Made by a program: the position numbers and the translations under genes. Shown here one piece after another: positions 1-64,000 of a stretch of 64,000 bases of DNA. The notes beneath the pieces were generated by a model. That model searched no databases and was not told where the DNA came from. It worked only from the letters and a program-made list of their open reading frames with translations. This DNA is from Alloprevotella sp. (GTDB taxonomy: Bacteria > Bacteroidota > Bacteroidia > Bacteroidales > Muribaculaceae), in NCBI GenBank assembly GCA_023663135.1, contig JAMPIE010000002.1, positions 1 to 64,000 on the forward strand, in the 5' to 3' direction. How positions within the stretch are numbered: position 1 is the stretch's first letter; each line of letters begins with the position of its first letter.

Positions 1-153
1 TATGCCCGCATAACTCCATCACTCAAGATGGAAATCTGTTCGATGATGACTTCGCAATCTGTCCCAACTTATTTTTTTACGATTACTAAATAGCGAGCGT
101 ATGACCGTTATTGTCCATAAATAGTTAAAAAAGCGAAATGAGTGTGCTGAAAT

Positions 154-185
154 TTTGTCGGAATTGAACCTTTTGATTACCTTTG
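154..185 (+). promoter_or_regulatory. Bacteroidetes-type promoter for the ECF sigma gene
   Basis: TTTG at 154-157, exactly 20 nt, then TACCTTTG at 178-185, matching the -33/-7 consensus of the Bacteroidetes primary sigma factor. A start near 190 would leave a leader of about 110 nt before the ATG at 301. That leader holds a small GGCGC/GCGCC hairpin near 195-215 and a run of C at 241-247. Bases 1-153 show no gene that I can support. Confidence 0.7.
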
Positions 186-300
186 CAAAAAATAAGGCGC
201 GAAGAGAGCGCCGGAAAAATCAAATATTATTACACTTAACCCCCCCCTTATAGCCTATCGAAACATTACTACTCTAACAATACACAAAGAGAAATAAGTA

Positions 301-888
301 ATGCAAAACATAGCCACGCTGCCCGACGAGCATCTCGTAGCAGCATACGCCGACGGCAACAACCAAGCTTTCGACATCCTATTGTCTCGCCACCAACAGC
401 GAGTGTTTTCTCATATCATGTCGTTGGTGAAGAACCGTGACGTGGCCAACGACATATTTCAGGACACCTTCGTCAGGGCCATCACTGTCATAAAGCAGGG
501 TCTATATAATGAGGAGGGTAAATTTGGTGCTTGGATTTACCGCATTGCCCACAACATGGCCATAGATCATCACCGCAACAATAAAGAATCAGAGACCCTG
601 TCGGTAGATGACACAGACACCGACCTGCTCAACCGACGCGACCTCTCCGACGGCTCGGCGGAGGACAACCTCATTGCCGAGCAGACAGCCGATGAGATGG
701 TGGGGCTTGTAGACATTCTCCCTGACAATCAGCGCGAGATAGTAAATATGCGCGTCTATGGTGACATGTCGTTTAAGGATATAGCCAAGGCCACCAACGT
801 GAGCATCAACACGGCTCTTGGTCGCATGCGTTATGCCGTGCTCAACATGCGACGAGCCGCCGCTGAGCGCGACCTCATACCGGCCTAA
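301..888 (+). CDS. ECF-type RNA polymerase sigma factor
   Basis: A 195-residue sigma-70 family protein of the extracytoplasmic-function class. Region 2 lies around residues 22-95 (AFDILLSRHQQRVF; NDIFQDTFVRA; FGAWIYRIAHNMAIDHHR) and region 4 around 135-190, with a helix-turn-helix (DMSFKDIAKATNVSINTALGRMR). They are joined by a short acidic linker. Length is typical for ECF factors. No anti-sigma gene is adjacent, unlike the second ECF gene at 29.4-29.9 kb, so this may be a constitutively used regulator; its target genes cannot be read from sequence. It has its own promoter and lies 78 bp upstream of tilS, with which it may be co-transcribed. Confidence 0.9.
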   Translation: MQNIATLPDEHLVAAYADGNNQAFDILLSRHQQRVFSHIMSLVKNRDVANDIFQDTFVRAITVIKQGLYNEEGKFGAWIYRIAHNMAIDHHRNNKESETLSVDDTDTDLLNRRDLSDGSAEDNLIAEQTADEMVGLVDILPDNQREIVNMRVYGDMSFKDIAKATNVSINTALGRMRYAVLNMRRAAAERDLIPA

Positions 889-966
889 AATCACAACTCT
901 TTCCCTCGGCACGCCGCTGGAGCATGTTGTCGGCACAGTGAATAATAGACACACCTTCATAGCAAG

Positions 967-2271
967 ATGAACAATCTTCCTCAAATCATAGCCGATACCA
1001 TAGCGGCTCATAACCTACCCAAACCCTACGACGGGCCAATTATTGCAGGGCTTAGCGGAGGCCCCGACTCCGTGGCTCTCTTGGCCATAATGCGTGAACT
1101 CGGATATGAGTGCATAGCCGCACATGCCAACTTCCATCTGCGGGGCGATGAGAGCAACCGCGATGCCTCTTTTGCTCGCAGAATGGCTCTGCGACTTGGC
1201 GCCGACTTTGCCTCAACCGACTTTGACATAGATGCCTACCGATCCGATAATGGGGGCTCAGTGGAGATGGCCTGCCGCGCCACACGCTATGACTGGATGC
1301 AAACACTGGCCAAAGAGCGCGGAGCCGCAGCCATAGCTGTTGGCCATCATCGCGACGACAATGTGGAGACTATCATGCTCAATATGGCTCGAGGCACAGG
1401 TATAGCCGGGATGATCGGTATGAGAATCAAACGCGACAACATCATACGCCCACTCATCTTCACACCCCGAGAGCAGATTTTCGCTTACCTCACATGGCGC
1501 GGACTCGACTATGTCACCGACTCTACCAACGGAGAGAACGACTATCTCCGTAACAGACTGCGCAACATAGCCATACCTTCACTGACCCGCGCTATCCCCA
1601 CTGCCACCGATGGTATAATAGCCACAGCTTCACGCCTTGCCGAAGCCAACGACTTCTACCGACAGGCCCTAACAACCGCAATGGCTGAGGCCAAAGGGCA
1701 CGATGGTCGGATTAACCTCAACTACCTTCGTGACAAATGGGGAGTTTCAGCCTCGCTTATCGTATATGAGAGTCTCAAAGATGATGGCATCTCGCGCTCG
1801 CAGGCCTCCAATATGCTCACGGCAACGACCGGAGCTCGATTTGAGGGGAGAGAAAATGTCTACTCCATTGACCTTGACGGCGCCTTGTCAATCCGCACAA
1901 TGGGGGAGAGAGCGCGCCCCAACTTCCCTTTCATCATATCCACTATACCTATAGAGGAATTTAAGCCCGACCGCAACCCCGCCGTGGCCTACTTTGACGA
2001 AGAGGTGCTGAGCCACAACCTCACCTCACGCACCTGGCAGCGAGGCGATCGCATACACCCCTTTGGGATGCCAGGGTCAAAGCTGCTGAGCGACCTCTTC
2101 ATCGAGGCCCGTGTCAGCGCCGACGCCAGGACTGACGTGGCTCTTCTTATTTCCGACGGCCTTGAGATATTATTTGCCGGTGGGGTGAGAGCCTCAAGCC
2201 GCTATCCTGTCGGGCCTATGACGCGTCGAGTGGTGCGCGTAGAGTGCACCGCCCTTCCGCCGAGGCATTGA
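967..2271 (+). CDS. tilS: tRNA(Ile)-lysidine synthase TilS
   Basis: A 434-residue enzyme that attaches lysine to C34 of the AUA-decoding tRNA-Ile2 using ATP. The PP-loop SGGPDS sits near residues 29-34, and GHHRDDNVET, the second conserved ATP-pyrophosphatase motif, near 126-135. The N-terminal ligase domain covers about 1-220. The remainder carries the TilS substrate-binding and C-terminal regions, with the end domain recognisable by GDRIHPFGM and by the GG-RxSSRYPV stretch. The ATG at 967 starts MNNLPQII and gives a normal family length. It lies 78 bp after the ECF sigma gene with no terminator between them. Confidence 0.93.
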   Translation: MNNLPQIIADTIAAHNLPKPYDGPIIAGLSGGPDSVALLAIMRELGYECIAAHANFHLRGDESNRDASFARRMALRLGADFASTDFDIDAYRSDNGGSVEMACRATRYDWMQTLAKERGAAAIAVGHHRDDNVETIMLNMARGTGIAGMIGMRIKRDNIIRPLIFTPREQIFAYLTWRGLDYVTDSTNGENDYLRNRLRNIAIPSLTRAIPTATDGIIATASRLAEANDFYRQALTTAMAEAKGHDGRINLNYLRDKWGVSASLIVYESLKDDGISRSQASNMLTATTGARFEGRENVYSIDLDGALSIRTMGERARPNFPFIISTIPIEEFKPDRNPAVAYFDEEVLSHNLTSRTWQRGDRIHPFGMPGSKLLSDLFIEARVSADARTDVALLISDGLEILFAGGVRASSRYPVGPMTRRVVRVECTALPPRH

Positions 2272-2312
2272 AATTCCACCCTGACCACCGATGCAAATCT
2301 AAGATAAATTCT

Positions 2313-2320
2313 TATCTTTG
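2313..2320 (+). promoter_or_regulatory. -7 box (TATCTTTG) upstream of gpmI
   Basis: TATCTTTG is a perfect TAnnTTTG -7 element 84 nt before the gpmI start. No clear TTTG lies 19-21 nt upstream, so only the -7 half is supported. Confidence 0.5.
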
Positions 2321-2404
2321 CAGCCGTTTGGGACCTGCTAATATCACATCGACTGAAAGGCCAGAAGCAGGCCGCCACACCAAGAAAATCAATACATCAA
2401 CCAT

Positions 2405-3916
2405 ATGTCACAGAAAGCGCTTCTCATGATTCTTGACGGGTGGGGCATAGGCAACCACTCCAAGGGCGACGTAATCTACAACACCCCCACCCCTTATTGG
2501 GACACCCTCCTTTCCACCTATCCCCACTCACAGCTCCAGGCCTCAGGCGAGAACGTAGGCTTGCCCGATGGACAGATGGGCAACTCTGAGGTGGGGCACC
2601 TCAACATTGGCGCCGGACGCATCGTCTATCAAGACCTTGTCAAGATAAATAAGGCCATTAAAGAAGGCACCATAATGGACAATCAGGAGATTAAGAACGC
2701 ATTTACATATGCCAAAGAGAGCGGCAAGGCCATCCACTTGATGGGCTTGACCTCAGATGGCGGCGTCCATTCCTCGCTTGACCACCTCTTTGCCCTTTGC
2801 GATATAGCCGCCAAGTATGGCCTCGACAAGGTATATATCCATTGTTTTATGGATGGGCGCGACACCGATCCCCGCTCCGGCAAGAGCTTTATAGAGCAGC
2901 TCGAGGCTCAATGCGCCAAGAGCGCCGGGAAGATAGCTTCGATTATTGGCCGATATTATGCAATGGATCGCGACAAGCGTTGGGAGCGCGTCAAGATTGC
3001 CTACGACCTGCTCGTCAACGGCGAGGGCACACAGGCCACCGATATGGCATCTGCCGTCCAGGACAGCTATGATGCCGACATTACCGACGAGTTTATCAAG
3101 CCGATACACAACTCCTCTGTAGACGGCACCATCAAAGAGGGTGACGCCGTGATTTTCTTCAACTATAGAAACGACCGAGCCAAAGAGCTCACCACCGTCC
3201 TCACCCAGCACGACATGCCTGATGCCGGCATGCACACTATCCCCGGCTTGCAGTATTTCTGCATGACCCCCTATGACGCCTCATTTAAGGGCGTGCATAT
3301 CCTCTTTGACAAAGAGAATGTTAATAACACTCTCGGCGAATATCTCTCCTCGCTGGATAAGAAGCAGCTCCACATAGCAGAGACAGAGAAATATGCCCAT
3401 GTGACATTTTTCTTCAATGGCGGTCGCGAAGAACCGTATAATGGGGAAGAGCGTATCCTCGTGGCGTCGCCCAAGGTGGCCACTTATGACCTCAAGCCCG
3501 AGATGAGCGCATATGAGGTTAAGGACAAGCTCGTGGAGGCCATCCGCTCAGAAGAATATGATTTCATCGTGGTCAACTACGCCAATGGCGATATGGTGGG
3601 CCACACCGGCGTCTATGAGGCTATCGAGAAGGCCGTAAAGGCAGTAGACGAGTGTGTCCGCGACACCATTGAAGCAGCTAAAGCAGCCGGTTATGAGGCT
3701 ATCATCATTGCTGACCATGGCAACGCCGACAATGCCATCAACCCCGACGGCACTCCAAACACTGCACATTCGCTCAACCCGGTTCCCTGCATCTACGTCA
3801 CTACCAAGAAGGATGCCCATGTGGCCGACGGACGACTGGCCGACGTGGCTCCCACCATCCTAAAGATCATGGGACTGCCGCAGCCTAAGGAGATGACAGG
3901 CACCCCCCTCATCTGA
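2405..3916 (+). CDS. gpmI: 2,3-bisphosphoglycerate-independent phosphoglycerate mutase
   Basis: A 503-residue cofactor-independent phosphoglycerate mutase (alkaline phosphatase superfamily, Mn-dependent) interconverting 3- and 2-phosphoglycerate in glycolysis. LILDGWG at the N-terminus provides the first metal aspartate. NSEVGH near residue 60 contains the phosphorylated serine. [26 protein letters not shown] and ADHGNAD/HS near the C-terminus are the other signature metal and substrate motifs. Length is standard. Its stop codon overlaps the next ATG (TGATG), and a hairpin follows immediately within that next gene. Confidence 0.97.
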
Positions 3917-4914
3917 TGATATACGCCACTCTCTCCCATACAATGCGCAGCATGACGCATATCTATGTGTCATGCTGCGCATTGATTTTTATTACGGCCG
4001 GGTGTAACGATCGCGTCTTTATAGAGCCCCTACCCTCCCCAGCGGAGCTTGCAATCAACCCATTAGGCGACACGATTGTCTATGATGCCGGAGTAGGCGG
4101 GGCAGAGTCGATGACCGTCACCACATCCCACGCCGCGTCGTCGGCCGTTAACGCCATTATTTGCGAGCTATCTGAAAATGGCGACACCGTGGGCTATCTG
4201 ACTGAAGCCTATGTATCCTTGCCGGGCGGCCTTGCAATCACTACTGACAGCTATCGCTTCCGGGCCTTGGCCACTGAGAAAGGAGCTCTTGCCATCATCA
4301 CCGGGCAGAGCTTTGACACGGTGGCCACACGATTGTCAATCAATCTGCACTATCAATACGGCACTCTCTCGTTGCCATTGGCCATAAACCCTATCCAGCC
4401 CTTTAAAGCAGTGGCAATCAGTTATCCATATTCCTTAGCAATAGCTCCCGCAGAGAGGGATGAGCATGTGTCGTCATCGCGCTACATCAACAATGGCAAC
4501 GACACAATCATGGCAGTGATTTATCCCTATCAGAGTGCCGAGACAAGAGTGAGGTTTGAGGCGTCATCATCATCCTTCCCCACAGCAGCGGGCGAGCCGG
4601 TAGAGATACCCACTGTCGAGCCTGGCAGTGAGGATGCCACTCCGGGCTTATATGGATTCAAAGTTCCATATATTCCATGGCAAGAGAGGACCTATCCGAG
4701 CGGGGGGCGCGAGACAAGTATAAGAGTGAGCATTCCGCCCCACTCCTCGCGGCGAGTCCATATCTTTCTTCATCGAGCCATAGTGACAGCCTATTACCGC
4801 GTAAGGCTCCAAAGTCCATCTCTACGCGAGACTATTGAGACAGAAGGAAATGTGTGGGTTGATACCCCCACCGGCTTTATAATTGGGTATAACGACGACA
4901 TATTAGAGCCATGA
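3916..4914 (+). CDS. Unknown lipoprotein paired with a PagL-like gene
   Basis: I do not recognise a named family. The N-terminus ends in a hydrophobic stretch with a lipobox-like end (ALIFITAGC), so this is probably a lipoprotein that is cut and lipidated at that Cys. The mature part is all-beta in appearance and rich in S, T, P and V, like a surface adhesion or binding fold. Three in-frame ATGs are possible: 3916 (overlapping the gpmI stop), 3943 and 3952; the last two give more normal signal peptides. A 20-bp hairpin at 3941-3984 lies inside the signal-peptide codons. The gene overlaps the downstream deacylase-like gene by 4 nt (ATGA), implying coupled translation. Confidence 0.72.
   Translation: MIYATLSHTMRSMTHIYVSCCALIFITAGCNDRVFIEPLPSPAELAINPLGDTIVYDAGVGGAESMTVTTSHAASSAVNAIICELSENGDTVGYLTEAYVSLPGGLAITTDSYRFRALATEKGALAIITGQSFDTVATRLSINLHYQYGTLSLPLAINPIQPFKAVAISYPYSLAIAPAERDEHVSSSRYINNGNDTIMAVIYPYQSAETRVRFEASSSSFPTAAGEPVEIPTVEPGSEDATPGLYGFKVPYIPWQERTYPSGGRETSIRVSIPPHSSRRVHIFLHRAIVTAYYRVRLQSPSLRETIETEGNVWVDTPTGFIIGYNDDILEP
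3941..3984 (+). terminator. Hairpin with T-tract at gpmI 3' end, inside the next ORF
   Basis: The left arm 3941-3960 pairs with the right arm 3965-3984 (20 bp, one G-U), with loop ATCT, followed by ATTTTTATTA. This is the form of an intrinsic terminator for gpmI. It coincides with the signal-peptide codons of the downstream lipoprotein gene, so termination would depend on whether ribosomes translate through it. Confidence 0.7.
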
Positions 4915-6038
4915 ACCGACTGACAGCATTTCTCTTGACGTCGATAATAGCTCTGAACCTTATCGCTCAAAGACCGGGTCAGTATGTCGAGGCCGACATT
5001 GCACCCGGCTATACGCTGCCCACGTCGGCTTATTTCAGGGGCGACAACCCTCAAGGACATCATTTCGGCCCCATGCTGCAAGGCTCAGCTCGTTGGGGCA
5101 TCGCCTCCTCACGTGGCATCAAAATGGGCATAGGCCTTAAGGCCATGACCTTCCTTCGCCCCTCCCTCATAGGCAGTCCGGCCGGAATATTTATCTATCA
5201 GGGAGCTAACTTGACTTCGATAAGCCGCCGCCTCACATTAGTGTATGAGTGGCAGTTTGGAGCCACTGCCCCATGGCAAATCAATGGCCCAAGTCATCCC
5301 GACAATATGGTGAATGGGTCGCCCGTCTGCGCACTGCTCGGAGCCTCGTTGCTCCTTCGCTACAATCTCAACAGCGACTGGACTCTCATCGGAGGCCTTG
5401 ACCTGGCACATTACTCTAATGGCAATACACGCTGGCCCAACGCCGGGACAAACACGGCGGCCCTTCGCCTCGGCATCAGCCGACATATAGGATCGGCAGA
5501 GAGGGTCATAAAGATGATTGATGGCCTTGATACACTGGAACGGCCGCGACGAGCGTGGGATATTCTCCTTTGGGGTGCGTGGCATAAGAAGTGTTATCAC
5601 GACGAGAATGACGAAGCTCATCCTTACCCCGGAGTCTTTGGGGCCGCCGGCATCAATATCTCCCCCATGTGGAGAGCAGGAAAGCGATTTCGTGTCGGGC
5701 CGTCGCTTGATCTTATCTGGGATGAGGCAGCCATACCAGCCTCATATATGATAGGCGAAGAAGGGAGTAGCGAGCAGCCTTACTTCATCAGGCCCCCATT
5801 TATACGACAGACGGCAGCCGGTATCTCGGTCGGAGGCGAATATGAAATGCCCATATTTTCGCTACACATCTCGATGGGTTATAACGTGATAGCCGGCTGT
5901 AAAGATCTGCGTTATTTCTATCAGACACTCGCATTGCGCACATGGATGACACGCAATCTATGGGTAAATGTGGGATACTCCCTCCGCGACTTTGCTCATC
6001 CACGCCATCTCATGCTTGGGCTTGGATTGCGCCTGTAG
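4911..6038 (+). CDS. PagL-like acyloxyacyl hydrolase / lipid A deacylase
   Basis: A 375-residue secreted protein (signal peptide MNRLTAFLLTSIIALNLIAQ) predicted to be an outer-membrane beta-barrel. The motif HYSNGNT followed by PNAGTN and alternating-strand sequence resembles the catalytic His-Ser region of PagL/acyloxyacyl hydrolase family proteins, which remove an acyl chain from lipid A. Additional strands toward the C-terminus make it longer than Pseudomonas PagL (about 150-170 residues), as is common for Bacteroidetes members. It overlaps the upstream lipoprotein by 4 nt, so the two are probably made together. Activity is inferred from the motif only. Confidence 0.75.
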   Translation: MNRLTAFLLTSIIALNLIAQRPGQYVEADIAPGYTLPTSAYFRGDNPQGHHFGPMLQGSARWGIASSRGIKMGIGLKAMTFLRPSLIGSPAGIFIYQGANLTSISRRLTLVYEWQFGATAPWQINGPSHPDNMVNGSPVCALLGASLLLRYNLNSDWTLIGGLDLAHYSNGNTRWPNAGTNTAALRLGISRHIGSAERVIKMIDGLDTLERPRRAWDILLWGAWHKKCYHDENDEAHPYPGVFGAAGINISPMWRAGKRFRVGPSLDLIWDEAAIPASYMIGEEGSSEQPYFIRPPFIRQTAAGISVGGEYEMPIFSLHISMGYNVIAGCKDLRYFYQTLALRTWMTRNLWVNVGYSLRDFAHPRHLMLGLGLRL

Positions 6039-6135
6039 TAAACCATTGGATAGACTTGTCACAAAGCATATTGAACATTTTCAAGAAAAGGGGCGTTAAG
6101 AGTGAAACACACATTCACACACACCCTTACTTGAT

Positions 6136-7557
6136 ATGTCAATATCCAGCATCCATGCCCCAAGGGTATTATCATTCATCACCTTGGCCTGCATAGCCGC
6201 CTGTGCCGCAGCTCAAGAGCCGTTGCGCGGCAACGACATTCCGGAAAGGTGGATCTATACGCCCGAATATTCTCAGACCATACCTCCTGACGATAATTGG
6301 TGGCGCGGCTTTTCTGATCCCTTGCTCGACTCGCTAATCACCGAGGCAGTAACGAACAACTACAATGTGGCTATAGCGGCTCATCGAATAGCCGCTGCAG
6401 AGGCTGCCGTGGCATCGGCTCGCGCCGCCTACTTCCCTTCAATAGGCATCTCAGCTGGCTATAACCTTGGCCAACAGAGTGGAAATATGTCAAAGGTGTC
6501 CACATCTGCCATGAAGAGCCGATATATGAGCCTTGGCCTGTCGGCACAGTGGGAGATTGATCTCTTTGGACGCATCACCTCGCAAGTGAAGCAGGAAAAA
6601 GCTCTTCTTGAGGTGTCGAAGGCAGATTATGATGGCGCTATGGTGAGCTTGTGTGCCTCGCTGGCCTCAGCCTATGTGAGCCTCCGGCAAGACCAGCAGC
6701 GCGAGGCTGTGCTCATGACTCACCTCGAAACAGAAGAGAAGGTGGTAAACATCGTGAAATCGCGCTATGAAGCCTCGCTTGTCTCCGATCTCGATATGGC
6801 TCAGAGCGAGACAGTCTATGGCGCCGCCAAGGCATCGTTACCCTCTATTCGCAATTCCATAGCATCAGAGATTAATGCCATTGCCCTCTTGCTTGGATGC
6901 TACCCGGCCGAGGTGGAGGCGCGTCTTTCGAGACCGGCCTATGTGCCGGCTTATGCGGGCATCGTGGCCACTTCGGTTCCGGCCGAGCTCCTTAGACGCC
7001 GGCCCGACATAGTAGCTGCCGAGCGAACGGTAGCCGCCCAGGCCGCGGCGCTCGGAGTTGCCCGCAAGGAGTTTCTTCCCATGCTTGAAATCCGTGGCGC
7101 TTTTGGATTTGATGCTCGAGAGCCCTCCAAACTCTTTAAGAAACAGAGCATCACCTACTCCGTTGAGCCCACCCTATCATGGACTATATTTGAAGGATTT
7201 GGAAGGAAAGCTGCTGTGGCCGAGGCTAATGCCAGCATGGAGGTAGCCATCGACCAGTATCGCCAGACTATCCTCTCAGCTACCTCAGAGGTTGAAAACG
7301 CACTCTCGACATATATCAACGCCAAAGCATATGTGGCCGAGCTAGAAAAAGTTGTGGCCTCAGCTCAGCGCGAAGTAGACCTCTCCCTCGTTCAATACCG
7401 CACAGGCCTCACCCTCTTTACCCCCGTAGCACAAGCCCTGACATCTTATCTTCAATATGACGACGAGCTTGTCAGCGCTCGCGCATCTGAGTCGCAGGCA
7501 ATTATCACCCTTTACCGCGCTCTTGGAGGAGGTTTTAGGGATTACCCCAAGCATTGA
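6136..7557 (+). CDS. RND efflux outer-membrane factor (NodT/TolC family)
   Basis: A 473-residue outer-membrane channel of a tripartite efflux pump. Two repeated halves, each rich in long Ala/Glu coiled-coil helices, match the OEP fold; the repeat contains LLRRRPDIVAAERTVAAQAAALGVARKEFLP, typical of NodT-type factors, cited here in two parts (LLRRRPDIVAAE and ALGVARKEFLP). The N-terminus is a signal peptide ending near ACIAAC; a lipid-modified Cys is possible but not clear-cut. It is the first gene of a three-gene operon, 32 bp before the adaptor ATG. The 97-bp gap after the deacylase-like gene shows no convincing promoter. Confidence 0.9.
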   Translation: MSISSIHAPRVLSFITLACIAACAAAQEPLRGNDIPERWIYTPEYSQTIPPDDNWWRGFSDPLLDSLITEAVTNNYNVAIAAHRIAAAEAAVASARAAYFPSIGISAGYNLGQQSGNMSKVSTSAMKSRYMSLGLSAQWEIDLFGRITSQVKQEKALLEVSKADYDGAMVSLCASLASAYVSLRQDQQREAVLMTHLETEEKVVNIVKSRYEASLVSDLDMAQSETVYGAAKASLPSIRNSIASEINAIALLLGCYPAEVEARLSRPAYVPAYAGIVATSVPAELLRRRPDIVAAERTVAAQAAALGVARKEFLPMLEIRGAFGFDAREPSKLFKKQSITYSVEPTLSWTIFEGFGRKAAVAEANASMEVAIDQYRQTILSATSEVENALSTYINAKAYVAELEKVVASAQREVDLSLVQYRTGLTLFTPVAQALTSYLQYDDELVSARASESQAIITLYRALGGGFRDYPKH

Positions 7558-7589
7558 CATATTAAAAATAAGACAAATAATTGATATCT

Positions 7590-8705
7590 ATGCGCTTCCA
7601 TTATCTATTGCCCGCCATAGCATTGGCTTCTGTAGCCGTCATCTCATGTCGTCATTCATCTAAAGAAGGTGAAGAGGATGGACGCACTCCCCTCATTGAC
7701 GTTGCTCAAGTTGAGCAAAAGGCCGTGACGTTTTATCACACCTATCCCGGCTCGCTTCATGCCCAGAGCAGCATAGACCTCGTGGCCCGCGTGGCCGGCT
7801 ACCTCCGCTCGCAAAATTATGAAAATGGAGAACTTGTTGAAAAGGGGGCGTTGCTCTTCACCATTGAGGATACAAGTTATCGTGATGCCGTGGCTCAGGC
7901 TCAAAGCCAGCTTAAGACCGCGGAGGCTGAGCTGGCATATAACACCTCCCACTATGAGGCGGTGAAACAAGCAGCAGCAGCCGATGCTGCCTCCAAGATG
8001 GAGGTGGAGCAAGCTCGGAGCGATATGGAGAGCTCACGCCAGTCGGTCAACACAGCCAAGGCTGCACTCTCCACAGCTCAGACCAACCTCCAATATTGTT
8101 ATGTCAGAGCACCCTTCCGGGGGCGCGTAGGAGCGTCAGTACCCGGTGTCGGAGCGTATCTAACCGGAACCGGAGAGACTCTCGCCACCATTTATGATGA
8201 TGCCGAGGTGAGAGCCGACTTCTATATCGATGACGGCAGCTACATAGCCATGTTGCGCGACGAGAACCCTGAGCTCCTTGGCGACCTGGAGAAGATGCCT
8301 GTGGCCTTTGGGGACACGCTTCCCCACACATACACAGCCAAGCTCGTGTATATGTCACCCAGTGTAGACCCCACTACCGGCACCCTGGAGCTTCGAGCCA
8401 TGATTGACAATCCCTATGGAGAGCTTAAAGATGGCATGTATGCCACTATACGCCTCCCATATGATATGGATAAAGATGCTATCCTTGTCAAAGATGCCTC
8501 AATATCCACAGACCAGCATGGCAAATATATTTACACAGTGAATGACTCCAACCGAGTGGTCTACACTCCCATTGAGACAGGTGACATAGTCAACGACACC
8601 ATGCGCGTGGTGACCAAGGGCATCGACCCCGGCACGAGGTATGTGACTCGTGCCCTACTCAAAGTGCGCCCCGACATGGAGATCAAGCCACGAATGGTAA
8701 AGTAA
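7590..8705 (+). CDS. RND efflux periplasmic adaptor (membrane fusion protein)
   Basis: The adaptor of the tripartite pump, about 371 residues from ATG 7590; an in-frame TTG at 7581 is less likely. The signal peptide ends with VISC, a lipobox, so the protein is probably anchored to the inner membrane. Order: a lipoyl-like half (VAGYLRSQNYENGELVEKG), an alpha-helical hairpin rich in Q, A and E (about 90-150), the second lipoyl half (YCYVRAPFRGRVG), then beta-barrel and membrane-proximal domains. It lies between its channel and pump genes in the usual AcrA-like order. Confidence 0.92.
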   Translation: MRFHYLLPAIALASVAVISCRHSSKEGEEDGRTPLIDVAQVEQKAVTFYHTYPGSLHAQSSIDLVARVAGYLRSQNYENGELVEKGALLFTIEDTSYRDAVAQAQSQLKTAEAELAYNTSHYEAVKQAAAADAASKMEVEQARSDMESSRQSVNTAKAALSTAQTNLQYCYVRAPFRGRVGASVPGVGAYLTGTGETLATIYDDAEVRADFYIDDGSYIAMLRDENPELLGDLEKMPVAFGDTLPHTYTAKLVYMSPSVDPTTGTLELRAMIDNPYGELKDGMYATIRLPYDMDKDAILVKDASISTDQHGKYIYTVNDSNRVVYTPIETGDIVNDTMRVVTKGIDPGTRYVTRALLKVRPDMEIKPRMVK

Positions 8706-8750
8706 GCCACCGACCATCCACCTACCACAACTAATCTAAGACACAAGACT

Positions 8751-11700
8751 ATGTTCTCGCGCTTCTTCATAGACCGTCCCATATTCTCCATTGTCATTGC
8801 CGTGGCAATGGTGCTCGTGGGCATCCTTACGGTCAAGACACTCCCGGTAGCTCAGTTTCCCGACATAACCCCGCCCACCGTTAATGTAAGCGCCTCCTAT
8901 CCCGGTGCCGACGCATCCACAGTGGCCTCCACCATTGGCGTTCCCATTGAGGAGCAGGTAAATGGCGTCGAGAATATGATGTATATGAGCTCAACGAGCG
9001 GGAGCGACGGCAGTTATGATCTCACGATAACCTTTGACGTAGGCACAGACCTGGATATAGCAGCCGTTAAGGTGCAAAACAGAGTGTCGGCTGCTGAGGC
9101 CACTCTCCCTGAGTCAGTGAAGCAGCAAGGCATCCAGGTCACCACGCGTTCAACCAACATAATAATGTTTGTGGCTCTGGAAGCCGACTCGGCTCATCGC
9201 GATGAATATGACGCGCTCTATCTCACCAATTATGCCAAGCTCAATGTGGTTGACGAACTATCGCGCATCGACGGCGTGGGCGACGTCGGCGCATATGGCG
9301 CCGGGCAATACAGTATGCGTGTCTGGCTCGACCCCGAGAAGATGCGTGTCCGTGGGCTAACTCCAGCCGACGTAACAGAGGTCATTGAGAGCCAGAACAT
9401 GCAGGTGAGCGCCGGAGCCGTGGGCGCCGCTCCCCTTGCCGGACCCGAGGCCTTTGAGTTTACCCTCACCTCCAAGGGGCGCCTGACCGACCCCGAGGAG
9501 TTTGGCAACATCATCATACGGTCATCCTCCAACGGCGAGATACTCCGTCTGCGCGACATCGCACGCGTTGACCTTGGCAGCGTATCATACGCCAATGTAT
9601 CCGCTGTGTCAGGCCATCAGGCCGGCCTGCTCGGTATCTACCAGCTCCCGGGGGCCAATGCCTTGGATGTGGCCAAGAAGGTGGAGAAGCGTCTCTCCGA
9701 GCTTCAGGAATATTTCCCCGAAGGGGTGCATTACAGGGTGATATTAAACTCCACCGACTTTGTAAGCGCATCGATAGACGAGGTGCTCACCACCTTCGTC
9801 GAGACCACTCTGATTGTGATGATAGTCATTCTCCTCTTCCTCCAAAACTGGCGCGCCACGATTATTCCGATGCTCACCATCCCAGTGAGCCTTATAGCCA
9901 CCTTTGCGGTGATGAAACTACTCGGATTCTCCATCAACACCCTCACTCTTTTTGGCCTGGTTCTGGCCATTGCCATAGTGGTGGATGATGCGATAGTGGT
10001 GGTGGAAGATTGTGCCCGATTGCTCGACGACGGCACCCTTTCCCCTCGCCAGGCTGCGGAGAAGGCAATGAAAGAGCTCATTGGCCCGATTATAGGAGAG
10101 GTGCTCGTGCTGCTGTCGGTGTTTATCCCCACGGCCTTTGTCTCCGGCATTACCGGCGAGCTTTACAAGCAGTTTGCCCTCACAATCGCCGTCTCCACCG
10201 CCTTCTCAGGCTTTAATGCCTTGACATTCACCCCGGCAATGTGTGCGCTCTTCCTGCGTAAGCGCAAGCCAACCCGATTCTTCATTTTCCGATGGTTCAC
10301 AAAAGGCTTCAATGCCACGACCGATGGTTACATGAAAGTGATAACGGCCTTCCTAAAGCGCCCGATAGTGGCCATCGGAGTCTACTTTGTCATTTGCCTC
10401 ATTGCAGTATTCGGGTTCATGAAGATGCCGACGTCATATGTCCCGGCCGAAGACCTTGGTTACTTCATGGTGTCGGCACAGCTCCCCTCCGGGGCCGCCC
10501 TTGAGCGCACAGACAGCGTGATGAAGGCTATTCAAGAGCGCATCAACTCCATCCCGGAGGTGACCAATGCCATATCCATCACCGGCATCTCATTCATGGG
10601 TGGCGGAAACGGGTCAAATACCGGCTCCTTCTTCGTGACGCTCAAGCCATGGAAGGAACGCCGCGGGAAAGGCCAGGGCGTAGATGCCATCATCGACCGA
10701 GTGTATGAGCTCACCGGCGATATTCAGGAGGCTGTGATATATGCTATCAATCCCCCGGCCATTCCGGGTCTGGGACTTACAGCCGGCCTACAGATGCAGT
10801 TGCTCGACATCAATAATCGCGGTGCAGAGGCCATGAAAGAGGCACTCGCCGAGGTGTCGGCTGCTGCGCGGAAAGATCCTCGCATCCAGGAGATACAGTC
10901 GCTTTATCAAGGCACTGTGCCGCAGTTTGCCATCACGATCGACCGCGACAAAGCCCGAATGCTTGGCCTTCACTTGACCGACATCTATTCCACCCTTACA
11001 TCCTACATGGGCGGAGGAGCATATGTCAACGACTTTAACACGTTTGGACGCGTCTACGAAGTGTTGATTGCAGCCGATGCAAACGCTACCGGCAAAGTAG
11101 AAGACGTGATGAAGCTCTCAGTGCGCAACGACTCCGGAGAGATGGTGCCATTTGCCTCTTTTGCGAAAGCACAGCCCACGATGGGCGAGCCATCGGTGAG
11201 CCGCTACAATATGTATACCAGCGCTTCGCTTACTGCCGTGCCACGCCATGGCGTCTCGTCAGGAGCAGCCATAAAGGCCATGGAGGAGATTGTCAACGAG
11301 ACCCTCGGCAACAACTACAGCTATGCGTGGACCGGCGAGGCCTATCAGGAGAGCGGAGGCGGCCTCACCGTCTCGGTGGTGATGATCTTTGCAGTGATAG
11401 TTACCCTCCTTGTCCTTGCCGCTCAGTATGAGAGTCTCACCGACCCTGTAGCCGTCGTCATCTCGATGCCAACGGCAATCTTAGGTACAGTGCTCGGATG
11501 CCTGTTTATGGGTCAGAGCATCGACATCTATACTCAAATCGGTATAATCTTGCTCTTGGGTCTATCGGCCAAAAATGCCATCCTCATTGTGGAGTATGCT
11601 CGCGACTATCGAGCCGCCGGACAAGAGATATCGCAGGCCGCGGCCGATGCCGGTCGAGTGCGCTTCCGTCCCATCATGATGACTGCCCTGGCCTTTGTGT

Positions 11701-11951
11701 TTGGTGTGATGCCAATGCTCTTTGCCACCGGCGCCGGAGCTGCCTCGCGAGTCTCGCTGGCTTCGGCAGTAGTGTTTGGCATGGCCGTGAACGCCATAGT
11801 AGGCACACTATTCGTACCCGGTTTCTGGGAGCTGCTTGAGCGATTCCGCGAGAAATATCTTATCAAGCTATTTGCCGCGGGCACGGCACCCTTACCGCAG
11901 GGGCATATAACAACGACAACCAACACAGACGCAACTTCAGATAATATCTGA
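8751..11951 (+). CDS. RND multidrug efflux pump, HAE1 family
   Basis: A 1066-residue AcrB-type inner-membrane proton/drug antiporter. The N-terminus [20 protein letters not shown] and [12 protein letters not shown] are family signatures. Two blocks of transmembrane helices bracket two large periplasmic loops. The paired aspartates of TM4 ([13 protein letters not shown]) that carry protons are present, and the second half has [19 protein letters not shown]. Length is full. The substrate cannot be predicted. Transcription probably ends at the hairpin 11964-12001. Confidence 0.96.
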
Positions 11952-11963
11952 ACTTTGCAAACA

Positions 11964-12001
11964 TTAGACCCCGGCATGACATAAGCGATGCCGGGGTCTA
12001 A
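11964..12001 (+). terminator. Terminator after the RND operon
   Basis: TAGACCCCGGCAT (11965-11977) pairs with ATGCCGGGGTCTA (11988-12000), with one further T-A pair, followed by AAATTTTG. It ends the efflux operon. The T-run overlaps the -33 box of aroE. Confidence 0.8.
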
Positions 12002-12004
12002 AAT

Positions 12005-12036
12005 TTTGCTTCATTCACTCTTATTTGCTACTTTTG
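12005..12036 (+). promoter_or_regulatory. aroE promoter, near-leaderless
   Basis: TTTG (12005-12008), exactly 20 nt, then TACTTTTG (12029-12036). The aroE ATG is at 12041, only 4 nt after the -7 box, so transcription should start at or next to the start codon. Confidence 0.72.
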
Positions 12037-12040
12037 CGAC

Positions 12041-12820
12041 ATGAAGCAACTATATGGACTTATAGGGCTCACCTTGAGCCACTCCTTTTCGCGCGACTTC
12101 TTCAATCGTAAGTTTGCCGCCGAGGACATCAATGCAGAATATATCAACATAGAGTTGCCTGACATAGGTGACTTTATCGAGGCAATTGCCGAGATGCCAA
12201 ACCTCTGTGGACTCAATGTAACCATTCCTTACAAAGAGGCCATAATACCTTACTTGACCAAGGTGTCCGACAATGCGAGGGAGATTGGAGCCGTCAATAC
12301 CATCGCCGTAGAATATGACGACCGAGATGGGATAATACTGACAGGACATAACACCGACGTCGTAGGATTTGTCGACTCGGTGGAGCCTTTGCTTAAGCCG
12401 GGCATGAATCATGCGCTGGTGTTGGGCACCGGAGGAGCATCAAAGGCTATCGTACACGGACTGCGATCGCTTGACATTACGACCACCCTCGTGAGCCGCA
12501 AAGCCGGTGAAGGCCATATCACATATGCCGACCTAACCGAGGAGGTGATGGAGCGTAACAAGATAGTGGTGAACACCACTCCTCTCGGGATGTGGCCCGA
12601 TGTCGACTCATCTCCCAATATCCCCTACTCGCTCCTCACACCCGATCATCTGTGCTATGACCTGGTGTATAACCCCGACATGACGCTCTTCTTGCGCAAG
12701 GCATCAGAAAGAGGTGCTTCCGTGAAAAACGGGCTGGAGATGCTTCTCCTTCAGGCATATGCAGCATGGAAGATATGGCAAGAAAGCAACGCCCCGTCAA
12801 AAATAGCAGCCACAATTTAA
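12041..12820 (+). CDS. aroE: Shikimate dehydrogenase
   Basis: A 259-residue NADPH-dependent enzyme reducing 3-dehydroshikimate to shikimate in aromatic amino acid synthesis. LSHSFS near residues 12-17 contributes the substrate-binding serines. NVTIPYKE (about 60-67) contains the catalytic lysine. The aspartate of GHNTDVVGF (about 107-115) completes the pair. VLGTGGASKAI is the nucleotide-binding glycine loop, and NTTPLGMWP is conserved. The length is somewhat short but complete. Its ATG lies immediately downstream of its -7 box. It is followed after 20 nt by the folK-like gene. Confidence 0.95.
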   Translation: MKQLYGLIGLTLSHSFSRDFFNRKFAAEDINAEYINIELPDIGDFIEAIAEMPNLCGLNVTIPYKEAIIPYLTKVSDNAREIGAVNTIAVEYDDRDGIILTGHNTDVVGFVDSVEPLLKPGMNHALVLGTGGASKAIVHGLRSLDITTTLVSRKAGEGHITYADLTEEVMERNKIVVNTTPLGMWPDVDSSPNIPYSLLTPDHLCYDLVYNPDMTLFLRKASERGASVKNGLEMLLLQAYAAWKIWQESNAPSKIAATI

Positions 12821-12840
12821 GGCCTATAAGCTCAGAAGCA

Positions 12841-13236
12841 ATGCTGTCTCTGGGCTCTAACCGCGACGATGGAGGGCAAAGGATAGCTCAATGTCTCAGA
12901 GCCCTCTCTGAATGGCTTGACATAAGGGATGTGACCCACACCTTTGTCACTCCTGATATACATGCCATGGCTATGCATCCGCCAATGATGATTCCGCGAA
13001 TGTATGCCAATTCCGTAGCTCTCGTCACCCTCCCCTCTCCGCCTCTTGTCGTGGCTTCGGAGCAATCTCTCAATCATAAGCTTAAGGCGACAGAGCGGAG
13101 TCTTGGACGCTCCCCACAGGAGAAGACCATGGGCATTGTAAGCATCGACATTGACCTTGTTGTCACCTCGGGCCGCATCCTTAGACCGGCCGACTTTATT
13201 CGCTCATATTTTTTCCCCTGCGCCGCCATGCTATGA
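12841..13236 (+). CDS. Degenerate HPPK (FolK-like) protein
   Basis: About 131 residues from ATG 12841 (MLSLGSN); an earlier in-frame ATG at 12766 would overlap aroE. The beginning SLGSNRDDG and the late motif SIDIDLVV match 6-hydroxymethyl-7,8-dihydropterin pyrophosphokinase: the two aspartates that bind magnesium are kept. However, the segment that reads W-G-P-R in E. coli FolK is M-G-I-V here, so the catalytic arginine following the glycine appears lost, and the central region is short. It may be a diverged pyrophosphokinase or a relative with another role. Its stop overlaps the stop of the convergent methyltransferase gene. Confidence 0.6.
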   Translation: MLSLGSNRDDGGQRIAQCLRALSEWLDIRDVTHTFVTPDIHAMAMHPPMMIPRMYANSVALVTLPSPPLVVASEQSLNHKLKATERSLGRSPQEKTMGIVSIDIDLVVTSGRILRPADFIRSYFFPCAAML

Positions 13237-14448
13237 CAGCGGCGAGGCCACGACAATCATTGGATCCTCGTCAATCCCGGCTCTTACGCCGTAGATTCTG
13301 GCATATCCCCCCTCTTTTACGCGTAGTTTCTTGGCAAGCGCCGGAGCCGACATGATGAAATTACGGGTGGTGACATTGGCCACCGGGTAGTCACGCGCTA
13401 CCGATCTCAGCGCCTTTCCACCTGTTGCAGCCACCATCTCAACTTTCATGGCTATTCCAGGAAAGTTTACGATCTCCTTTTTGGAGACAAACAGATGTGT
13501 GTTAGGATGGAGAGGGGCGAGAGTAGGGGCGAGAGTGGCCAACTGAGCCCATGCTCCAGTTTTCATTACTGCAGGGAAGGGCTCGTAAAGGAAATCTCCT
13601 ACAGAGGGGATGGATGGAAGCTTTGTTTCTCCGGCCTCTGATGACACCTCGAAAATGACGGGCATATCCGTTCCGGGGAGGAGGGTAATAGCCTCGTGAA
13701 GGGTGGGTCCATGGTAGCCTCGTATCACCACAGCCACCACCTCCTTACATTCCGTGGCAGTCCCTATGGCTATCACACGCCTCACCTGTCCGAGAGTCGT
13801 GGCTGAGTTGAGTTCGCCGGCTATTGCGGTCACATCAAGCATTGGGGATGCCTTGACCACCACCAGTGGTGCGAGCTTGAGCATCTTTGACAGAAGAACG
13901 GTTACATTAGGCTCACATTCTGACAGAGCCACCAACTTATGCCCATCAGCAGAGCGGCGAGCCGGGTCGATAAAGATTGAATCCCACTCCCTATTGCCGG
14001 CGTCTCGGAGGAATATCTCCGAGTCGGCGCATAGGGGATGAAGAAGCTCTGATAAGCCGAGGACGCGTGCGTTATGATTGGCTGCCTGAGCCACCTCCGG
14101 ATTGATGTCGAGCGCTGTGACATCAGTCCCTCGTCGGGCCATCTCAAAGGCGTCTATGCCAAGGCCACATGTGAGGTCGAGATGGTGACGGGATTCGCCA
14201 ATGATGTCGGCATGTGTTGAGGCAATGGCTTCAGACGTGGCCTGTTCTACCGCGAGCGAAGTAGGGATGACAAAGCCGGGGCATGCCAAAGCTTTTGGAA
14301 AGCGCTTAGTTCCCTTGCGCCGACGTTCTATCTGGGCAATGGCAAAGGCGAGTGAAGCATCGCCATGATGGCGTAGCCTTAGCCTAATGGTGTCATCGTT
14401 GGCATGGGCTGAGATCCATTCTTGAAGATTGTCGGTGAGATTGATCAT
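13231..14448 (-). CDS. SAM-dependent methyltransferase with THUMP-like domain
   Basis: About 405 residues if translation starts at 14448 (MINLTDNLQEW). The open frame continues upstream to 14682, but that part overlaps serine palmitoyltransferase and the hairpin at 14459-14491. The class I methyltransferase core shows HLDLTCGLGIDAFEMARRG (motif I), VTALDINPE (motif II) and FIDPARRS (motif IV, DPxR). The C-terminal third matches the THUMP-like domain found in a Bacteroidetes methyltransferase family of unknown target, likely RNA. It follows serine palmitoyltransferase on the same strand; its last 6 nt overlap the end of the folK-like gene. Confidence 0.85.
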   Translation of the reverse strand: MINLTDNLQEWISAHANDDTIRLRLRHHGDASLAFAIAQIERRRKGTKRFPKALACPGFVIPTSLAVEQATSEAIASTHADIIGESRHHLDLTCGLGIDAFEMARRGTDVTALDINPEVAQAANHNARVLGLSELLHPLCADSEIFLRDAGNREWDSIFIDPARRSADGHKLVALSECEPNVTVLLSKMLKLAPLVVVKASPMLDVTAIAGELNSATTLGQVRRVIAIGTATECKEVVAVVIRGYHGPTLHEAITLLPGTDMPVIFEVSSEAGETKLPSIPSVGDFLYEPFPAVMKTGAWAQLATLAPTLAPLHPNTHLFVSKKEIVNFPGIAMKVEMVAATGGKALRSVARDYPVANVTTRNFIMSAPALAKKLRVKEGGYARIYGVRAGIDEDPMIVVASPLS

Positions 14449-14458
14449 ATGCGTTATA

Positions 14459-14491
14459 AGCGCGGAGGACATGAAAGATGCCCTCCGCGCT
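14459..14491 (-). terminator. Hairpin after serine palmitoyltransferase
   Basis: AGCGCGGAGG (14459-14468) and CCTCCGCGCT (14482-14491) form a 10-bp stem with a 13-nt loop, 30 nt past the spt stop. There is no strong T-tract on the minus strand, so it may be a weak terminator or a processing/stability element. Confidence 0.5.
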
Positions 14492-14521
14492 AATATATCT
14501 GTATAGTTATTTAAGGCGCGA

Positions 14522-15709
14522 TTAGTTGAGGATGCCGTTGTTTCGGAACACCTTTTGGATTTTCTCCAGGGCAGTAGCAACTTGACTCTCGGTGTGAGTG
14601 GCCATAAGGGAGAAGCGGATAAGAGTGTCTTGCGGAGCGACGGCAGGGCTAACGACGGGATTAACAAAGATGCCCTCCTCAAGCAGGTCGCGGGTTATGG
14701 CAAAGGTCTTGTTGTTGTCGCGGATGAAGAGCGGGATTATGGGCGTGGAGGTGTTGCCAATTTCACATCCCATGTTGCGGAATCCGTCGAGGGCCATATG
14801 AGTGAGCTTCCAAAGGTGTTCCTGACGCTCAGGCTCAGCCTCCATGATATCGATTGCCTTAAGGGCGGCGGCAGTGGATGCCGGGGTAATAGAGGCTGTG
14901 AAAATGTAAGAGCGAGAGTGGTGGCGAAGGAAGTTGGTAATTTCTTTGTCGGTGGCAATAAATCCGCCAAGAGAGGCAAAGCTCTTGGAGAAGGTGCCCA
15001 TAATTAGGTCAACATCCTTTGAGACGCCGTAGTGATGGCAAACTCCGCGACCGCCTTTGCCGAAGACGCCAATGCCATGGGCTTCGTCGATCATCAACGA
15101 CGCATTATATTTTTTGGCAAGCTCCACCATGGCAGGGACATTGGCCACATCGCCCTCCATAGAGAAAACCGAGTCAGAGACTATGAGCTTGACCTTGTCG
15201 GGGTCGCACTTACGGAGTTGCTTTTCCAAGCTCTCCATATCATTATGCTTATACTTAAGGCTTTGGCTGAATGACAGACGGCGTCCTTCGATAATAGATG
15301 CGTGGTCTTGCTCATCCCACAGGATGTAGTCTTCGCGACCGGTGAGGCAAGAGACAACGCCAAGGTTAACCTCAAAACCGGTGGAATAAATCATTACGTC
15401 CTCTTTCCCAATGTATTCGGCCAGACGCGCTTCAAGCTGCTTATGCAGATCGAGGGTGCCGTTGAGAAAAGGCGATCCGGCACATCCAGTGCCATACTTG
15501 CGAGTCGCCTCAATGGCGGCCTCCTTAATGCGGGGGTCGTTGACAAGGCCGGAATAGCAGTTAGAACCAAACATCAACACCTTTCGGCCGTTGATGATTA
15601 CTTCCGGGTCTTGCTCAGAAGAGATGGCCCTGAAATAGGGGTATATTCCCAGGGCCTTAGCCTCCTGGGGGGCAGTGTAGCGGGCGAGTTTAGCTTGTAA
15701 TAGCTTCAT
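14522..15709 (-). CDS. spt: Serine palmitoyltransferase
   Basis: About 395 residues from ATG 15709 (MKLLQAKLARYTAPQEAK). The frame is open upstream, but the family begins here. It is a PLP enzyme of the alpha-oxoamine synthase family condensing serine with an acyl-CoA, the first step of sphingolipid synthesis. Visible motifs: FGSNCYSGL, YGTGCAGSPFLNGT, DEQDHASI, the cofactor aspartate/histidine in IDEAHGIGVFG, and the PLP lysine in MGTFSKSFASLGG. It closely resembles the Bacteroides enzyme (FSQSLKYKHNDM, SDSVFSMEGD). Alternatives such as KBL or AONS are less likely, because operon context for them is absent. Confidence 0.9.
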   Translation of the reverse strand: MKLLQAKLARYTAPQEAKALGIYPYFRAISSEQDPEVIINGRKVLMFGSNCYSGLVNDPRIKEAAIEATRKYGTGCAGSPFLNGTLDLHKQLEARLAEYIGKEDVMIYSTGFEVNLGVVSCLTGREDYILWDEQDHASIIEGRRLSFSQSLKYKHNDMESLEKQLRKCDPDKVKLIVSDSVFSMEGDVANVPAMVELAKKYNASLMIDEAHGIGVFGKGGRGVCHHYGVSKDVDLIMGTFSKSFASLGGFIATDKEITNFLRHHSRSYIFTASITPASTAAALKAIDIMEAEPERQEHLWKLTHMALDGFRNMGCEIGNTSTPIIPLFIRDNNKTFAITRDLLEEGIFVNPVVSPAVAPQDTLIRFSLMATHTESQVATALEKIQKVFRNNGILN

Positions 15710-15795
15710 TTGAGACTGTTTGAGACTCGCGGCAGAGGGAATGCAGCGAGCATCGTTGACATGGTTTATTTTGTCGGTCGGATTGAATAAGGCTG

Positions 15796-15803
15796 CAAAT
15801 TTA
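15796..15803 (-). promoter_or_regulatory. Candidate -7 box upstream of spt
   Basis: On the minus strand this reads TAAATTTG, 86 nt before the chosen spt start. No TTTG is found at the right distance upstream, so support is partial. Confidence 0.35.
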
Positions 15804-15898
15804 GCTAAATTTTGTGAATATATCCTCCAATTAGACAAAATTTTTAATTGCAGGGAAGCGATCTGGGACAAATCGACAACCTTTGGGCGATATTACAG

Positions 15899-15933
15899 AT
15901 AAAAAGGGACGCCTTCCCGGCGTCCCTTTTTAT
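15899..15933 (-). terminator. Strong bidirectional hairpin upstream of spt
   Basis: The arms 15899-15913 and 15919-15933 pair perfectly (AAAAAGGGACGCC against GGCGTCCCTTTTT) with a 5-nt loop. The T-run at the end of the stem makes it an intrinsic terminator in either direction. Confidence 0.8.
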
Positions 15934-15985
15934 GAGTTTCCAATAGGTACAATTTCTAAGGTAAAAAAGATTGCTTTATGTTCGT
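15899..15985 (-). ncRNA. Candidate small RNA or attenuated leader upstream of spt
   Basis: A minus-strand promoter (15990-16021) would start a transcript near 15985, and a strong terminator ends at about 15899, giving an RNA of roughly 90 nt with no open reading frame of note. It could be an independent small RNA, or the first part of a long spt leader controlled by premature termination. The sequence does not match any RNA family I can name. Confidence 0.4.
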
Positions 15986-15989
15986 GACG

Positions 15990-16021
15990 CAAAGGTAAAC
16001 CCATTTTGGGCGCTGGTTCAA
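15990..16021 (-). promoter_or_regulatory. Promoter of the candidate small RNA / spt leader
   Basis: On the minus strand, TTGA (16018-16021), 20 nt, then TACCTTTG (15990-15997). It points toward spt. The rest of this intergenic stretch (16022-16180) is AT-rich and contains no gene that I can support; a weak AATGAT/ATCATT hairpin with a T-run lies near 16157-16182 on plus. Confidence 0.6.
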
Positions 16022-16180
16022 GTTTTTTAATATGTTATGCAACATTATTTCATAACTCTGTTTTATTCAATATCGGTATGATGATTTATTAATTTAATGT
16101 ACTTCAATGAGTTATGATGGTCGACACATAGTGATAGATGCTTCAGGGCCGTATGTTAATGATTGTTAATATCATTTTTT

Positions 16181-16915
16181 TTAGATTTCGGACATGGTTT
16201 TTAGAGTCAATTTTTCGCCATCAAATCGTGCGTAGCTCATCTTTTTGAAGGCATCGCCGAGGATAGTAAAAGTGGCTCCGGAAGGGAGGATTTCTTGATG
16301 TGGGAAATGTAGATGTCCAAAGATGAAATGGTCGACCTTGCCATGTGTCTCCTCATATTCCTTTGCCCACTGAGCTATATGCCCTATGGCTTGATTGCCA
16401 CCGGAATAACCGCCTTTTTTACGCGAATGGGCGCTCCAGGCATGCGCAAAGCCATTGGTCCAGCGAGGATGGATGGCGGCATAGAGTAGGCGGGCAGGCT
16501 TGTTTCGAAAGATATGGCGAAGAATCCTAAATGACAATGGCTTATTTCCAACTCCGTCGCCATGCTCCATGACAAAGCGGTTGCCATATATCATGGTGTC
16601 GAGCACTCCGTCGACAATCTTGCATCCTATCTCTGAAGAGAGATAGTCGGTCATCCATATATCGTGGTTGCCTTTCAGCCATGTTATCTTCACGCCCTTG
16701 TCGGCCAAACGAGCCAGAGCTCCGAGGACACGTACATGTCCGCGAGGAACCACATTGCGGTATTCAAACCAGTAGTCCATCACGTCGCCTAAGAGGTAAA
16801 GTTCGTCGGCATCGGACGAGATGGAGTCGAGCCACGCAGCTATAATCCTCTCCTGTTGGAGCGGATTGTCAATGTAGCCAGCGCCTAAATGTGCGTCGCT
16901 AAAGAAATAGACCAT
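16181..16915 (-). CDS. lpxH: UDP-2,3-diacylglucosamine diphosphatase (LpxH)
   Basis: A 244-residue calcineurin-like phosphoesterase that makes lipid X in lipid A synthesis at the inner membrane. The metal motifs appear in order: SDAHLG (residues 6-11), LLGDVMDYWF, LKGNHDIW, MEHGDGVG and FGHLHFPH. The DYWFEYR insertion and length are typical of LpxH rather than a generic phosphoesterase. It is the last gene of a minus-strand unit DUF695-sufT-lpxH, 5 nt after the SufT-like gene. Confidence 0.88.
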   Translation of the reverse strand: MVYFFSDAHLGAGYIDNPLQQERIIAAWLDSISSDADELYLLGDVMDYWFEYRNVVPRGHVRVLGALARLADKGVKITWLKGNHDIWMTDYLSSEIGCKIVDGVLDTMIYGNRFVMEHGDGVGNKPLSFRILRHIFRNKPARLLYAAIHPRWTNGFAHAWSAHSRKKGGYSGGNQAIGHIAQWAKEYEETHGKVDHFIFGHLHFPHQEILPSGATFTILGDAFKKMSYARFDGEKLTLKTMSEI

Positions 16916-16920
16916 GGGGA

Positions 16921-17241
16921 TTAAAGGAAGCCGAGGTCGAGCTTAGCCTCCTCGCTCATCATGTCTTTGTTCCATTCAGGTTCAAATACGATCTGAATAT
17001 CTACGCTTTTCACCCCGTCGATTGACTCGAGCTTAATGCGAGTGTCTTCAACGAGAAACTCGGCCGCGGGGCAGGATGGAGCCGTGAGAGTCATGTCGAC
17101 ATGGAGGCATCTCTCGTCGTCGAGGTCTATTTTATATATAAGGCCTAATGAGTAGATGTCAACAGGTATCTCGGGGTCGTAGACAGTGCGAAGAAGCTCT
17201 ACTGCCCTCTCCTCAATCTTTAGGCGTTCGTCTTGTGTCAC
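16921..17241 (-). CDS. MIP18/DUF59-family Fe-S assembly protein (SufT-like)
   Basis: About 106 residues from ATG 17241 (MVTQDERLKIEE). MIP18/DUF59 signature: TVYDPEIPVDIYSLGLIY near the N-terminus and MTLTAPSCPAAEFL containing the conserved cysteine near the middle. Family members help load iron-sulfur clusters onto target proteins. The arrangement between DUF695 and lpxH, with gaps of 5-7 nt, indicates one transcript. The extra upstream codons of the open frame, back to 17286, run into the DUF695 gene and are not needed. Confidence 0.88.
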   Translation of the reverse strand: MTQDERLKIEERAVELLRTVYDPEIPVDIYSLGLIYKIDLDDERCLHVDMTLTAPSCPAAEFLVEDTRIKLESIDGVKSVDIQIVFEPEWNKDMMSEEAKLDLGFL

Positions 17242-17248
17242 CATAATA

Positions 17249-17704
17249 TTAATCGAGCTTAATTTCAGTCTCAGCCATTTCGTCATAACCCTCCCAGTGA
17301 GGGTCGTCGGACGCAGAGAAAGAGAGAGGAAGCGTCGGCAGGTCGGCTAAGGCCTCGTTTATTTTTCGACCGAAGATATGGAGCGAGAGAGTGTAAAACA
17401 CCCAGTTACGCTCGTCATCGCCGGTAAAGATGCCGGTCATAACCGCCACTGGATCTTTGTCAAAACATTGCTGGAGGGCAGCCGTCGCGCTCTCCATGAG
17501 TCGGGCAGTGTCAGGGCCGGGCATGCCTGATGCGTCGCCTTCATAAGGCCACGAAATCTCTACCCGATAGATAAACCGAGGATTGGCCCGGAAACGGCAT
17601 ATGTCGCGGCGGCCGGTGACCATAATAAGACGGCCCGAGAGGCTCTCGGCAGGGGCGGTCCACCACTCGCCGGCAGCGCAATATTGGCTTGAGGGTTGAA
17701 TCAT
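17249..17704 (-). CDS. DUF695 domain protein
   Basis: A 151-residue soluble protein. The opening W-T-A-P-AESLSGRLIMVTGRRD resembles DUF695, a domain of unknown function found in Bacteroidetes; the C-terminal half is acidic. No catalytic motif is evident. It is first in the unit with SufT-like and lpxH genes, and its ATG lies 4 nt downstream of a -7-like box, suggesting a near-leaderless mRNA. Confidence 0.72.
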   Translation of the reverse strand: MIQPSSQYCAAGEWWTAPAESLSGRLIMVTGRRDICRFRANPRFIYRVEISWPYEGDASGMPGPDTARLMESATAALQQCFDKDPVAVMTGIFTGDDERNWVFYTLSLHIFGRKINEALADLPTLPLSFSASDDPHWEGYDEMAETEIKLD

Positions 17705-17708
17705 GCCG

Positions 17709-17740
17709 CTAAATTACACTTTTTAGCCGAATAAGGCAAA
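17709..17740 (-). promoter_or_regulatory. Promoter of DUF695-sufT-lpxH, near-leaderless
   Basis: Minus strand: TTTG at 17737-17740, exactly 20 nt, TAATTTAG at 17709-17716 (one mismatch to TAnnTTTG), then CGGC and the ATG at 17704. Confidence 0.55.
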
Positions 17741-17758
17741 TATTATTGTTTTTATCAC

Positions 17759-17766
17759 TATCTTTG
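17759..17766 (+). promoter_or_regulatory. -7 box for the arginine operon
   Basis: TATCTTTG on plus, 75 nt before the GNAT start at 17842. No good -33 box lies at the expected distance. It is divergent from, and close to, the DUF695 promoter. Confidence 0.5.
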
Positions 17767-17841
17767 CCGAATTATTACTCAAAAAGCAATAAGAAGCAAA
17801 TTCACAGAACACTTAAATCACTTACTCAACACATTCCAACA

Positions 17842-18459
17842 ATGGAACTTTCCGACATCAACGTCACTTATGCCGAGCCAGAGCACGCACGTTATGCCGA
17901 GACCATCGTAAACCTGATATACGAGTCAGCGCTTCAGCGCGGCACCGGTATCGCACGACGGACTCCCGAGTATATCGCGGCGAAGATCAATGGCGGCAAG
18001 AGTGTGGTGGCTCTCCATGGCGACCGTCTCGTCGGCTTCAGCTACATTGAATGCTGGGGGCATGGCGATTTCGTCGCAACTTCGGGCCTGATTGTCGATC
18101 CAGAGTATCGCCATCTTGGCCTTGCCGGCGCCATCAAGGCGAAAACTTTCGAGCTGGCTCGACTACGTTTCCCTTTTGCCAAACTTTTTTCCATCACCAC
18201 CAGTCTCCCGGTAATGAAGCTCAACTCGAGAATGGGCTACAAGCCAGTCACCTTCTCAGAGCTTACAGACGACGAGGAGTTTTGGCGCGGCTGTGAGGGC
18301 TGTCGCAACTACGACATCCTCACTCGCAACAATCGCCGCATGTGTCTTTGCACCGGCATGCTATATGACCCGGCGCAGCCCCTTGAGCCTAAAGACCGTC
18401 CAAATGCCTATATGCTCTTGGTAAAAAACACTTTCAAGAAGCTGCTACACCTTAAATAA
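17842..18459 (+). CDS. GNAT N-acyltransferase, probable N-acylglutamate synthase of the arginine operon
   Basis: 205 residues from ATG 17842 (MELSDINV); the frame is open to 17746 but the earlier part lies in the leader. The GNAT acyl-CoA motif A is GLIVDPEYRHLGLAGAI (about 82-98, R-x-x-G-x-A). A C-terminal segment has C151, C154, C168 and C170, spaced like a metal or cluster site. It heads an otherwise complete arginine operon that lacks argA and argJ, so it most likely performs the first step, transferring an acyl group (probably succinyl) to glutamate. From memory, the Bacteroides thetaiotaomicron counterpart was linked to arginine synthesis genetically. The function is inferred from context. 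Confidence 0.82.
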   Translation: MELSDINVTYAEPEHARYAETIVNLIYESALQRGTGIARRTPEYIAAKINGGKSVVALHGDRLVGFSYIECWGHGDFVATSGLIVDPEYRHLGLAGAIKAKTFELARLRFPFAKLFSITTSLPVMKLNSRMGYKPVTFSELTDDEEFWRGCEGCRNYDILTRNNRRMCLCTGMLYDPAQPLEPKDRPNAYMLLVKNTFKKLLHLK

Positions 18460-18551
18460 TAAGAGTAGCCTCTGCGGCCGGAGCTCTCATCGAGCGCCAT
18501 CATCTCCTCCCATCTCATCTTTCACCCCACCTTTAACCCCCTCCTACAAAA

Positions 18552-19772
18552 ATGCAAAAGAAGAAAGTAGTCCTCGCTTTCAGCGGCGGCCTCGACACAT
18601 CGTTTGCCGTTAAATATCTCTCCGACGACCTCGGATATGAAGTTCATACCGCCATAGCCAACACAGGCGGCTTCACCCCCGACGACCTTGCCCTCATCGA
18701 GAAGAAAGCCATGGCTTTAGGTGCCGCCTCTCACGCCGCCCTCGATATCACCCGTCAGTATTACGACAAGTCAATCCGATATATGATTGCGGGCAATGTT
18801 CTCCGCAACGGCACATATCCCATCTCCGTCTCTTCAGAGCGTATCTTCCAGGCCATCGCCATTATCGAGTATGCCAAGAAAATCGGTGCCCACGCCGTGG
18901 CCCACGGTTCGACCGGTGCCGGCAACGATCAGGTCCGTTTTGACCTCACCTTCCAGATCCTTGCTCCTGAGATAGAGATCATCACCCCCACACGCGACCT
19001 CACCCTTACTCGCGAATATGAGATTAACTATCTCAAAGAGCGCGGTTATGAGGCCGACTTTAAGAAGATGGAGTATTCCATCAACAAAGGCCTCTGGGGC
19101 ACCTCAATAGGGGGCAAGGAAACTCTGAAGTCAGAGCAGACCCTCCCCGACAGCGCCTACCCCTCACAGATTACAGCCGAAGGTCCCGAGATGCTTATGC
19201 TCACCTTTGAGAAGGGCGAGCTCAAGGCAGTCAATGGCAAGAACTACGACAATCCCGTGGAGGCTATTCAGGCCGTGGAGGCCATCGGCTCACGCTTTGG
19301 TATTGGCCGAGATATGCACATCGGCGACACCATCATCGGCATCAAGGGCCGAGTGGGCTTTGAGGCCGCCGGTCCCATCCTCATCATTGCTGCCCATAAA
19401 ATGCTCGAAAAGCACACCCTCACCAAGTGGCAGCAGTATTGGAAAGATCAGGTGGGCACATGGTATGGAATGTTCCTCCATGAAGCTCAATATCTTGAGC
19501 CTGTTATGCGCGACATTGAGGCCATGCTCGCCGAGAGTCAGCGCAACGTCACCGGCACCGTGGAACTCACCCTCTATCCTCGGACCTATACCCTTGTGGG
19601 CGTCGACTCACCCTTTGATCTCATGAAGACTGACTTTGGCGAATATGGCGAGGTCAACAAGGCATGGACAGCCGACGACGTGAAGGGCTTTACAAAGATT
19701 CTGGCCAACCAGATGAAGATCTATCACAACAAACAAGTGGCCAACGGCATTAAGCCCGACGAAGTATTGTGA
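18552..19772 (+). CDS. argG: Argininosuccinate synthase
   Basis: A 406-residue enzyme that joins citrulline and aspartate with ATP. The PP-loop LAFSGGLDTSF is at residues 8-18; AHGSTGAGNDQVRFD supplies the citrulline/aspartate site, and EREYEINYL and GLWGTSIGG are further family motifs. Length is standard. It follows the GNAT gene by 92 nt with no terminator, and its stop overlaps the GTG start of argC. Confidence 0.96.
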   Translation: MQKKKVVLAFSGGLDTSFAVKYLSDDLGYEVHTAIANTGGFTPDDLALIEKKAMALGAASHAALDITRQYYDKSIRYMIAGNVLRNGTYPISVSSERIFQAIAIIEYAKKIGAHAVAHGSTGAGNDQVRFDLTFQILAPEIEIITPTRDLTLTREYEINYLKERGYEADFKKMEYSINKGLWGTSIGGKETLKSEQTLPDSAYPSQITAEGPEMLMLTFEKGELKAVNGKNYDNPVEAIQAVEAIGSRFGIGRDMHIGDTIIGIKGRVGFEAAGPILIIAAHKMLEKHTLTKWQQYWKDQVGTWYGMFLHEAQYLEPVMRDIEAMLAESQRNVTGTVELTLYPRTYTLVGVDSPFDLMKTDFGEYGEVNKAWTADDVKGFTKILANQMKIYHNKQVANGIKPDEVL

Positions 19773-20740
19773 TAAAGGTAGGAATAATAGGCGGCGCCGG
19801 CTACACAGCCGGCGAGCTTATCCGCCTGCTCATCAATCATCCTGAGGCTGAGATTAAGTTTATACATTCAACGAGCAACGCCGGAGCTCCCGTGACATCT
19901 GTCCACGGAGGTCTCCTTGGCGAGACTACGCTTTGCTTCTCGTCGGAGCATCCGCTTGACGAGATTGACTGCCTCTTCCTTTGCTCTGCACATGGCAAAA
20001 GTCGTGAGTTTTGGGAGCAGAATAGTCGACCCTCCGGCCTGAAGGTCATCGACCTTGCCCAGGACTTCCGCGACGAGACCGGCGGATATGTCTACGGCCT
20101 GCCGGAACTCCAGCTTGATAAAATTAAAAAGGCACAGCTCATAGCCAATCCGGGGTGCTTTGCCACCGCCATCCAGCTCTCACTCCTCCCGTTGGCCAAG
20201 GCGCGGGCCCTCGCAGGCTCAATTGCCATCACCGCTGTCACCGGATCCACAGGAGCCGGAGTGAAGCCCGGAGCCACCACCCACTTCTCGTGGCGCAATG
20301 ACAACCTGAGCGTGTACAAACCCTTTTTTCACCAGCATATTGCCGAGATTACACGGTCTCTTGCGTCGCTTCAACCCGGAATCACCCAAGAGCAGATATG
20401 TTTCATACCAGTAAGGGGCGACTTTCCCAGAGGGATATTTGCCATGACGCAGATTGAGAATACGCTTCAGCCAGGAGAGGCTCTTCAGCTCTTTAAGGAG
20501 TTTTATGAAGGTCATCCCTTCACCATAGTGAGTGAAGGCCCCATAGATCTCAAGCAAGCGGTCAACACTAATAAGGCCATAATCTCTGTCCAGGAGGATC
20601 CCATACGTCATCGTCTGCTTATCACCGCGGCAATAGACAATCTGATTAAAGGAGCCTCAGGTCAGGCCGTCCAGAATTTCAATCTTATCTTCGGCCTTGA
20701 CCAGCGAACAGGTCTCCGGCTCAAGCCATCGGCATTCTAA
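19769..20740 (+). CDS. argC: N-acyl-gamma-glutamyl-phosphate reductase
   Basis: A 323-residue NADPH-dependent reductase. GIIGGAGYTAGELIRLL at the N-terminus binds the nucleotide; the catalytic cysteine is in ANPGCFATAIQL (about residue 130); HQHIAEI and PVRGDFPRGI are the conserved substrate motifs. The start is GTG at 19769, overlapping the argG stop in GTGA, with no ATG in a sensible position. In this operon the acyl group is probably succinyl rather than acetyl. Confidence 0.95.
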   Translation: MIKVGIIGGAGYTAGELIRLLINHPEAEIKFIHSTSNAGAPVTSVHGGLLGETTLCFSSEHPLDEIDCLFLCSAHGKSREFWEQNSRPSGLKVIDLAQDFRDETGGYVYGLPELQLDKIKKAQLIANPGCFATAIQLSLLPLAKARALAGSIAITAVTGSTGAGVKPGATTHFSWRNDNLSVYKPFFHQHIAEITRSLASLQPGITQEQICFIPVRGDFPRGIFAMTQIENTLQPGEALQLFKEFYEGHPFTIVSEGPIDLKQAVNTNKAIISVQEDPIRHRLLITAAIDNLIKGASGQAVQNFNLIFGLDQRTGLRLKPSAF

Positions 20741-20761
20741 TCCCTCCACCTATCCATCCCC

Positions 20762-21886
20762 ATGAATCTTTTTGACGTCTATTCACTATATGACATTGAG
20801 CCTGTGAGCGGCGCGGGATGCCATGTTTTCACCGCCGACGGCACCGATTATCTTGACCTCTACGGAGGGCATGCCGTGATTTCCATCGGCCATGCACAGC
20901 CTCGCTACATAAAGGCAATCAGCGATCAAGTGGCTCGACTCGGATTTTATTCCAATTCGGTGATAAACAGTCTCCAGCAGCGCCTGGCCGACCTCCTCGG
21001 CGACCTATCGGGTTATCCCGACTACCAGCTATTCCTTTGCAACTCAGGCGCCGAGGCCAACGAGAATGCTTTTAAGCTCGCTTCCTTTGCCACCGGTAGA
21101 CCTAAGCTCCTCGCTTTCTCAAAAGCATTCCACGGACGCACCTCGGGAGCCGTTGCCGCCACAGATAATCCCAAGATCCAAGCGCCGTTTAATACAACTC
21201 CCAATGTGACCTTCGTGCCATTTGGTGATATTGAGGCCGCTTGCAAGGAGCTTGCCACAGGCCAATATTGCGCCGCCGTTGTGGAGGGCATTCAGGGCGT
21301 TGCAGGCATACGCGTGCCATCCGACCAATTCTTACGTGAACTACGCGAGGCCACCAAAGCATCAGGCACCCTGCTCATCCTTGATGAGATACAGAGCGGC
21401 ATGGGTCGCACCGGTCAGTTTTTCGCCCACCAACGCTCTGGCATCCGCCCCGACATCATTACAATGGCCAAGGGGCTGGCCAATGGTTTTCCCATTGGAG
21501 CCATCCTTATCTCACCAGCCATTGAGGCGAGCAAAGGAATGCTCGGCACCACCTTTGGTGGTAACCACCTGGCCTGCGCCGCTGCCATTGCCACACTCTC
21601 AGTCATTGCTGAGGAAAATCTCATAGCCAATGCGGCCTCTGTCGGTGAATATCTTCTCGACAATCTTGCTAAGGTTGCAGGCATCAGCGACATACGCGGC
21701 CGCGGCCTGATGATCGGTCTCGACCTCCCCGATGGCGCTTCCCTTCGCAAGCGTCTCCTCTTTGACCACCAGATCTTTACCGGCGGAGCCGGGCCCGACA
21801 CTATCCGTCTCCTCCCGGCCTTATGCCTCTCCCTTGACGAAGCCGACCGATTCTTGACCCACTTCAAGCAGCTCCTCAATGAATAA
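20762..21886 (+). CDS. argD: N-acylornithine aminotransferase
   Basis: A 374-residue class III PLP aminotransferase. Motifs: LDLYGGHAVISIGHAQP, CNSGAEANENAFKLA, AFHGRTSGAVAAT, VVEGIQGVAG, ILDEIQSGMGRTGQFFA, and the PLP lysine in MAKGLANGFPIGA. Position between argC and argF' shows that it converts the N-acylglutamate semialdehyde to N-acylornithine. The 3' end overlaps argF' by 8 nt. Confidence 0.95.
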   Translation: MNLFDVYSLYDIEPVSGAGCHVFTADGTDYLDLYGGHAVISIGHAQPRYIKAISDQVARLGFYSNSVINSLQQRLADLLGDLSGYPDYQLFLCNSGAEANENAFKLASFATGRPKLLAFSKAFHGRTSGAVAATDNPKIQAPFNTTPNVTFVPFGDIEAACKELATGQYCAAVVEGIQGVAGIRVPSDQFLRELREATKASGTLLILDEIQSGMGRTGQFFAHQRSGIRPDIITMAKGLANGFPIGAILISPAIEASKGMLGTTFGGNHLACAAAIATLSVIAEENLIANAASVGEYLLDNLAKVAGISDIRGRGLMIGLDLPDGASLRKRLLFDHQIFTGGAGPDTIRLLPALCLSLDEADRFLTHFKQLLNE

Positions 21887-22850
21887 GTTTCTAAATGTAT
21901 CAGATATAGGCCCGCTTGACAAGGCCATTGCCGAAGCCCTCCAGATTAAGGCTTCACGTTACGCTCGCTCATCTGCCGGGCGCAATTACACCCTTCTTAT
22001 GCTCTTCTTTAACTCGAGCCTTCGCACACGCCTCTCCACACAGAAGGCTGCCATGAACTTAGGAATGAACGTCATGGTACTTGATGTCAATCAAGGGGCA
22101 TGGAAGCTCGAGACCGAGCGTGGCGTCATCATGGACGGTGATAAGGCCGAGCATCTTCTCGAGGCAATCCCTGTCATGGGCTCTTACTGTGACATCATCG
22201 GAGTGCGCTCCTTTGCCGGCCTAAAAGACAAGGACGAGGATTATGAGGAACGCATCATCAATCAGTTTATCAAATATTCGGGCAGGCCGGTGTTTAGCAT
22301 GGAGTCGGCCACCGTACATCCCCTCCAAGCATTTGCCGACCTCATCACCATAGAGGAGTATAAGACAAAGGCTAAGCCAAAGGTGGTGCTGACATGGGCG
22401 CCTCATCCCCGCGCGCTTCCTCAGGCTGTCCCCAATTCATTTGCCCAATGGATGGTTGCGGCCGGATATGAAGTAGTGGTGACTCACCCCCATGGTTACG
22501 AGCTCGACCCTAAGTTTACCGCCGGAGCCACTATCGACTATGATCAGCGACATGCACTTGCCGATGCCGACTTTGTCTATGCCAAAAACTGGAGCGCATA
22601 TGCCGGTGACAATTACGGTAAAATACTCTCCACCGACCGCGACTGGACTATCGACACCGATCATATGGCCCTGACCGACAACGCCTTTTTCATGCACTGC
22701 CTGCCGGTGCGCCGAGGTATGATAGTCTCCGACGATGTGATCGAAGGGCCGCGTAGCCTGGTGATCCCCGAGGCAGCCAATCGCGAAATATCGGCTCAGA
22801 CCGTGATAAGTCGCATGCTTCAATCCATTCAAGACGGGCGCAATGGCTGA
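21879..22850 (+). CDS. argF': N-acylornithine carbamoyltransferase (probably N-succinylornithine-specific)
   Basis: A 323-residue carbamoyltransferase of the Bacteroidetes/Xanthomonas type, acting on N-acylated ornithine. FFNSSLRTRLSTQKAA replaces the STRTR carbamoyl-phosphate loop of ordinary OTCs. HPLQAFADL and the proline-rich stretch WAPHPRALPQAVPNSF are family-specific, and FMHCLPVRR is the C-terminal site. Residue 90 (in MDGDKAEHLL) is the position I recall as Pro90 in the Bacteroides succinyl enzyme and Glu92 in the Xanthomonas acetyl enzyme; here it is Ala. Ala at this position favours succinylornithine. It overlaps argD and argB by 8 nt each. Confidence 0.93.
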   Translation: MNKFLNVSDIGPLDKAIAEALQIKASRYARSSAGRNYTLLMLFFNSSLRTRLSTQKAAMNLGMNVMVLDVNQGAWKLETERGVIMDGDKAEHLLEAIPVMGSYCDIIGVRSFAGLKDKDEDYEERIINQFIKYSGRPVFSMESATVHPLQAFADLITIEEYKTKAKPKVVLTWAPHPRALPQAVPNSFAQWMVAAGYEVVVTHPHGYELDPKFTAGATIDYDQRHALADADFVYAKNWSAYAGDNYGKILSTDRDWTIDTDHMALTDNAFFMHCLPVRRGMIVSDDVIEGPRSLVIPEAANREISAQTVISRMLQSIQDGRNG

Positions 22851-23625
22851 TATCACCGTAGTTAAGATTGGGGGGAATGTGGTTGACAACCCCCAGGCCC
22901 TCGACCGCTTTGCTGCCGACTTTGCTGCTACCCCCGGGCCTAAGATACTCATCCATGGCGGGGGGAAAGAGGCCACGCGCCTTAGTTCGCGCCTTGAGAT
23001 ACCTACCACAATGATAGAGGGGCGCCGCGTCACCTCGGCCGAGACCCTCGAGGTGGTTACCATGGTCTATGCCGGTCTGGTGAATAAACGTGTCGTCGGC
23101 GCCCTCCGTCGTCATGGCTGCAACGCCATTGGCCTCAGTGGCATCGACGGTGGCGTTATTCCCGCCAAGAAGCGCTCGGCCACGCCCATCGACTATGGCT
23201 TTGTGGGCGATATTGAGGTGTCATATATCAATGTCCCGCTTATAATCTCGCTCATCAACTCGGGCCTTACCCCGGTGTTTTGTGCCTTAGCCTACGACAT
23301 CGACGGCGACACGTTACTCAATTGCAACGCCGACTCTGTGGCATCAGCCGTGGCAATAGCCGTTGCTGACAAAGCTTCCACCACCCTCACCTTCTGTTTT
23401 GAGAAAGATGGCGTGATGGCCGATCTTGACGACCCATCCTCGCTTATCCCCTCTATTACGCCAGCGACATTTGGCCCTCTCAAAGAAAGCGGTGTAATTG
23501 CCGGAGGTATGATCCCCAAGATTACCAATGCTTTAGTGGCAACATCGATGGGAGTGGAGAGCGTAAGGATATGTCGCTCTGACCTTATAAACACCTCGCG
23601 AGGCACCATAATCACCAATGACTGA
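22843..23625 (+). CDS. argB: N-acylglutamate kinase
   Basis: A 260-residue amino acid kinase family enzyme phosphorylating N-acylglutamate. VVKIGGNV (residues 6-13) and IHGGGKEATRL are the phosphate and substrate motifs; NCNADSVASAVAIA and GGMIPKI are also conserved. It lacks the N-terminal extension of arginine-inhibited hexameric enzymes. It overlaps argF' and argE by 8 nt each, so these are probably translated in a coupled manner. Confidence 0.94.
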   Translation: MADITVVKIGGNVVDNPQALDRFAADFAATPGPKILIHGGGKEATRLSSRLEIPTTMIEGRRVTSAETLEVVTMVYAGLVNKRVVGALRRHGCNAIGLSGIDGGVIPAKKRSATPIDYGFVGDIEVSYINVPLIISLINSGLTPVFCALAYDIDGDTLLNCNADSVASAVAIAVADKASTTLTFCFEKDGVMADLDDPSSLIPSITPATFGPLKESGVIAGGMIPKITNALVATSMGVESVRICRSDLINTSRGTIITND

Positions 23626-24679
23626 CCAGGCCATAGAGCTGTTGAAGAAACTGATTGCCACCCCGTCGCTGTCGGGCAATGAGGCCGCTACTGCTGATAT
23701 TATCGCTGAATGGCTGGCTCAACGTGGCGTCGAGCCGCAGCGGATTCATAACAATGTGTGGGCTCTTGCATCGAACTACGACCCATCACGCCCTACCCTC
23801 TTGCTTAACTCCCACCACGACACCGTCAAGCCTTCCCCTTCTTATACCCGCAATCCCTTTAGCCCCGACGTAGAGCATGGGCGACTATATGGCCTCGGCT
23901 CCAACGATGCCGGAGCATCGGGCGTATCGCTTGCCTCAGCCTTCGTGGCCCTCAAGGATGAGCCCCTACCCGTCAATCTCCTCTTTGCCTGGACTGCCTC
24001 CGAGGAAAACATGGCCCCGGAGGGGATGAGAGCCTTCCTTCCCGAGATGGCCTCAAGAGGCATTAGTATTGACATGGCACTCGTCGGTGAGCCCACCGGC
24101 ATGAGAGCTGCCATAGCCGAACGTGGTCTCATGGTGCTCGATGGCATGACCATCGGCAAGGCCGGCCATGCCGCCCGCAACGAGGGGATAAATGCCCTAT
24201 ATCTTGCCATTGAGGCTATTAACCGTCTGCGAGAGTTTAGTCCGGAGAAGGTGAGCCCAATCCTCGGCCCTGTCAGGGTGAGTATCACAATGATTCAGGC
24301 TGGGACTCAACATAACGTAGTGCCTGACCAATGCAAGTTTGTGGTCGATGTGCGCACCACCGACGCCTACACCAACGAAGAGACCGCCGTCATGCTTCAG
24401 GAGATGGCCGGATGTAGCCTCACTCCACGCTCCACTCGCATACATGCCTCAGTCATTGACCAAGACCATCCCCTTGTCAGAGCCGCAAAAGCTCTGGAAC
24501 GCGACACCTTTATCTCCCCCACCACCTCAGACATGGCTCTAATGCATGGCATTCCATCCCTTAAGATGGGTCCCGGCGACTCGGCCCGCTCCCACACAGC
24601 CGACGAATATATCCTCCTTAGCGAGATAGAGGAGGCTATCCCGACCTATATACAGTTAATCCGACACATCTCCCTTTGA
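23618..24679 (+). CDS. argE: M20 deacylase, N-acylornithine/N-acylcitrulline hydrolase
   Basis: A 353-residue zinc amidohydrolase of the M20 family. LLNSHHDTVKPS supplies the first metal histidine and aspartate, GLGSNDAGASGVSL the bridging aspartate region, and WTASEENMAPEGM the catalytic glutamate pair. In a pathway with ArgF', the group removed should be from N-acylcitrulline. A dimerisation domain lies between about 170 and 280. It is 3 nt upstream of argH. Confidence 0.9.
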   Translation: MTDQAIELLKKLIATPSLSGNEAATADIIAEWLAQRGVEPQRIHNNVWALASNYDPSRPTLLLNSHHDTVKPSPSYTRNPFSPDVEHGRLYGLGSNDAGASGVSLASAFVALKDEPLPVNLLFAWTASEENMAPEGMRAFLPEMASRGISIDMALVGEPTGMRAAIAERGLMVLDGMTIGKAGHAARNEGINALYLAIEAINRLREFSPEKVSPILGPVRVSITMIQAGTQHNVVPDQCKFVVDVRTTDAYTNEETAVMLQEMAGCSLTPRSTRIHASVIDQDHPLVRAAKALERDTFISPTTSDMALMHGIPSLKMGPGDSARSHTADEYILLSEIEEAIPTYIQLIRHISL

Positions 24680-24682
24680 CAT

Positions 24683-25981
24683 ATGAAACTTTGGAGCAAG
24701 GGCTTTGAGCCCGACAAAATGATAGAAAAATTTACCGTGGGCAACGACCGCGACCTCGATCTGAGACTCGCACGCTATGATGTTCAGGGTTCTATGGCCC
24801 ACATCCGTATGCTCGAGTCTATTGGCCTTCTGGCGAAGGAGGAGCTGCCAGTGCTCCTCGATGCCCTCGCCGACATTGCCCGGATGATAGACCGGGGTGA
24901 GTTTGCCATCGCCGAGGGGGTTGAAGATGTCCATTCCCAAGTGGAATTTCTGCTAACCGAGCGCTTAGGCGACCTTGGTAAGAAGATCCATTCCGGACGT
25001 TCGCGCAACGATCAGGTGCTCGTTGATCTCAAGCTCTTCATGCGCGACGAGCTTACCCATATTGCTTATGCCACATTCTCGCTTTTTGATCTCCTGCTCT
25101 CCCTATCCGAGAAGCATAAGGATAAACTCATGCCCGGATATACCCACCTCCAGGTGGCTATGCCCTCATCCTTCGGACTGTGGTTTGGGGCTTATGCTGA
25201 GACCCTTGTTGATGATATGCAGCTCCTCTTAGCTGCATATCATGTGGCTAATCAAAACCCGCTCGGCTCTGCCGCCGGCTACGGCTCCTCCTTCCCGCTT
25301 GACCGCGAGATGACCACCCGTCTGCTCAACTTTGAGGCACCCCACTATAATGTTGTGGCGGCCCAGATGAGCCGCGGCAAGACCGAGCGCGCAGCCGCAG
25401 CTGCCATTGCTGCCATTGCCGCCACCTTAGGACACATGGCCATGGATATCTGCATGTGGATGTGCCAAAACTTTGGATTTGTCTCTTTCCCCGACAATCT
25501 CACCACCGGCTCATCCATCATGCCCCACAAGAAAAATCCCGACGTGTGGGAGATAATGCGCGGCAAGTGTAATCGCCTCCAAGCTGTCCCCAACGAGTTG
25601 GCTCTCCTGACTGCCAACCTCCCCTTAGGCTATAACCGCGACCTGCAGCTGATGAAGGATATAATCTTCCCGGCCACAACTGAGCTCAGGTCATGTATCG
25701 ATATGGCCATCTTCATGCTCCAACACATTACAGTCAGAGACAATATCCTTGATGATCCTCGATATGACTATCTTTTCACAGTAGAAGATGTCAATAGGCT
25801 CGTGCTCCAGGGGGTGCCCTTTCGCGATGCCTACAAGAGTGTGGGTATCGCCGTCCAGGAAGGCCGCTACAAGCCCACTCGCGAATTATCTCATTCCCAT
25901 CTCGGCTCAATAGGAAATCTCGCTACCGAAAAGATACGAGCCAAGATGACCCCCATCATCAACTCATTTCCGGAAGAATAA
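24683..25981 (+). CDS. argH: Argininosuccinate lyase
   Basis: A 432-residue fumarase/aspartase superfamily enzyme releasing arginine and fumarate. EDVHSQVE, GRSRNDQVLVDLKLF, TYTHLQ-type PGYTHLQVAMP and the signature TGSSIMPHKKNPDVWE are all visible, with the catalytic serine in that last loop. It completes the arginine pathway encoded in this operon and is followed after 3 nt by the nucleotidyltransferase/GHMP-like fusion. Confidence 0.96.
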   Translation: MKLWSKGFEPDKMIEKFTVGNDRDLDLRLARYDVQGSMAHIRMLESIGLLAKEELPVLLDALADIARMIDRGEFAIAEGVEDVHSQVEFLLTERLGDLGKKIHSGRSRNDQVLVDLKLFMRDELTHIAYATFSLFDLLLSLSEKHKDKLMPGYTHLQVAMPSSFGLWFGAYAETLVDDMQLLLAAYHVANQNPLGSAAGYGSSFPLDREMTTRLLNFEAPHYNVVAAQMSRGKTERAAAAAIAAIAATLGHMAMDICMWMCQNFGFVSFPDNLTTGSSIMPHKKNPDVWEIMRGKCNRLQAVPNELALLTANLPLGYNRDLQLMKDIIFPATTELRSCIDMAIFMLQHITVRDNILDDPRYDYLFTVEDVNRLVLQGVPFRDAYKSVGIAVQEGRYKPTRELSHSHLGSIGNLATEKIRAKMTPIINSFPEE

Positions 25982-25984
25982 GCG

Positions 25985-27151
25985 ATGAGCCTCGACTTAC
26001 CAGCCCGCCCCAAGGTGTTTGTCTCCGGATGTTATGACATGCTTCATTCGGGTCATGTAGCTTTCTTTAAGGAGGCATCGGCCTATGGTGACCTTTATGT
26101 TGGCATAGGCTCTGATTCCACCATCATGGAGCTTAAGCATCATAAGCCGGTCTACTCCGAGAAGGAACGCCTTTATATGGTGAAAGCCATCCGCTATGTC
26201 ACCGACGCTTCTATTAATCGTGGCTCCGGGATGCTCGATTTCATCGACACCATTGATCGTCTGAAGCCCAATATCTTTGTTGTAAATTCCGATGGCGGCA
26301 GCGACGCTAAGCGTCTCTTCTGTCAGGAGAGGGGCATCAAATACATTGTCTTGGAGCGTAAGCCCGACGAGGGGCTCGAGGCCCGTTCGACCACCTCTCT
26401 GCGCACCAGCGTCCCCTCTCGCCTCCCCTATCGTATCGACATCGCAGGCACATGGATTGACCAGCCTTACGTCTCCCAGCATGGCCACGGATGGGCCATC
26501 ACAGCCTCTATTGAGCCGACAGTGGAATTCATGGAGCGTGGGGGAATGTCAACCTCCACTCGTAATGCCGCTCGTAAGATATGGCCTTATGAGCTCCCCG
26601 ACTATAACGAGGAGATGCTCGCTCGCCTACTCTTCTGCTTTGAGAACGATCCCGAGAGCGACGGCCTTATATCCGGAGCGCAAGACTCTATTGGGATATG
26701 CATGACTGGTGTCACACGCCATTTTTATGAAGGGCGCTATTGGCCATCAAAGATTGAGCAGACCCATGACGAGGAGGTCATCTCCTGGCTGGAGAGCCAT
26801 ATAGCCCTCCTCCCCATGTTTCCGCGCCGTCCGGGTTGCTCCGTAGTTGATGGTAAAGATATAACTTCCGAGAAGGTGGGGCGGCTCACTGATGCCGCCG
26901 AGCGTTGTTGGGATGCAATGATGGCACGCGATCTCCCTGCTTTTGCTCAGGCATATCGCGACTCTTTTAAGGCCCAAACAGACATGTTCCCAGCCATGAT
27001 ACAGCCTGGCGTGGAGGAATATATATCCTACTGGGAACCTCGCTCGCTTGCCCTCAAGATGGCCGGTGCCGGTGGCGGCGGCCATCTTATCCTCGTCTTT
27101 GACAAGATACCTGACCATCCTTCGCTGATTCCTATCCGCATCCGTCGCTAA
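25985..27151 (+). CDS. Cytidylyltransferase-like domain fused to a reduced GHMP-kinase-like domain
   Basis: 388 residues in two parts. Residues about 9-142 are a nucleotidyltransferase of the cytidylyltransferase-like superfamily: VFVSGCYDMLHSGHVAFFKEA (cited as VFVSGCYDM and LHSGHVAF) includes HxGH at 21-24, and RSTTSLR near 134-140 resembles the second nucleotide motif. Residues about 147-388 resemble GHMP kinases: PYRIDIAGTWIDQP matches the sugar-kinase N-terminus and MAGAGGGGHLILVF the C-terminal glycine motif, but the central ATP loop (PxGxGLGSS) is not recognisable; SGAQDSIGICMTG stands near that place. The order is reversed relative to HldE. Substrate unknown. It is translationally adjacent (3 nt) to argH. 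Confidence 0.75.
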   Translation: MSLDLPARPKVFVSGCYDMLHSGHVAFFKEASAYGDLYVGIGSDSTIMELKHHKPVYSEKERLYMVKAIRYVTDASINRGSGMLDFIDTIDRLKPNIFVVNSDGGSDAKRLFCQERGIKYIVLERKPDEGLEARSTTSLRTSVPSRLPYRIDIAGTWIDQPYVSQHGHGWAITASIEPTVEFMERGGMSTSTRNAARKIWPYELPDYNEEMLARLLFCFENDPESDGLISGAQDSIGICMTGVTRHFYEGRYWPSKIEQTHDEEVISWLESHIALLPMFPRRPGCSVVDGKDITSEKVGRLTDAAERCWDAMMARDLPAFAQAYRDSFKAQTDMFPAMIQPGVEEYISYWEPRSLALKMAGAGGGGHLILVFDKIPDHPSLIPIRIRR

Positions 27152-27164
27152 CATAAGCACCTAT

Positions 27165-27221
27165 CATACAAGCCAACATGGGCAGCCCAGCGATAGCGGG
27201 CTGCCCATGTTGGCTTGTATG
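27165..27221 (+). terminator. 24-bp perfect hairpin ending the arginine operon
   Basis: The arms 27165-27188 and 27198-27221 are perfectly complementary, with a 9-nt loop AGCGATAGC. It lies 13 nt beyond the fusion gene stop. It has no T-tract, but its strength and place fit transcript end formation or mRNA protection. Confidence 0.7.
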
Positions 27222-27233
27222 AGTGGATGGTTT

Positions 27234-27275
27234 CAAGGCAAAGCCTCATCCAATCTTGGATGAGGCTTTGCCTTG
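27234..27275 (-). terminator. 19-bp perfect hairpin at the tRNA 3' side
   Basis: The arms 27234-27252 and 27257-27275 are perfectly complementary with loop ATCT. It begins 2 nt from the 3' end of the minus-strand tRNA, so it probably ends that transcript; it would also block read-through from the arginine operon. Confidence 0.65.
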
Positions 27276-27277
27276 GG

Positions 27278-27351
27278 TAGCGGGACCGAGAATTGAACTC
27301 GGGACCTCCGGGTTATGAATCCGACGCTCTAACCAACTGAGCTATCCCGCC
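27278..27351 (-). tRNA. tRNA-Met (CAU), elongator type
   Basis: The minus-strand sequence folds as a 74-nt tRNA: acceptor GGCGGGA with TCCCGCT plus discriminator A, D arm AGCTCAGTTGGTTAGAGC, anticodon loop TTCATAA (CAU), and T arm with GTTCAATTC. CCA is not encoded. Loop and stem match elongator tRNA-Met of Bacteroidetes; a tRNA-Ile2 (CAU, the TilS substrate) was considered, but the acceptor and anticodon stem fit Met better. Confidence 0.92.
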
Positions 27352-27362
27352 GTTTGCGAGTG

Positions 27363-27394
27363 CAAAGGTAGGGCTATTTTTTATCTCCACCAAA
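27363..27394 (-). promoter_or_regulatory. Promoter of tRNA-Met
   Basis: Minus strand: TTTG (27391-27394), exactly 20 nt, TACCTTTG (27363-27370), 11 nt before the mature tRNA 5' end. A textbook Bacteroidetes promoter. Confidence 0.8.
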
Positions 27395-27441
27395 TTTTTT
27401 TTGATTTTTTTAGAACACAAAATTTATTTCATGCAAAAGAG

Positions 27442-27471
27442 TTGTCCATCAAATTTAAATGACTACATTTG
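27442..27471 (+). promoter_or_regulatory. Aquaporin promoter
   Basis: TTG (27442-27444), 19 nt, TACATTTG (27464-27471), about 50 nt before the aquaporin ATG. Confidence 0.65.
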
Positions 27472-27522
27472 CCAAAACAATACACGTTGATTTTCAACAC
27501 TTAATCATCTCAACTATTTATT

Positions 27523-28206
27523 ATGAAGAAATTCATTGCTGAATTTATCGGCACAATGCTGTTGGTGCTCCTTGCATGCGGTAGTGCAGTGCTCGCCGGT
27601 CCTTCCATCGGAGGCCTTGGCATCGGTCTCTGTTTTGGCCTTATTCTTATTTGTCTCTGCTATTGCATTGGCAACGTATCCGGCTGTCATGTCAATCCCG
27701 CAGTCTCCTTTGCTATGCTTCTCGCCGGTCGCATGAATGGTAAAGATTTCTGTGGATATGTAGTAGCCCAGCTCATCGGAGCTGCAGCCGGTGCCGGCCT
27801 CCTTGCTCTCTTTGTATCCCTTGCTCCCGGCTTTAATTTTGGAGGCATCACATTCGGAACCGCCGACCTTGCTGCCAACGTGCTGCAGCCCGGTGCTACT
27901 CCAGGCATGGCACTCCTTGCCGAGGTGCTTCTCACCATGACCTTTGTGCTTGTAATCCTTGGCGTCACCGATGCCAAGAAAGGCTTTGGCAACTTTGCCG
28001 GCCTGGCCATTGGTCTTGCCTTAGGCCTTGTCAATATCGTTGGTATTCCCGTCGACAACTGCTCCGTCAATCCCGCTCGCTCATTCGGTCCGGCCGTATT
28101 CTCACCGGGAGCATGGGGCGACTTCTGGATCATGGTTGTCGGTCCGCTCGTAGGCGCCGCCATTGCCGTGTGCATCTGGAAGGCCATCTCTTCCGACGAT
28201 AAATAA
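27523..28206 (+). CDS. Aquaporin (MIP family channel)
   Basis: A 227-residue six-helix channel with both NPA boxes: CHVNPAVSF (about 55-63) and CSVNPARSFG (180-189). Length and overall pattern match AqpZ. The aromatic/arginine filter inferred by alignment to AqpZ (F43, H174, T183, R189) is F38, N171, C180, R186: Asn replaces the usual His, and Cys replaces Thr, as in mammalian AQP1. This could change pore size or selectivity, so water versus small-solute transport is uncertain. It is monocistronic, with its own promoter and a downstream hairpin. Confidence 0.93.
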   Translation: MKKFIAEFIGTMLLVLLACGSAVLAGPSIGGLGIGLCFGLILICLCYCIGNVSGCHVNPAVSFAMLLAGRMNGKDFCGYVVAQLIGAAAGAGLLALFVSLAPGFNFGGITFGTADLAANVLQPGATPGMALLAEVLLTMTFVLVILGVTDAKKGFGNFAGLAIGLALGLVNIVGIPVDNCSVNPARSFGPAVFSPGAWGDFWIMVVGPLVGAAIAVCIWKAISSDDK

Positions 28207-28330
28207 CACTTGATAACTAAAAAGCTAAAAAAATCAAAAAGCCCTGCGGAACTTGAACTAACCATGCCCGCCATGCGTCTTTCCAATAGAGAACGATACT
28301 TAGAAACAGCTTTTTGATTAATAAGGTATT

Positions 28331-28364
28331 TGAAAGGAGCCACTCGCGAGAGCGGCTCCTTTCA
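28331..28364. terminator. Bidirectional terminator between aquaporin and the sigma-factor unit
   Basis: TGAAAGGAGCC (28331-28341) pairs with GGCTCCTTTCA (28354-28364). It lies between convergent genes and can serve both. Upstream, ATCAAAAAGC (near 28235) and GCTTTTTGAT (near 28308) form a long-range stem that may also belong to the aquaporin 3' end. Confidence 0.7.
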
Positions 28365-28381
28365 TATGAGTGATGATGCGG

Positions 28382-28780
28382 TTATTTCCCGGCGGCCTTT
28401 TTGGCCTTGGTGGGTATCTTAGATGAGGTAAACATCCACTCCTTGCCGTCGACTATGAGAGAGTAAGTGGAAGTGATGCCGTTGTTCTCAAACACAACTG
28501 TCACTATATCATTGTCAACCTTAGAATAGCTGATGGCCGACTGTCGGTCAAGGTTTATTGCCTTCAGGATCTCGTCAAGGAGGCCGCTGTCTTTTGACGT
28601 GATCATATTGTCTTGCTTTATAATCTGATGAGTGACAGGGTCGCGTTGCTCTGAATAGATTATCTCAACGCCTTTCTGGCCGTCGGTAAATCTATTAACC
28701 AGGGCATCAAGGTTTTTTTGGGCAAAGGTACCTATTGGTGCGATGAGGAAAAGAAGGATAGGGATTAAGGTCTTAAGCAT
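28382..28780 (-). CDS. Small secreted protein of an ECF sigma unit (DUF4252/DUF5024-like)
   Basis: 132 residues with a clear signal peptide (MLKTLIPILLFLIAPIGTFAQ) and a mature part of about 110 residues ending in a basic KAKKAAGK tail. Size, start (LDALVNRFTDGQKGVEIIYS) and place behind an ECF sigma/anti-sigma pair recall Bacteroidetes DUF4252 or DUF5024 proteins, but I cannot fix the family. It may sit in the envelope and be an effector of the sigma system. Confidence 0.65.
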   Translation of the reverse strand: MLKTLIPILLFLIAPIGTFAQKNLDALVNRFTDGQKGVEIIYSEQRDPVTHQIIKQDNMITSKDSGLLDEILKAINLDRQSAISYSKVDNDIVTVVFENNGITSTYSLIVDGKEWMFTSSKIPTKAKKAAGK

Positions 28781-28798
28781 ATCGTATTGCGGTGATGA

Positions 28799-29371
28799 TT
28801 ATTTACACACTATATTTATGGCGGCTTGAAGAGCCAGGGGGCTTGATGCGAGACGACGGCGGAGATGATTCTCCATGGTGCTTCGGGTGTCGGTAGAGGC
28901 GGCTACGAGAGCGTTGACGCTGTCAATGCGCTCGCGGCAGCGGAGGATGTCGTCGCGGATCAAATTTGGGTCACTGACTTTTACTCCGTTGCGTATCACG
29001 TAGCTCCCGGCATACATGGCAAAAAAGTCGTCGTTACTTGTCGCAACATCTCGTGGCATAATCCATGCGGATATGGCCACCACCGCTATAGCAGCTACAG
29101 CGGCTGCCATAGAGAGGAGAGGCCGGAGGTTGAAGCGTCGCTTGTTGTCAACCTTAGCGTCATAGGCCGGAGTGCCCACACATCCTCCTTCATACCAGGC
29201 CATCAGTGGTCGCAACCTGGCGAGGTCGGCCGGGAGTGATGCTTGGTGAAAAAAATCAAATAGTGATTTCTCCTCGTCAAGGGTTGTGAGCCCCTGGTCG
29301 AAGCGGTCAAGGAGACAACGAGCCTCAGAGGGTTTCAGTATATTGTGGGAGGTAATCATTTCAATGTTCAT
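28799..29371 (-). CDS. Putative membrane anti-sigma factor
   Basis: 190 residues with a soluble N-terminus (about 1-80), one transmembrane helix at about 86-105 (LLSMAAAVAAIAVVAISAWI) and a periplasmic C-terminus of about 85 residues. This topology, and the 11-nt overlap with the ECF sigma gene upstream, are those of a membrane anti-sigma factor, although no zinc-binding ZAS motif is present. Function is inferred from position and topology. The gene downstream encodes a small secreted protein. Confidence 0.7.
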   Translation of the reverse strand: MNIEMITSHNILKPSEARCLLDRFDQGLTTLDEEKSLFDFFHQASLPADLARLRPLMAWYEGGCVGTPAYDAKVDNKRRFNLRPLLSMAAAVAAIAVVAISAWIMPRDVATSNDDFFAMYAGSYVIRNGVKVSDPNLIRDDILRCRERIDSVNALVAASTDTRSTMENHLRRRLASSPLALQAAINIVCK

Positions 29372-29888
29372 TGAGTTGAGTCATATAAAGTTGCCGAAGC
29401 CGTGAACGGCCTCTGGAGAGAAGCACTCTCACATTGCCCTCGCTGATGCCGGAGACAGAGGCTATCTCGTCAAGTTCCAGGCCATCGGCATGTCGCATCT
29501 TCAAGATCATAGCTTGCCTTGAAGGGAGCGCATCAATCAGCCCAGCGATAGCCTCTTCTTCCATATCTGAGGCCACAGCCTCTTCGGGCGTGAGAGAAGA
29601 ATCGGCCACATCATATGAGTCATCTAATGATGTTGCCTGTCGGACACCTACGCGCCTAAGGGCGTCGATGGTTATGCGCCGGGCCATCACCATAGCCAGT
29701 GCCTCCGGGTCGGTGTAGCTATCGAGACGGTCGCGGATGGACCATAAGCGCAGCAATGTATCTTGCACAATATCATCGGGGGCATCACATCCTTTGGGGG
29801 CATCGGCAAGCCATCGGGTTGCGGCCGTGAGGAGACGGCAGCGAAGATGCGAGGCTAAGGCGCTGAAGGCTTGGATGTCCAATGGCAT
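29361..29888 (-). CDS. ECF-type RNA polymerase sigma factor (second)
   Basis: About 175 residues if started at 29888 (MPLDIQAFSALASHLR), which matches the family; an ATG at 29942 would add 18 residues. Region 2 includes DAPDDIVQDTLLRLW and AMVMARRITIDALRR. Region 4 includes LPSRQAMILKMRHADGLELDEIASVSGISEGNVRVLLSRGR, cited as LPSRQAMILKMRH and SGISEGNVRVLLSRGR. The downstream overlapping gene is the probable anti-sigma factor. The signal it answers is not evident. Confidence 0.9.
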   Translation of the reverse strand: MPLDIQAFSALASHLRCRLLTAATRWLADAPKGCDAPDDIVQDTLLRLWSIRDRLDSYTDPEALAMVMARRITIDALRRVGVRQATSLDDSYDVADSSLTPEEAVASDMEEEAIAGLIDALPSRQAMILKMRHADGLELDEIASVSGISEGNVRVLLSRGRSRLRQLYMTQLNEH

Positions 29889-29967
29889 AGTGGCGAAGAG
29901 TGAAGAATGAGAGAGCGGCTTGATAGCGATGCTCTTTACCATTAGGACGGATAGGCACCCGATATTG

Positions 29968-30507
29968 TTACAGTCGGTTCATAAAAAAATATTTCCAGAG
30001 AGGAGCAGCCATTAGAGCTTGTTTCATAGAGTCGGATTCAAGGAGGGCAAAGACCTCATTCTCGGTGAGTAGCCGGAGCGTTACATCTTCAGTGTCGTCG
30101 AGATGGCGGTTGCCTCGGGGCTCCACATCGCGGGCGATGAAGGAATAAGATAGATTGTTCTGGCTACCGGGGTTGGCCGAGAGAACGCAATTGAGCGTCC
30201 ATTCGCCTCCCACATATCCCGTCTCCTCCTCCAGCTCACGCTTGGCAGCCTCAAGGGGAGTCTCACCTTCCTCGGCCACTCCGGCCACGAGCTCTGTGAA
30301 GATGTCATCGAGGCCGTGGCGATATTGTTCGACCATGACAAATCGCCCTTCGCAATCGATGGCTATTACATTGACCCATGTGGGATATTCGAGGACGTAA
30401 TATTCGGGGTGGATGTGCCCGTTGGGCATCATAAGGCGGTCGCGTCGGGCTGTTAGCCATGGGCGCTTGATGATATATTCAGAGCTGAGGGTCTTCCATT
30501 TTTCCAT
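29968..30507 (-). CDS. Nudix hydrolase, ADP-ribose pyrophosphatase-like
   Basis: A 179-residue Nudix protein. The box GVAEEGETPLEAAKRELEEETGY (cited as GVAEEGETPLEAAK and RELEEETGYV) satisfies Gx5Ex7REUxEExGU. Strands before it (VNVIAIDCEGRFVMVEQYRHG) fit the ADP-ribose/NudF-like subgroup, with the partner ELVAG segment. The exact substrate is not determined. It lies 8 nt downstream of fmt in the minus-strand unit. Confidence 0.85.
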   Translation of the reverse strand: MEKWKTLSSEYIIKRPWLTARRDRLMMPNGHIHPEYYVLEYPTWVNVIAIDCEGRFVMVEQYRHGLDDIFTELVAGVAEEGETPLEAAKRELEEETGYVGGEWTLNCVLSANPGSQNNLSYSFIARDVEPRGNRHLDDTEDVTLRLLTENEVFALLESDSMKQALMAAPLWKYFFMNRL

Positions 30508-30515
30508 AAACGGGC

Positions 30516-31439
30516 TTATATAAAGGATGGGGTGCCTCCGTGGAGGCCGCGAAGAAAGTCTGAGGCATCCATGCGTTTTTTACCGGCCGGTTGAAGCTCC
30601 AGTATGGCCAAGGGGGCTCCGTCGCCGCAGGTCACAGTCAGAGCCTCAGGCCTGTCGCCCGGCTTCTGAAGTCGTGTGGCAAAGACCTTGACCTTTACCA
30701 CCGCGCCATCGGGCATTGTCATTTCACTCCATGCGGCCGGATAGGGTGAGAGGCCTCTGACGAGATTGTGGATGTCGCGAGCCGACCGGCTCCAGTCAAT
30801 GCGACAGGTCTCGGTAAAAATCTTGGGAGCGGGGGTAGGCTCAATGCCGGTGGCTATTTGCTCGGTGGTCACTGCCCTCCCCTTTTCAATGTCGCGGAGA
30901 GTTTGAAGGGTGAGGTCGGCTCCGAGCGTCATCAGACGGTCATAGACGCTTCCAACATTCTCGTCGGGGCCAATGGCTATGCGCTCTTGCGCTATTATGG
31001 GCCCGGTGTCAATGTCGTGGGAGAGGAAAAATGTGGTCACACCGGTCTCCTTTTCGCCGTTGATTACAGCCCAGTTGATTGGGGCGGCACCACGGTAGCG
31101 CGGTAGGAGCGAGCCATGAAGGTTGAAGGTGCCAAGGCGTGGCATGGACCATACCATTTCGGGCATCATCCTGAAGGCGATGACCACAAATAAGTCGGCA
31201 TCAATCTCACGCAATGCGCTGATAAACTCGGGGTCGCGAAGCTTCTCCGGCTGCATAATAGGCAATCCTGCTTTAAGAGCATATTGTTTCACGGCGCTAA
31301 GACGGGGCGTGTGGCCACGCCCGGCAGGCCGGTCGGGGGCGGTCACTACAGCCGCAACGTCAATGCCATTATCTTCTTCATGAATGCGTCGCAAACTCTC
31401 CACTGCAAATTCCGGTGTGCCAAAAAATATTATCTTCAT
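30516..31439 (-). CDS. fmt: Methionyl-tRNA formyltransferase
   Basis: A 307-residue enzyme formylating initiator Met-tRNA. The start IIFFGTPEFAVESL, FNLHGSLLPRYRGAAPI containing the catalytic histidine and tRNA loop, and DIDTGPII are diagnostic. The C-terminal OB-like domain follows after about residue 205. Length is standard. The 44-bp gap from ruvC contains no convincing promoter, so it is probably co-transcribed with the genes upstream. Confidence 0.96.
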   Translation of the reverse strand: MKIIFFGTPEFAVESLRRIHEEDNGIDVAAVVTAPDRPAGRGHTPRLSAVKQYALKAGLPIMQPEKLRDPEFISALREIDADLFVVIAFRMMPEMVWSMPRLGTFNLHGSLLPRYRGAAPINWAVINGEKETGVTTFFLSHDIDTGPIIAQERIAIGPDENVGSVYDRLMTLGADLTLQTLRDIEKGRAVTTEQIATGIEPTPAPKIFTETCRIDWSRSARDIHNLVRGLSPYPAAWSEMTMPDGAVVKVKVFATRLQKPGDRPEALTVTCGDGAPLAILELQPAGKKRMDASDFLRGLHGGTPSFI

Positions 31440-31483
31440 AATGAGGGAATGAAATTTGATTGGTTAGAAAAAAAGTTGATTAA

Positions 31484-32062
31484 CTATCTGACCATCTCGG
31501 GATGGGATGCAATGAAGCTCTTCCAGTCTTTGGCACCCTTACCTCCGGCGTCAGGTCGGCTTGATTCATAGAAATGGGTCATGGCCACAGCCAAGGCATC
31601 TGTGGCGTCGAGAGGGAGTCCTTCGAGGGTGTCGTCGGGAAGTGTGAGCATGCGTCTAAGCATCTCTCTCACTTGCTCCTTAGAGGCGGCACCATTACCG
31701 GTGATGGCCTGCTTCACCTTGCGAGGCTCATATTCGGCTATAGGCACATCGCGCTCGAGCGCTGCTGCCATTGCCACTCCCTGAGCTCTGCCAAGCTTCA
31801 GCATAGATTGTACGTTTTTGCCAAAGAAAGGGGCCTCAAGGGCCATCTCATCGGGGTGGTAGGCGTCGACAAGGCCCGTTACTCGGTCAAAGATGCGCCT
31901 CAATCGCATGTAATGATCCTCGAACTTGGATAGCTGGATCACGCCGAGGGTAACTACTTCTGCCTTTTTTTGTCTCGTGATGCCCAGTATCCCATAGCCC
32001 ATCACGTTGGTGCCGGGGTCGATGCCTATAATAATGCGGTTGTAGTGGTCAGTCGTTGCCAT
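31484..32062 (-). CDS. ruvC: Crossover junction endodeoxyribonuclease RuvC
   Basis: A 192-residue Holliday-junction resolvase. [17 protein letters not shown] gives the first acidic residue, LEAPFFGKN the glutamate, and [14 protein letters not shown] the last two aspartates, spaced as expected. Basic residues between them contact the junction. The start overlaps the end of the DUF4286 gene by 14 nt. ruvA and ruvB are not in this window. Confidence 0.95.
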
Positions 32063-32384
32063 CGCCGGGCTGCCATGAATGGGAGATGACGTCCATATAT
32101 GTTGAAAACCACACTACGTGGCCATGCCCATAGAGCTTTTCAAGCTCGTGGCGCAGAGGCTCGGCTGTGGTTTCCCATACGGCAGCAGCCGCTTCCTCTT
32201 CCATCACAAACTGTATGGCATAGTTACGGCTATCATCGTGGGGGGCGTTTACCAGGGCCATAGTGTGACCCTTGACACCGGGCGAGGCCATGGCGGCGGG
32301 GATATATAGCCGGTTTGCCCATTCAAGAAACATTTCGGGGGCAGCTTTTGGGTCGAGGATAAAAGTGGTGTTGAAAAGAATCAT
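32049..32384 (-). CDS. DUF4286 family protein
   Basis: About 111 residues from ATG 32384 ([18 protein letters not shown]); the open frame extends further upstream into the neighbouring gene, but the family starts here. It has a ferredoxin-like alternation of strands and helices, and [20 protein letters not shown]-like helices toward the C-terminus. Its conserved place just before ruvC in Bacteroidetes supports the call; its role is unknown. It overlaps ruvC by 14 nt and the dispanin-like gene by 4 nt. Confidence 0.8.
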
Positions 32385-32710
32385 ATGGTAAATGTAAGGA
32401 ATGATGGTCGGAGTGTACCGGTGAACCACAGCCAGCCTGCGACCAGCCAAGCCACCGTCCCAATATAGAGACACCATGCGATGAGCGTCCGGGCTCGATC
32501 TGAGGCTTTTGCGGCATCGTCATATCGTCCCAGAGCATAGTGCTCCTCCACCTTTGAGGAAAAATACATGGCCATGGCTCCTAAGGGGAGGCACATGAAG
32601 ATGGTGACTAAGAGCGACTGTATGGCCCATGTGGGTGGGCATGGCAGAATGCGTAGCCCCATTGCCTCTGGCATCTTCCCATATGAGCCGGGGGTTATTC
32701 TTGATTTCAT
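32381..32710 (-). CDS. CD225/dispanin-like membrane protein
   Basis: About 109 residues from ATG 32710 (MKSRITPGSYGKMPEAMG). Two hydrophobic helices, about 29-50 (AIQSLLVTIFMCLPLGAMAM) and 76-97 (LIAWCLYIGTVAWLVAGWLW), flank a loop with YFSSKVEEHYALGRYDDAAKAS. The P-P-T-W opening, cysteine and polar loop fit the CD225/dispanin family, related to interferon-induced transmembrane proteins that affect membrane fusion in vertebrates. The bacterial role is unknown. The 3' end overlaps the DUF4286 start by 4 nt. Confidence 0.8.
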   Translation of the reverse strand: MKSRITPGSYGKMPEAMGLRILPCPPTWAIQSLLVTIFMCLPLGAMAMYFSSKVEEHYALGRYDDAAKASDRARTLIAWCLYIGTVAWLVAGWLWFTGTLRPSFLTFTI

Positions 32711-32741
32711 TGCGATAAAGGTTTTCGTTTGAGTGTCATCA

Positions 32742-33509
32742 TTATTTGTTGAAATGGGCCTTGAGTTTGCGGCCAAAGCCACGGAAGAAGATCTCGACAT
32801 GGCGCAGCAACGTGGCCTTTATACCATAATAATAACACATGATGCGAAAACGTTCACGTAACGACTTATATTCATTGTTGGTTGTCACCCCTTCGCTGAG
32901 ATAATCTATCACCGGCTCGGGACCGACGTAGACATTTTTTCTTGAGTGTTGGAGGCAGCGTATGGTCCATTCATAGTCGGCCGAGAAGCGGTAGAGGCGG
33001 TTGTAATGGCCGGTGATGCTGCGCAGCACGGCCATAGCCTGATGGCACACTTTCATACCATCAGCAAAGGAGTTATAGTCAAGATGCTCGGGAGCGCGGA
33101 AGTGCCTTTCTCCCACCTTGCGCCGCTCATTGTCCACTAAGATGGTCTGGCCATAGACGATGCCGGGCATATCCTCGCGCCTGATGGCCTCGGCATAGCG
33201 GCTCAAGACATCAGGGCCATGGAAGGCATCGCCGGCGTTGAGGAAGATCAGGTAGAGACCATGGGCTCGCTCAAGCCCCTTGTTCATGGCGTCGTAGAGC
33301 CCGCGGTCGGGCTCGCTGACTATCACAGACCCGGGTAAAGCCAACTCCCGTGCTATCTCCACGGTAGAGTCTTTTGATGATCCGTCGATGATTATCTGCT
33401 CTATCTCCCCGGCATAGTCTTGCGACGCGATGCTTTTGAGCGTAGCCGGCAGTGTGGACTCGGCGTTATATGTGACGGTTATGATGGTAAAGAGCGGACT
33501 GGCTTCCAT
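32742..33509 (-). CDS. Family 2 glycosyltransferase
   Basis: About 255 residues from ATG 33509 (MEASPLFTIITVTYNAES). The upstream ATG at 33539 lies inside the -7 box and is unlikely. GT-A fold motifs: ITVTYNAESTL, IIDGSSKDSTVEIA, SEPDRGLYDAMNKGL and the metal-binding region LNAGDAFHG in place of DxD. It resembles WcaA/PGL-type transferases that act in surface polysaccharide synthesis, but no polysaccharide cluster surrounds it. It may start the long minus-strand unit down to 28.4 kb. Confidence 0.88.
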   Translation of the reverse strand: MEASPLFTIITVTYNAESTLPATLKSIASQDYAGEIEQIIIDGSSKDSTVEIARELALPGSVIVSEPDRGLYDAMNKGLERAHGLYLIFLNAGDAFHGPDVLSRYAEAIRREDMPGIVYGQTILVDNERRKVGERHFRAPEHLDYNSFADGMKVCHQAMAVLRSITGHYNRLYRFSADYEWTIRCLQHSRKNVYVGPEPVIDYLSEGVTTNNEYKSLRERFRIMCYYYGIKATLLRHVEIFFRGFGRKLKAHFNK

Positions 33510-33536
33510 AATGGGATGAATTGCGTGATGACTCTG

Positions 33537-33544
33537 CAAAGATA
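33537..33544 (-). promoter_or_regulatory. -7 box of the glycosyltransferase gene
   Basis: TATCTTTG on the minus strand, 27 nt before ATG 33509, supporting that start. A -33 box is not clear. Confidence 0.5.
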
Positions 33545-33584
33545 ATGATTGCCGACGGAAATTTAGTAATCTCCAAAAAATTAC

Positions 33585-34853
33585 TTAGCTATTGAGGGCT
33601 AATAAATCGGCTACTACAAAGGTGGAGCCACCGACAAATATCGTCGGGGAGCCGGCCGAGTGGGCTGCTTTGTAGGCTTCCTCTACCGTGGTATATGCCT
33701 CTCCTGCTATGCCGAGCGTGGCTGCCAATGAGGCCAGCTCGCTTGAGGGCATCGCGCGGGTCACTGAGGCCTGGGTCCAACGGAAGGTGGCGTCGGGGAT
33801 GGTGGCAGCCAATCTCAGGATAGAGGTAACATCTTTGTCGTTGACAAAACCAAGGACTATCTCTTTATGCCCCGGGATGGAGGAGAGACGGGGGGTGATA
33901 TAGCTCCACCCGCCTATGTTGTGGCCGGTGTCGCATATCACCAGCGGGTCATGGCCAAGCGTCATCCATCTCCCCATCAACCCGGTTGACTCGGTCACGC
34001 GGCTGAGCCCGGCCTTTACGGCACGCGGCCCGACAGGCAGATGAGCCAGGGCGGCGAGGATGGTAGACATATTGCGTGTCTGGCAGTCGCCACACAGGTC
34101 GGCATCTATGGCTCCGTAAGGGGTAGAGGGGTAATGGATGTGATTAGGAAAGATCTCACCGTAGAGAGGGGAGTCGTCGGCAAACTCGATTGGGGCGCTA
34201 AGACGAGCGGCTTTGGATGCAAAAACCTCTCTCACGCTTGGCGGACCGCTCTCACCCACCACGACAGGCACCCCCGGCCTTATAATGCCGGCCTTTTCCG
34301 CTGCTATCTGCTCTAAGGTGTTGCCCAAGAGGGCTGTGTGGTCGAGTGATATGTTGGTGATGACACTCAGCAGGGGGGATGGGAGGATGTTGGTGGAGTC
34401 GAGCCTTCCGCCAAGCCCCACCTCGATTACTGCCACATCCACCTCCTCCTTGGCAAACCATTCAAAGGCCATAACGGTGGTAAGCTCAAAGAATGAAGGG
34501 CTGATGTGGCAATTCGCCATGCCGAGGTATCTCTCCACGAAGTCGATTACTGCCTCGCGGGGTATCTTCTCTCCGTTGATGCGGATGCGCTCGCGGAAGT
34601 CGATGAGATGGGGCGACGTGAACAGCCCCACTCGGAGGCCGGCTGCTTGAAGCACTGCGGCAATGGAATGAGACGTGGAACCTTTGCCGTTGGTGCCCCC
34701 TACATGTATGGCTCTGAAACGCCGCGAGGGGGAGCCAAACATGGCGTCGAGGGTGCGGGCAGTGTCGAGGCCTGGTTTATAAGCAGCCTGACCCACTGTC
34801 TGATACATGGCCAAGCAGCCAAAGAGATAGTCGAGAGTCTCTTGATATGTCAC
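33585..34853 (-). CDS. folC: Dihydrofolate/folylpolyglutamate synthase
   Basis: A 422-residue Mur-ligase-like enzyme. The P-loop HVGGTNGKGSTSHSIA lies near 50-65, then GLFTSPHLIDFRERI, VIEVGLGGRLDSTN and LLSVITNISLDHTALLG; the C-terminal domain has DTGHN as in GHDPLVICDTGHN. It adds glutamate to folates and may also form dihydrofolate. It lies 28 nt after the second transporter gene on the minus strand, suggesting the same transcript. Confidence 0.94.
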   Translation of the reverse strand: MTYQETLDYLFGCLAMYQTVGQAAYKPGLDTARTLDAMFGSPSRRFRAIHVGGTNGKGSTSHSIAAVLQAAGLRVGLFTSPHLIDFRERIRINGEKIPREAVIDFVERYLGMANCHISPSFFELTTVMAFEWFAKEEVDVAVIEVGLGGRLDSTNILPSPLLSVITNISLDHTALLGNTLEQIAAEKAGIIRPGVPVVVGESGPPSVREVFASKAARLSAPIEFADDSPLYGEIFPNHIHYPSTPYGAIDADLCGDCQTRNMSTILAALAHLPVGPRAVKAGLSRVTESTGLMGRWMTLGHDPLVICDTGHNIGGWSYITPRLSSIPGHKEIVLGFVNDKDVTSILRLAATIPDATFRWTQASVTRAMPSSELASLAATLGIAGEAYTTVEEAYKAAHSAGSPTIFVGGSTFVVADLLALNS

Positions 34854-34881
34854 TTATGTAAAGATTGTGTTAACCGTTGGA

Positions 34882-35451
34882 TTAAAATGCAATAAGCCCT
34901 ATGACTCCGGCCGCTATTATCACGAGGATAGGATGGATTTTGGCGAAATAGACGGCGATGAAAGAGGACACGCATATGGCCACCGACCACATCACCTGGT
35001 AGGTCTCTGTGCCGAAATTGGCCGAGTTCATCAGCAGGAGGGCTGCTGAGGCTATGAGGCCCACACATACCGGTCTGAGACCCGACAATACCCCCTTAAC
35101 TATGGCACTCTCCTTGTGGCGACGGATATAGTGGCTCATAAAGAGCACAAGAAAATATGAGGGTACCACTACCGTCAATGTGCATAATATTGACCCGAGG
35201 ATACCAAACAGAGGATTGGCAAAGGCGGGATTGTCTATCCCGGGAGCCACGTAACCAATGTAAGTGGCCGAGTTGATGCCAATGGGCCCGGGGGTCATCT
35301 GCGAGATGGCCACAATGTCGGTAAAGGTCTGCTCGCTTATCCAGCCGGGGCCCACTATCTCTCTCTCTATTAGAGCAAGCATGGCATAGCCGCCACCAAA
35401 TCCAAAGAGGCCAATCTTTAGATAACTCCAAATCAGTCTGAGATATATCAT
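34882..35451 (-). CDS. Chromate transporter family subunit (second half)
   Basis: A 189-residue membrane protein with about five or six helices, equivalent to one half of a ChrA-type transporter. The start LRLIWSYLKIGLFGFGGGYAMLALIE and MTPGPIGINSATYIGY are CHR family motifs. With the preceding gene it makes a split CHR pair, the genes overlapping by 4 nt. CHR pairs are not always chromate exporters; substrate unknown. Confidence 0.86.
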   Translation of the reverse strand: MIYLRLIWSYLKIGLFGFGGGYAMLALIEREIVGPGWISEQTFTDIVAISQMTPGPIGINSATYIGYVAPGIDNPAFANPLFGILGSILCTLTVVVPSYFLVLFMSHYIRRHKESAIVKGVLSGLRPVCVGLIASAALLLMNSANFGTETYQVMWSVAICVSSFIAVYFAKIHPILVIIAAGVIGLIAF

Positions 35452-36020
35452 GGCTTAGGGGTCTTGTCGGTAAAATATCGGGCGTTGCGTCGGTGGATGA
35501 TATACCCGGTCACGCCGCCGAGGATTATGTAAAGGATGGGGCTTGAGATTACCGGTAGCTTGCTCCATATGAGCAGGGCAACTGCCACCGGTATCAGTAT
35601 CGTAAACTTATTGAGCTTGGCCGAGCGCCCGGTGGTAAACACCGGAGCTATAATAAGCGCTACCACTGCCGGGCGTATACCCATGAAGATATGCGAGGCT
35701 ATTTCGTTGCTCTTGATGAGCTCAGGGGTGATGAAGATGGCTATGGCCAATATCATTAGAAATGAGGGCATGATGGTGGCCAGGGCGGCCACTACTGAGC
35801 CGGCGCGGCCGCGAATCTTATCACCCACGGCTGTAGCGAAGTTTACTGCAAGGATACCTGGCAGAGCTTGGACTACTGCCAACAGGTCGAGGAAATCTTC
35901 GCGCGAGAGCCAGCGATGGCGGTCAACCACCTCTTTCTCTATGATAGAGATCATGGCCCAGCCTCCACCAAAGGTGAAGGCTCCTATCTTGAAGAATGTA
36001 AAGAATAGCTTGGTGAGCAC
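35448..36020 (-). CDS. Chromate transporter family subunit (first half)
   Basis: A 190-residue membrane protein with LFFTFFKIGAFTFGGGWAM and VQALPGILAVNFATAVG, the CHR repeat motifs. It is the partner of the following gene; short CHR proteins act as antiparallel pairs according to family knowledge. It lies 38 nt downstream of the DUF5686-like barrel gene, and so may be in its transcript. Confidence 0.86.
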   Translation of the reverse strand: MLTKLFFTFFKIGAFTFGGGWAMISIIEKEVVDRHRWLSREDFLDLLAVVQALPGILAVNFATAVGDKIRGRAGSVVAALATIMPSFLMILAIAIFITPELIKSNEIASHIFMGIRPAVVALIIAPVFTTGRSAKLNKFTILIPVAVALLIWSKLPVISSPILYIILGGVTGYIIHRRNARYFTDKTPKP

Positions 36021-36058
36021 TGATATCTATAATATTCTGTAGTTCAACATGTCTTACG

Positions 36059-37336
36059 TTAAAACGAGAAGTCTATACCTATGGCTATGCCATTGCGCCT
36101 CGCCCCCGGTATGTGGCGGTAAGATAGTCGCCACACATATTCTATTCGTCCGATGCCGAGAATATGATCGAGCCCCACGCCGGCCTCGCCGTAGGGATGG
36201 CTCCAACGCAAAGGGGCAGTGGCCACGCTTGCGCCGCGGAGGCAATATTGTCCGCCGGTAGCCATGCCGGCCGAGGCTGTCAGAGAGATTCCCAATGGCT
36301 TTATGGCATCAATCATCCCCAGTAGCAGGCCTCCATCATCTATGCGTGTATGGAGGTCGACATATCGGTCGGCACCGAGCTCCATGGGTCGGAGCATAGC
36401 AAAGGCTCCGAAGCGACATATCACATAGGGGCTCGTTGGCAGAGTGGGCAGCAGAGGAAATAGCCCATGCCCAGCCGTATATGCTCCATGAGCAAGGATT
36501 GACACTGTAGCTCCTCGGCCTCCTATGGGTGTCACTTTGTCGGCCGTAATCTCGGCTATGGCGAGCGACGTGTTGTCGTGGCTTGAGGCACCCTCCACCC
36601 ATTGCAGTCTGGCTCTGAGTCTCAGAGCCATCGGCTTGGTGTCTATACGTCGGTTGGTGGCCTGAAAAAAATCGCCTCGTGGGCGCCACATGCCCTCGGC
36701 CGTCAGTCGCCACGCGTCGATCGTGGCCAAAGGGCCAAAGGATAGGTAGCGGGTGGGATAAAGCCTCTCGCGTGCAGCCCCGGCCTCAATACTTGAGCGC
36801 CGAGTGGGCTCGTAGATATATCCTATTGCGGCCATCTGTCGATAAAGAATCATCTCGTTTCGCCGAAATGCAAGCCTGATTGGCGTGCGACGTCGCTCCG
36901 GGGCAAGAGCATCATCGCCAAGGGCATATGTGTCATATCCTGCTCTTGTCTTGATGGCATTGACGCGATAAGAATCAAAATATCCCTTGGCGGGGATGAA
37001 GTGCCACTCAGCCTCCAACCCATACTTCCAGCGATGGTCGCGAAAGCCATATCCCCCATAGCCGCTTATTCCCAGACGAGGCGAAAGGGTCACGGTTGTG
37101 GCTAATCCGCCCCCGAGCCTGAAGCCCTCAAGGGTGTTGTAGCCCACAAACGAGGATACTGGCCCAAGTCCCACCATTGAATCAAGCGGGATATAGCCTG
37201 TGGCTTGGCTCATAATGCTCTTGGTCATGTCGCTCCATCGCGCCATGAAGCGGATAAAGCCGTTGCCTTTGGCCATGGCGGGGAAGAATGTGGCGACAAG
37301 GAGGGTGATGAATATCTGTCGGATTAGCGTTTTCAC
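36059..37336 (-). CDS. Outer-membrane beta-barrel protein, DUF5686-like C-terminal part
   Basis: 425 residues beginning at GTG 37336 with a signal peptide (MKTLIRQIFITLLVATFFPAMA). The rest is alternating amphipathic strands ending in an aromatic (IGIDFSF), as in outer-membrane barrels. YNTLEGFRLGGGLATT and GGYGFRDHRWKYGLEAEW recall the barrel of DUF5686 proteins, which are usually near 800 residues with an N-terminal carboxypeptidase-regulatory-like domain that is absent here. A -7-like box TAATTTCG lies 4 nt before the GTG. Confidence 0.75.
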   Translation of the reverse strand: MKTLIRQIFITLLVATFFPAMAKGNGFIRFMARWSDMTKSIMSQATGYIPLDSMVGLGPVSSFVGYNTLEGFRLGGGLATTVTLSPRLGISGYGGYGFRDHRWKYGLEAEWHFIPAKGYFDSYRVNAIKTRAGYDTYALGDDALAPERRRTPIRLAFRRNEMILYRQMAAIGYIYEPTRRSSIEAGAARERLYPTRYLSFGPLATIDAWRLTAEGMWRPRGDFFQATNRRIDTKPMALRLRARLQWVEGASSHDNTSLAIAEITADKVTPIGGRGATVSILAHGAYTAGHGLFPLLPTLPTSPYVICRFGAFAMLRPMELGADRYVDLHTRIDDGGLLLGMIDAIKPLGISLTASAGMATGGQYCLRGASVATAPLRWSHPYGEAGVGLDHILGIGRIEYVWRLSYRHIPGARRNGIAIGIDFSF

Positions 37337-37391
37337 GCCGCGAAATTACATTTTTTTTAGTCATGATGGACATTCCGATGTGGCTTTTGCT

Positions 37392-37399
37392 TATCTTTG
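37392..37399 (+). promoter_or_regulatory. -7 box of luxS, near-leaderless
   Basis: TATCTTTG ends 6 nt before the luxS ATG at 37406. The upstream -33 box is not evident. An opposing -7-like box for the barrel gene is at 37341-37348. Confidence 0.5.
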
Positions 37400-37405
37400 T
37401 GCGTC

Positions 37406-37870
37406 ATGAATAAAATTCCCAGCTTCACCATCGACCACACTCGTCTCGGAAGAGGTGTCTTCCTCTCCCGCCAGGATGTTACTCCCTCGGGCGACGTTGT
37501 CACCACTTTTGATATACGCATCACCCTCCCTAATCGAGAGGAGGCCGTAGCGCCGCGAGCACTTCACGCCATGGAGCATATTGCCGCTACCTTCCTGCGC
37601 AACCATCCCTCTTGGGCCGATAAGGTGGTCTATTGGGGCCCGATGGGATGCTGCACCGGCAATTATCTTATCCTTCAAGGCAACCTTACGCCTGCCGACG
37701 TAATGCCCCTGGTAATGGAAACTATGGAATATGTGGCAGACTTTGAAGGAGAAATTCCCGGTGCCTCAGCTCGCGACTGCGGCAACTGCACCTTCATGGA
37801 TCTCGACGGAGCCAAGGCCGCTGCTCGTCTTTGGCTCTCCGGGCCTATTGAGACTCTATATCCACAGTAA
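37406..37870 (+). CDS. luxS: S-ribosylhomocysteine lyase LuxS
   Basis: 154 residues from ATG 37406 (MNKIPSFTID). The metal triad H54, E57 and H58 sits in LHAMEHIAATFLRNH; the catalytic cysteine is in GPMGCCTGNY (C82), and the third metal ligand C125 in ARDCGN. It cleaves S-ribosylhomocysteine to homocysteine and DPD, the AI-2 precursor. The residue after the catalytic Cys is another Cys where Arg or Gln is usual, and FY is NY; the enzyme otherwise looks intact. The in-frame TTG at 37397 lies in the -7 box and is not a start. Confidence 0.94.
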   Translation: MNKIPSFTIDHTRLGRGVFLSRQDVTPSGDVVTTFDIRITLPNREEAVAPRALHAMEHIAATFLRNHPSWADKVVYWGPMGCCTGNYLILQGNLTPADVMPLVMETMEYVADFEGEIPGASARDCGNCTFMDLDGAKAAARLWLSGPIETLYPQ

Positions 37871-37908
37871 ACAGATGTTAAAATATCAGGCCATTGTTTT
37901 TTTATTAC

Positions 37909-37916
37909 TATCTTTG
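37909..37916 (+). promoter_or_regulatory. -7 box upstream of the small acidic gene
   Basis: TATCTTTG lies 43 nt before ATG 37960 and after luxS. No -33 box is clear. Confidence 0.5.
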
Positions 37917-37959
37917 GCTCGACCTATGAGGGAAATTCTCCCCTCGCGAATCTTACATC

Positions 37960-38208
37960 ATGGACAACGACAACGAAATCACATCGATATTCAACGACTA
38001 TCTGACTAACTACAAGAGTATTGACATTGCCGAGAGGGCATTCAAGCAGGCAATGGCCGAGGATGCCGACCTTCGCGCCATATATCGCGAGTGGTGTCAC
38101 GAGACCGGCTCTTCTGAGAAAAGAGGTTTTGCCGATTACTGTGAAGAGTATCTTGACCGGCAAAACGAAGTGTGGGACACTCTTAACGACTATGATAATG
38201 AGGAATAA
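37960..38208 (+). CDS. Small acidic protein of unknown function
   Basis: An 82-residue soluble protein, rich in D and E with two cysteines (YREWCHE; DYCEEYL) and no signal or membrane segment. I do not recognise the family. Its own -7 box lies upstream, and it overlaps the start of the agmatine deiminase gene by 11 nt, so it probably leads the putrescine operon. It may be a small regulator or chaperone of that pathway, but there is no direct evidence. Confidence 0.7.
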   Translation: MDNDNEITSIFNDYLTNYKSIDIAERAFKQAMAEDADLRAIYREWCHETGSSEKRGFADYCEEYLDRQNEVWDTLNDYDNEE

Positions 38209-39232
38209 CCCTCCAAGCTTTATCCTCCCGGCTGAATGGGAACATCCCTCGGCTGTCCTCCTGGCTTGGCCTCACCAATTGACCGATTGGGTTCCGGTGC
38301 TGGATCAGGCACAAAAGTGCATTAGTCAGATTGCTCGCAGTCTCTTAGACCGAAATATTCCGGTTATTATCCTCTCCCCCGAGCCTAAGAAGACAGAGGC
38401 CGCTATTGGTTACTCAGAGCTATTACATATTGTAGACTATCTCACCAACGACACATGGACTCGCGATTATGGCCCCATCTCCGTTATTGATAAAGACTTA
38501 GGCCATTGGAGCCTCCTTGACTTCCAGTTTAATGGCTGGGGACTTAAGTTTGCCGCCAATCGCGATAATCTTGCCTCACTTGCCCTTCAGGCTCATGGCT
38601 GCTTTAAGGCTCCTCTGGTCAATAGACGCAGCTTTATCCTTGAGGGTGGCTCTATTGACACCGACGGCAACGGTCTGCTGCTCACTACATCGCGCTGTCT
38701 CCTTTCCCCCGATCGCAACGGGGCTCATTCCAAGGAGGATATACAAGCCCTGCTGGCCTTTGAGCTTGGCCTCGACCGGCAGATATGGCTCGATCATGGC
38801 GCTCTGTCAGGCGACGACACCGACTCTCATATCGACACTTTAGCTCGTTTTGCCCCCGGTGGCAAGGTGCTCTATTGTTCATGCTCCAACCCATATCACC
38901 CCGACTATGAGGAGCTTAAGTTGATGGAAGAGGAGCTGCAACGCGCCGCTGCCGAACATACCCTATCGCTCATCCCTCTACCCTTGCCGGAGCCAATCCT
39001 CGACGTTGACAACGGCTCGTTCCTGCCGGTTACCTATGCTAATTTCCTTGCTCTCGACTCGGTGGTGCTCATCCCATCATATGGCCAGCCTGACACAGAT
39101 CTCCTCGCATGCAATATCATCCGGGAGGCTTTCAACCGTCCTGTGGAGATGATTGATTGCCGGGTATTAGTTGGCCAGCACGGCTCACTTCACTGCACCA
39201 CCATGCAAATCCCACTCCAAGCCATCATTTAG
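38198..39232 (+). CDS. aguA: Agmatine deiminase
   Basis: About 344 residues from ATG 38198 (MRNNPPSFILPAEW); ATG 38192 is also possible, while the longer open frame lies over the previous gene. A PAD_porph family enzyme converting agmatine to N-carbamoylputrescine. Visible: LAWPHQLTDW, NDTWTRDYGPI containing the substrate aspartates, FILEGGSIDTDGNG, DHGALSGDDTDSHID and the catalytic cysteine in GSLHCTTMQIP. Followed after 4 nt by aguB. Confidence 0.93.
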   Translation: MRNNPPSFILPAEWEHPSAVLLAWPHQLTDWVPVLDQAQKCISQIARSLLDRNIPVIILSPEPKKTEAAIGYSELLHIVDYLTNDTWTRDYGPISVIDKDLGHWSLLDFQFNGWGLKFAANRDNLASLALQAHGCFKAPLVNRRSFILEGGSIDTDGNGLLLTTSRCLLSPDRNGAHSKEDIQALLAFELGLDRQIWLDHGALSGDDTDSHIDTLARFAPGGKVLYCSCSNPYHPDYEELKLMEEELQRAAAEHTLSLIPLPLPEPILDVDNGSFLPVTYANFLALDSVVLIPSYGQPDTDLLACNIIREAFNRPVEMIDCRVLVGQHGSLHCTTMQIPLQAII

Positions 39233-39236
39233 CCTT

Positions 39237-40118
39237 ATGACACTTTCCACCGCCATCATACAACAGTCAAAGACAGCTTCTATCTCAGCAAATCGCGAGC
39301 GCCTGGCCGAGGCAATACGCCTCGCTGCCTCCAAGGGTGCCAAGCTAATTGTCAATCAGGAGCTTCACGACTCACTCTACTTCTGCCAATGTGAGGATGT
39401 CGATCTCTGCTCTCTCTCAGTAGGTATCCCCTCCGAGGCCACCGACTATTATTCCACCTTGGCTCTGGAGACTAAGACCGTCATAGTGTGCTCATTCTTT
39501 GAGCGTCGTGCCCCGGGCCTCTATCACAACACTGCCGTAGTATTTGAGGCCGACGGCACCATAGCTGGCATCTATCGCAAGATGCACATCCCCGACGACC
39601 CGGCTTATTATGAGAAATTTTACTTCACCCCGGGCGACCTCGGCTTCAAACCTATACAGACCTCGGTGGGTTGCCTCGGTGTGCTCGTGTGCTGGGATCA
39701 ATGGTATCCCGAGGCCGCTCGCCTCATGGCGCTCGCCGGAGCTGAGATGCTCATCTATCCCACTGCCATTGGATGGGAAAGTACAGACACGGATGATGAG
39801 CGCGAGCGTCAGCGCCAGGCATGGATCACCGTCCAGAGAGGCCATGCTGTGGCCAACTCCCTCCCTGTGGTGACTGTCAATCGTGTAGGCTACGAGCCCG
39901 ACCCTTCGGAAGCCACCGGGGGCATCACCTTCTGGGGCTCCAGCTTTGTGGCCGGTCCCCAGGGCGAGCTCCTTTACATGGCTTCCGACGATGAAGAGGT
40001 GGTCTCGATAGTTGACATTGACATGACGCGCTGTGAGAATGTCCGCCGCTGGTGGCCCTTCCTGCGCGACAGGCGCATTGATGCCTATGGCGGCCTCACA
40101 TCTCGCTTTCTTAGATAA
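39237..40118 (+). CDS. aguB: N-carbamoylputrescine amidase
   Basis: A 293-residue nitrilase-superfamily enzyme from ATG 39237 (MTLSTAIIQQS). The Glu-Lys-Cys triad is visible: NQELHDS, YRKMHIPDD and LVCWDQWYPEAARL. It releases putrescine, CO2 and ammonia, completing putrescine synthesis from agmatine with the preceding gene. Its stop codon directly abuts the stop of the convergent OmpA-like gene. Confidence 0.95.
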   Translation: MTLSTAIIQQSKTASISANRERLAEAIRLAASKGAKLIVNQELHDSLYFCQCEDVDLCSLSVGIPSEATDYYSTLALETKTVIVCSFFERRAPGLYHNTAVVFEADGTIAGIYRKMHIPDDPAYYEKFYFTPGDLGFKPIQTSVGCLGVLVCWDQWYPEAARLMALAGAEMLIYPTAIGWESTDTDDERERQRQAWITVQRGHAVANSLPVVTVNRVGYEPDPSEATGGITFWGSSFVAGPQGELLYMASDDEEVVSIVDIDMTRCENVRRWWPFLRDRRIDAYGGLTSRFLR

Positions 40119-40994
40119 TCATTTATTGTCGCGGAAATAGTCGGCCTCAGGAGCTTTGTCTATCAAGTCCATAAACTGTGTGAGCGACGGAGTGATGATT
40201 ATCTGTGTCCGGCGATTTTGCTGGCGCCCCTCTGCTGTTGAGTTGGAGGCCACGGGGTTGTATTCGCCTCGACCACCTGCAGTCATCCGCGCCGGATCGA
40301 CATTAAAACGGTCTTGAAGCACCTGCACCACCGATGAAGCTCTAAGCGTTGACAGATCCCAGTTGTTGCGGATATTAGTCCGCGAGATGGGCACATTGTC
40401 AGTGTTCCCCTCCACAAGGACGTCATAGTTGCTGTAATCCTTGATAATCTTTGCTATCTTGCTCAAGACATCCATGGCAGCGGGATTAATGTCGTAGCTC
40501 CCGCTCTTAAACAGCATATTATCGGCCAAAGAGATGTAGACCACGCCCTTGAGCACACGCACATCCACATCTTTTGTCTCCGACGCGCTTAGCGAGCGTG
40601 TGAGATTGGATGTAAGAACAAGGTTGAGCGAGTCGCTCTTGCTCTTAGCAGCCACGAGCTGCTGGATGTAGCGATTGGAGGCGTTAATCTCATCAACGAG
40701 CTTCGCTATATTCTTGTTGCCCTGAGAGTTTTGATCCATCGAGGCATTGAGCGCAAGGCGCATATCATCATAATCCTTACGCAGCTGAGCGTTGGTGGCT
40801 CGAGCATCAGCAAGTTGTTGCTCGAGGCTCTTGCCTCCGGTGCGGCTCTCGGCAAGCGACACCTTCTGCTCATTATATTGAGCCTGAAGATTGTCATAAC
40901 TGGCCTGAAGGCTCCTGTACTTGCCGCTGCTCACACACCCCGAGAATCCCAGGGCAGTAGCTATAACGGCAATGCCTAAAATCATATTTTTCAT
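40119..40994 (-). CDS. OmpA-family lipoprotein with coiled-coil stalk
   Basis: 291 residues: lipoprotein signal peptide ending GFSGC (Cys at about 20), a coiled coil rich in Q, L and A (about 30-140), then an OmpA/Pal peptidoglycan-binding domain. The latter has VLVEGNTDNVPISRT and NWDLSTLRASSVVQVL, with the conserved Asp and Arg that bind diaminopimelate. It probably ties the outer membrane to peptidoglycan. A structured leader may precede it (41011-41071). Confidence 0.92.
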   Translation of the reverse strand: MKNMILGIAVIATALGFSGCVSSGKYRSLQASYDNLQAQYNEQKVSLAESRTGGKSLEQQLADARATNAQLRKDYDDMRLALNASMDQNSQGNKNIAKLVDEINASNRYIQQLVAAKSKSDSLNLVLTSNLTRSLSASETKDVDVRVLKGVVYISLADNMLFKSGSYDINPAAMDVLSKIAKIIKDYSNYDVLVEGNTDNVPISRTNIRNNWDLSTLRASSVVQVLQDRFNVDPARMTAGGRGEYNPVASNSTAEGRQQNRRTQIIITPSLTQFMDLIDKAPEADYFRDNK

Positions 40995-41010
40995 AATCGA
41001 GAATAATAAT

Positions 41011-41071
41011 GGGCCTCAAGCCATAGCCGGAAAGCCCGGTAGTTGATTTCATATATCAACAACTTAGGCCC
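41011..41071 (-). promoter_or_regulatory. Possible structured leader upstream of the OmpA-like gene
   Basis: GGGCCT (41011-41016) pairs with AGGCCC (41066-41071), enclosing CCGG/CCGG (41027-41030 with 41036-41039) and GTTGAT/ATCAAC (41042-41047 with 41055-41060): a three-way-junction-like fold upstream of the OmpA gene. It does not match a riboswitch that I know. Confidence 0.35.
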
Positions 41072-41079
41072 CCATAGAG

Positions 41080-41110
41080 TTGTGCGAAACAAAGTTTTTG
41101 CCTACCTTTG
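41080..41110 (+). promoter_or_regulatory. Promoter of the GH31 gene
   Basis: TTG (41080-41082), 20 nt, TACCTTTG (41103-41110), about 43 nt before ATG 41154. Confidence 0.7.
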
Positions 41111-41153
41111 CCTAATATTCATAAAACGGGAAAATACCCTTAACCATCATATC

Positions 41154-44100
41154 ATGAAAAGACTCTTGTCCGGCTCCATGCAGGCCGCCGCTGCGGTGAT
41201 GGCGCTGACCATAATCGGGCAAACGCCTGCCGGTGCTATGGCCGCTCCGCTGCCTGTGACGGCCACGGCTTCTCCGACAGCTCGCCTCATAAACCTCACT
41301 ACGGCCGAGGTGAGCCTCCCCTCCGGACTCACTCTCACTATCGACTTTTATGGCGACAACATCTTCCGCCTCTTTGCCGATCCTAAGGGAGGAATTGTGC
41401 GTAACCCCATAGCAACTCCTCCGGCCGACATCTTAGTGTCCACTCCTCGCCGACCCCTCTCTGGCGTCATCTCAGTGTCCAACGCCAATGGCAACGCCAT
41501 TGTGGCTTCGCCCGACGTAACTGTCACCGTTGACTCCGCCGGGATGATTACCGTCACTGACAAGGATGGCAATCTGCTCATTGAGCAGACCGAGCCCACT
41601 GCGTTTAACGACGACTCTTTTACCCTCGGGCTGAAGGAGAAGGATGGCGAATGGTTTTATGGCGGTGGTGTACAAAACGGTCGCTTCTCCCATCGCGGAC
41701 GCGCCATTGAGATTGTCAATCAAAACTCATGGACCGATGGCGGTGTCTGCTCTCCTGCCCCATTCTTTTGGTCTACCGGAGGTTATGGCATCATGTTCCA
41801 CACCTTTGAGCCCGGACGATATGACTTCGGCGCAGAGAAGCCCGGGACTGTGGTCCTCACTCATTCTGCCCCTTACCTTGATATGTTTGTCATGGCAAGC
41901 CCCACCCCCACCGGCCTCCTCAACGACTTCTATCAGCTGACGGGAAATCCTGTGCTCCTCCCAAAGTTTGGTTTCTATCAAGGTCACCTCAATGCTTATA
42001 ACCGCGACTATTGGACTCCCGACACCACGGGTCGCGGTGTGCTCTTCGAGGATGGCATTCGCTACCGCGAGAGTCAGAAAGACAATGGCGGTATCCGAGA
42101 GAGCCTCAACGGCGAGCTCCCCGGCAACTATCAGTTCTCGGCCCGCGCCGTAGTTGACCGCTATGCCAATGCCGATATGCCCTTGGGATGGGTGCTCCCC
42201 AACGACGGCTATGGAGCCGGATATGGACAGACAGGCTCGCTGGAAGGCAACGTTGAAAACCTCAAACAGTTTGGCGACTATGCTCGCTCCAAGGGTGTCG
42301 AAATTGGCCTCTGGACTCAGAGCGACCTCCATCCCAAGGAAGGAGTTGAGCCCCTGCTCCAGCGCGACATCGTCCGCGAGGTGCGCGATGCCGGAGTCCG
42401 CGTCCTTAAGACCGACGTTGCCTGGGTGGGCTATGGCTATTCCTTTGGCCTCAATGGTGTGGCTGACGTGGGCGAGATAATGCCATATTATGGCAACGAT
42501 GCCCGCCCCTTCATCATATCCCTCGACGGATGGGCCGGCACTCAGCGTTATGCCGGCATATGGAGCGGCGACCAGACCGGCGGCGAATGGGAGTATATCC
42601 GCTTCCATATCCCCACTTACATAGGGTCAGGCCTGGCCGGTAACCCCAACATCACATCCGATATGGATGGGATTTTTGGCGGCAAAAAGCCGGTGATAAA
42701 CACTCGCGACTTCCAGTGGAAGACGTGGACCCCCATGCAGCTTAATATGGATGGCTGGGGAGCCAATGAAAAATATCCCCAGGCAATGGGCGAGCCTTAT
42801 ACATCCATCAACCGCCACTACCTCAAGCTCAAGAGCCAGTTGATGCCCTATGCTTACACCTATGCTCGCGAGGCTGTTGATGGTAAGCCTCTTATCAGGG
42901 CAATGTTCTTGGATTATCCCAACACCTACACCTACTCTCCGGCCACACGTTACCAATATCTCTATGGTCCCGACTTCCTCATCGCCCCCATATACCAAGC
43001 CACTGCCTCCGACGACCAGGGCAACGACATTCGCAATGGTATATACCTCCCCGAGGGGATCTGGATTGACTATTTCAACGGCGATGCATACCATGGCGGA
43101 CGCGTGATCAACTCGTTCCCGGCTCCGGTGTGGAAGCTGCCCGTGTTTGTGCGACAAGGCGCCATCATCCCCATGGTCAACCCCAACAACAATCCCTCCG
43201 AGATCAATAAGAGCCTCCGCATTTACGAGCTCTATCCCGCCCCCGGTACATCGGAGATGACCGAGTATGACGACGATGGAACCACCGAGGCCTACCTTCG
43301 CGGCCAAAGTGCCACTACCCATATCTCCATGACCCTCTCCGACAAGGATGTCCTCTCAATCGATGTTGCTCCCACCCAGGGTTCTTTCGAAGGCATGCAG
43401 CCCATGAAGTCTACAGAGCTGATTATCAATGCGACGTCGATGCCTAAGTCGGTTGAGTCAACCATAGGTTCAAAGGTGAAGCTCACCAGGGTATCGACCC
43501 TCGAGGAGTTTAACCGCGGCGGCGAAAATATATGGTATTATAATCCTGCACCCGAGCTCAACACATTTGCCACCCCCGGCAGCGAGTTTGCTTCTGTCAA
43601 GATCACCAAAAATCCTCAGATTCTCGTCCGCCTTGCCACTACTAACACTGCCGAGAATGGCATCCGGGTAACTGTGAAGGGGTATAAGTACGACACCACC
43701 GACAAGCTCCTCGCTTCCCATGGCTCCCTCTCAGCTCCCATGGCTGCTCAGAGCGTTGTTGAGCCTTATGCTGTAACGCCCAAATGGGCCACGGTTGAGA
43801 ATGCCGACTTCTATGAGGTGGAATTTGATGGTATGAACTACTCCACCATTGCTGCCGATTCACTCTCCTTTACCGACCTCCAGCCTGAGACCGACTATGT
43901 ATTCAAGGTTCGTGCGGTCAATGCCGATGGCCAGTCGCCCTGGACCGAGATAGCCGTCAAGACCCTCGGCAATCCTCTTGAGCATGCCATCCATGACATC
44001 CGCGGCCGTGCATCCTCGCCCGACCAGGAGGGATTTGAGGCCTGGCATCTCTTTGACTTTGCCGAAAGCGGCGACATCTATCACTCGCAGTATCAGACCA

Positions 44101-45002
44101 ACGCTCTCCCATGCACTATCACCGCCGATCTCGTCGCTGTCAACCATCTCGATAAGATGGAGTATCTCCCGCGCGACAATGCAGGCAACGGCACCATCCT
44201 CGCCGGCTCTGTCCAGACCTCGATCAATGGCAATGATTGGAGCGAGCCTGTAGCCTTTGAATGGGCTCGCGACAAGGCCGTGAAGACCTTTGTCTTTGAA
44301 AGTCACCCCGATGCTCGATATGTCCGCATCAACGTCGACAAGGCCGTTGGTAACTACGTGAGCGGCAGAGAGCTTTATATCTTCCGCACTCCCGGCTCAG
44401 AGCCTTACTATCAAGGCGATATTAACAAAGATGGAAAGATAGACGACAACGACTTCACCTCGTATATGAACTATACCGGCCTGCGCCGTGGCGACTCTGA
44501 CTTTGACTATGTGTCGGTAGGTGATGTCAACGCCAATGGTCTCATCGATGCCTACGATATCTCTCTCGTGGCCCGTGAGCTTGATGGCGGTCTCATCCTT
44601 CCCGATTCTGTGTTGACAGCTCCGCAGGGCTCCCTGACCTTTGCCGTCGCCCCTCGTCGTGCTGTCAATGCCGGTGATGAAGTTACTGTTACTGTGAGCG
44701 GCAAGGCTCTCAAGGCCATCAATGCTCTCTCCTTTGCCCTCCCTTACAATGCTCTCGACTTTGAGTATATAGGCATCAAGGCTTCCGGCCTCAATGAGAT
44801 GGCCAATCTCACTTACGACCGACTCCATACCTCCGGCGACAAGGTGCTCTATCCCACCTTTGTCAATCGTGGCACTAAGCCCATGGCCGATGGGAGCGGC
44901 GAGATTATCACCATCACGTTCCGCGCCAAGCGCAAGGCCGCCTTCACCCTCAGCCCCTGCGACATCATCCTCGTCGGGCCCGACGGACAGACTGTCAAAT
45001 AA
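41154..45002 (+). CDS. Modular GH31 glycosidase with FN3, discoidin-like, dockerin-like and cohesin-like modules
   Basis: About 1282 residues from ATG 41154 (MKRLLSGSMQAAAAV, signal peptide to about residue 30). The GH31 part occupies about 40-830: an N-terminal beta-sandwich (GLKEKDGEWFYGGGVQNG), a barrel with nucleophile D421 in LKTDVAWVGYGY and acid/base D473 in IWSGDQTGGEW, and a C-terminal beta domain. Then FN3 (about 860-938), discoidin-like (about 945-1080), a two-repeat dockerin-like region (GDINKDGKIDDND near 1088; GDVNANGLIDAYD near 1123), and a cohesin-like end (about 1150-1282). Substrate is likely an alpha-glucan; linkage unknown. No T9SS sorting domain is seen. Confidence 0.87.
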   Translation: MKRLLSGSMQAAAAVMALTIIGQTPAGAMAAPLPVTATASPTARLINLTTAEVSLPSGLTLTIDFYGDNIFRLFADPKGGIVRNPIATPPADILVSTPRRPLSGVISVSNANGNAIVASPDVTVTVDSAGMITVTDKDGNLLIEQTEPTAFNDDSFTLGLKEKDGEWFYGGGVQNGRFSHRGRAIEIVNQNSWTDGGVCSPAPFFWSTGGYGIMFHTFEPGRYDFGAEKPGTVVLTHSAPYLDMFVMASPTPTGLLNDFYQLTGNPVLLPKFGFYQGHLNAYNRDYWTPDTTGRGVLFEDGIRYRESQKDNGGIRESLNGELPGNYQFSARAVVDRYANADMPLGWVLPNDGYGAGYGQTGSLEGNVENLKQFGDYARSKGVEIGLWTQSDLHPKEGVEPLLQRDIVREVRDAGVRVLKTDVAWVGYGYSFGLNGVADVGEIMPYYGNDARPFIISLDGWAGTQRYAGIWSGDQTGGEWEYIRFHIPTYIGSGLAGNPNITSDMDGIFGGKKPVINTRDFQWKTWTPMQLNMDGWGANEKYPQAMGEPYTSINRHYLKLKSQLMPYAYTYAREAVDGKPLIRAMFLDYPNTYTYSPATRYQYLYGPDFLIAPIYQATASDDQGNDIRNGIYLPEGIWIDYFNGDAYHGGRVINSFPAPVWKLPVFVRQGAIIPMVNPNNNPSEINKSLRIYELYPAPGTSEMTEYDDDGTTEAYLRGQSATTHISMTLSDKDVLSIDVAPTQGSFEGMQPMKSTELIINATSMPKSVESTIGSKVKLTRVSTLEEFNRGGENIWYYNPAPELNTFATPGSEFASVKITKNPQILVRLATTNTAENGIRVTVKGYKYDTTDKLLASHGSLSAPMAAQSVVEPYAVTPKWATVENADFYEVEFDGMNYSTIAADSLSFTDLQPETDYVFKVRAVNADGQSPWTEIAVKTLGNPLEHAIHDIRGRASSPDQEGFEAWHLFDFAESGDIYHSQYQTNALPCTITADLVAVNHLDKMEYLPRDNAGNGTILAGSVQTSINGNDWSEPVAFEWARDKAVKTFVFESHPDARYVRINVDKAVGNYVSGRELYIFRTPGSEPYYQGDINKDGKIDDNDFTSYMNYTGLRRGDSDFDYVSVGDVNANGLIDAYDISLVARELDGGLILPDSVLTAPQGSLTFAVAPRRAVNAGDEVTVTVSGKALKAINALSFALPYNALDFEYIGIKASGLNEMANLTYDRLHTSGDKVLYPTFVNRGTKPMADGSGEIITITFRAKRKAAFTLSPCDIILVGPDGQTVK

Positions 45003-45025
45003 CTTCGCGACCATAAGCACATAAT

Positions 45026-45065
45026 CATATGGGCTCCCGCAGGATTGTCTGCGGGAGCCCATATG
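45026..45065. terminator. Bidirectional terminator between GH31 gene and trxB
   Basis: CATATGGGCTCCCGCAG (45026-45042) pairs with CTGCGGGAGCCCATATG (45049-45065): a 17-bp perfect stem with a 6-nt loop between convergent genes. Confidence 0.8.
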
Positions 45066-45083
45066 CTATAGAAATTAGTCAGC

Positions 45084-46013
45084 TTAAGAATTTTCCATTA
45101 GGAAACGCTCCACGTCGAGGGCAGCGCGGCAACCGGAGGCGGCAGCCGTAATGGCCTGACGATAGACTGGATCGGCTACGTCGCCGGCGGCAAATACGCC
45201 GGGGATGTTGGTGGCGGTGGTGGGGAGCGCGGTCTTGATATATCCCTGTTCATCCACCTCTACGGAGGGGAAGAGCTTGGTGTTGGGCTGATGGCCTATG
45301 GCCAGGAAAAATCCATCGATGGCCAGATCAAAGCGTTGCTCGGTGGGGGTGCCAACATTTTCCACGAGGTGAGCCCCCTCTACAAATTCCTCGCCATAGA
45401 GCCCTACGGTGTTGGTGTTAAATAGCACCTTAATCTTAGGATTGTCAAGCACTCTGCGCTGCATCACCTTTGAGGCTCGGAGATAGTCTTTGCGGACGAT
45501 GAGAAACACGTCGGAGGCTATCCCGGAGAGATAGAGGGCCTCCTCGCAGGCGGTGTCGCCGCCGCCCACAACGGCCACTCGCTTATTGCGATAAAAGAAT
45601 CCATCGCAGGTGGCGCAGGCGCTCACTCCCATCCCTTGATATTTCTTCTCGTCGGGGATGCCGAGATATTTGGCTGAAGCGCCGGTGGATATTATCACGG
45701 TTTCAGCCTCAATCTCTTCGCCGTCTGAGGCCTTGGCCTTAAATGGACGCGTAGAGAGGTCGATGCTCTCTATGAAGCCGGTGCGAATGTCGGCTCCGAA
45801 TCGACGGGCCTGATTGCGTATGTCATCCATAAGCTGTGGGCCTTGGATCCCCTCCGGATAGCCGGGGAAGTTTTCCACTTCGGTGGTGGTGGTCAGCTGA
45901 CCTCCGGGTTGGTGTCCTTCATAGAGAAGGGGCGATATGTTGGCTCGGGAGGCATAGATGGCTGCGGTATAGCCTGCAGGTCCTGAGCCGATGATAAGGC
46001 ATCGTGTGGTCAT
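45084..46013 (-). CDS. trxB: Thioredoxin-disulfide reductase
   Basis: A 309-residue NADPH/FAD flavoenzyme. CLIIGSGPAGYTAAIYASRA binds FAD, the redox pair is in SACATCDGFF, VAVVGGGDTACEEALYL binds NADPH, and GVFAAGDVAD is the second FAD motif. It reduces thioredoxin in the cytoplasm. It is 33 nt after the LolA-like gene, in a unit with ftsK. Confidence 0.95.
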   Translation of the reverse strand: MTTRCLIIGSGPAGYTAAIYASRANISPLLYEGHQPGGQLTTTTEVENFPGYPEGIQGPQLMDDIRNQARRFGADIRTGFIESIDLSTRPFKAKASDGEEIEAETVIISTGASAKYLGIPDEKKYQGMGVSACATCDGFFYRNKRVAVVGGGDTACEEALYLSGIASDVFLIVRKDYLRASKVMQRRVLDNPKIKVLFNTNTVGLYGEEFVEGAHLVENVGTPTEQRFDLAIDGFFLAIGHQPNTKLFPSVEVDEQGYIKTALPTTATNIPGVFAAGDVADPVYRQAITAAASGCRAALDVERFLMENS

Positions 46014-46046
46014 ATATGTGTTTGGTTATGATATGGCTTGAGGGGC

Positions 46047-46670
46047 TTAACGCAGGTCTATAATCTCTGCGCCAGGAGCCTTGGAGGTGATAAACCGGAA
46101 GGTGGAGTCGGGGAGCTTTGATCCGGTCTTGACTGATGTCAGGGTTATGGTCATGATTCCCCCCGATGGGAAGAAAAGCTTCATGCGTGATGGCATCTCG
46201 TCTGCGCCAAAGGTTACCTCGGCTCGTGTCACAGTCGGATTAGGCATCGACGGCTTGAGCAGAATGGTGCGCTGTGACGGATTGCCGATATAAGAGGCTT
46301 TGTATCGGCTGTTGAGCGACGTCAAGATGGCATAGGGGTTCACCTGGGCCAGCTCGTCAGGCGTTGGCTCGGTGATATTCACCTCTCCGGCATCTTGGCT
46401 CCATGTCCATTGTGTCTTGCCATCATACCACACCTTCATCTTAGGCGAGTCAATGCTAAACTTATTTCCGGCAATGGTCAGTGTCCCTCGAAGGTTTCCT
46501 TGTCCCGTGGTTGTGAAGGTGGCTGTGATGCTTTCGGCAGATTTCATCATGGCCACGGCTCTGTTGAGCAACTGCAAGGCGCTCTGTGCTGCAATAGCTT
46601 GGGGTGTGGAGGATATCAGTAGCAGCATAAGGGCAAGGATGCTTTGTGCTATGGTCTTAAGGCTTTTCAT
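46047..46670 (-). CDS. LolA-like outer-membrane lipoprotein carrier protein
   Basis: A 207-residue secreted protein (signal peptide to about AIAAQ). The SITATFTTTGQGNLRGTLTIAGNKF pattern, cited as SITATFTTTGQ and GTLTIAGNKFSI, with the open beta-half-barrel alternation to the end (PDSTFRF), matches LolA-like proteins that shuttle lipoproteins across the periplasm. Position after ftsK agrees with the gene order ftsK-lolA known in many bacteria. Identity is moderate. Confidence 0.82.
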   Translation of the reverse strand: MKSLKTIAQSILALMLLLISSTPQAIAAQSALQLLNRAVAMMKSAESITATFTTTGQGNLRGTLTIAGNKFSIDSPKMKVWYDGKTQWTWSQDAGEVNITEPTPDELAQVNPYAILTSLNSRYKASYIGNPSQRTILLKPSMPNPTVTRAEVTFGADEMPSRMKLFFPSGGIMTITLTSVKTGSKLPDSTFRFITSKAPGAEIIDLR

Positions 46671-46710
46671 CGGCGTTGTAACAATTTGGGTTGGCTAAAG
46701 GTTCATGCGG

Positions 46711-49449
46711 TCAGTCTTCACTGCTCGAGGCGGGCTGATACTGGGTGGTACCGGTACATGAAAGCCATTGCTCAAAATCATAGATGGTCATGTTCACCTT
46801 GCGGGGCTTCCCCCCTTGAGCCGCGCCCACTATGCCGGCTCTCTCCAGCTGATCCATGATCTTTCCGGCGCGTGGATAGCCTATTTCAAAGCGGCGCTGA
46901 ATAAGCGAGGTGGAGCCCACATTCTCGCTTATGACGAGGCGTGCAGCGTCCTCAAAGAGGGGGTCGCGATCGATAGATACTCCGCCTCCCTCGCCGCCGC
47001 CGGCCGAGTCAGGTATATATTCGGGGAGCTGATAAGGCACTGAAAATCCGGCTTGTGAGGCTATGTGGTCGCAGATGGCTTCCACCTCCGGAGTGTCGAT
47101 AAATGCACACTGCACTCGCTCTATCACGCCGTCGCGCGAGAAGAGCATATCGCCGCGACCTATGAGCTGATTGGCTCCGGGGCGGTCAAGGATGATGCGG
47201 CTCTCGAGCTGCTGTGTGACGCGGAAGGCTATTCGGCCGGGGAAGTTGGCGCGTATCACGCCCGTGATGATGTTGGCCGAGGGGCGTTGTGTGGCCAAGA
47301 TTACGTGGATGCCCACTGCGCGCGCTTTCTGAGCTATGCGGGCTATGGGGGTCTCTACCTCCTTGCCGGCGGTCATGATCAGGTCGGCAAACTCATCTAT
47401 CACCACCACGATATAGGGCATATACCTATGCCCTTTGGCGGGGTTGAGCTTGAGGTTAACAAATTTTTCGTTATATTCTTTGACGGCGCGTACGTTGGCG
47501 GCCTTAAGTAGCTCATATCGCTGATCCATTTCAAGGCAAAGCGAGTTGAGCACCGGCACTACCTTATCCATATTGGTGATGATGGCCTCATCTTCGCCTG
47601 GCAAGGCGGCCAGATAGTGTCGCTCTATCTTATTATAAAGCGAAAACTCGACCATCTTCGGATCGATGAGCACAAACTTCACTTCGGCCGGATGTTTCTT
47701 GTACAGGATGGAGGCAATGATGGTGTTGAGTCCCACCGACTTACCCATGCCCGTTGAACCGGCTACCAAAAGGTGGGGCATGCGGGTGAGGTCGGCAATA
47801 TAGACATCGTTGGATATAGTGGCACCCATAGCCATAGGGAGTTCGGCTGTGGATTCTTGATATTTTCGCGAAGCGAGGATCGAGCGTATGGACACTACGC
47901 GCGGCTTCTTGTTGGGCACTTCGATACCTATGGTCCCTTTGCCGGGCATAGGTGCTATGATGCGAATGCCTATGGCCGACAGCGAGAGGGCCAGGTCATC
48001 TTCAAGCGAGCGTATGCGATTGATGCGCACTCCCTCAGCGGGCACGATCTCATAGAGGGTCACTGTGGGGCCTACTGTGGCCTCAATTCGAGCTATGGAG
48101 ATGCCAAAGGTACCGAGCATCTTGCGTATGTTGTCGATATTGGCTTTTTGCTCCTCGTCGTTGAGCGCTCCCTCGGGAATGGGGCGGTCTATGAGGAGAT
48201 CAACCGTAGGGCGGCGGAAGTGTGATAACTCAGCTGTAGGGTCGTAATGGTCGGTCTCATCTGTCGTCTCTACGGCTTCTTCGATGGGTGCAGCCTTGGC
48301 CACGGTGACCTCCGGTTCTCCGGTAATGTGCTCAGCTCCTCCCTGTATCACAACTTCCCCCTCGCTCTGGTAGTCGCTGTCGTCAAGATTGGCCAGGGGG
48401 TCGTCGGCTATGGTAATGGTCACTTCCTGTTGGTCGGCTTCATGCGTCTCTCCATCTATCTGAGGACCATGCTCCGTCATGCCAGATATATCTGAAAGCC
48501 CTTCTGAACGCGCGGTGTCTTCCGCTTTTTCCGGCTTTTCTGTCTCTCCTGATTCTTCGTCGCGCTCTGCTGTGGCGGCAGCCTCGCAGCGCTGTCTCAT
48601 GGCCTCACGGCGCTCTGTCACAAACCGGTTTGCGGCGGCCATAGCGTCGGTGATCTGCTTGAGGAAGATAAGAGCCACGGCGGCTACGAGTATCACGCTC
48701 ACGCCTATCATGCCCCACACTCCGGTGACTTCAAGTAAGAAGTTATTGACCTCATGGCCATGGAGACCGCCCCAATAGATGCTCGTTGGCATCTGGTAGG
48801 TGACCATCCCAACCACTACAGATGTGGCTATCATCACCACGAGGCTCTTAACTGTGAGCCTCCAAAACGACAGTCGTCTGAGTCCAACGAGGCTCATGCC
48901 TAACAACGCCAGATAGGCCGGCACGGCAAAGGCACCGAGACCCATTGAGCCGCTTATCATACACTCTGAGAGCCATGCTCCGAGCGGCCCTCCGGCATTT
49001 TTCACCGTGGCCGTGGAGGCCACTGCGCCGTCGAGCCCCGATGAATGGATGATGCTTTGATCAGCCGCTCCTGCCGAGACTATATAGCTTATAAACGATA
49101 TTAGGATATATGTGGCTGCTATGAGACACACCACGCCCATAAACATGCCGGGGCGTTTGTCGGCCTTCAGTCGGCTCAGTAGCCCGGGTTTCTTAGGCTC
49201 GGCCTCTTTCTTTGCGGCTTTAGTCGGAGAGGCTACGGCTTTGGCTCGAGAGGGCTGCTGAGGCTCTGTAGCCGGCATCTCAGCCGTTCTTCGGAGAGAC
49301 TCCGGCTCGGGGGGAAGGCTCACTATGGGGGGGGCCGCGGCATTCTCGGCCATTACGCGACGGCGCGGACGACGCGGTGCTGCCGGAAGCTCCTCCGGCT
49401 CAAAGACAGGGGCTTCCATTGTGTCGATATCGGGATAATGCTTGGACAT
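46711..49449 (-). CDS. ftsK: DNA translocase FtsK/SpoIIIE
   Basis: A 912-residue septal DNA pump. The N-terminus has about 110 proline-rich and charged residues, then four transmembrane helices between about 110 and 270, and an acidic linker (about 285-430). The motor domain is C-terminal: beta-domain YEIVPAEGVRINRI, Walker A VAGSTGMGKSVGLN, Walker B IVVVIDEFADLIM and ILATQRPSANIITG. A winged-helix gamma domain ends the protein (RRFEIGYPRAGKIMDQLERAG). It coordinates chromosome dimer resolution and segregation at division. Confidence 0.95.
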   Translation of the reverse strand: MSKHYPDIDTMEAPVFEPEELPAAPRRPRRRVMAENAAAPPIVSLPPEPESLRRTAEMPATEPQQPSRAKAVASPTKAAKKEAEPKKPGLLSRLKADKRPGMFMGVVCLIAATYILISFISYIVSAGAADQSIIHSSGLDGAVASTATVKNAGGPLGAWLSECMISGSMGLGAFAVPAYLALLGMSLVGLRRLSFWRLTVKSLVVMIATSVVVGMVTYQMPTSIYWGGLHGHEVNNFLLEVTGVWGMIGVSVILVAAVALIFLKQITDAMAAANRFVTERREAMRQRCEAAATAERDEESGETEKPEKAEDTARSEGLSDISGMTEHGPQIDGETHEADQQEVTITIADDPLANLDDSDYQSEGEVVIQGGAEHITGEPEVTVAKAAPIEEAVETTDETDHYDPTAELSHFRRPTVDLLIDRPIPEGALNDEEQKANIDNIRKMLGTFGISIARIEATVGPTVTLYEIVPAEGVRINRIRSLEDDLALSLSAIGIRIIAPMPGKGTIGIEVPNKKPRVVSIRSILASRKYQESTAELPMAMGATISNDVYIADLTRMPHLLVAGSTGMGKSVGLNTIIASILYKKHPAEVKFVLIDPKMVEFSLYNKIERHYLAALPGEDEAIITNMDKVVPVLNSLCLEMDQRYELLKAANVRAVKEYNEKFVNLKLNPAKGHRYMPYIVVVIDEFADLIMTAGKEVETPIARIAQKARAVGIHVILATQRPSANIITGVIRANFPGRIAFRVTQQLESRIILDRPGANQLIGRGDMLFSRDGVIERVQCAFIDTPEVEAICDHIASQAGFSVPYQLPEYIPDSAGGGEGGGVSIDRDPLFEDAARLVISENVGSTSLIQRRFEIGYPRAGKIMDQLERAGIVGAAQGGKPRKVNMTIYDFEQWLSCTGTTQYQPASSSED

Positions 49450-49485
49450 TCAAGTGTTTGTGAGTTCTTTTGTGTGATAAGAATG

Positions 49486-49493
49486 CAAAGGTA
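49486..49493 (-). promoter_or_regulatory. -7 box for ftsK-lolA-trxB
   Basis: TACCTTTG on the minus strand, 36 nt before the ftsK ATG at 49449. A -33 box at standard spacing is not evident. Confidence 0.5.
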
Positions 49494-49597
49494 CACAAAA
49501 AGAAAGACTCCCGCGGCCTAATATATCTTAATTTTTTTTCTTTTTTATTGGCATCCTCCTATGTCGCACTGCAGAGCATCCCATAGCCCATTTTTTG

Positions 49598-49628
49598 TTG
49601 TATTATTAAGCCGAATGATGTAACTTTG
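49598..49628 (+). promoter_or_regulatory. Promoter of pta-ackA
   Basis: TTG (49598-49600), exactly 20 nt, TAACTTTG (49621-49628). This predicts a start near 49633 and a leader of about 95 nt before pta. Nothing else recognisable lies in the 277-bp gap between ftsK and pta. Confidence 0.7.
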
Positions 49629-49726
49629 CATCAAAATAAACATTGTGGACATAAAAAATTAATAGGGACAGAGAGCTAAGTAATGGCCCAATTAATTTAT
49701 AGAAGTTCCCATAATCCCTCATAGCT

Positions 49727-50740
49727 ATGAAACTCTTTGACAAGCTTTCCCAGAAAGCCAAGGAACACCCCCAGAGGGTGGTGCTCCCCGAGGGCACTGA
49801 GCCCCGCACTCTTAAGGCTGCCGACCGCATCATCGCCGACTCTCTCGCCAAGATTATACTCATTGGCGACCCCAAGGAGATACTCGCCTTGGCCGATGAG
49901 CTCCTCCTCGAAAACATCAAGAACGCCACCATAGTCAATCCCGCCGATGAGACTGTCATCGACAAGTATGCCCCCCTCTTCTTTGAGCTTCGCAAGAGCA
50001 AGGGCATCACGATGGAGCAGGCCCGCGCCACTACGGCCAATCCGCTCTATCTCGGTTGCCTGATGGTGAAGGCCGGCGACGCCGACGCTCAGGTGGCCGG
50101 TGCTCAAAATACCACCGGCAATGTACTCCGCGCTGCCTTCCAGGTGATTAAGACCCAGCCCGGCATCGATGTGGTCTCCGGCGCTTTCCTAATGCTTCTT
50201 CCCGAGGATAGCCCCTTCGGCACCGATGGAATCCTCATTTTTGCCGACTGCGCTGTCATACCCGATCCCACCGCCAAGGAGCTTGCTCAGATTGCCGTGA
50301 GCGCCGGACAGACCGCTCGTGACATTGCCGGCATCACTCCCCGAGTGGCCATGCTCAGCTTCTCCACCAAGGGCTCAGCCAAGCATGAGCGCATCGACAA
50401 GGTGGTGGAGGCCACCAAGATTGCCCATGAGATGGATCCCACGCTCCTTCTCGATGGCGAGCTTCAGGCCGACGCTGCTCTTGTCCCCGGCGTTGCTGCC
50501 TCCAAAGCTCCCGGCTCCCCTATTGAGGGACGAGCCAATGTCCTTGTCTTCCCCTCGCTCGAGGTTGGTAACATTGCCTACAAGCTCGTCCAGCGTCTTG
50601 GCGGCGTCGAGGCTGTAGGCCCCGTGCTCCAAGGCCTCGCTGCACCGGTCAACGACCTTTCTCGCGGTGCCTTCCCGGAAGATATATATAAGACCATCAT
50701 CATGACGGCCAATCAGGCCATAGGCCTCAAAGGTCTCTGA
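49727..50740 (+). CDS. pta: Phosphate acetyltransferase
   Basis: A 337-residue short-form Pta with only the catalytic domain, interconverting acetyl-CoA and acetyl phosphate. VVLPEGTEPRTLKAADRI, GCLMVKAGDADAQVAGA, KTQPGIDVVSGAFLM, LSFSTKGSAKH and the C-terminal GAFPEDIYKTIIMTANQA are characteristic. Followed 41 nt later by ackA; together they make acetate and ATP. Confidence 0.96.
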   Translation: MKLFDKLSQKAKEHPQRVVLPEGTEPRTLKAADRIIADSLAKIILIGDPKEILALADELLLENIKNATIVNPADETVIDKYAPLFFELRKSKGITMEQARATTANPLYLGCLMVKAGDADAQVAGAQNTTGNVLRAAFQVIKTQPGIDVVSGAFLMLLPEDSPFGTDGILIFADCAVIPDPTAKELAQIAVSAGQTARDIAGITPRVAMLSFSTKGSAKHERIDKVVEATKIAHEMDPTLLLDGELQADAALVPGVAASKAPGSPIEGRANVLVFPSLEVGNIAYKLVQRLGGVEAVGPVLQGLAAPVNDLSRGAFPEDIYKTIIMTANQAIGLKGL

Positions 50741-50781
50741 TTTTTATAATCCTTAACCAACAATCAATCAACTTCCCGACA

Positions 50782-51987
50782 ATGAAGATACTCGTGCTCA
50801 ACTGCGGCAGCAGCAGCGTGAAATACAAGCTCATCGACACCGACACCGATGCTACAATGGCCGAGGGTGGCGTAGAGAAGATAGGCCTACCCGACGGCTT
50901 TCTCAAGTTTAAGCTCTCTGATGGATCCAAACAGATAAAGGAGCTTGGCCTCACTGACCATGAAGGCGCCGTCAAGGCCATCCTCGAAGTGCTCACCGAC
51001 CCAACCGTGGGCTGCATCAAGAGCTATGACGAAATCGATGCCGTTGGCCACCGCGTGGTCCATGGCGCTGAGAAGTTTAATAAGAGCATGCTCATCACCG
51101 ACGAGGTGATCCAGCAAGTCAAAGACTGCTACCCCCTCGCTCCGCTCCACAATCCCGCCAACATCACCGGTATCGAGGCCATATCGGCCCTCATGCCTTC
51201 CGTCCCTCAAGTGGGCGTCTTCGACACAGCATTCCACCAGTCGATGCCCGCCAAGGCATATATGTATCCCCTTCCCTATCGCTTCTATAAGGAAGATGGT
51301 GTACGCCGCTATGGCTTCCATGGCACAAGCCACCGATATGTGGCCGGTCGCGCCATTGAATTCCTCGGCCTTGACCCCGACAACTCCAAAATCATCACTT
51401 GCCATATTGGCAACGGCGGCTCCATCACCGCAGTCCTCAACGGCAAGAGTGTCGATACCTCTATGGGCCTCACTCCCACCGAGGGGCTTATGATGGGCAC
51501 CCGTGTGGGCGACGTTGACCCCGGTGCTCTGACCTACATCATGGGTAAGCATAATCTCACTGTTGACGACCTCCAGCGCATCATCCAGAAGGAAAGCGGC
51601 ATGGCCGGCTTCACCGAGATTTCCAACGACATGCGCGAGATTGAAGCCGCTGATAAGGCTGGTAACGAGCGCGCCCACCTCGGCCTTGAGATGTATATCC
51701 ATCGTATCATCAAATATATCGGTGCTTATGCCGCTGAAATGGGCGGTGTGGATGCCATCGTCTTCACAGGCGGAGTAGGAGAGAACCAGACCGGCCTCCG
51801 CGCCGACGTCTGCGCTCCCCTCAAGTTTATCGGTGTGGAGCTCGACCTCGAGATCAACTCCAAGACACGCGGCACAGAGACCTTAATCTCCACCCCAGGT
51901 TCGCGTGTCAAAGTGGCCGTCATCCCAACCGACGAAGAGCTGATGATTGCCCGCGACACCCGCGACATCGTCTCCGCCCAAGCATAA
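50782..51987 (+). CDS. ackA: Acetate kinase
   Basis: A 401-residue ASKHA kinase. ILVLNCGSSSVKYKLID starts the protein, with VGHRVVHGAEKFN, VFDTAFHQSMPAKAYMYP, YGFHGTSHRYVA, ITCHIGNGGSI and GVGENQTGLRADVC the other signatures. It turns acetyl phosphate and ADP into acetate and ATP. The transcript ends at the hairpin 52006-52038. Confidence 0.97.
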   Translation: MKILVLNCGSSSVKYKLIDTDTDATMAEGGVEKIGLPDGFLKFKLSDGSKQIKELGLTDHEGAVKAILEVLTDPTVGCIKSYDEIDAVGHRVVHGAEKFNKSMLITDEVIQQVKDCYPLAPLHNPANITGIEAISALMPSVPQVGVFDTAFHQSMPAKAYMYPLPYRFYKEDGVRRYGFHGTSHRYVAGRAIEFLGLDPDNSKIITCHIGNGGSITAVLNGKSVDTSMGLTPTEGLMMGTRVGDVDPGALTYIMGKHNLTVDDLQRIIQKESGMAGFTEISNDMREIEAADKAGNERAHLGLEMYIHRIIKYIGAYAAEMGGVDAIVFTGGVGENQTGLRADVCAPLKFIGVELDLEINSKTRGTETLISTPGSRVKVAVIPTDEELMIARDTRDIVSAQA

Positions 51988-52005
51988 TCAACATCTTTCC
52001 ACACC

Positions 52006-52038
52006 TACGCTCCCGGAGGCCTGCTCTCCGGGAGCGTA
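52006..52038 (+). terminator. Terminator after ackA
   Basis: TACGCTCCCGGAG (52006-52018) pairs with CTCCGGGAGCGTA (52026-52038), with a 7-nt loop. It separates ackA from queA. Confidence 0.75.
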
Positions 52039-52056
52039 TATATCTTCTGCCCCTAC

Positions 52057-53286
52057 ATGACACGCGACATCTCCATCGACCTCTTTGACTATCCCCTGCC
52101 CGACAATCGCATCGCCTCCCATCCCGCTCCGATTCGCGACTCTTGCCTCCTTCTTGTGCGTCATCCCGATGGCTCCCTTGAAGACCGGCGCTTCACAGAC
52201 TTACCTTCCCTACTCCCCACCGACTCCCTCCTGGTGGCCAACAATACGCGTGTCATCAATGCCCGCCTCCCCTTCCACAAATCAACAGGCGCTGCCATTG
52301 AAATCTTTTGTCTCGAGCCTCTATCTCCCGTCGACTATAATCTTGCCTTCGCCTCTGAGGGACGCGATGGTTGCATTTGGACATGCCTCGTTGGTAATGC
52401 CAAGCGTTGGCGCGATGGATCGGTGACTCTTGAGGCCACAGCCCCTGACGGCCGCCCCATCACGGTTTCGGCCTCGCGCATCACCGGCTCCGTAGCCGAC
52501 TCCGACGGCGCTACATCCATCCGCTTCACCTGGGCCCCTGAAGAGCTCTCCTTCTCTCAAATCATCGATGCCGCCGGTTCTATCCCCATCCCCCCTTACC
52601 TTAACCGCGACAGTGAGGCATCTGACCGCCTCGACTACCAGACCGTCTATTCCAGAATCGAGGGCTCTGTGGCAGCTCCCACAGCCGGCCTCCACTTCAC
52701 CCCCACCCTTCTCCAAGCCATTGATCAAGCCGGCATTCCGCGCCGTGAGCTCACCCTGCATGTCGGCGCCGGCACATTCCGCCCGGTCAAGTCGACCACC
52801 ATCGGCGACCACGATATGCACGCCGAGTGGATTGCCGTTGACCGCAGCCTTATTGCCGAACTCGCCTCAACCGACAGACGCATAATTGCCGTGGGCACCA
52901 CCTCAGTGCGCACCCTTGAGAGCCTCTACCACCTCGGCTGCCGCGCCGCCATAGGCCAAGACCCTCTCACCCTCCCGCAGTGGTATCCATACTCCGACTC
53001 CCATCCCGCATTATCAGCTTCTGAGGCACTCTCAGCCCTGCTGCAATGGCTCGACAACAACAGGATGCCCCGTCTTATAGCCTCAACCCGCATCATCATT
53101 GCCCCGGGCTACACCTATAAAATAGTGCGCGGCATGATAACCAACTTCCATCAGCCCAAGTCGACCCTCCTCCTTCTCGTCTCGGCCTTCACCGGCGGAG
53201 ACTGGCGCCCACTTTACAACCATGCCCTCGCCGACCCCCGCTATCGCTTCTTATCCTACGGTGATGCATGTCTTCTCCTCTCTTGA
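52057..53286 (+). CDS. queA: S-adenosylmethionine:tRNA ribosyltransferase-isomerase
   Basis: A 409-residue enzyme transferring the ribosyl moiety of SAM to pre-queuosine in tRNA. Visible: FDYPLPDNRIASHP, LVANNTRVINARL, YQTVYSRIEGSVAAPTAGLHFT (cited as YQTVYSRIEGS and VAAPTAGLHF), HVGAGTFRPV and TNFHQPKSTLLLLVSAF. It is longer than the E. coli protein (356), as in other Bacteroidetes. Confidence 0.94.
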   Translation: MTRDISIDLFDYPLPDNRIASHPAPIRDSCLLLVRHPDGSLEDRRFTDLPSLLPTDSLLVANNTRVINARLPFHKSTGAAIEIFCLEPLSPVDYNLAFASEGRDGCIWTCLVGNAKRWRDGSVTLEATAPDGRPITVSASRITGSVADSDGATSIRFTWAPEELSFSQIIDAAGSIPIPPYLNRDSEASDRLDYQTVYSRIEGSVAAPTAGLHFTPTLLQAIDQAGIPRRELTLHVGAGTFRPVKSTTIGDHDMHAEWIAVDRSLIAELASTDRRIIAVGTTSVRTLESLYHLGCRAAIGQDPLTLPQWYPYSDSHPALSASEALSALLQWLDNNRMPRLIASTRIIIAPGYTYKIVRGMITNFHQPKSTLLLLVSAFTGGDWRPLYNHALADPRYRFLSYGDACLLLS

Positions 53287-53295
53287 CCCTCTCAT

Positions 53296-53440
53296 ATGAA
53301 CCATCTCCTCCCGGCGGCAATTGCCGCGATATTGGTCTCAATCCTCAAAGGTTGCAGCCACAGCTACGACCCTCGCCTCGTCATGGCCGCCGACACCATT
53401 GACGCCAGCCCCGCCATTGCCCTTGAGGTTCTTGCCGCCC
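53296..53440 (+). pseudogene. Truncated lipoprotein gene (5' fragment)
   Basis: From ATG 53296 the frame encodes a lipoprotein-like start (MNHLLPAAIAAILVSILKGC) and then about 28 residues resembling the beginning of Bacteroidetes TPR lipoproteins (YDPRLVMAADTIDASPAIAL). After about 53440 the same bases are better read on the other strand as a transposase-like fragment, and the plus frame continues only to 53595 with unrelated residues. I infer truncation by insertion or rearrangement; the break point is approximate. Confidence 0.55.
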
Positions 53441-53720
53441 CGCGTTTGTCTTCGCTCTGCGACTTTTTCCCTATGGCTGACAAGTCCCAGTCCTCGGGGA
53501 AGACCAGCTTTTTCCGTTGCTCGATAGTGGCGTTGAAGAAATTTATGCCGGGCGAAAATTTCTTGTTGTCGTCAAGTGTGCCCCAATGCGTGTAGCGGTA
53601 ATGCCGCTTGCCATCATCTCCGATGGTATAGGTGTTGGTGGCCGCGTACCTGTGGCCGTTGTTCCTGTGAATATGCACGATGTTCTGACTGCCCTCCTTT
53701 GATGGTCTTCCTTTTGACAT
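53364..53720 (-). pseudogene. Transposase-like N-terminal fragment
   Basis: A 118-residue frame. Residues about 1-90 (MSKGRPSKEGSQNIVHIHRN; YTIGDDGKRHYRYTHWGTLD; FFNATIEQRKKLVFPEDW) resemble the N-terminus of long Bacteroidetes DDE transposases, from memory of family texture. The remaining residues, below about 53445, are the antisense of the lipoprotein fragment and are not transposase-like. The catalytic part of a transposase is absent, so this is a remnant. An intact small protein of its own family is an alternative. Confidence 0.5.
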
Positions 53721-53774
53721 AGTAATTATATTTAATCATACATAAGTCTTATCTACGCTATAAATTTGAGTGAG

Positions 53775-53803
53775 AGGTGAGTGCCCTTGGCGGGTGCTCA
53801 CCT
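53775..53803. repeat. Inverted repeat upstream of the transposase-like fragment
   Basis: AGGTGAGTGCCC (53775-53786) pairs with GGGTGCTCACCT (53792-53803), using two G-U pairs. It lies on the 5' side of the transposase-like frame. It could be an IS-end hairpin or the first of two terminators; there is no direct repeat to decide. Confidence 0.4.
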
Positions 53804-53815
53804 AATTATATATAT

Positions 53816-53854
53816 CATCAGGCCGATGAGTAATTGTTACTCACCGGCCTGATG
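53816..53854 (+). terminator. Long hairpin with T-tract
   Basis: An 18-bp arm pair, 53816-53833 with 53837-53854, containing one mismatch, loop TTG, followed by TAGTTTTT (53855-53862) on plus. It separates the remnant region from the convergent small gene. On minus, it could also end the EF-hand-like gene. Confidence 0.7.
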
Positions 53855-53872
53855 TAGTTTTTAAGGGGCGGC

Positions 53873-54103
53873 TCACTTGCCGAAGATGCTCCCTATCTTT
53901 CCTTTTATCTCCTCAAAGGCGCTCTCCTGGATGCCGTCGCCATCGAGGTCGCCGAGAAAACCTCCATCTTTTACTTTGGCAATTATCTCGGTCATGGAGA
54001 TGTTGTTGAGGTCAAGGCCCTTGAGATGTTGGGTCACTGCTGCGATGTCAAAGTTGCCGCCAAAGCGCGAGGTCAGCTCTGCAATGATGTTCTGGATGTC
54101 CAT
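53873..54103 (-). CDS. Small EF-hand-like protein
   Basis: A 76-residue protein without signal or membrane segment. Helices (IIAELTSRFG; AAVTQHLKGLDLN; TEIIAKVKDGG) are followed by a calcium-loop-like DLDGDGIQESAFEEI (about 52-66: D-x-D-x-D-G pattern). Similar short proteins are conserved in Bacteroidales, function unknown. It lies 73 nt downstream of nagA on the same strand and could share its transcript. Confidence 0.7.
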   Translation of the reverse strand: MDIQNIIAELTSRFGGNFDIAAVTQHLKGLDLNNISMTEIIAKVKDGGFLGDLDGDGIQESAFEEIKGKIGSIFGK

Positions 54104-54176
54104 ATTCTGTAGGGGGATGAGAATTAGTGTTTTTCTGAATAACTTCGTGGCAGGTCAGATGGTTCATCCCATAGAA

Positions 54177-55340
54177 TCAGATGGTAAAGGTGCCGTTGAC
54201 GAGCTTTCCCATGGCCCAGACGGCTCGGAGGTTGAGATCTTTGTCGAGCACCATCACGTCGGCATCCTTGCCGCGAGCGAGAGAGCCCTTGCGGTCATAA
54301 ACGCCCATAATCTTAGAGGGGGTCTCAGAGGCCATGCGGATGGCATCCTCGAGAGGGATGTCGGCCTTCTGTACGAGTGTCTGGATCAGGCGGTCCATTG
54401 TGGCTATGGAGCCGGCCAAGGCAGAGCGGTCACTCAGCTTGCACACTCCGTCTTCTATAATCACACGGGGGTCAAATGCCTCAGCATTGTCGGATGCGGC
54501 GCAGGCCAGTGCGTCGGTGATGACGCAGGCTCGCTCCGGGCCTTTGACCTTGTAGACGAGGCGTAGGATGGTGGGCGGCACATGGATGCCGTCGGCCACA
54601 ACCTCTACGGTCATGTCGTCGATTAGATAAATGCTCTCCACCGTGCCTTCATACTTATACTCACGGCGCTTGTGGAAGCCTGGCATGGCGTTGTAGAAGT
54701 GGGTGGCGTGGGTATAGCCTGACTCCCAAGCGGCGCGGATATCCTCAAACTCGGCCTGAGTGTGAGCCACAGAAGCGAGGATGCCCTTGCCTGACACATA
54801 CTTGCCAAACTGCATGGCTCCGGGAAGCTCAGGAGCAGCGTCCCAACGCTTGAGACAGTGCCAACGCTCTACGATGGGGATATACTCTCGTGGGTCGGGG
54901 TCTTTGATATATTCGGGTATTTGGCCACCAGCCATTTTCTGGTTGAGGTAGTGACCCTCGAGATGGAGGCCGAGGACGGGGCTGTCGGGCTCATCCATAA
55001 GTTTAGTGCAGGTCTCGGCTGCGCGGTTGATCATCTCTACGCTTGAGCTGGAGAGAGTGGGGAATATGCTGGTAGTGCCATGCTGCATGTGGGCGTTGAT
55101 GGCAGTGCGAAACGCTTCCTCAGTGCCCTCCATGAAGTCGCCACCGCCACCGCCGTGGCAGTGGATTTCTACGCCTCCGGGGACAACATACATCCCCTTC
55201 ACGTCGATTATGTCCGCACCGACAACGGCGAGGTCGCAATTGGTCACTTCAAGGATTTTATTGTCGCGCATCAAGACTGAGCCGTCTTTGAGCCATCCTT
55301 GAGGGGTCAATATCTTGGCATTGATTAGCTGAGTGAGCAT
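54177..55340 (-). CDS. nagA: N-acetylglucosamine-6-phosphate deacetylase
   Basis: About 387 residues from ATG 55340 (MLTQLINAKILTPQGW); the open frame continues upstream into the leader. An amidohydrolase-superfamily enzyme deacetylating GlcNAc-6-P (perhaps GalNAc-6-P). VVPGGVEIHCHGGGGGDF has the first His-x-His, LGLHLEGHYLNQ the metal glutamate (GHY in place of the common GPF), SVAHTQAEF and THATHFYNAM further histidines, VVADGIHVPP and VITDALACAAS the catalytic aspartate. It is divergent from a GH123 gene that could feed it. Confidence 0.9.
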   Translation of the reverse strand: MLTQLINAKILTPQGWLKDGSVLMRDNKILEVTNCDLAVVGADIIDVKGMYVVPGGVEIHCHGGGGGDFMEGTEEAFRTAINAHMQHGTTSIFPTLSSSSVEMINRAAETCTKLMDEPDSPVLGLHLEGHYLNQKMAGGQIPEYIKDPDPREYIPIVERWHCLKRWDAAPELPGAMQFGKYVSGKGILASVAHTQAEFEDIRAAWESGYTHATHFYNAMPGFHKRREYKYEGTVESIYLIDDMTVEVVADGIHVPPTILRLVYKVKGPERACVITDALACAASDNAEAFDPRVIIEDGVCKLSDRSALAGSIATMDRLIQTLVQKADIPLEDAIRMASETPSKIMGVYDRKGSLARGKDADVMVLDKDLNLRAVWAMGKLVNGTFTI

Positions 55341-55409
55341 CTGTGATAGATTGGTAGTTGATGAATATGACAGATTGGGTTTTGACTTTCCATGGGGCAA
55401 AACCCTCTG

Positions 55410-55417
55410 CAAAGGTA
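55410..55417 (-). promoter_or_regulatory. -7 box for nagA
   Basis: TACCTTTG on the minus strand, 69 nt before ATG 55340. A TTTG at standard spacing is not found. Confidence 0.5.
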
Positions 55418-55481
55418 GCCAACTATCGCCACACTTTCACTCATTTCCGTCAAAAAATTTTTTACAGCCGCGACGTTGCAC

Positions 55482-55489
55482 TATCTTTG
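55482..55489 (+). promoter_or_regulatory. -7 box for the GH123 gene
   Basis: TATCTTTG, 38 nt before ATG 55528. A T-rich stretch (55458-55463) occupies the -33 area without TTTG. Confidence 0.5.
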
Positions 55490-55527
55490 CCGAAAATATA
55501 TCAGCCACAACCAATCTATCTTCTATA

Positions 55528-57195
55528 ATGAAACTTCTGCTCTCTGCCATAGCTTCTATGGTCATTGCCTCTTCTACAATGGCTCAAGATGCGTTTCACT
55601 GGACCGATGCTTCTGTCCATATACCCCCTTCGGGTCCTCACAAAGCTGTCTTACGCTCCGACACAACCTTCACCGCCTGGCGTGGGCAGAGAGCCGGTCT
55701 GCAGGCTCTTATCGAGCCGGGGCTCTCTCTGACGGGCAAGACCCTCTACCCACGCATCAAGGGGGCTGAGGGGCTTGATGCCTCGGCTCGTTTCATGCGC
55801 TATGCCCTGACCAATGATTTCCGCTCATGCGGGGTGCCGCCGGAGCTTGAGCCATGGCCTGTGGCCGACATCATTGACCTTGACACGGCCATCACCATGG
55901 AGCATGGCAGAAACTATCCTCTTTGGGTCACTGTCGAGGTGTCGGAGCGGGCTCCGGTTCGCCGGCAGCAGATGACTCTCGAGCTGGTCAATGAGCCGAC
56001 AGGAAAGGTGGAGGTCTCCCTCCCCTTGACTTTCGAGGTCCAGGGCATGACCCTCCCGTCGCCTCAGAGCGAGGGCTATTTCCACCTCAACATGTGGCAG
56101 CAGCCCTATGCCGTGGCTCGATATTATGGCGTGGAGCCTTGGAGCGAGAGTCATCTCAAGCTCTTGGAGCCTTATGCACGCTATCTGGCCCGAGCCGGTC
56201 AAAAGGCCATCACCACCATTATGTTTTACGAGCCATGGGGGGAGCAGAGCAACGACAAGTTTCTCCCCATGGTTGAGACTCTCAAGAAATCCGATGGTTC
56301 TTGGGCCTATGATTATTCCAACTTTGACCGCTATGTGGAGTTTATGGACAAAATGGGTGTAGGCCCCATCATTGAGTGTTTCTCTATGATACCGTGGGAA
56401 ATGAACTTCCGCTATCGCGACGAGGCCAAAGGAGGAGAATATGCTTGGCTCAAGACCAAGTCTGACTCTCCTGAATATGAGGATTTATGGGGCAATTTCC
56501 TTTCCGCCTTCAAGGCCCACCTCGATGAAAAGGGATGGACTGACCGCACTGTGATGGCTATGGATGAGCGCGGTCTCGCCGACATTCAGAGAGCCATTGC
56601 GATAGTCGACAAGTATGCCCCCGGAGTGAAGGTGTCACTCGCCGGTGTCTACCATCCCGAGCTGGTCGACAAGCTATACACCTACTCCATCGAGGCATCC
56701 CCTTGGCCCGCTGAGGTGCTGAAGATGCGCCACGAGAAGGGCCTCCCCACCACCTTCTACACTTGTTGCGCCACCTCTGCCCCAAACATATTCAGCAACT
56801 CCGACCCGGCCGATGCCGCGTATATCCCGGCCTACTGCATCGCTGCCGGTACCGACGGCTATCTCCATTGGAGCTACCAGAACTGGACTGACAATCCGCT
56901 CGACGACACTCGATTCAAACTCTTCGCTCCGGGCGACACCTATTTTATTTATCCAGACGGCCGCTCGTCAATCAGATATGAACGCCTCGTGGAGGGTATT
57001 CAGATGGGTGAAAAAATCAAAGCCCTGCGCAAGTGTATCTTGGGCAAAGGACGCATCGACCTCCTCGACCGGCTTGACGAGGCTCTCATCCCCATTCGCA
57101 TGGGTCTGCGTGGGCGTCAGCTCCCCACCTCCAAGATTGTGGCCGACCTCCAGTCTGATTTGACCGAGATATCTGCCGCCCTCGCAAGCAATTGA
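55528..57195 (+). CDS. GH123-type (DUF4091) glycoside hydrolase, probable beta-N-acetylgalactosaminidase
   Basis: 555 residues from ATG 55528, with signal peptide (MKLLLSAIASMVIASSTMAQ). An N-terminal beta-sandwich covers about 25-190; the catalytic barrel follows, with GYFHLNMWQQPYAVARYYG, IECFSMIPWEMNF, and the paired acid and amide-orienting residues D346-E347 in VMAMDERGLADI. It ends with GYLHWSYQNWTDNP and DTYFIYPDG, as in GH123 of Bacteroides. Members release GalNAc, e.g. from glycosphingolipids, by substrate-assisted catalysis. It is divergent from nagA. Confidence 0.85.
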   Translation: MKLLLSAIASMVIASSTMAQDAFHWTDASVHIPPSGPHKAVLRSDTTFTAWRGQRAGLQALIEPGLSLTGKTLYPRIKGAEGLDASARFMRYALTNDFRSCGVPPELEPWPVADIIDLDTAITMEHGRNYPLWVTVEVSERAPVRRQQMTLELVNEPTGKVEVSLPLTFEVQGMTLPSPQSEGYFHLNMWQQPYAVARYYGVEPWSESHLKLLEPYARYLARAGQKAITTIMFYEPWGEQSNDKFLPMVETLKKSDGSWAYDYSNFDRYVEFMDKMGVGPIIECFSMIPWEMNFRYRDEAKGGEYAWLKTKSDSPEYEDLWGNFLSAFKAHLDEKGWTDRTVMAMDERGLADIQRAIAIVDKYAPGVKVSLAGVYHPELVDKLYTYSIEASPWPAEVLKMRHEKGLPTTFYTCCATSAPNIFSNSDPADAAYIPAYCIAAGTDGYLHWSYQNWTDNPLDDTRFKLFAPGDTYFIYPDGRSSIRYERLVEGIQMGEKIKALRKCILGKGRIDLLDRLDEALIPIRMGLRGRQLPTSKIVADLQSDLTEISAALASN

Positions 57196-57251
57196 GCCTC
57201 TCCATCAAGAAATTTCTTGCCTCATTTTTCCACCACATCGACATTTTTTAT

Positions 57252-57259
57252 TATCTTTG
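57252..57259 (+). promoter_or_regulatory. -7 box for the small lipoprotein gene
   Basis: TATCTTTG, 33 nt before ATG 57293; the earlier TTG start of the open frame lies inside it. Confidence 0.5.
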
Positions 57260-57292
57260 CGCCCGATTAACAAAGCAGACAATAATTCATCT

Positions 57293-57862
57293 ATGAAAAT
57301 GAACCGCATTCTCTCCATCGCTGCTGCTGCTGTGATGGTTGTAGCTGCCGCCAGCTGCTCCGGCGACAAGAAAGAAGATAGCAACATCAAGACCATCGAA
57401 GAGGCTCGCGAGCAGTTCGCCTCCGAGCTCCAGAACGCCGATACCACCCAGGTGCTCCAGATGGGCCGTGAGTTCCTCCAGTCACTCCAAGACGGCAAGG
57501 TTGACGCCGCTCTCGACATGCTCTATGCTCGCGAGATGGTTGACTCCACAGAGACCCTCCGCAAGCTCAACGAGGGGGAGCGCAAGAGCCTCGCTCGCCG
57601 CTTTGAGCTCATGCCCGTGAAGTCGTTTAATGCTGTGCCCATCTACTATGATTTCAGTATCCCTGCCATCAACGACCTCAAGTATGAATATGTGTTTGAC
57701 CCCGAATCGTCCACCGGCAAGCAGACCATCATGTTCAACCCCATTAAGCGCGACGGCCAGTGGTATCTCATGCTTAAGCAGCCTGACCAGCCCGCACAGG
57801 ACGCTAACAATGCGTTCCTTCCCGGCGCTGCAATAGCCATGCCAGAGGAAAGCAAGAAATAA
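57293..57862 (+). CDS. Lipoprotein of unknown function
   Basis: 189 residues from ATG 57293 (MKMNRILSIAAAAVMVVAAA), with a lipobox ending AAASC. The mature part begins with an acidic helical segment (KEDSNIKTIEEAREQF) and then a domain with a NTF2-like/DUF4878-like feel, with helices followed by VYDFS-like strands and DGQWYLMLK. No close named family is recognised. A strong hairpin terminates it at 57881-57929. Confidence 0.75.
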   Translation: MKMNRILSIAAAAVMVVAAASCSGDKKEDSNIKTIEEAREQFASELQNADTTQVLQMGREFLQSLQDGKVDAALDMLYAREMVDSTETLRKLNEGERKSLARRFELMPVKSFNAVPIYYDFSIPAINDLKYEYVFDPESSTGKQTIMFNPIKRDGQWYLMLKQPDQPAQDANNAFLPGAAIAMPEESKK

Positions 57863-57880
57863 GCCTATTTGGCTAATGAC

Positions 57881-57929
57881 AAAAAGCTCTTCCCGGTCTC
57901 TGATCGTCAGAGACCGGGAAGAGTTTTTT
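57881..57929. terminator. Strong bidirectional terminator
   Basis: CTCTTCCCGGTCTCTGA (57887-57903) pairs with TCAGAGACCGGGAAGAG (57907-57923), loop TCG, flanked by an A-run and a T-run. It separates convergent lipoprotein and EamA genes. Confidence 0.9.
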
Positions 57930-58842
57930 ATCGGGTCTGTGTATGTATCACGCGACGTCGCTTCCCAATATTGGTGAGCGCCATGCCGGCTATAATCACC
58001 GCCATAGCTACGACCTGTATCCATTTCAGATGGTCGAGCCCCATGGCCACAGCCGATATAGTGGCAAACACCGGTACCAGATATTGATAGAGCGACACCA
58101 TCTCTGAACCTATAGACTTGATCGCCGGCTGTACCAAGAAATAGGCGATAAAAGTGGGGCAAAGGAGGATAAAGGAGATTTCAAGCCAAGGTATTGAGTT
58201 GCCCGAATGGATTATTGGCTCGGTGTCAAGGCCGGGGATTAGGACAGCACATGGGATAGCTGCGAAGAGAAACACCCATCTAAGGAGACCTACAGGCTTA
58301 TAAGTCATGCTCGGCTTCTCCATCAAGACGAGATAGACGGCATAGCAAAGGGTGGAGGCTATGGCCAATAGATCACCCAGCATATTGTCTGACCCTGCCG
58401 ACCCGCCGCTGTTGGCCAATATGACGATGGCAGCCCCGACAAACGACACCACTACTCCCACATATTCAATCAACGACGGTCGCTGATGCTGGAAGATGAT
58501 GCCAATGAGTATCACAAACACGGGCGGGATGGTCATGATGATTGATATATCGATGGGGTTGCCATAACGTAGCGAGGTAACAAACAGATAGATGAAACCA
58601 AACAGACCTACCAATCCACCTAATACTACCTTCACCCAGTCGTGGCGCGATATCTTCTCGGTCTTCATAAACATAGACACTATCCAAAACAGGATACATC
58701 CGCCAGCCAGGCGTACAAATGTTATTCCCTCAGCCGTCATCCATTCTGGGATAAGTGCTTTGGTAACAGATACGTTTAAGCCCCAGAAGATTGCGGCCAG
58801 CAACATACAAAGGTTGCCTATGATGATTGAATTTTTTCCCAT
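57928..58842 (-). CDS. EamA/DMT-family transporter
   Basis: A 304-residue membrane protein with ten predicted helices in two five-helix repeats. The N-terminal NLCMLLAAIFWGLNVSVTKAL and second-half SIPWLEISFILLCPTFIAYF are typical of EamA domains. The family carries amino acids, nucleotide sugars or other metabolites; the substrate cannot be told. It is divergent from menD, with 117 bp between the starts. Confidence 0.88.
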   Translation of the reverse strand: MGKNSIIIGNLCMLLAAIFWGLNVSVTKALIPEWMTAEGITFVRLAGGCILFWIVSMFMKTEKISRHDWVKVVLGGLVGLFGFIYLFVTSLRYGNPIDISIIMTIPPVFVILIGIIFQHQRPSLIEYVGVVVSFVGAAIVILANSGGSAGSDNMLGDLLAIASTLCYAVYLVLMEKPSMTYKPVGLLRWVFLFAAIPCAVLIPGLDTEPIIHSGNSIPWLEISFILLCPTFIAYFLVQPAIKSIGSEMVSLYQYLVPVFATISAVAMGLDHLKWIQVVAMAVIIAGMALTNIGKRRRVIHTQTR

Positions 58843-58924
58843 CTTTTTGTCTGGTTTGTTGAAAAATCATTGATACAACCATTCAGACCCCTATTTTGTT
58901 GCATCAGCCTATTTCAAGTTGAGA

Positions 58925-58955
58925 TTTGGCTTTTGCTAAAATGTGAGTATCTTTG
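58925..58955 (+). promoter_or_regulatory. menD promoter, near-leaderless
   Basis: TTTG (58925-58928), 19 nt, TATCTTTG (58948-58955), then GCGC-like 4 nt to ATG 58960. The mRNA should begin at or very near the start codon. Confidence 0.72.
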
Positions 58956-58959
58956 CGCT

Positions 58960-60639
58960 ATGATTACTATCTCTGAGATGATCATGCGCGTCATTACTGA
59001 TTGTGGCGCTATTCACGTCGTGGTGAGCCCCGGTGCCCGCTGCGCGCCTCTGATTCAGGCTGCCGTCGACTCTGAGTTGCAGGTCACGCCCATAGTTGAT
59101 GAGCGTGTGGCAGCCTTCTTTGCTCTCGGCATGGCTTATGCGTCGGGCAAGCCGGTGGCTCTTATTGCCACTTCAGGTACGGCTATGCTCAACTATGCCC
59201 CGGCTCTTGCCGAGGCTTTCTATCGCAATATACCTCTGATAGCCATCACGGCCGACCGACCGCAGGCGTGGGTCGACCGCGCTGACTCTCAGACTATCCG
59301 CCAGCCGGGAGCACTCGATGCCGTAATGAAACGGTCCGTGGCTCTCCCGCCTCTGTCGGCTCGTGGTGCTGCCCGCCATTCTTTCCTCCTTCTCAACGAG
59401 GCTATCTTTTCTGCCACTCATTGGCCGCAAGGCCCGGTGCATATCAATGTCCCTATCGACTTTGCCGACGAGCCTTTTGAGATGCCTTTTCAAAGCTCAA
59501 TTGACTTCATATCTCCCAATATTTCGCTCTCAAATGAGGTTGTCAGAGAGCTCGTCGCTCCTTGGCGCGACAAGAAAGTGCTGATTGTAGCCGGAGGGTG
59601 TGCCCCGTCTCCTCGCCTCAACAAAGCCATCTCGCGCCTCTCCCGATTTGGCAACGTGGCCATCTTGGCTGAACCCACAGCTAATATCCATGCGCCCAGG
59701 ATTATCCGATCTTTCGACCCCATCATTGCTACCCTTGGTGATACCCTTGCCCCCGACTTGGCAATCACTCTTGGCGACCCTCTTATCAGTGCCTCGCTCA
59801 AGGGATTGCTGCGTCGCTGTGGAGCCACTCATTGGGCTGTCGGGCCCCTTGTCGGTCAATCCTCCTTGCCCGATACTTTTGGCCATCTATCTCGGATGAT
59901 TTTCTGTCCTCCGGCCGACTTTCTCTTGCCGCTTGCCTCTGCCTTAGAATGGCAAGACAAGCATACACCTCCCCGCCCCATCAGCAACGATTACGTACAC
60001 CTCTGGCTCTCAGGCCGCGTCAACGCCGACATGATTGCCCATCTTCCCTGGTGTAGTCTCTCGGCTCTCAATATGATTCTCCAGAAGGCGCCTAAAACCT
60101 GGAACATCCATTCCTCCAATGGATTGACCGTTCGCCAACTCGCTCTCCTCGACAGCCTTCACGGCCCCTGGCATAGGGTAAGTTGTAATAGAGGCGTGAG
60201 CGGCATCGATGGCTCCACCTCCACCGCCTTAGGAGAGAGCACTGTCTCATCAGCTCCGACGCTGCTCCTCACCGGCGACATGAGCGCCCTTTATGACATT
60301 GGAGCCCTGGCCTCACGGACTGCCACGGTCCGCTTCAAGACGGTCGTATTTGATAATGGTGGAGGCGCCATCTTTAATTTCTCAAAAGCCACTCGCGCCC
60401 TCCCCTGCCGCGACGCCGCCCTCACCCTCGCCGGGAAGGTAAACCCTCCGCTCAGGGGACTGGCCGACGACTGCGGCATGAGGTATTACCAAGCCTCCAA
60501 CGCCGACGAGCTCAGACGCGAGCTCCCACGATTCCTCTCCGACAATACTTTCCTCCCTCTGCCGGCAATCCTTCATATAATAACCGATGGGAAGACCGAT
60601 GCCGACATCTACCACCAATTTATTTCCTCAATCAACTGA
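58960..60639 (+). CDS. menD: 2-succinyl-5-enolpyruvyl-6-hydroxy-3-cyclohexene-1-carboxylate synthase
   Basis: About 559 residues from ATG 58960 (MITISEMIMRVI); the open frame reaches upstream across the promoter. A thiamine-diphosphate enzyme of menaquinone synthesis, adding the succinyl semialdehyde unit to isochorismate. VSPGARCAPLI, VDERVAAFFALGMA (with the cofactor glutamate), SGTAMLNYAPALAEAF, TADRPQAW and the ThDP motif LLTGDMSALYDIGAL to NGGGAIF are visible. First gene of menD-menB-menC-menE; menF is not beside it. Confidence 0.95.
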   Translation: MITISEMIMRVITDCGAIHVVVSPGARCAPLIQAAVDSELQVTPIVDERVAAFFALGMAYASGKPVALIATSGTAMLNYAPALAEAFYRNIPLIAITADRPQAWVDRADSQTIRQPGALDAVMKRSVALPPLSARGAARHSFLLLNEAIFSATHWPQGPVHINVPIDFADEPFEMPFQSSIDFISPNISLSNEVVRELVAPWRDKKVLIVAGGCAPSPRLNKAISRLSRFGNVAILAEPTANIHAPRIIRSFDPIIATLGDTLAPDLAITLGDPLISASLKGLLRRCGATHWAVGPLVGQSSLPDTFGHLSRMIFCPPADFLLPLASALEWQDKHTPPRPISNDYVHLWLSGRVNADMIAHLPWCSLSALNMILQKAPKTWNIHSSNGLTVRQLALLDSLHGPWHRVSCNRGVSGIDGSTSTALGESTVSSAPTLLLTGDMSALYDIGALASRTATVRFKTVVFDNGGGAIFNFSKATRALPCRDAALTLAGKVNPPLRGLADDCGMRYYQASNADELRRELPRFLSDNTFLPLPAILHIITDGKTDADIYHQFISSIN

Positions 60640-60648
60640 TTATTCACT

Positions 60649-61464
60649 ATGCGCGAATGGAAAACAATTAAGGATTATAGCGATATCCTTTTTCAACAGT
60701 GCGGCAAGGTGGCTAAGATCACCATCAACCGTCCTGAGGTCTATAATGCATTCCGCCCCTTGACCACCCAAGAGATGATTGATGCTGTGGGATATGTGCG
60801 TGAGGCCAATGATATTGGCGTCTTGCTCCTCACCGGTGCCGGCGACAAGGCTTTTTGCTCCGGTGGCGACCAGCGGGTAAAGGGCCATGGCGGATATGTA
60901 GACGCCAACGGTGTGCCTCGGCTCAATGTCCTCGACCTGCACAAGGCCATCCGCTCGCTCCCTAAACCTGTCATAGCCCTCGTTAATGGCTATTCTATAG
61001 GAGGAGGCAATGTGCTCCAAGTGGTGTGTGACCTGACTATCGCTTCCGAAAATGCTCGCTTCGGCCAAGCCGGTCCAAAGGTGGGTAGTTTTGACGGTGG
61101 CTTCGGCTCTTCTTATCTCGCTCGCTGTGTCGGGCAGAAGAAGGCTCGTGAGATATGGTTTCTCTGCCGTCAGTACACTGCTGCCGAAGCTCTGGAGATG
61201 GGCATGGTCAATAAGGTGGTGCCCCTCGAAAGGCTTGAGGATGAAGCCATGGAATGGTGTGCCGACATCCTTAAACGCTCCCCTATGGCAATCCGCATGA
61301 TTAAGCGTGCGCTCAACGCCGAGCTTGACGGGCAGCATGGCCTGATGGAGTTTGCCGGAGATGCCACTCTGATGTTTTATATGATGGCTGAAGCCCAAGA
61401 GGGCAAGAACGCCTTCCTTGAGAAGCGCGACCCTGACTTTGACGATTTCCCTCGTTTCCCCTAA
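60649..61464 (+). CDS. menB: 1,4-dihydroxy-2-naphthoyl-CoA synthase
   Basis: A 271-residue crotonase-fold enzyme. [53 protein letters not shown] and EIWFLCRQY closely match E. coli MenB, including glycine at the bicarbonate-binding position (QAG), which marks the type I class. 9 nt after menD. Confidence 0.97.
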
Positions 61465-61477
61465 CTCCATTTCTCAT

Positions 61478-62521
61478 ATGCAGGCTCGCTTTGTTCGCCG
61501 CGACTTCCATTTCATCAAGCCGGCTGTCACTTCTCGTGGAGCGCTTACCGTCAAAGAGACCTACTTCATCATCCTTACCGAGGGGGAGACGGTGGCTATA
61601 GGTGAATGTGCCCTCTTTCATGGGCTTGGCTCCGATGACCGTCCCGACTATGCCGCTATGGTGGAGCAAGTGTGCAACGCCATTAACTGCGGTAATCCCT
61701 TTCCCGACCTGTCTCAATGGCCCTCCATCCTTTTTGGTCTTGAGAGCGCACTCCACTCTCTCAGCAACGGAGGCGGCTGGCAGGTGTTTCCGTCGCAATG
61801 GAGCCGTGGGGAGAGCCCCCTGGGCATTTCCATCAATGGGCTGGTGTGGATGGATGCTCCCGACCGTATGGAGCAATCGGCAATGGAGAAGGCCGAGGCC
61901 GGCTTCAGGTGTATTAAGTTTAAGGTAGGCGCTTGCGACTTTTCCGCAGAACTTCGCATGATAGAGCGATTACGCCGCCGCTACGGGCCTGAAAAGGTAG
62001 AGCTGCGCCTCGATGCCAATGGCGCTTGGCGCGACGACTCTGAGGCTCTGTCGCGCCTTCACGCTCTTGATCCTCTCGACATCCACTCAATTGAGCAGCC
62101 TGTTAAGGCTCGACAAGAGGCTATGATGCAGGCTGTGATTGCCAATTCCCCTATTCCCGTTGCTCTCGACGAGGAGCTGATTGGACGCGATCCTGCCACA
62201 GAGGTCACTCCCCTGCTATCTTATCTCCGACCTCAGTACGTAATACTTAAACCATCGCTTTGCGGTGGCTTCTCCGGTGCTGAACGTTGGATTAATGGGG
62301 CTGAGAGTATGGGCATTGGTCATTGGGTCACTTCGGCCTTGGAGTCAAATATAGGTCTCAACGCCATTGCACAATGGACAGCCCGCAACGGCATCCCTTC
62401 CATGCCTCAGGGGCTCGGCACAGGCTCTCTTTATGCCGACAACATTCCATCGCCCCTCCTCCTCGACGGCCAGACTCTCCATTTCTCTGACATCATGCAT
62501 TTACCATTTCCTGATCTATGA
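61478..62521 (+). CDS. menC: o-Succinylbenzoate synthase
   Basis: 347 residues from ATG 61478 (MQARFVRRDFHF). Enolase-superfamily dehydratase: the K-x-K pair in CIKFKVGACDF, metal ligands in LRLDANGAW, HSIEQPV and VALDEEL, and the second lysine in VILKPSLCGG. Overlaps menE by 4 nt. The order D-B-C-E is that of a compact menaquinone operon. Confidence 0.93.
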   Translation: MQARFVRRDFHFIKPAVTSRGALTVKETYFIILTEGETVAIGECALFHGLGSDDRPDYAAMVEQVCNAINCGNPFPDLSQWPSILFGLESALHSLSNGGGWQVFPSQWSRGESPLGISINGLVWMDAPDRMEQSAMEKAEAGFRCIKFKVGACDFSAELRMIERLRRRYGPEKVELRLDANGAWRDDSEALSRLHALDPLDIHSIEQPVKARQEAMMQAVIANSPIPVALDEELIGRDPATEVTPLLSYLRPQYVILKPSLCGGFSGAERWINGAESMGIGHWVTSALESNIGLNAIAQWTARNGIPSMPQGLGTGSLYADNIPSPLLLDGQTLHFSDIMHLPFPDL

Positions 62522-63459
62522 CCCTCAAGGATTTCATTAAGGAGTGGACTTCGTGTGACCCCTTCATCACTGCACATACAAGCGGCTCCACAGGTTTTCC
62601 AAAGGAGATAAAGCTCCTGAAGGCCGATATGGAGCAAAGCGCCATTGCTACAATAGTTTTTTTCGGTATAAGGCCGGGAGATTTGCTTGCCACGCCACTG
62701 TCCCCAGACTATATAGCGGGCAAGATGATGGCTGTGAGGGCAATGTTGGCACAAGCCTCGCTTTATACGGAGACACCTTCACGATGCCCCTTTTCTCTTC
62801 TCAATGGCGATATCGCCCTCGCGGCCATAGTCCCACAGCAGGTTGAAAGCGTGGCCACCAATAGCCAATGTCGCTTCAGAAACGTGATTGTTGGCGGAGC
62901 TCCTCTCGCTCCGGAACAAGAAGAGATGGCTCTTTCGTCAAGCTCTGTAACAGCCTGGTGGGCCACCTACGGAATGACGGAGACCTGCTCACACGTTGCG
63001 CTCCGACGGCTCGGCGAGCTTTCTTACACCGCTCTCCCGGGCATAAGGTTTGCCACCGACGACAGGGGATGTCTTGTCATATCCCGCCAAGGCGCGTCAT
63101 GGAGCCCGGTGGTCACCAACGATGTTGTGGAGCTGGTGTCGCCCACCGAGTTCAGGTTTATAGGACGGGCCGACAACACTATAGTCTCCGGCGCCGTGAA
63201 GATTCATCCGGAGGAGGTGGAGAAGCTCATTGCCCCCGCCTTGGATGGACGTCGCTTCTATGTCACTTCTCGCCCGTCGGAGCGATGGGGACAGGAGGTA
63301 ATTCTCGTCGTTGAAGGAAAGGCCATGGCCGGCGAGGAGGCTGCTATCTTGGAGAAAACAGCGGCTCTTGCCGGCCATATCAAGGCACCTAAGGGGTTGA
63401 TTTTCATCGACTCCCTCCAGCTCACTTCGTCGGGGAAGATAAAGAGAGAGCGTTTTTGA
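62518..63459 (+). CDS. menE: o-Succinylbenzoate-CoA ligase (short form)
   Basis: 313 residues, shorter than typical MenE (about 450-490); the N-terminal part preceding the P-loop is missing, as in other Bacteroidetes. The AMP-binding motif TAHTSGSTGFPKEI lies at about 18-31, TYGMTETCSHVA carries the adenylate contact, and GRADNTIVSGAVKIHPEEVE (cited as GRADNTIVSG and KIHPEEVE) plus SSGKIKRERF form the C-terminal domain with its catalytic lysine. Converges with the DUF1846 gene after 9 nt. Confidence 0.9.
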   Translation: MTLKDFIKEWTSCDPFITAHTSGSTGFPKEIKLLKADMEQSAIATIVFFGIRPGDLLATPLSPDYIAGKMMAVRAMLAQASLYTETPSRCPFSLLNGDIALAAIVPQQVESVATNSQCRFRNVIVGGAPLAPEQEEMALSSSSVTAWWATYGMTETCSHVALRRLGELSYTALPGIRFATDDRGCLVISRQGASWSPVVTNDVVELVSPTEFRFIGRADNTIVSGAVKIHPEEVEKLIAPALDGRRFYVTSRPSERWGQEVILVVEGKAMAGEEAAILEKTAALAGHIKAPKGLIFIDSLQLTSSGKIKRERF

Positions 63460-63468
63460 CGTCTACGC

Positions 63469-64000
63469 TTATTTTTTCTTGACGGGGTCGCATGTGAGCC
63501 CCACGCCTAATTTCTTGAAAATTTTATGGTCCACTTCGCCGAGCATCACGGTTGAATGTACCTGGCAACCGCGAAGTTTGGGCAATTGCTCAAGAGCCAC
63601 ACGGCAGCGGGCATCGGTCGTTGACAGCACCGACAGAGCCACGAGCACCTCGTCGGTGTGGAGCCTCGGATTATTGCCTCCCAAGTAAGTGAGCTTGGTG
63701 TGCTGAATCGGCTCTATCATAGACTGAGGTATGAGCTTCACATCATGGTCAATCCCGCCGAGATATTTCACTGCGTTGAGTATCAGGGCTGCACTCGGGC
63801 CGAGCAGCGCTCCACTCTCGGCGGTAATGATGGTCCCGTCGGCAAGCTCTATGGCCGAGCAGGGGTGGCCGCTCTTCTCAGCTCGCGCCTTGGCTGCGGC
63901 GATGGGCCGGCGATAGTCTGTGGTAATCCCGGCTTGCTTAAACAAGAGGGCTATCTTGTTTATCTCGGCCTCGCATCCGTCGCCCAGGGCCATGCGGCAC
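63469..64000 (-). CDS. DUF1846 family protein, partial at the right edge
   Basis: The C-terminal about 177 residues of a protein of roughly 500; the frame is still open at the window edge. Sequences such as VHSTVMLGEVDHKIFKKLG and LTYLGGNNPRLHTDEVLVAL are typical of DUF1846/UPF0371, a large hexameric family of unknown function. The start lies outside the window. Confidence 0.82.
   Translation of the reverse strand, partial: CRMALGDGCEAEINKIALLFKQAGITTDYRRPIAAAKARAEKSGHPCSAIELADGTIITAESGALLGPSAALILNAVKYLGGIDHDVKLIPQSMIEPIQHTKLTYLGGNNPRLHTDEVLVALSVLSTTDARCRVALEQLPKLRGCQVHSTVMLGEVDHKIFKKLGVGLTCDPVKKK

Follow-up and report, generated by a model that had tools for sequence, protein, structure and literature searches.

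What does a 388-residue protein with a nucleotidyltransferase half and a kinase-like half do at the end of an arginine operon? Its gene lies in a 64,000-nucleotide stretch of one contig of Alloprevotella sp. (the 64-kb window), no family is assigned to it by Pfam or NCBIfam, and a PHROGs search matches the transferase domain only. We consider it likely that the protein is a bifunctional enzyme of L-fucose salvage, that is, an alternative L-fucokinase/fucose-1-phosphate nucleotidylyltransferase that replaces Fkp (B. fragilis type; NF009948), a bifunctional L-fucokinase/GDP-fucose pyrophosphorylase, non-orthologously, and that its product is probably GDP-L-fucose. The salvage role itself is well supported, as several independent lines of evidence agree on it. 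The locus comprises:

24683–25981, + strand: argH, the last arginine gene; the fusion gene begins 3 nt after its stop
25985–27151, + strand: NTase-GHMP fusion gene, 388 aa; ATG start, single intact open reading frame
27164–27222, + strand: long hairpin 3′ of the fusion gene, probable transcript end; RNA fold −58.7 kcal/mol, z −11.4

The sequence-only reading had placed the start of the fusion gene 3 nt after argH, and this is correct: argH stops at 25981, and the fusion reading frame opens at 25985 on the same strand. The two genes have similar GC, the GC content of the fusion gene gives no sign of recent horizontal acquisition, and the gene is present as a single copy in its own genome. Behind it, the hairpin, very stable with a stem of ~25 bp, separates the arginine operon from a tRNA-Met gene on the opposite strand, and is probably the transcript end. 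That the gene is real follows from the over 260 relatives that the genome collection contains, and from catalytic motifs without variation in sets of 36 and 44 diverse members; within the same genus, 4 of 34 genomes carry it. Two genomes (G546, loci L159 and L160; G905, loci L196 and L197) hold two full-length copies at separate places, and one copy (L117:4709–6487), which adjoins an alpha-L-fucosidase gene, is a 592-aa reading frame, ~200 residues above the usual length, where the surplus may be an extra domain or a start-site artefact. Elsewhere in the window (41043–45002, + strand) lies a gene for a 1319-aa GH31 glycosidase with dockerin type I, cohesin, F5/8 type C and fn3 domains.

The N-terminal half is a nucleotidyltransferase:

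26012–26398, + strand: HxGH-type nucleotidyltransferase domain, residues ~10–138; PF01467, Foldseek
26045–26056, + strand: HSGH signature, residues 21–24; G23 and H24 invariant, H21 in at least 90%

The cytidylyltransferase-like model PF01467 covers residues 13–108 above its gathering score (E = 1.2e-12), and both the Rossmann-like fold and the HxGH signature are those of the HxGH nucleotidyltransferase superfamily, with D(M/L/I)LHSGH found in 126 of 131 relatives. The known HxGH enzymes use CTP or ATP, and it is such enzymes that this half resembles, namely ethanolamine-phosphate and glycerol-3-phosphate cytidylyltransferases and HldC/HldE; Foldseek returns HldC and the glycerol-3-phosphate cytidylyltransferases with TMt 0.68–0.85, and rfaE_dom_II (TIGR02199, NCBIfam) scores 52.4 bits against a cut-off of 181.5 (E = 4.8e-14). 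No call on base specificity is obtainable from this half. The fucose-1-phosphate guanylyltransferases in the literature searched are all of the GFPP family, and neither Pfam nor NCBIfam matches a GFPP-type guanylyltransferase domain in the fusion N-terminus.

The remainder of the protein is a reduced GHMP kinase, so that the fusion of a cytidylyltransferase-like with a GHMP-like domain, as first read from the sequence, is borne out:

26426–27148, + strand: short GHMP-kinase half, residues 148–388; predicted model, top PDB match the fucokinase part of FKP
26426–26467, + strand: GHMP motif 1, PYRIDIAGTWIDQP; R150, W157 and D159 align with FKP R592, W599 and D601
26534–26560, + strand: divergent ATP loop ERGGMSTST, residues 184–192; S191 aligns with the FKP Mg-ligand S719
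26642–26644, + strand: E220, approximate counterpart of the essential FKP E751 by profile alignment; invariant
26672–26686, + strand: SGAQD, residues 230–234; Q233 and D234 align with FKP Q761 and the general base D762, both invariant
27065–27082, + strand: GHMP motif 3, GAGGGG, residues 361–366; alignment and profile search

While GHMP_kinases_C (PF08544) remains sub-threshold on this half (13.1 bits against a cut-off of 21), fold and profile searches make its GHMP nature clear, and its fold and motifs 1–3 are those of the GHMP kinase superfamily. The full-length model has a pLDDT of 84, and the GHMP half predicted alone a pLDDT of 92.6 and a pTM of 0.90. A profile search against the PDB puts the FKP fucokinase first (3.1e-13) and a heptokinase next (1e-9), and in the fold search, too, heptokinases come behind the FKP fucokinase (9iip, the structure with fucose-1-phosphate), an order that is suggestive only, as the superpositions have large rmsd values of 8–9 Å, so that the residue alignment carries more weight. 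In this alignment, FKP R592, W599, D601, S719, E751, Q761 and D762, the roles of which are taken from the published FKP structure (PMC11982464), correspond to R150, W157, D159, S191, E220, Q233 and D234, all invariant in both sets of diverse members; the fusion thus carries the residues of an Fkp-type GHMP fucokinase, with the E220/E751 equivalence approximate because of a 3-residue insertion between E220 and D234. Of these, W599 stacks on the sugar in FKP, and its loss lowers the efficiency for fucose more than 3000-fold (PMC11982464). The motif-1 Trp is common to the fusion and Fkp and is a Gly in solved heptokinases, but it also occurs in a sibling NTase-GHMP family and is hence not unique to fucokinases in the set compared. 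The ATP loop, initially taken to be unrecognizable, is shortened and divergent and yet can be placed by profile alignment, in which ERGGMSTST stands opposite PRGSGLSTST of the sibling family, and the latter opposite PAGSGLGTSS of FKP.

The sugar is suggested by the gene neighborhoods. We surveyed 135 related loci, some of them short contigs, for genes on the same strand and at most four genes from the fusion, and found fucP in 42, gmd in 39, fcl in 38 and a mutarotase in 16, with any of the four in 83 loci and none in the other 52. The neighboring fucP (L-fucose permease) passes the equivalog cut-off of TIGR00885, gmd passes that of TIGR01472, fcl falls just under its cut-off (477/500), and the mutarotase is of the RhaM family. 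A same-genus species has the order gmd-mutarotase-fucP-fusion-fcl, in other orders of the class the fusion is again grouped tightly with fucP and the mutarotase (fusion-fucP-mutarotase), and GH29 alpha-L-fucosidases are found in 10 fusion loci. In Fkp genomes, Fkp can occupy the equivalent slot, for example at locus L186 (gmd-x-fcl-Fkp-mutarotase-fucP). A survey of this kind had been suggested as a check on the sequence-only reading, and the recurrence of fucP, mutarotase, gmd, fcl and alpha-L-fucosidases bears on its proposal that a sugar or polyol phosphate of unknown identity is nucleotidylated: a sugar phosphate is indeed probable, whereas the neighbors, the exclusion of Fkp and the conserved residues point to L-fucose rather than to an unknown sugar.

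The fusion and Fkp also exclude one another. Among 348 genomes of one family, 53 carry the fusion, 184 carry Fkp and none carries both, where 28 would be expected (P = 2.4e-20). Five genera hold both states, and the probability of no overlap when stratified by genus does not exceed 3.5e-7 under the worst-case allocation and is ~1e-8 under the proportional one, the remaining genomes having been allotted to genera by these least-favorable and proportional schemes and not by actual genus totals. All these P values treat species as independent and therefore overstate the certainty, yet both states occur within at least five genera. We relied on this family sample because a sample of 198 genomes of the order (full-length fusion in 26, Fkp over the cut-off in 14, both in none) is not significant on its own (expected 1.8, P = 0.13). 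Over all samples together, 87 genomes have the fusion, 200 have Fkp and none has both. The genome studied, with an estimated completeness of 99.7%, fits this pattern: the Fkp profile, its kinase part included, finds no match, Gmd is not found (best match 29% identity), and neither is FucI. It does have fucP (586 bits against a cut-off of 280), which adjoins a mutarotase gene on the same contig, ~53 kb from the fusion (contig positions 80210–81894, outside the window). Among the routes looked for, imported L-fucose would thus have no recognized fate besides the fusion enzyme.

Taking these observations together, L-fucose would be imported via FucP, and the RhaM-family mutarotase would convert it to the correct anomer. 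The GHMP half would then phosphorylate L-fucose at its C1-OH with the γ-phosphate of ATP, D234 acting as the base and the transition state being stabilized by R150 and by a Mg ion held at S191, while W157 could stack on the 6-deoxy face of fucose and D159 and Q233 hold its hydroxyls. From the resulting β-L-fucose-1-phosphate and a nucleotide, most likely GTP, the HxGH half would produce GDP-L-fucose for surface fucosylation. We note that architecture, residue conservation, gene context and Fkp exclusion are computed observations, from which we infer L-fucose as the substrate; the activity of both halves and the guanosine nucleotide are likewise deduced, from the role and not from the sequence.

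Several points speak against the fucose reading, in that the ATP loop is divergent, the kinase half is ~110 residues short compared to Fkp, GTP would be an atypical nucleotide for an HxGH enzyme, 52 of the 135 loci show none of the four neighbors in the range surveyed, the gene lies in the arginine operon and apart from fucP in its own genome, and the sibling family, which has the same motif-1 Trp, scores best against heptokinase models. This last point, along with the weak acceptance of D-arabinose and L-galactose by Fkp itself (PMC11982464) and the match of the sibling family to heptose-transferase models, would fit activation of a related sugar (D-arabinose, L-galactose, 6-deoxy-heptose or heptose phosphate), with the fucose neighbors reflecting shared surface-glycan loci; given the adjacency of fucP (38/135), the fucosidases, the swap with Fkp in the same slot, and a Trp common to Fkp and not to heptokinases, we regard this as very unlikely. 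The resemblance of the transferase half to CTP- and ATP-using enzymes could instead mean that the same substrate is converted, in the same role, to CDP- or ADP-L-fucose, feeding transferases with another donor specificity. This is unlikely as well, since the exclusion of Fkp and the linkage to gmd and fcl, the product of which is GDP-fucose, favor GDP-fucose.

It is harder still to maintain that the GHMP half has lost catalytic activity and serves only as a sugar sensor beside an active transferase half. Its shortening, its divergent ATP loop and the sub-cut-off Pfam GHMP models are what one would expect in that case, but no aligned catalytic residue varies among the diverse members compared, not even the general base or the Mg ligand, and genomes lacking Fkp would still need a fucokinase, of which the Fkp profile finds none in the genome studied; the mere ligand sensor that had been entertained for this half is thus unsupported and highly improbable. 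As for a role in arginine metabolism, the position 3 nt behind argH, on the same strand and with similar GC, is real, and the gene does end the arginine operon here. However, argH and argE were near the fusion in none of the other relatives examined, and the argH loci of same-genus species have no fusion gene after argH. The arginine context is private to this Alloprevotella sp. genome, and on these two surveys we rejected an arginine role, to which we assign a negligible probability.

Returning to L-fucose salvage, we find it reasonably probable that Bacteroidia without Fkp possess a second, independently assembled GDP-L-fucose salvage enzyme, in which a recruited HxGH GTP:fucose-1-phosphate guanylyltransferase is joined to a reduced fucokinase. 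For Bacteroides, surface fucosylation matters in colonization: B. fragilis mutated in gmd-fcl/fkp loses out in competition (PMC8698959). The bacterial route of fucose salvage that has been described is Fkp, and many gut Bacteroidales lack it; if our proposal is true, these bacteria salvage host fucose by a different enzyme, the trait is more widespread than Fkp alone would indicate, and a much smaller protein becomes available for the synthesis of activated fucose. GTP, if used, would be unusual for HxGH enzymes and a new base specificity for the superfamily. The open-access literature describes no NTase-GHMP fucose enzyme, only Fkp, although such absence is no proof. The most recent study of FKP evolution, which favored a single ancestral fusion with the GFPP domain, restricted its FKP set to 745–1745 aa (PMC12732313) and for that reason would have missed a fusion of 388 aa.

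Compared to known systems, the fusion is closest to Fkp. The two share matching catalytic and fucose-binding residues in the GHMP half, a transferase-then-kinase order (for Fkp, PMC11982464), the neighbors fucP, mutarotase, gmd and fcl, and mutually exclusive distributions. They differ in size (388 aa against ~950 aa), in the transferase, which is HxGH cytidylyltransferase-like in the fusion and a GFPP domain in Fkp, and in the GHMP half, which is ~110 residues shorter in the fusion and has a divergent ATP loop. In agreement, hhalign finds the kinase half alone in common, and NF009948 scores 17.3 bits against a cut-off of 721, in two weak stretches of which the better is residues 338–371, at the glycine-rich motif.

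HldE and HldC (heptose-1-phosphate adenylyltransferase) share the HxGH domain with the fusion (TIGR02199, E = 4.8e-14), but HldE has an N-terminal PfkB-type kinase, whereas the kinase half here is GHMP and C-terminal, with no PfkB match in Pfam or the fold search. The order opposite to HldE noted from the sequence is therefore confirmed, and the proposed structural comparison with HldE, FKP and GHMP kinases, once run, gave the FKP fucokinase as top match and the domain order of Fkp. An HldE-like heptose role was rejected, as NF008454 (HldE) reaches 35.1 of 521 bits, TIGR02199 is also below its cut-off, and the kinase is of the wrong type. The GHMP heptokinases HddA and WcbL have the GHMP fold and a related motif 3, but match less well than Fkp, stand alone and have Gly where motif 1 of the fusion has Trp. 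The sibling NTase-GHMP family (~450 aa; L098:5281–6663, L099:5165–6514, L100:4942–6291, L102:2243–3337) has the same architecture, at 31% identity and a full-length hhalign E of 2.5e-39 (L098, L099, L100), but differs in its fuller GHMP half, canonical PRGSGLSTST loop, other neighbors and best kinase model, HddA; its best transferase model is rfaE_dom_II, and it may serve to activate a heptose or a 6-deoxy-sugar. Set against these systems, the fusion, which had been put forward as a candidate for undescribed chemistry, most likely performs a known role, L-fucose salvage, in a new architecture of HxGH transferase and reduced GHMP fucokinase.
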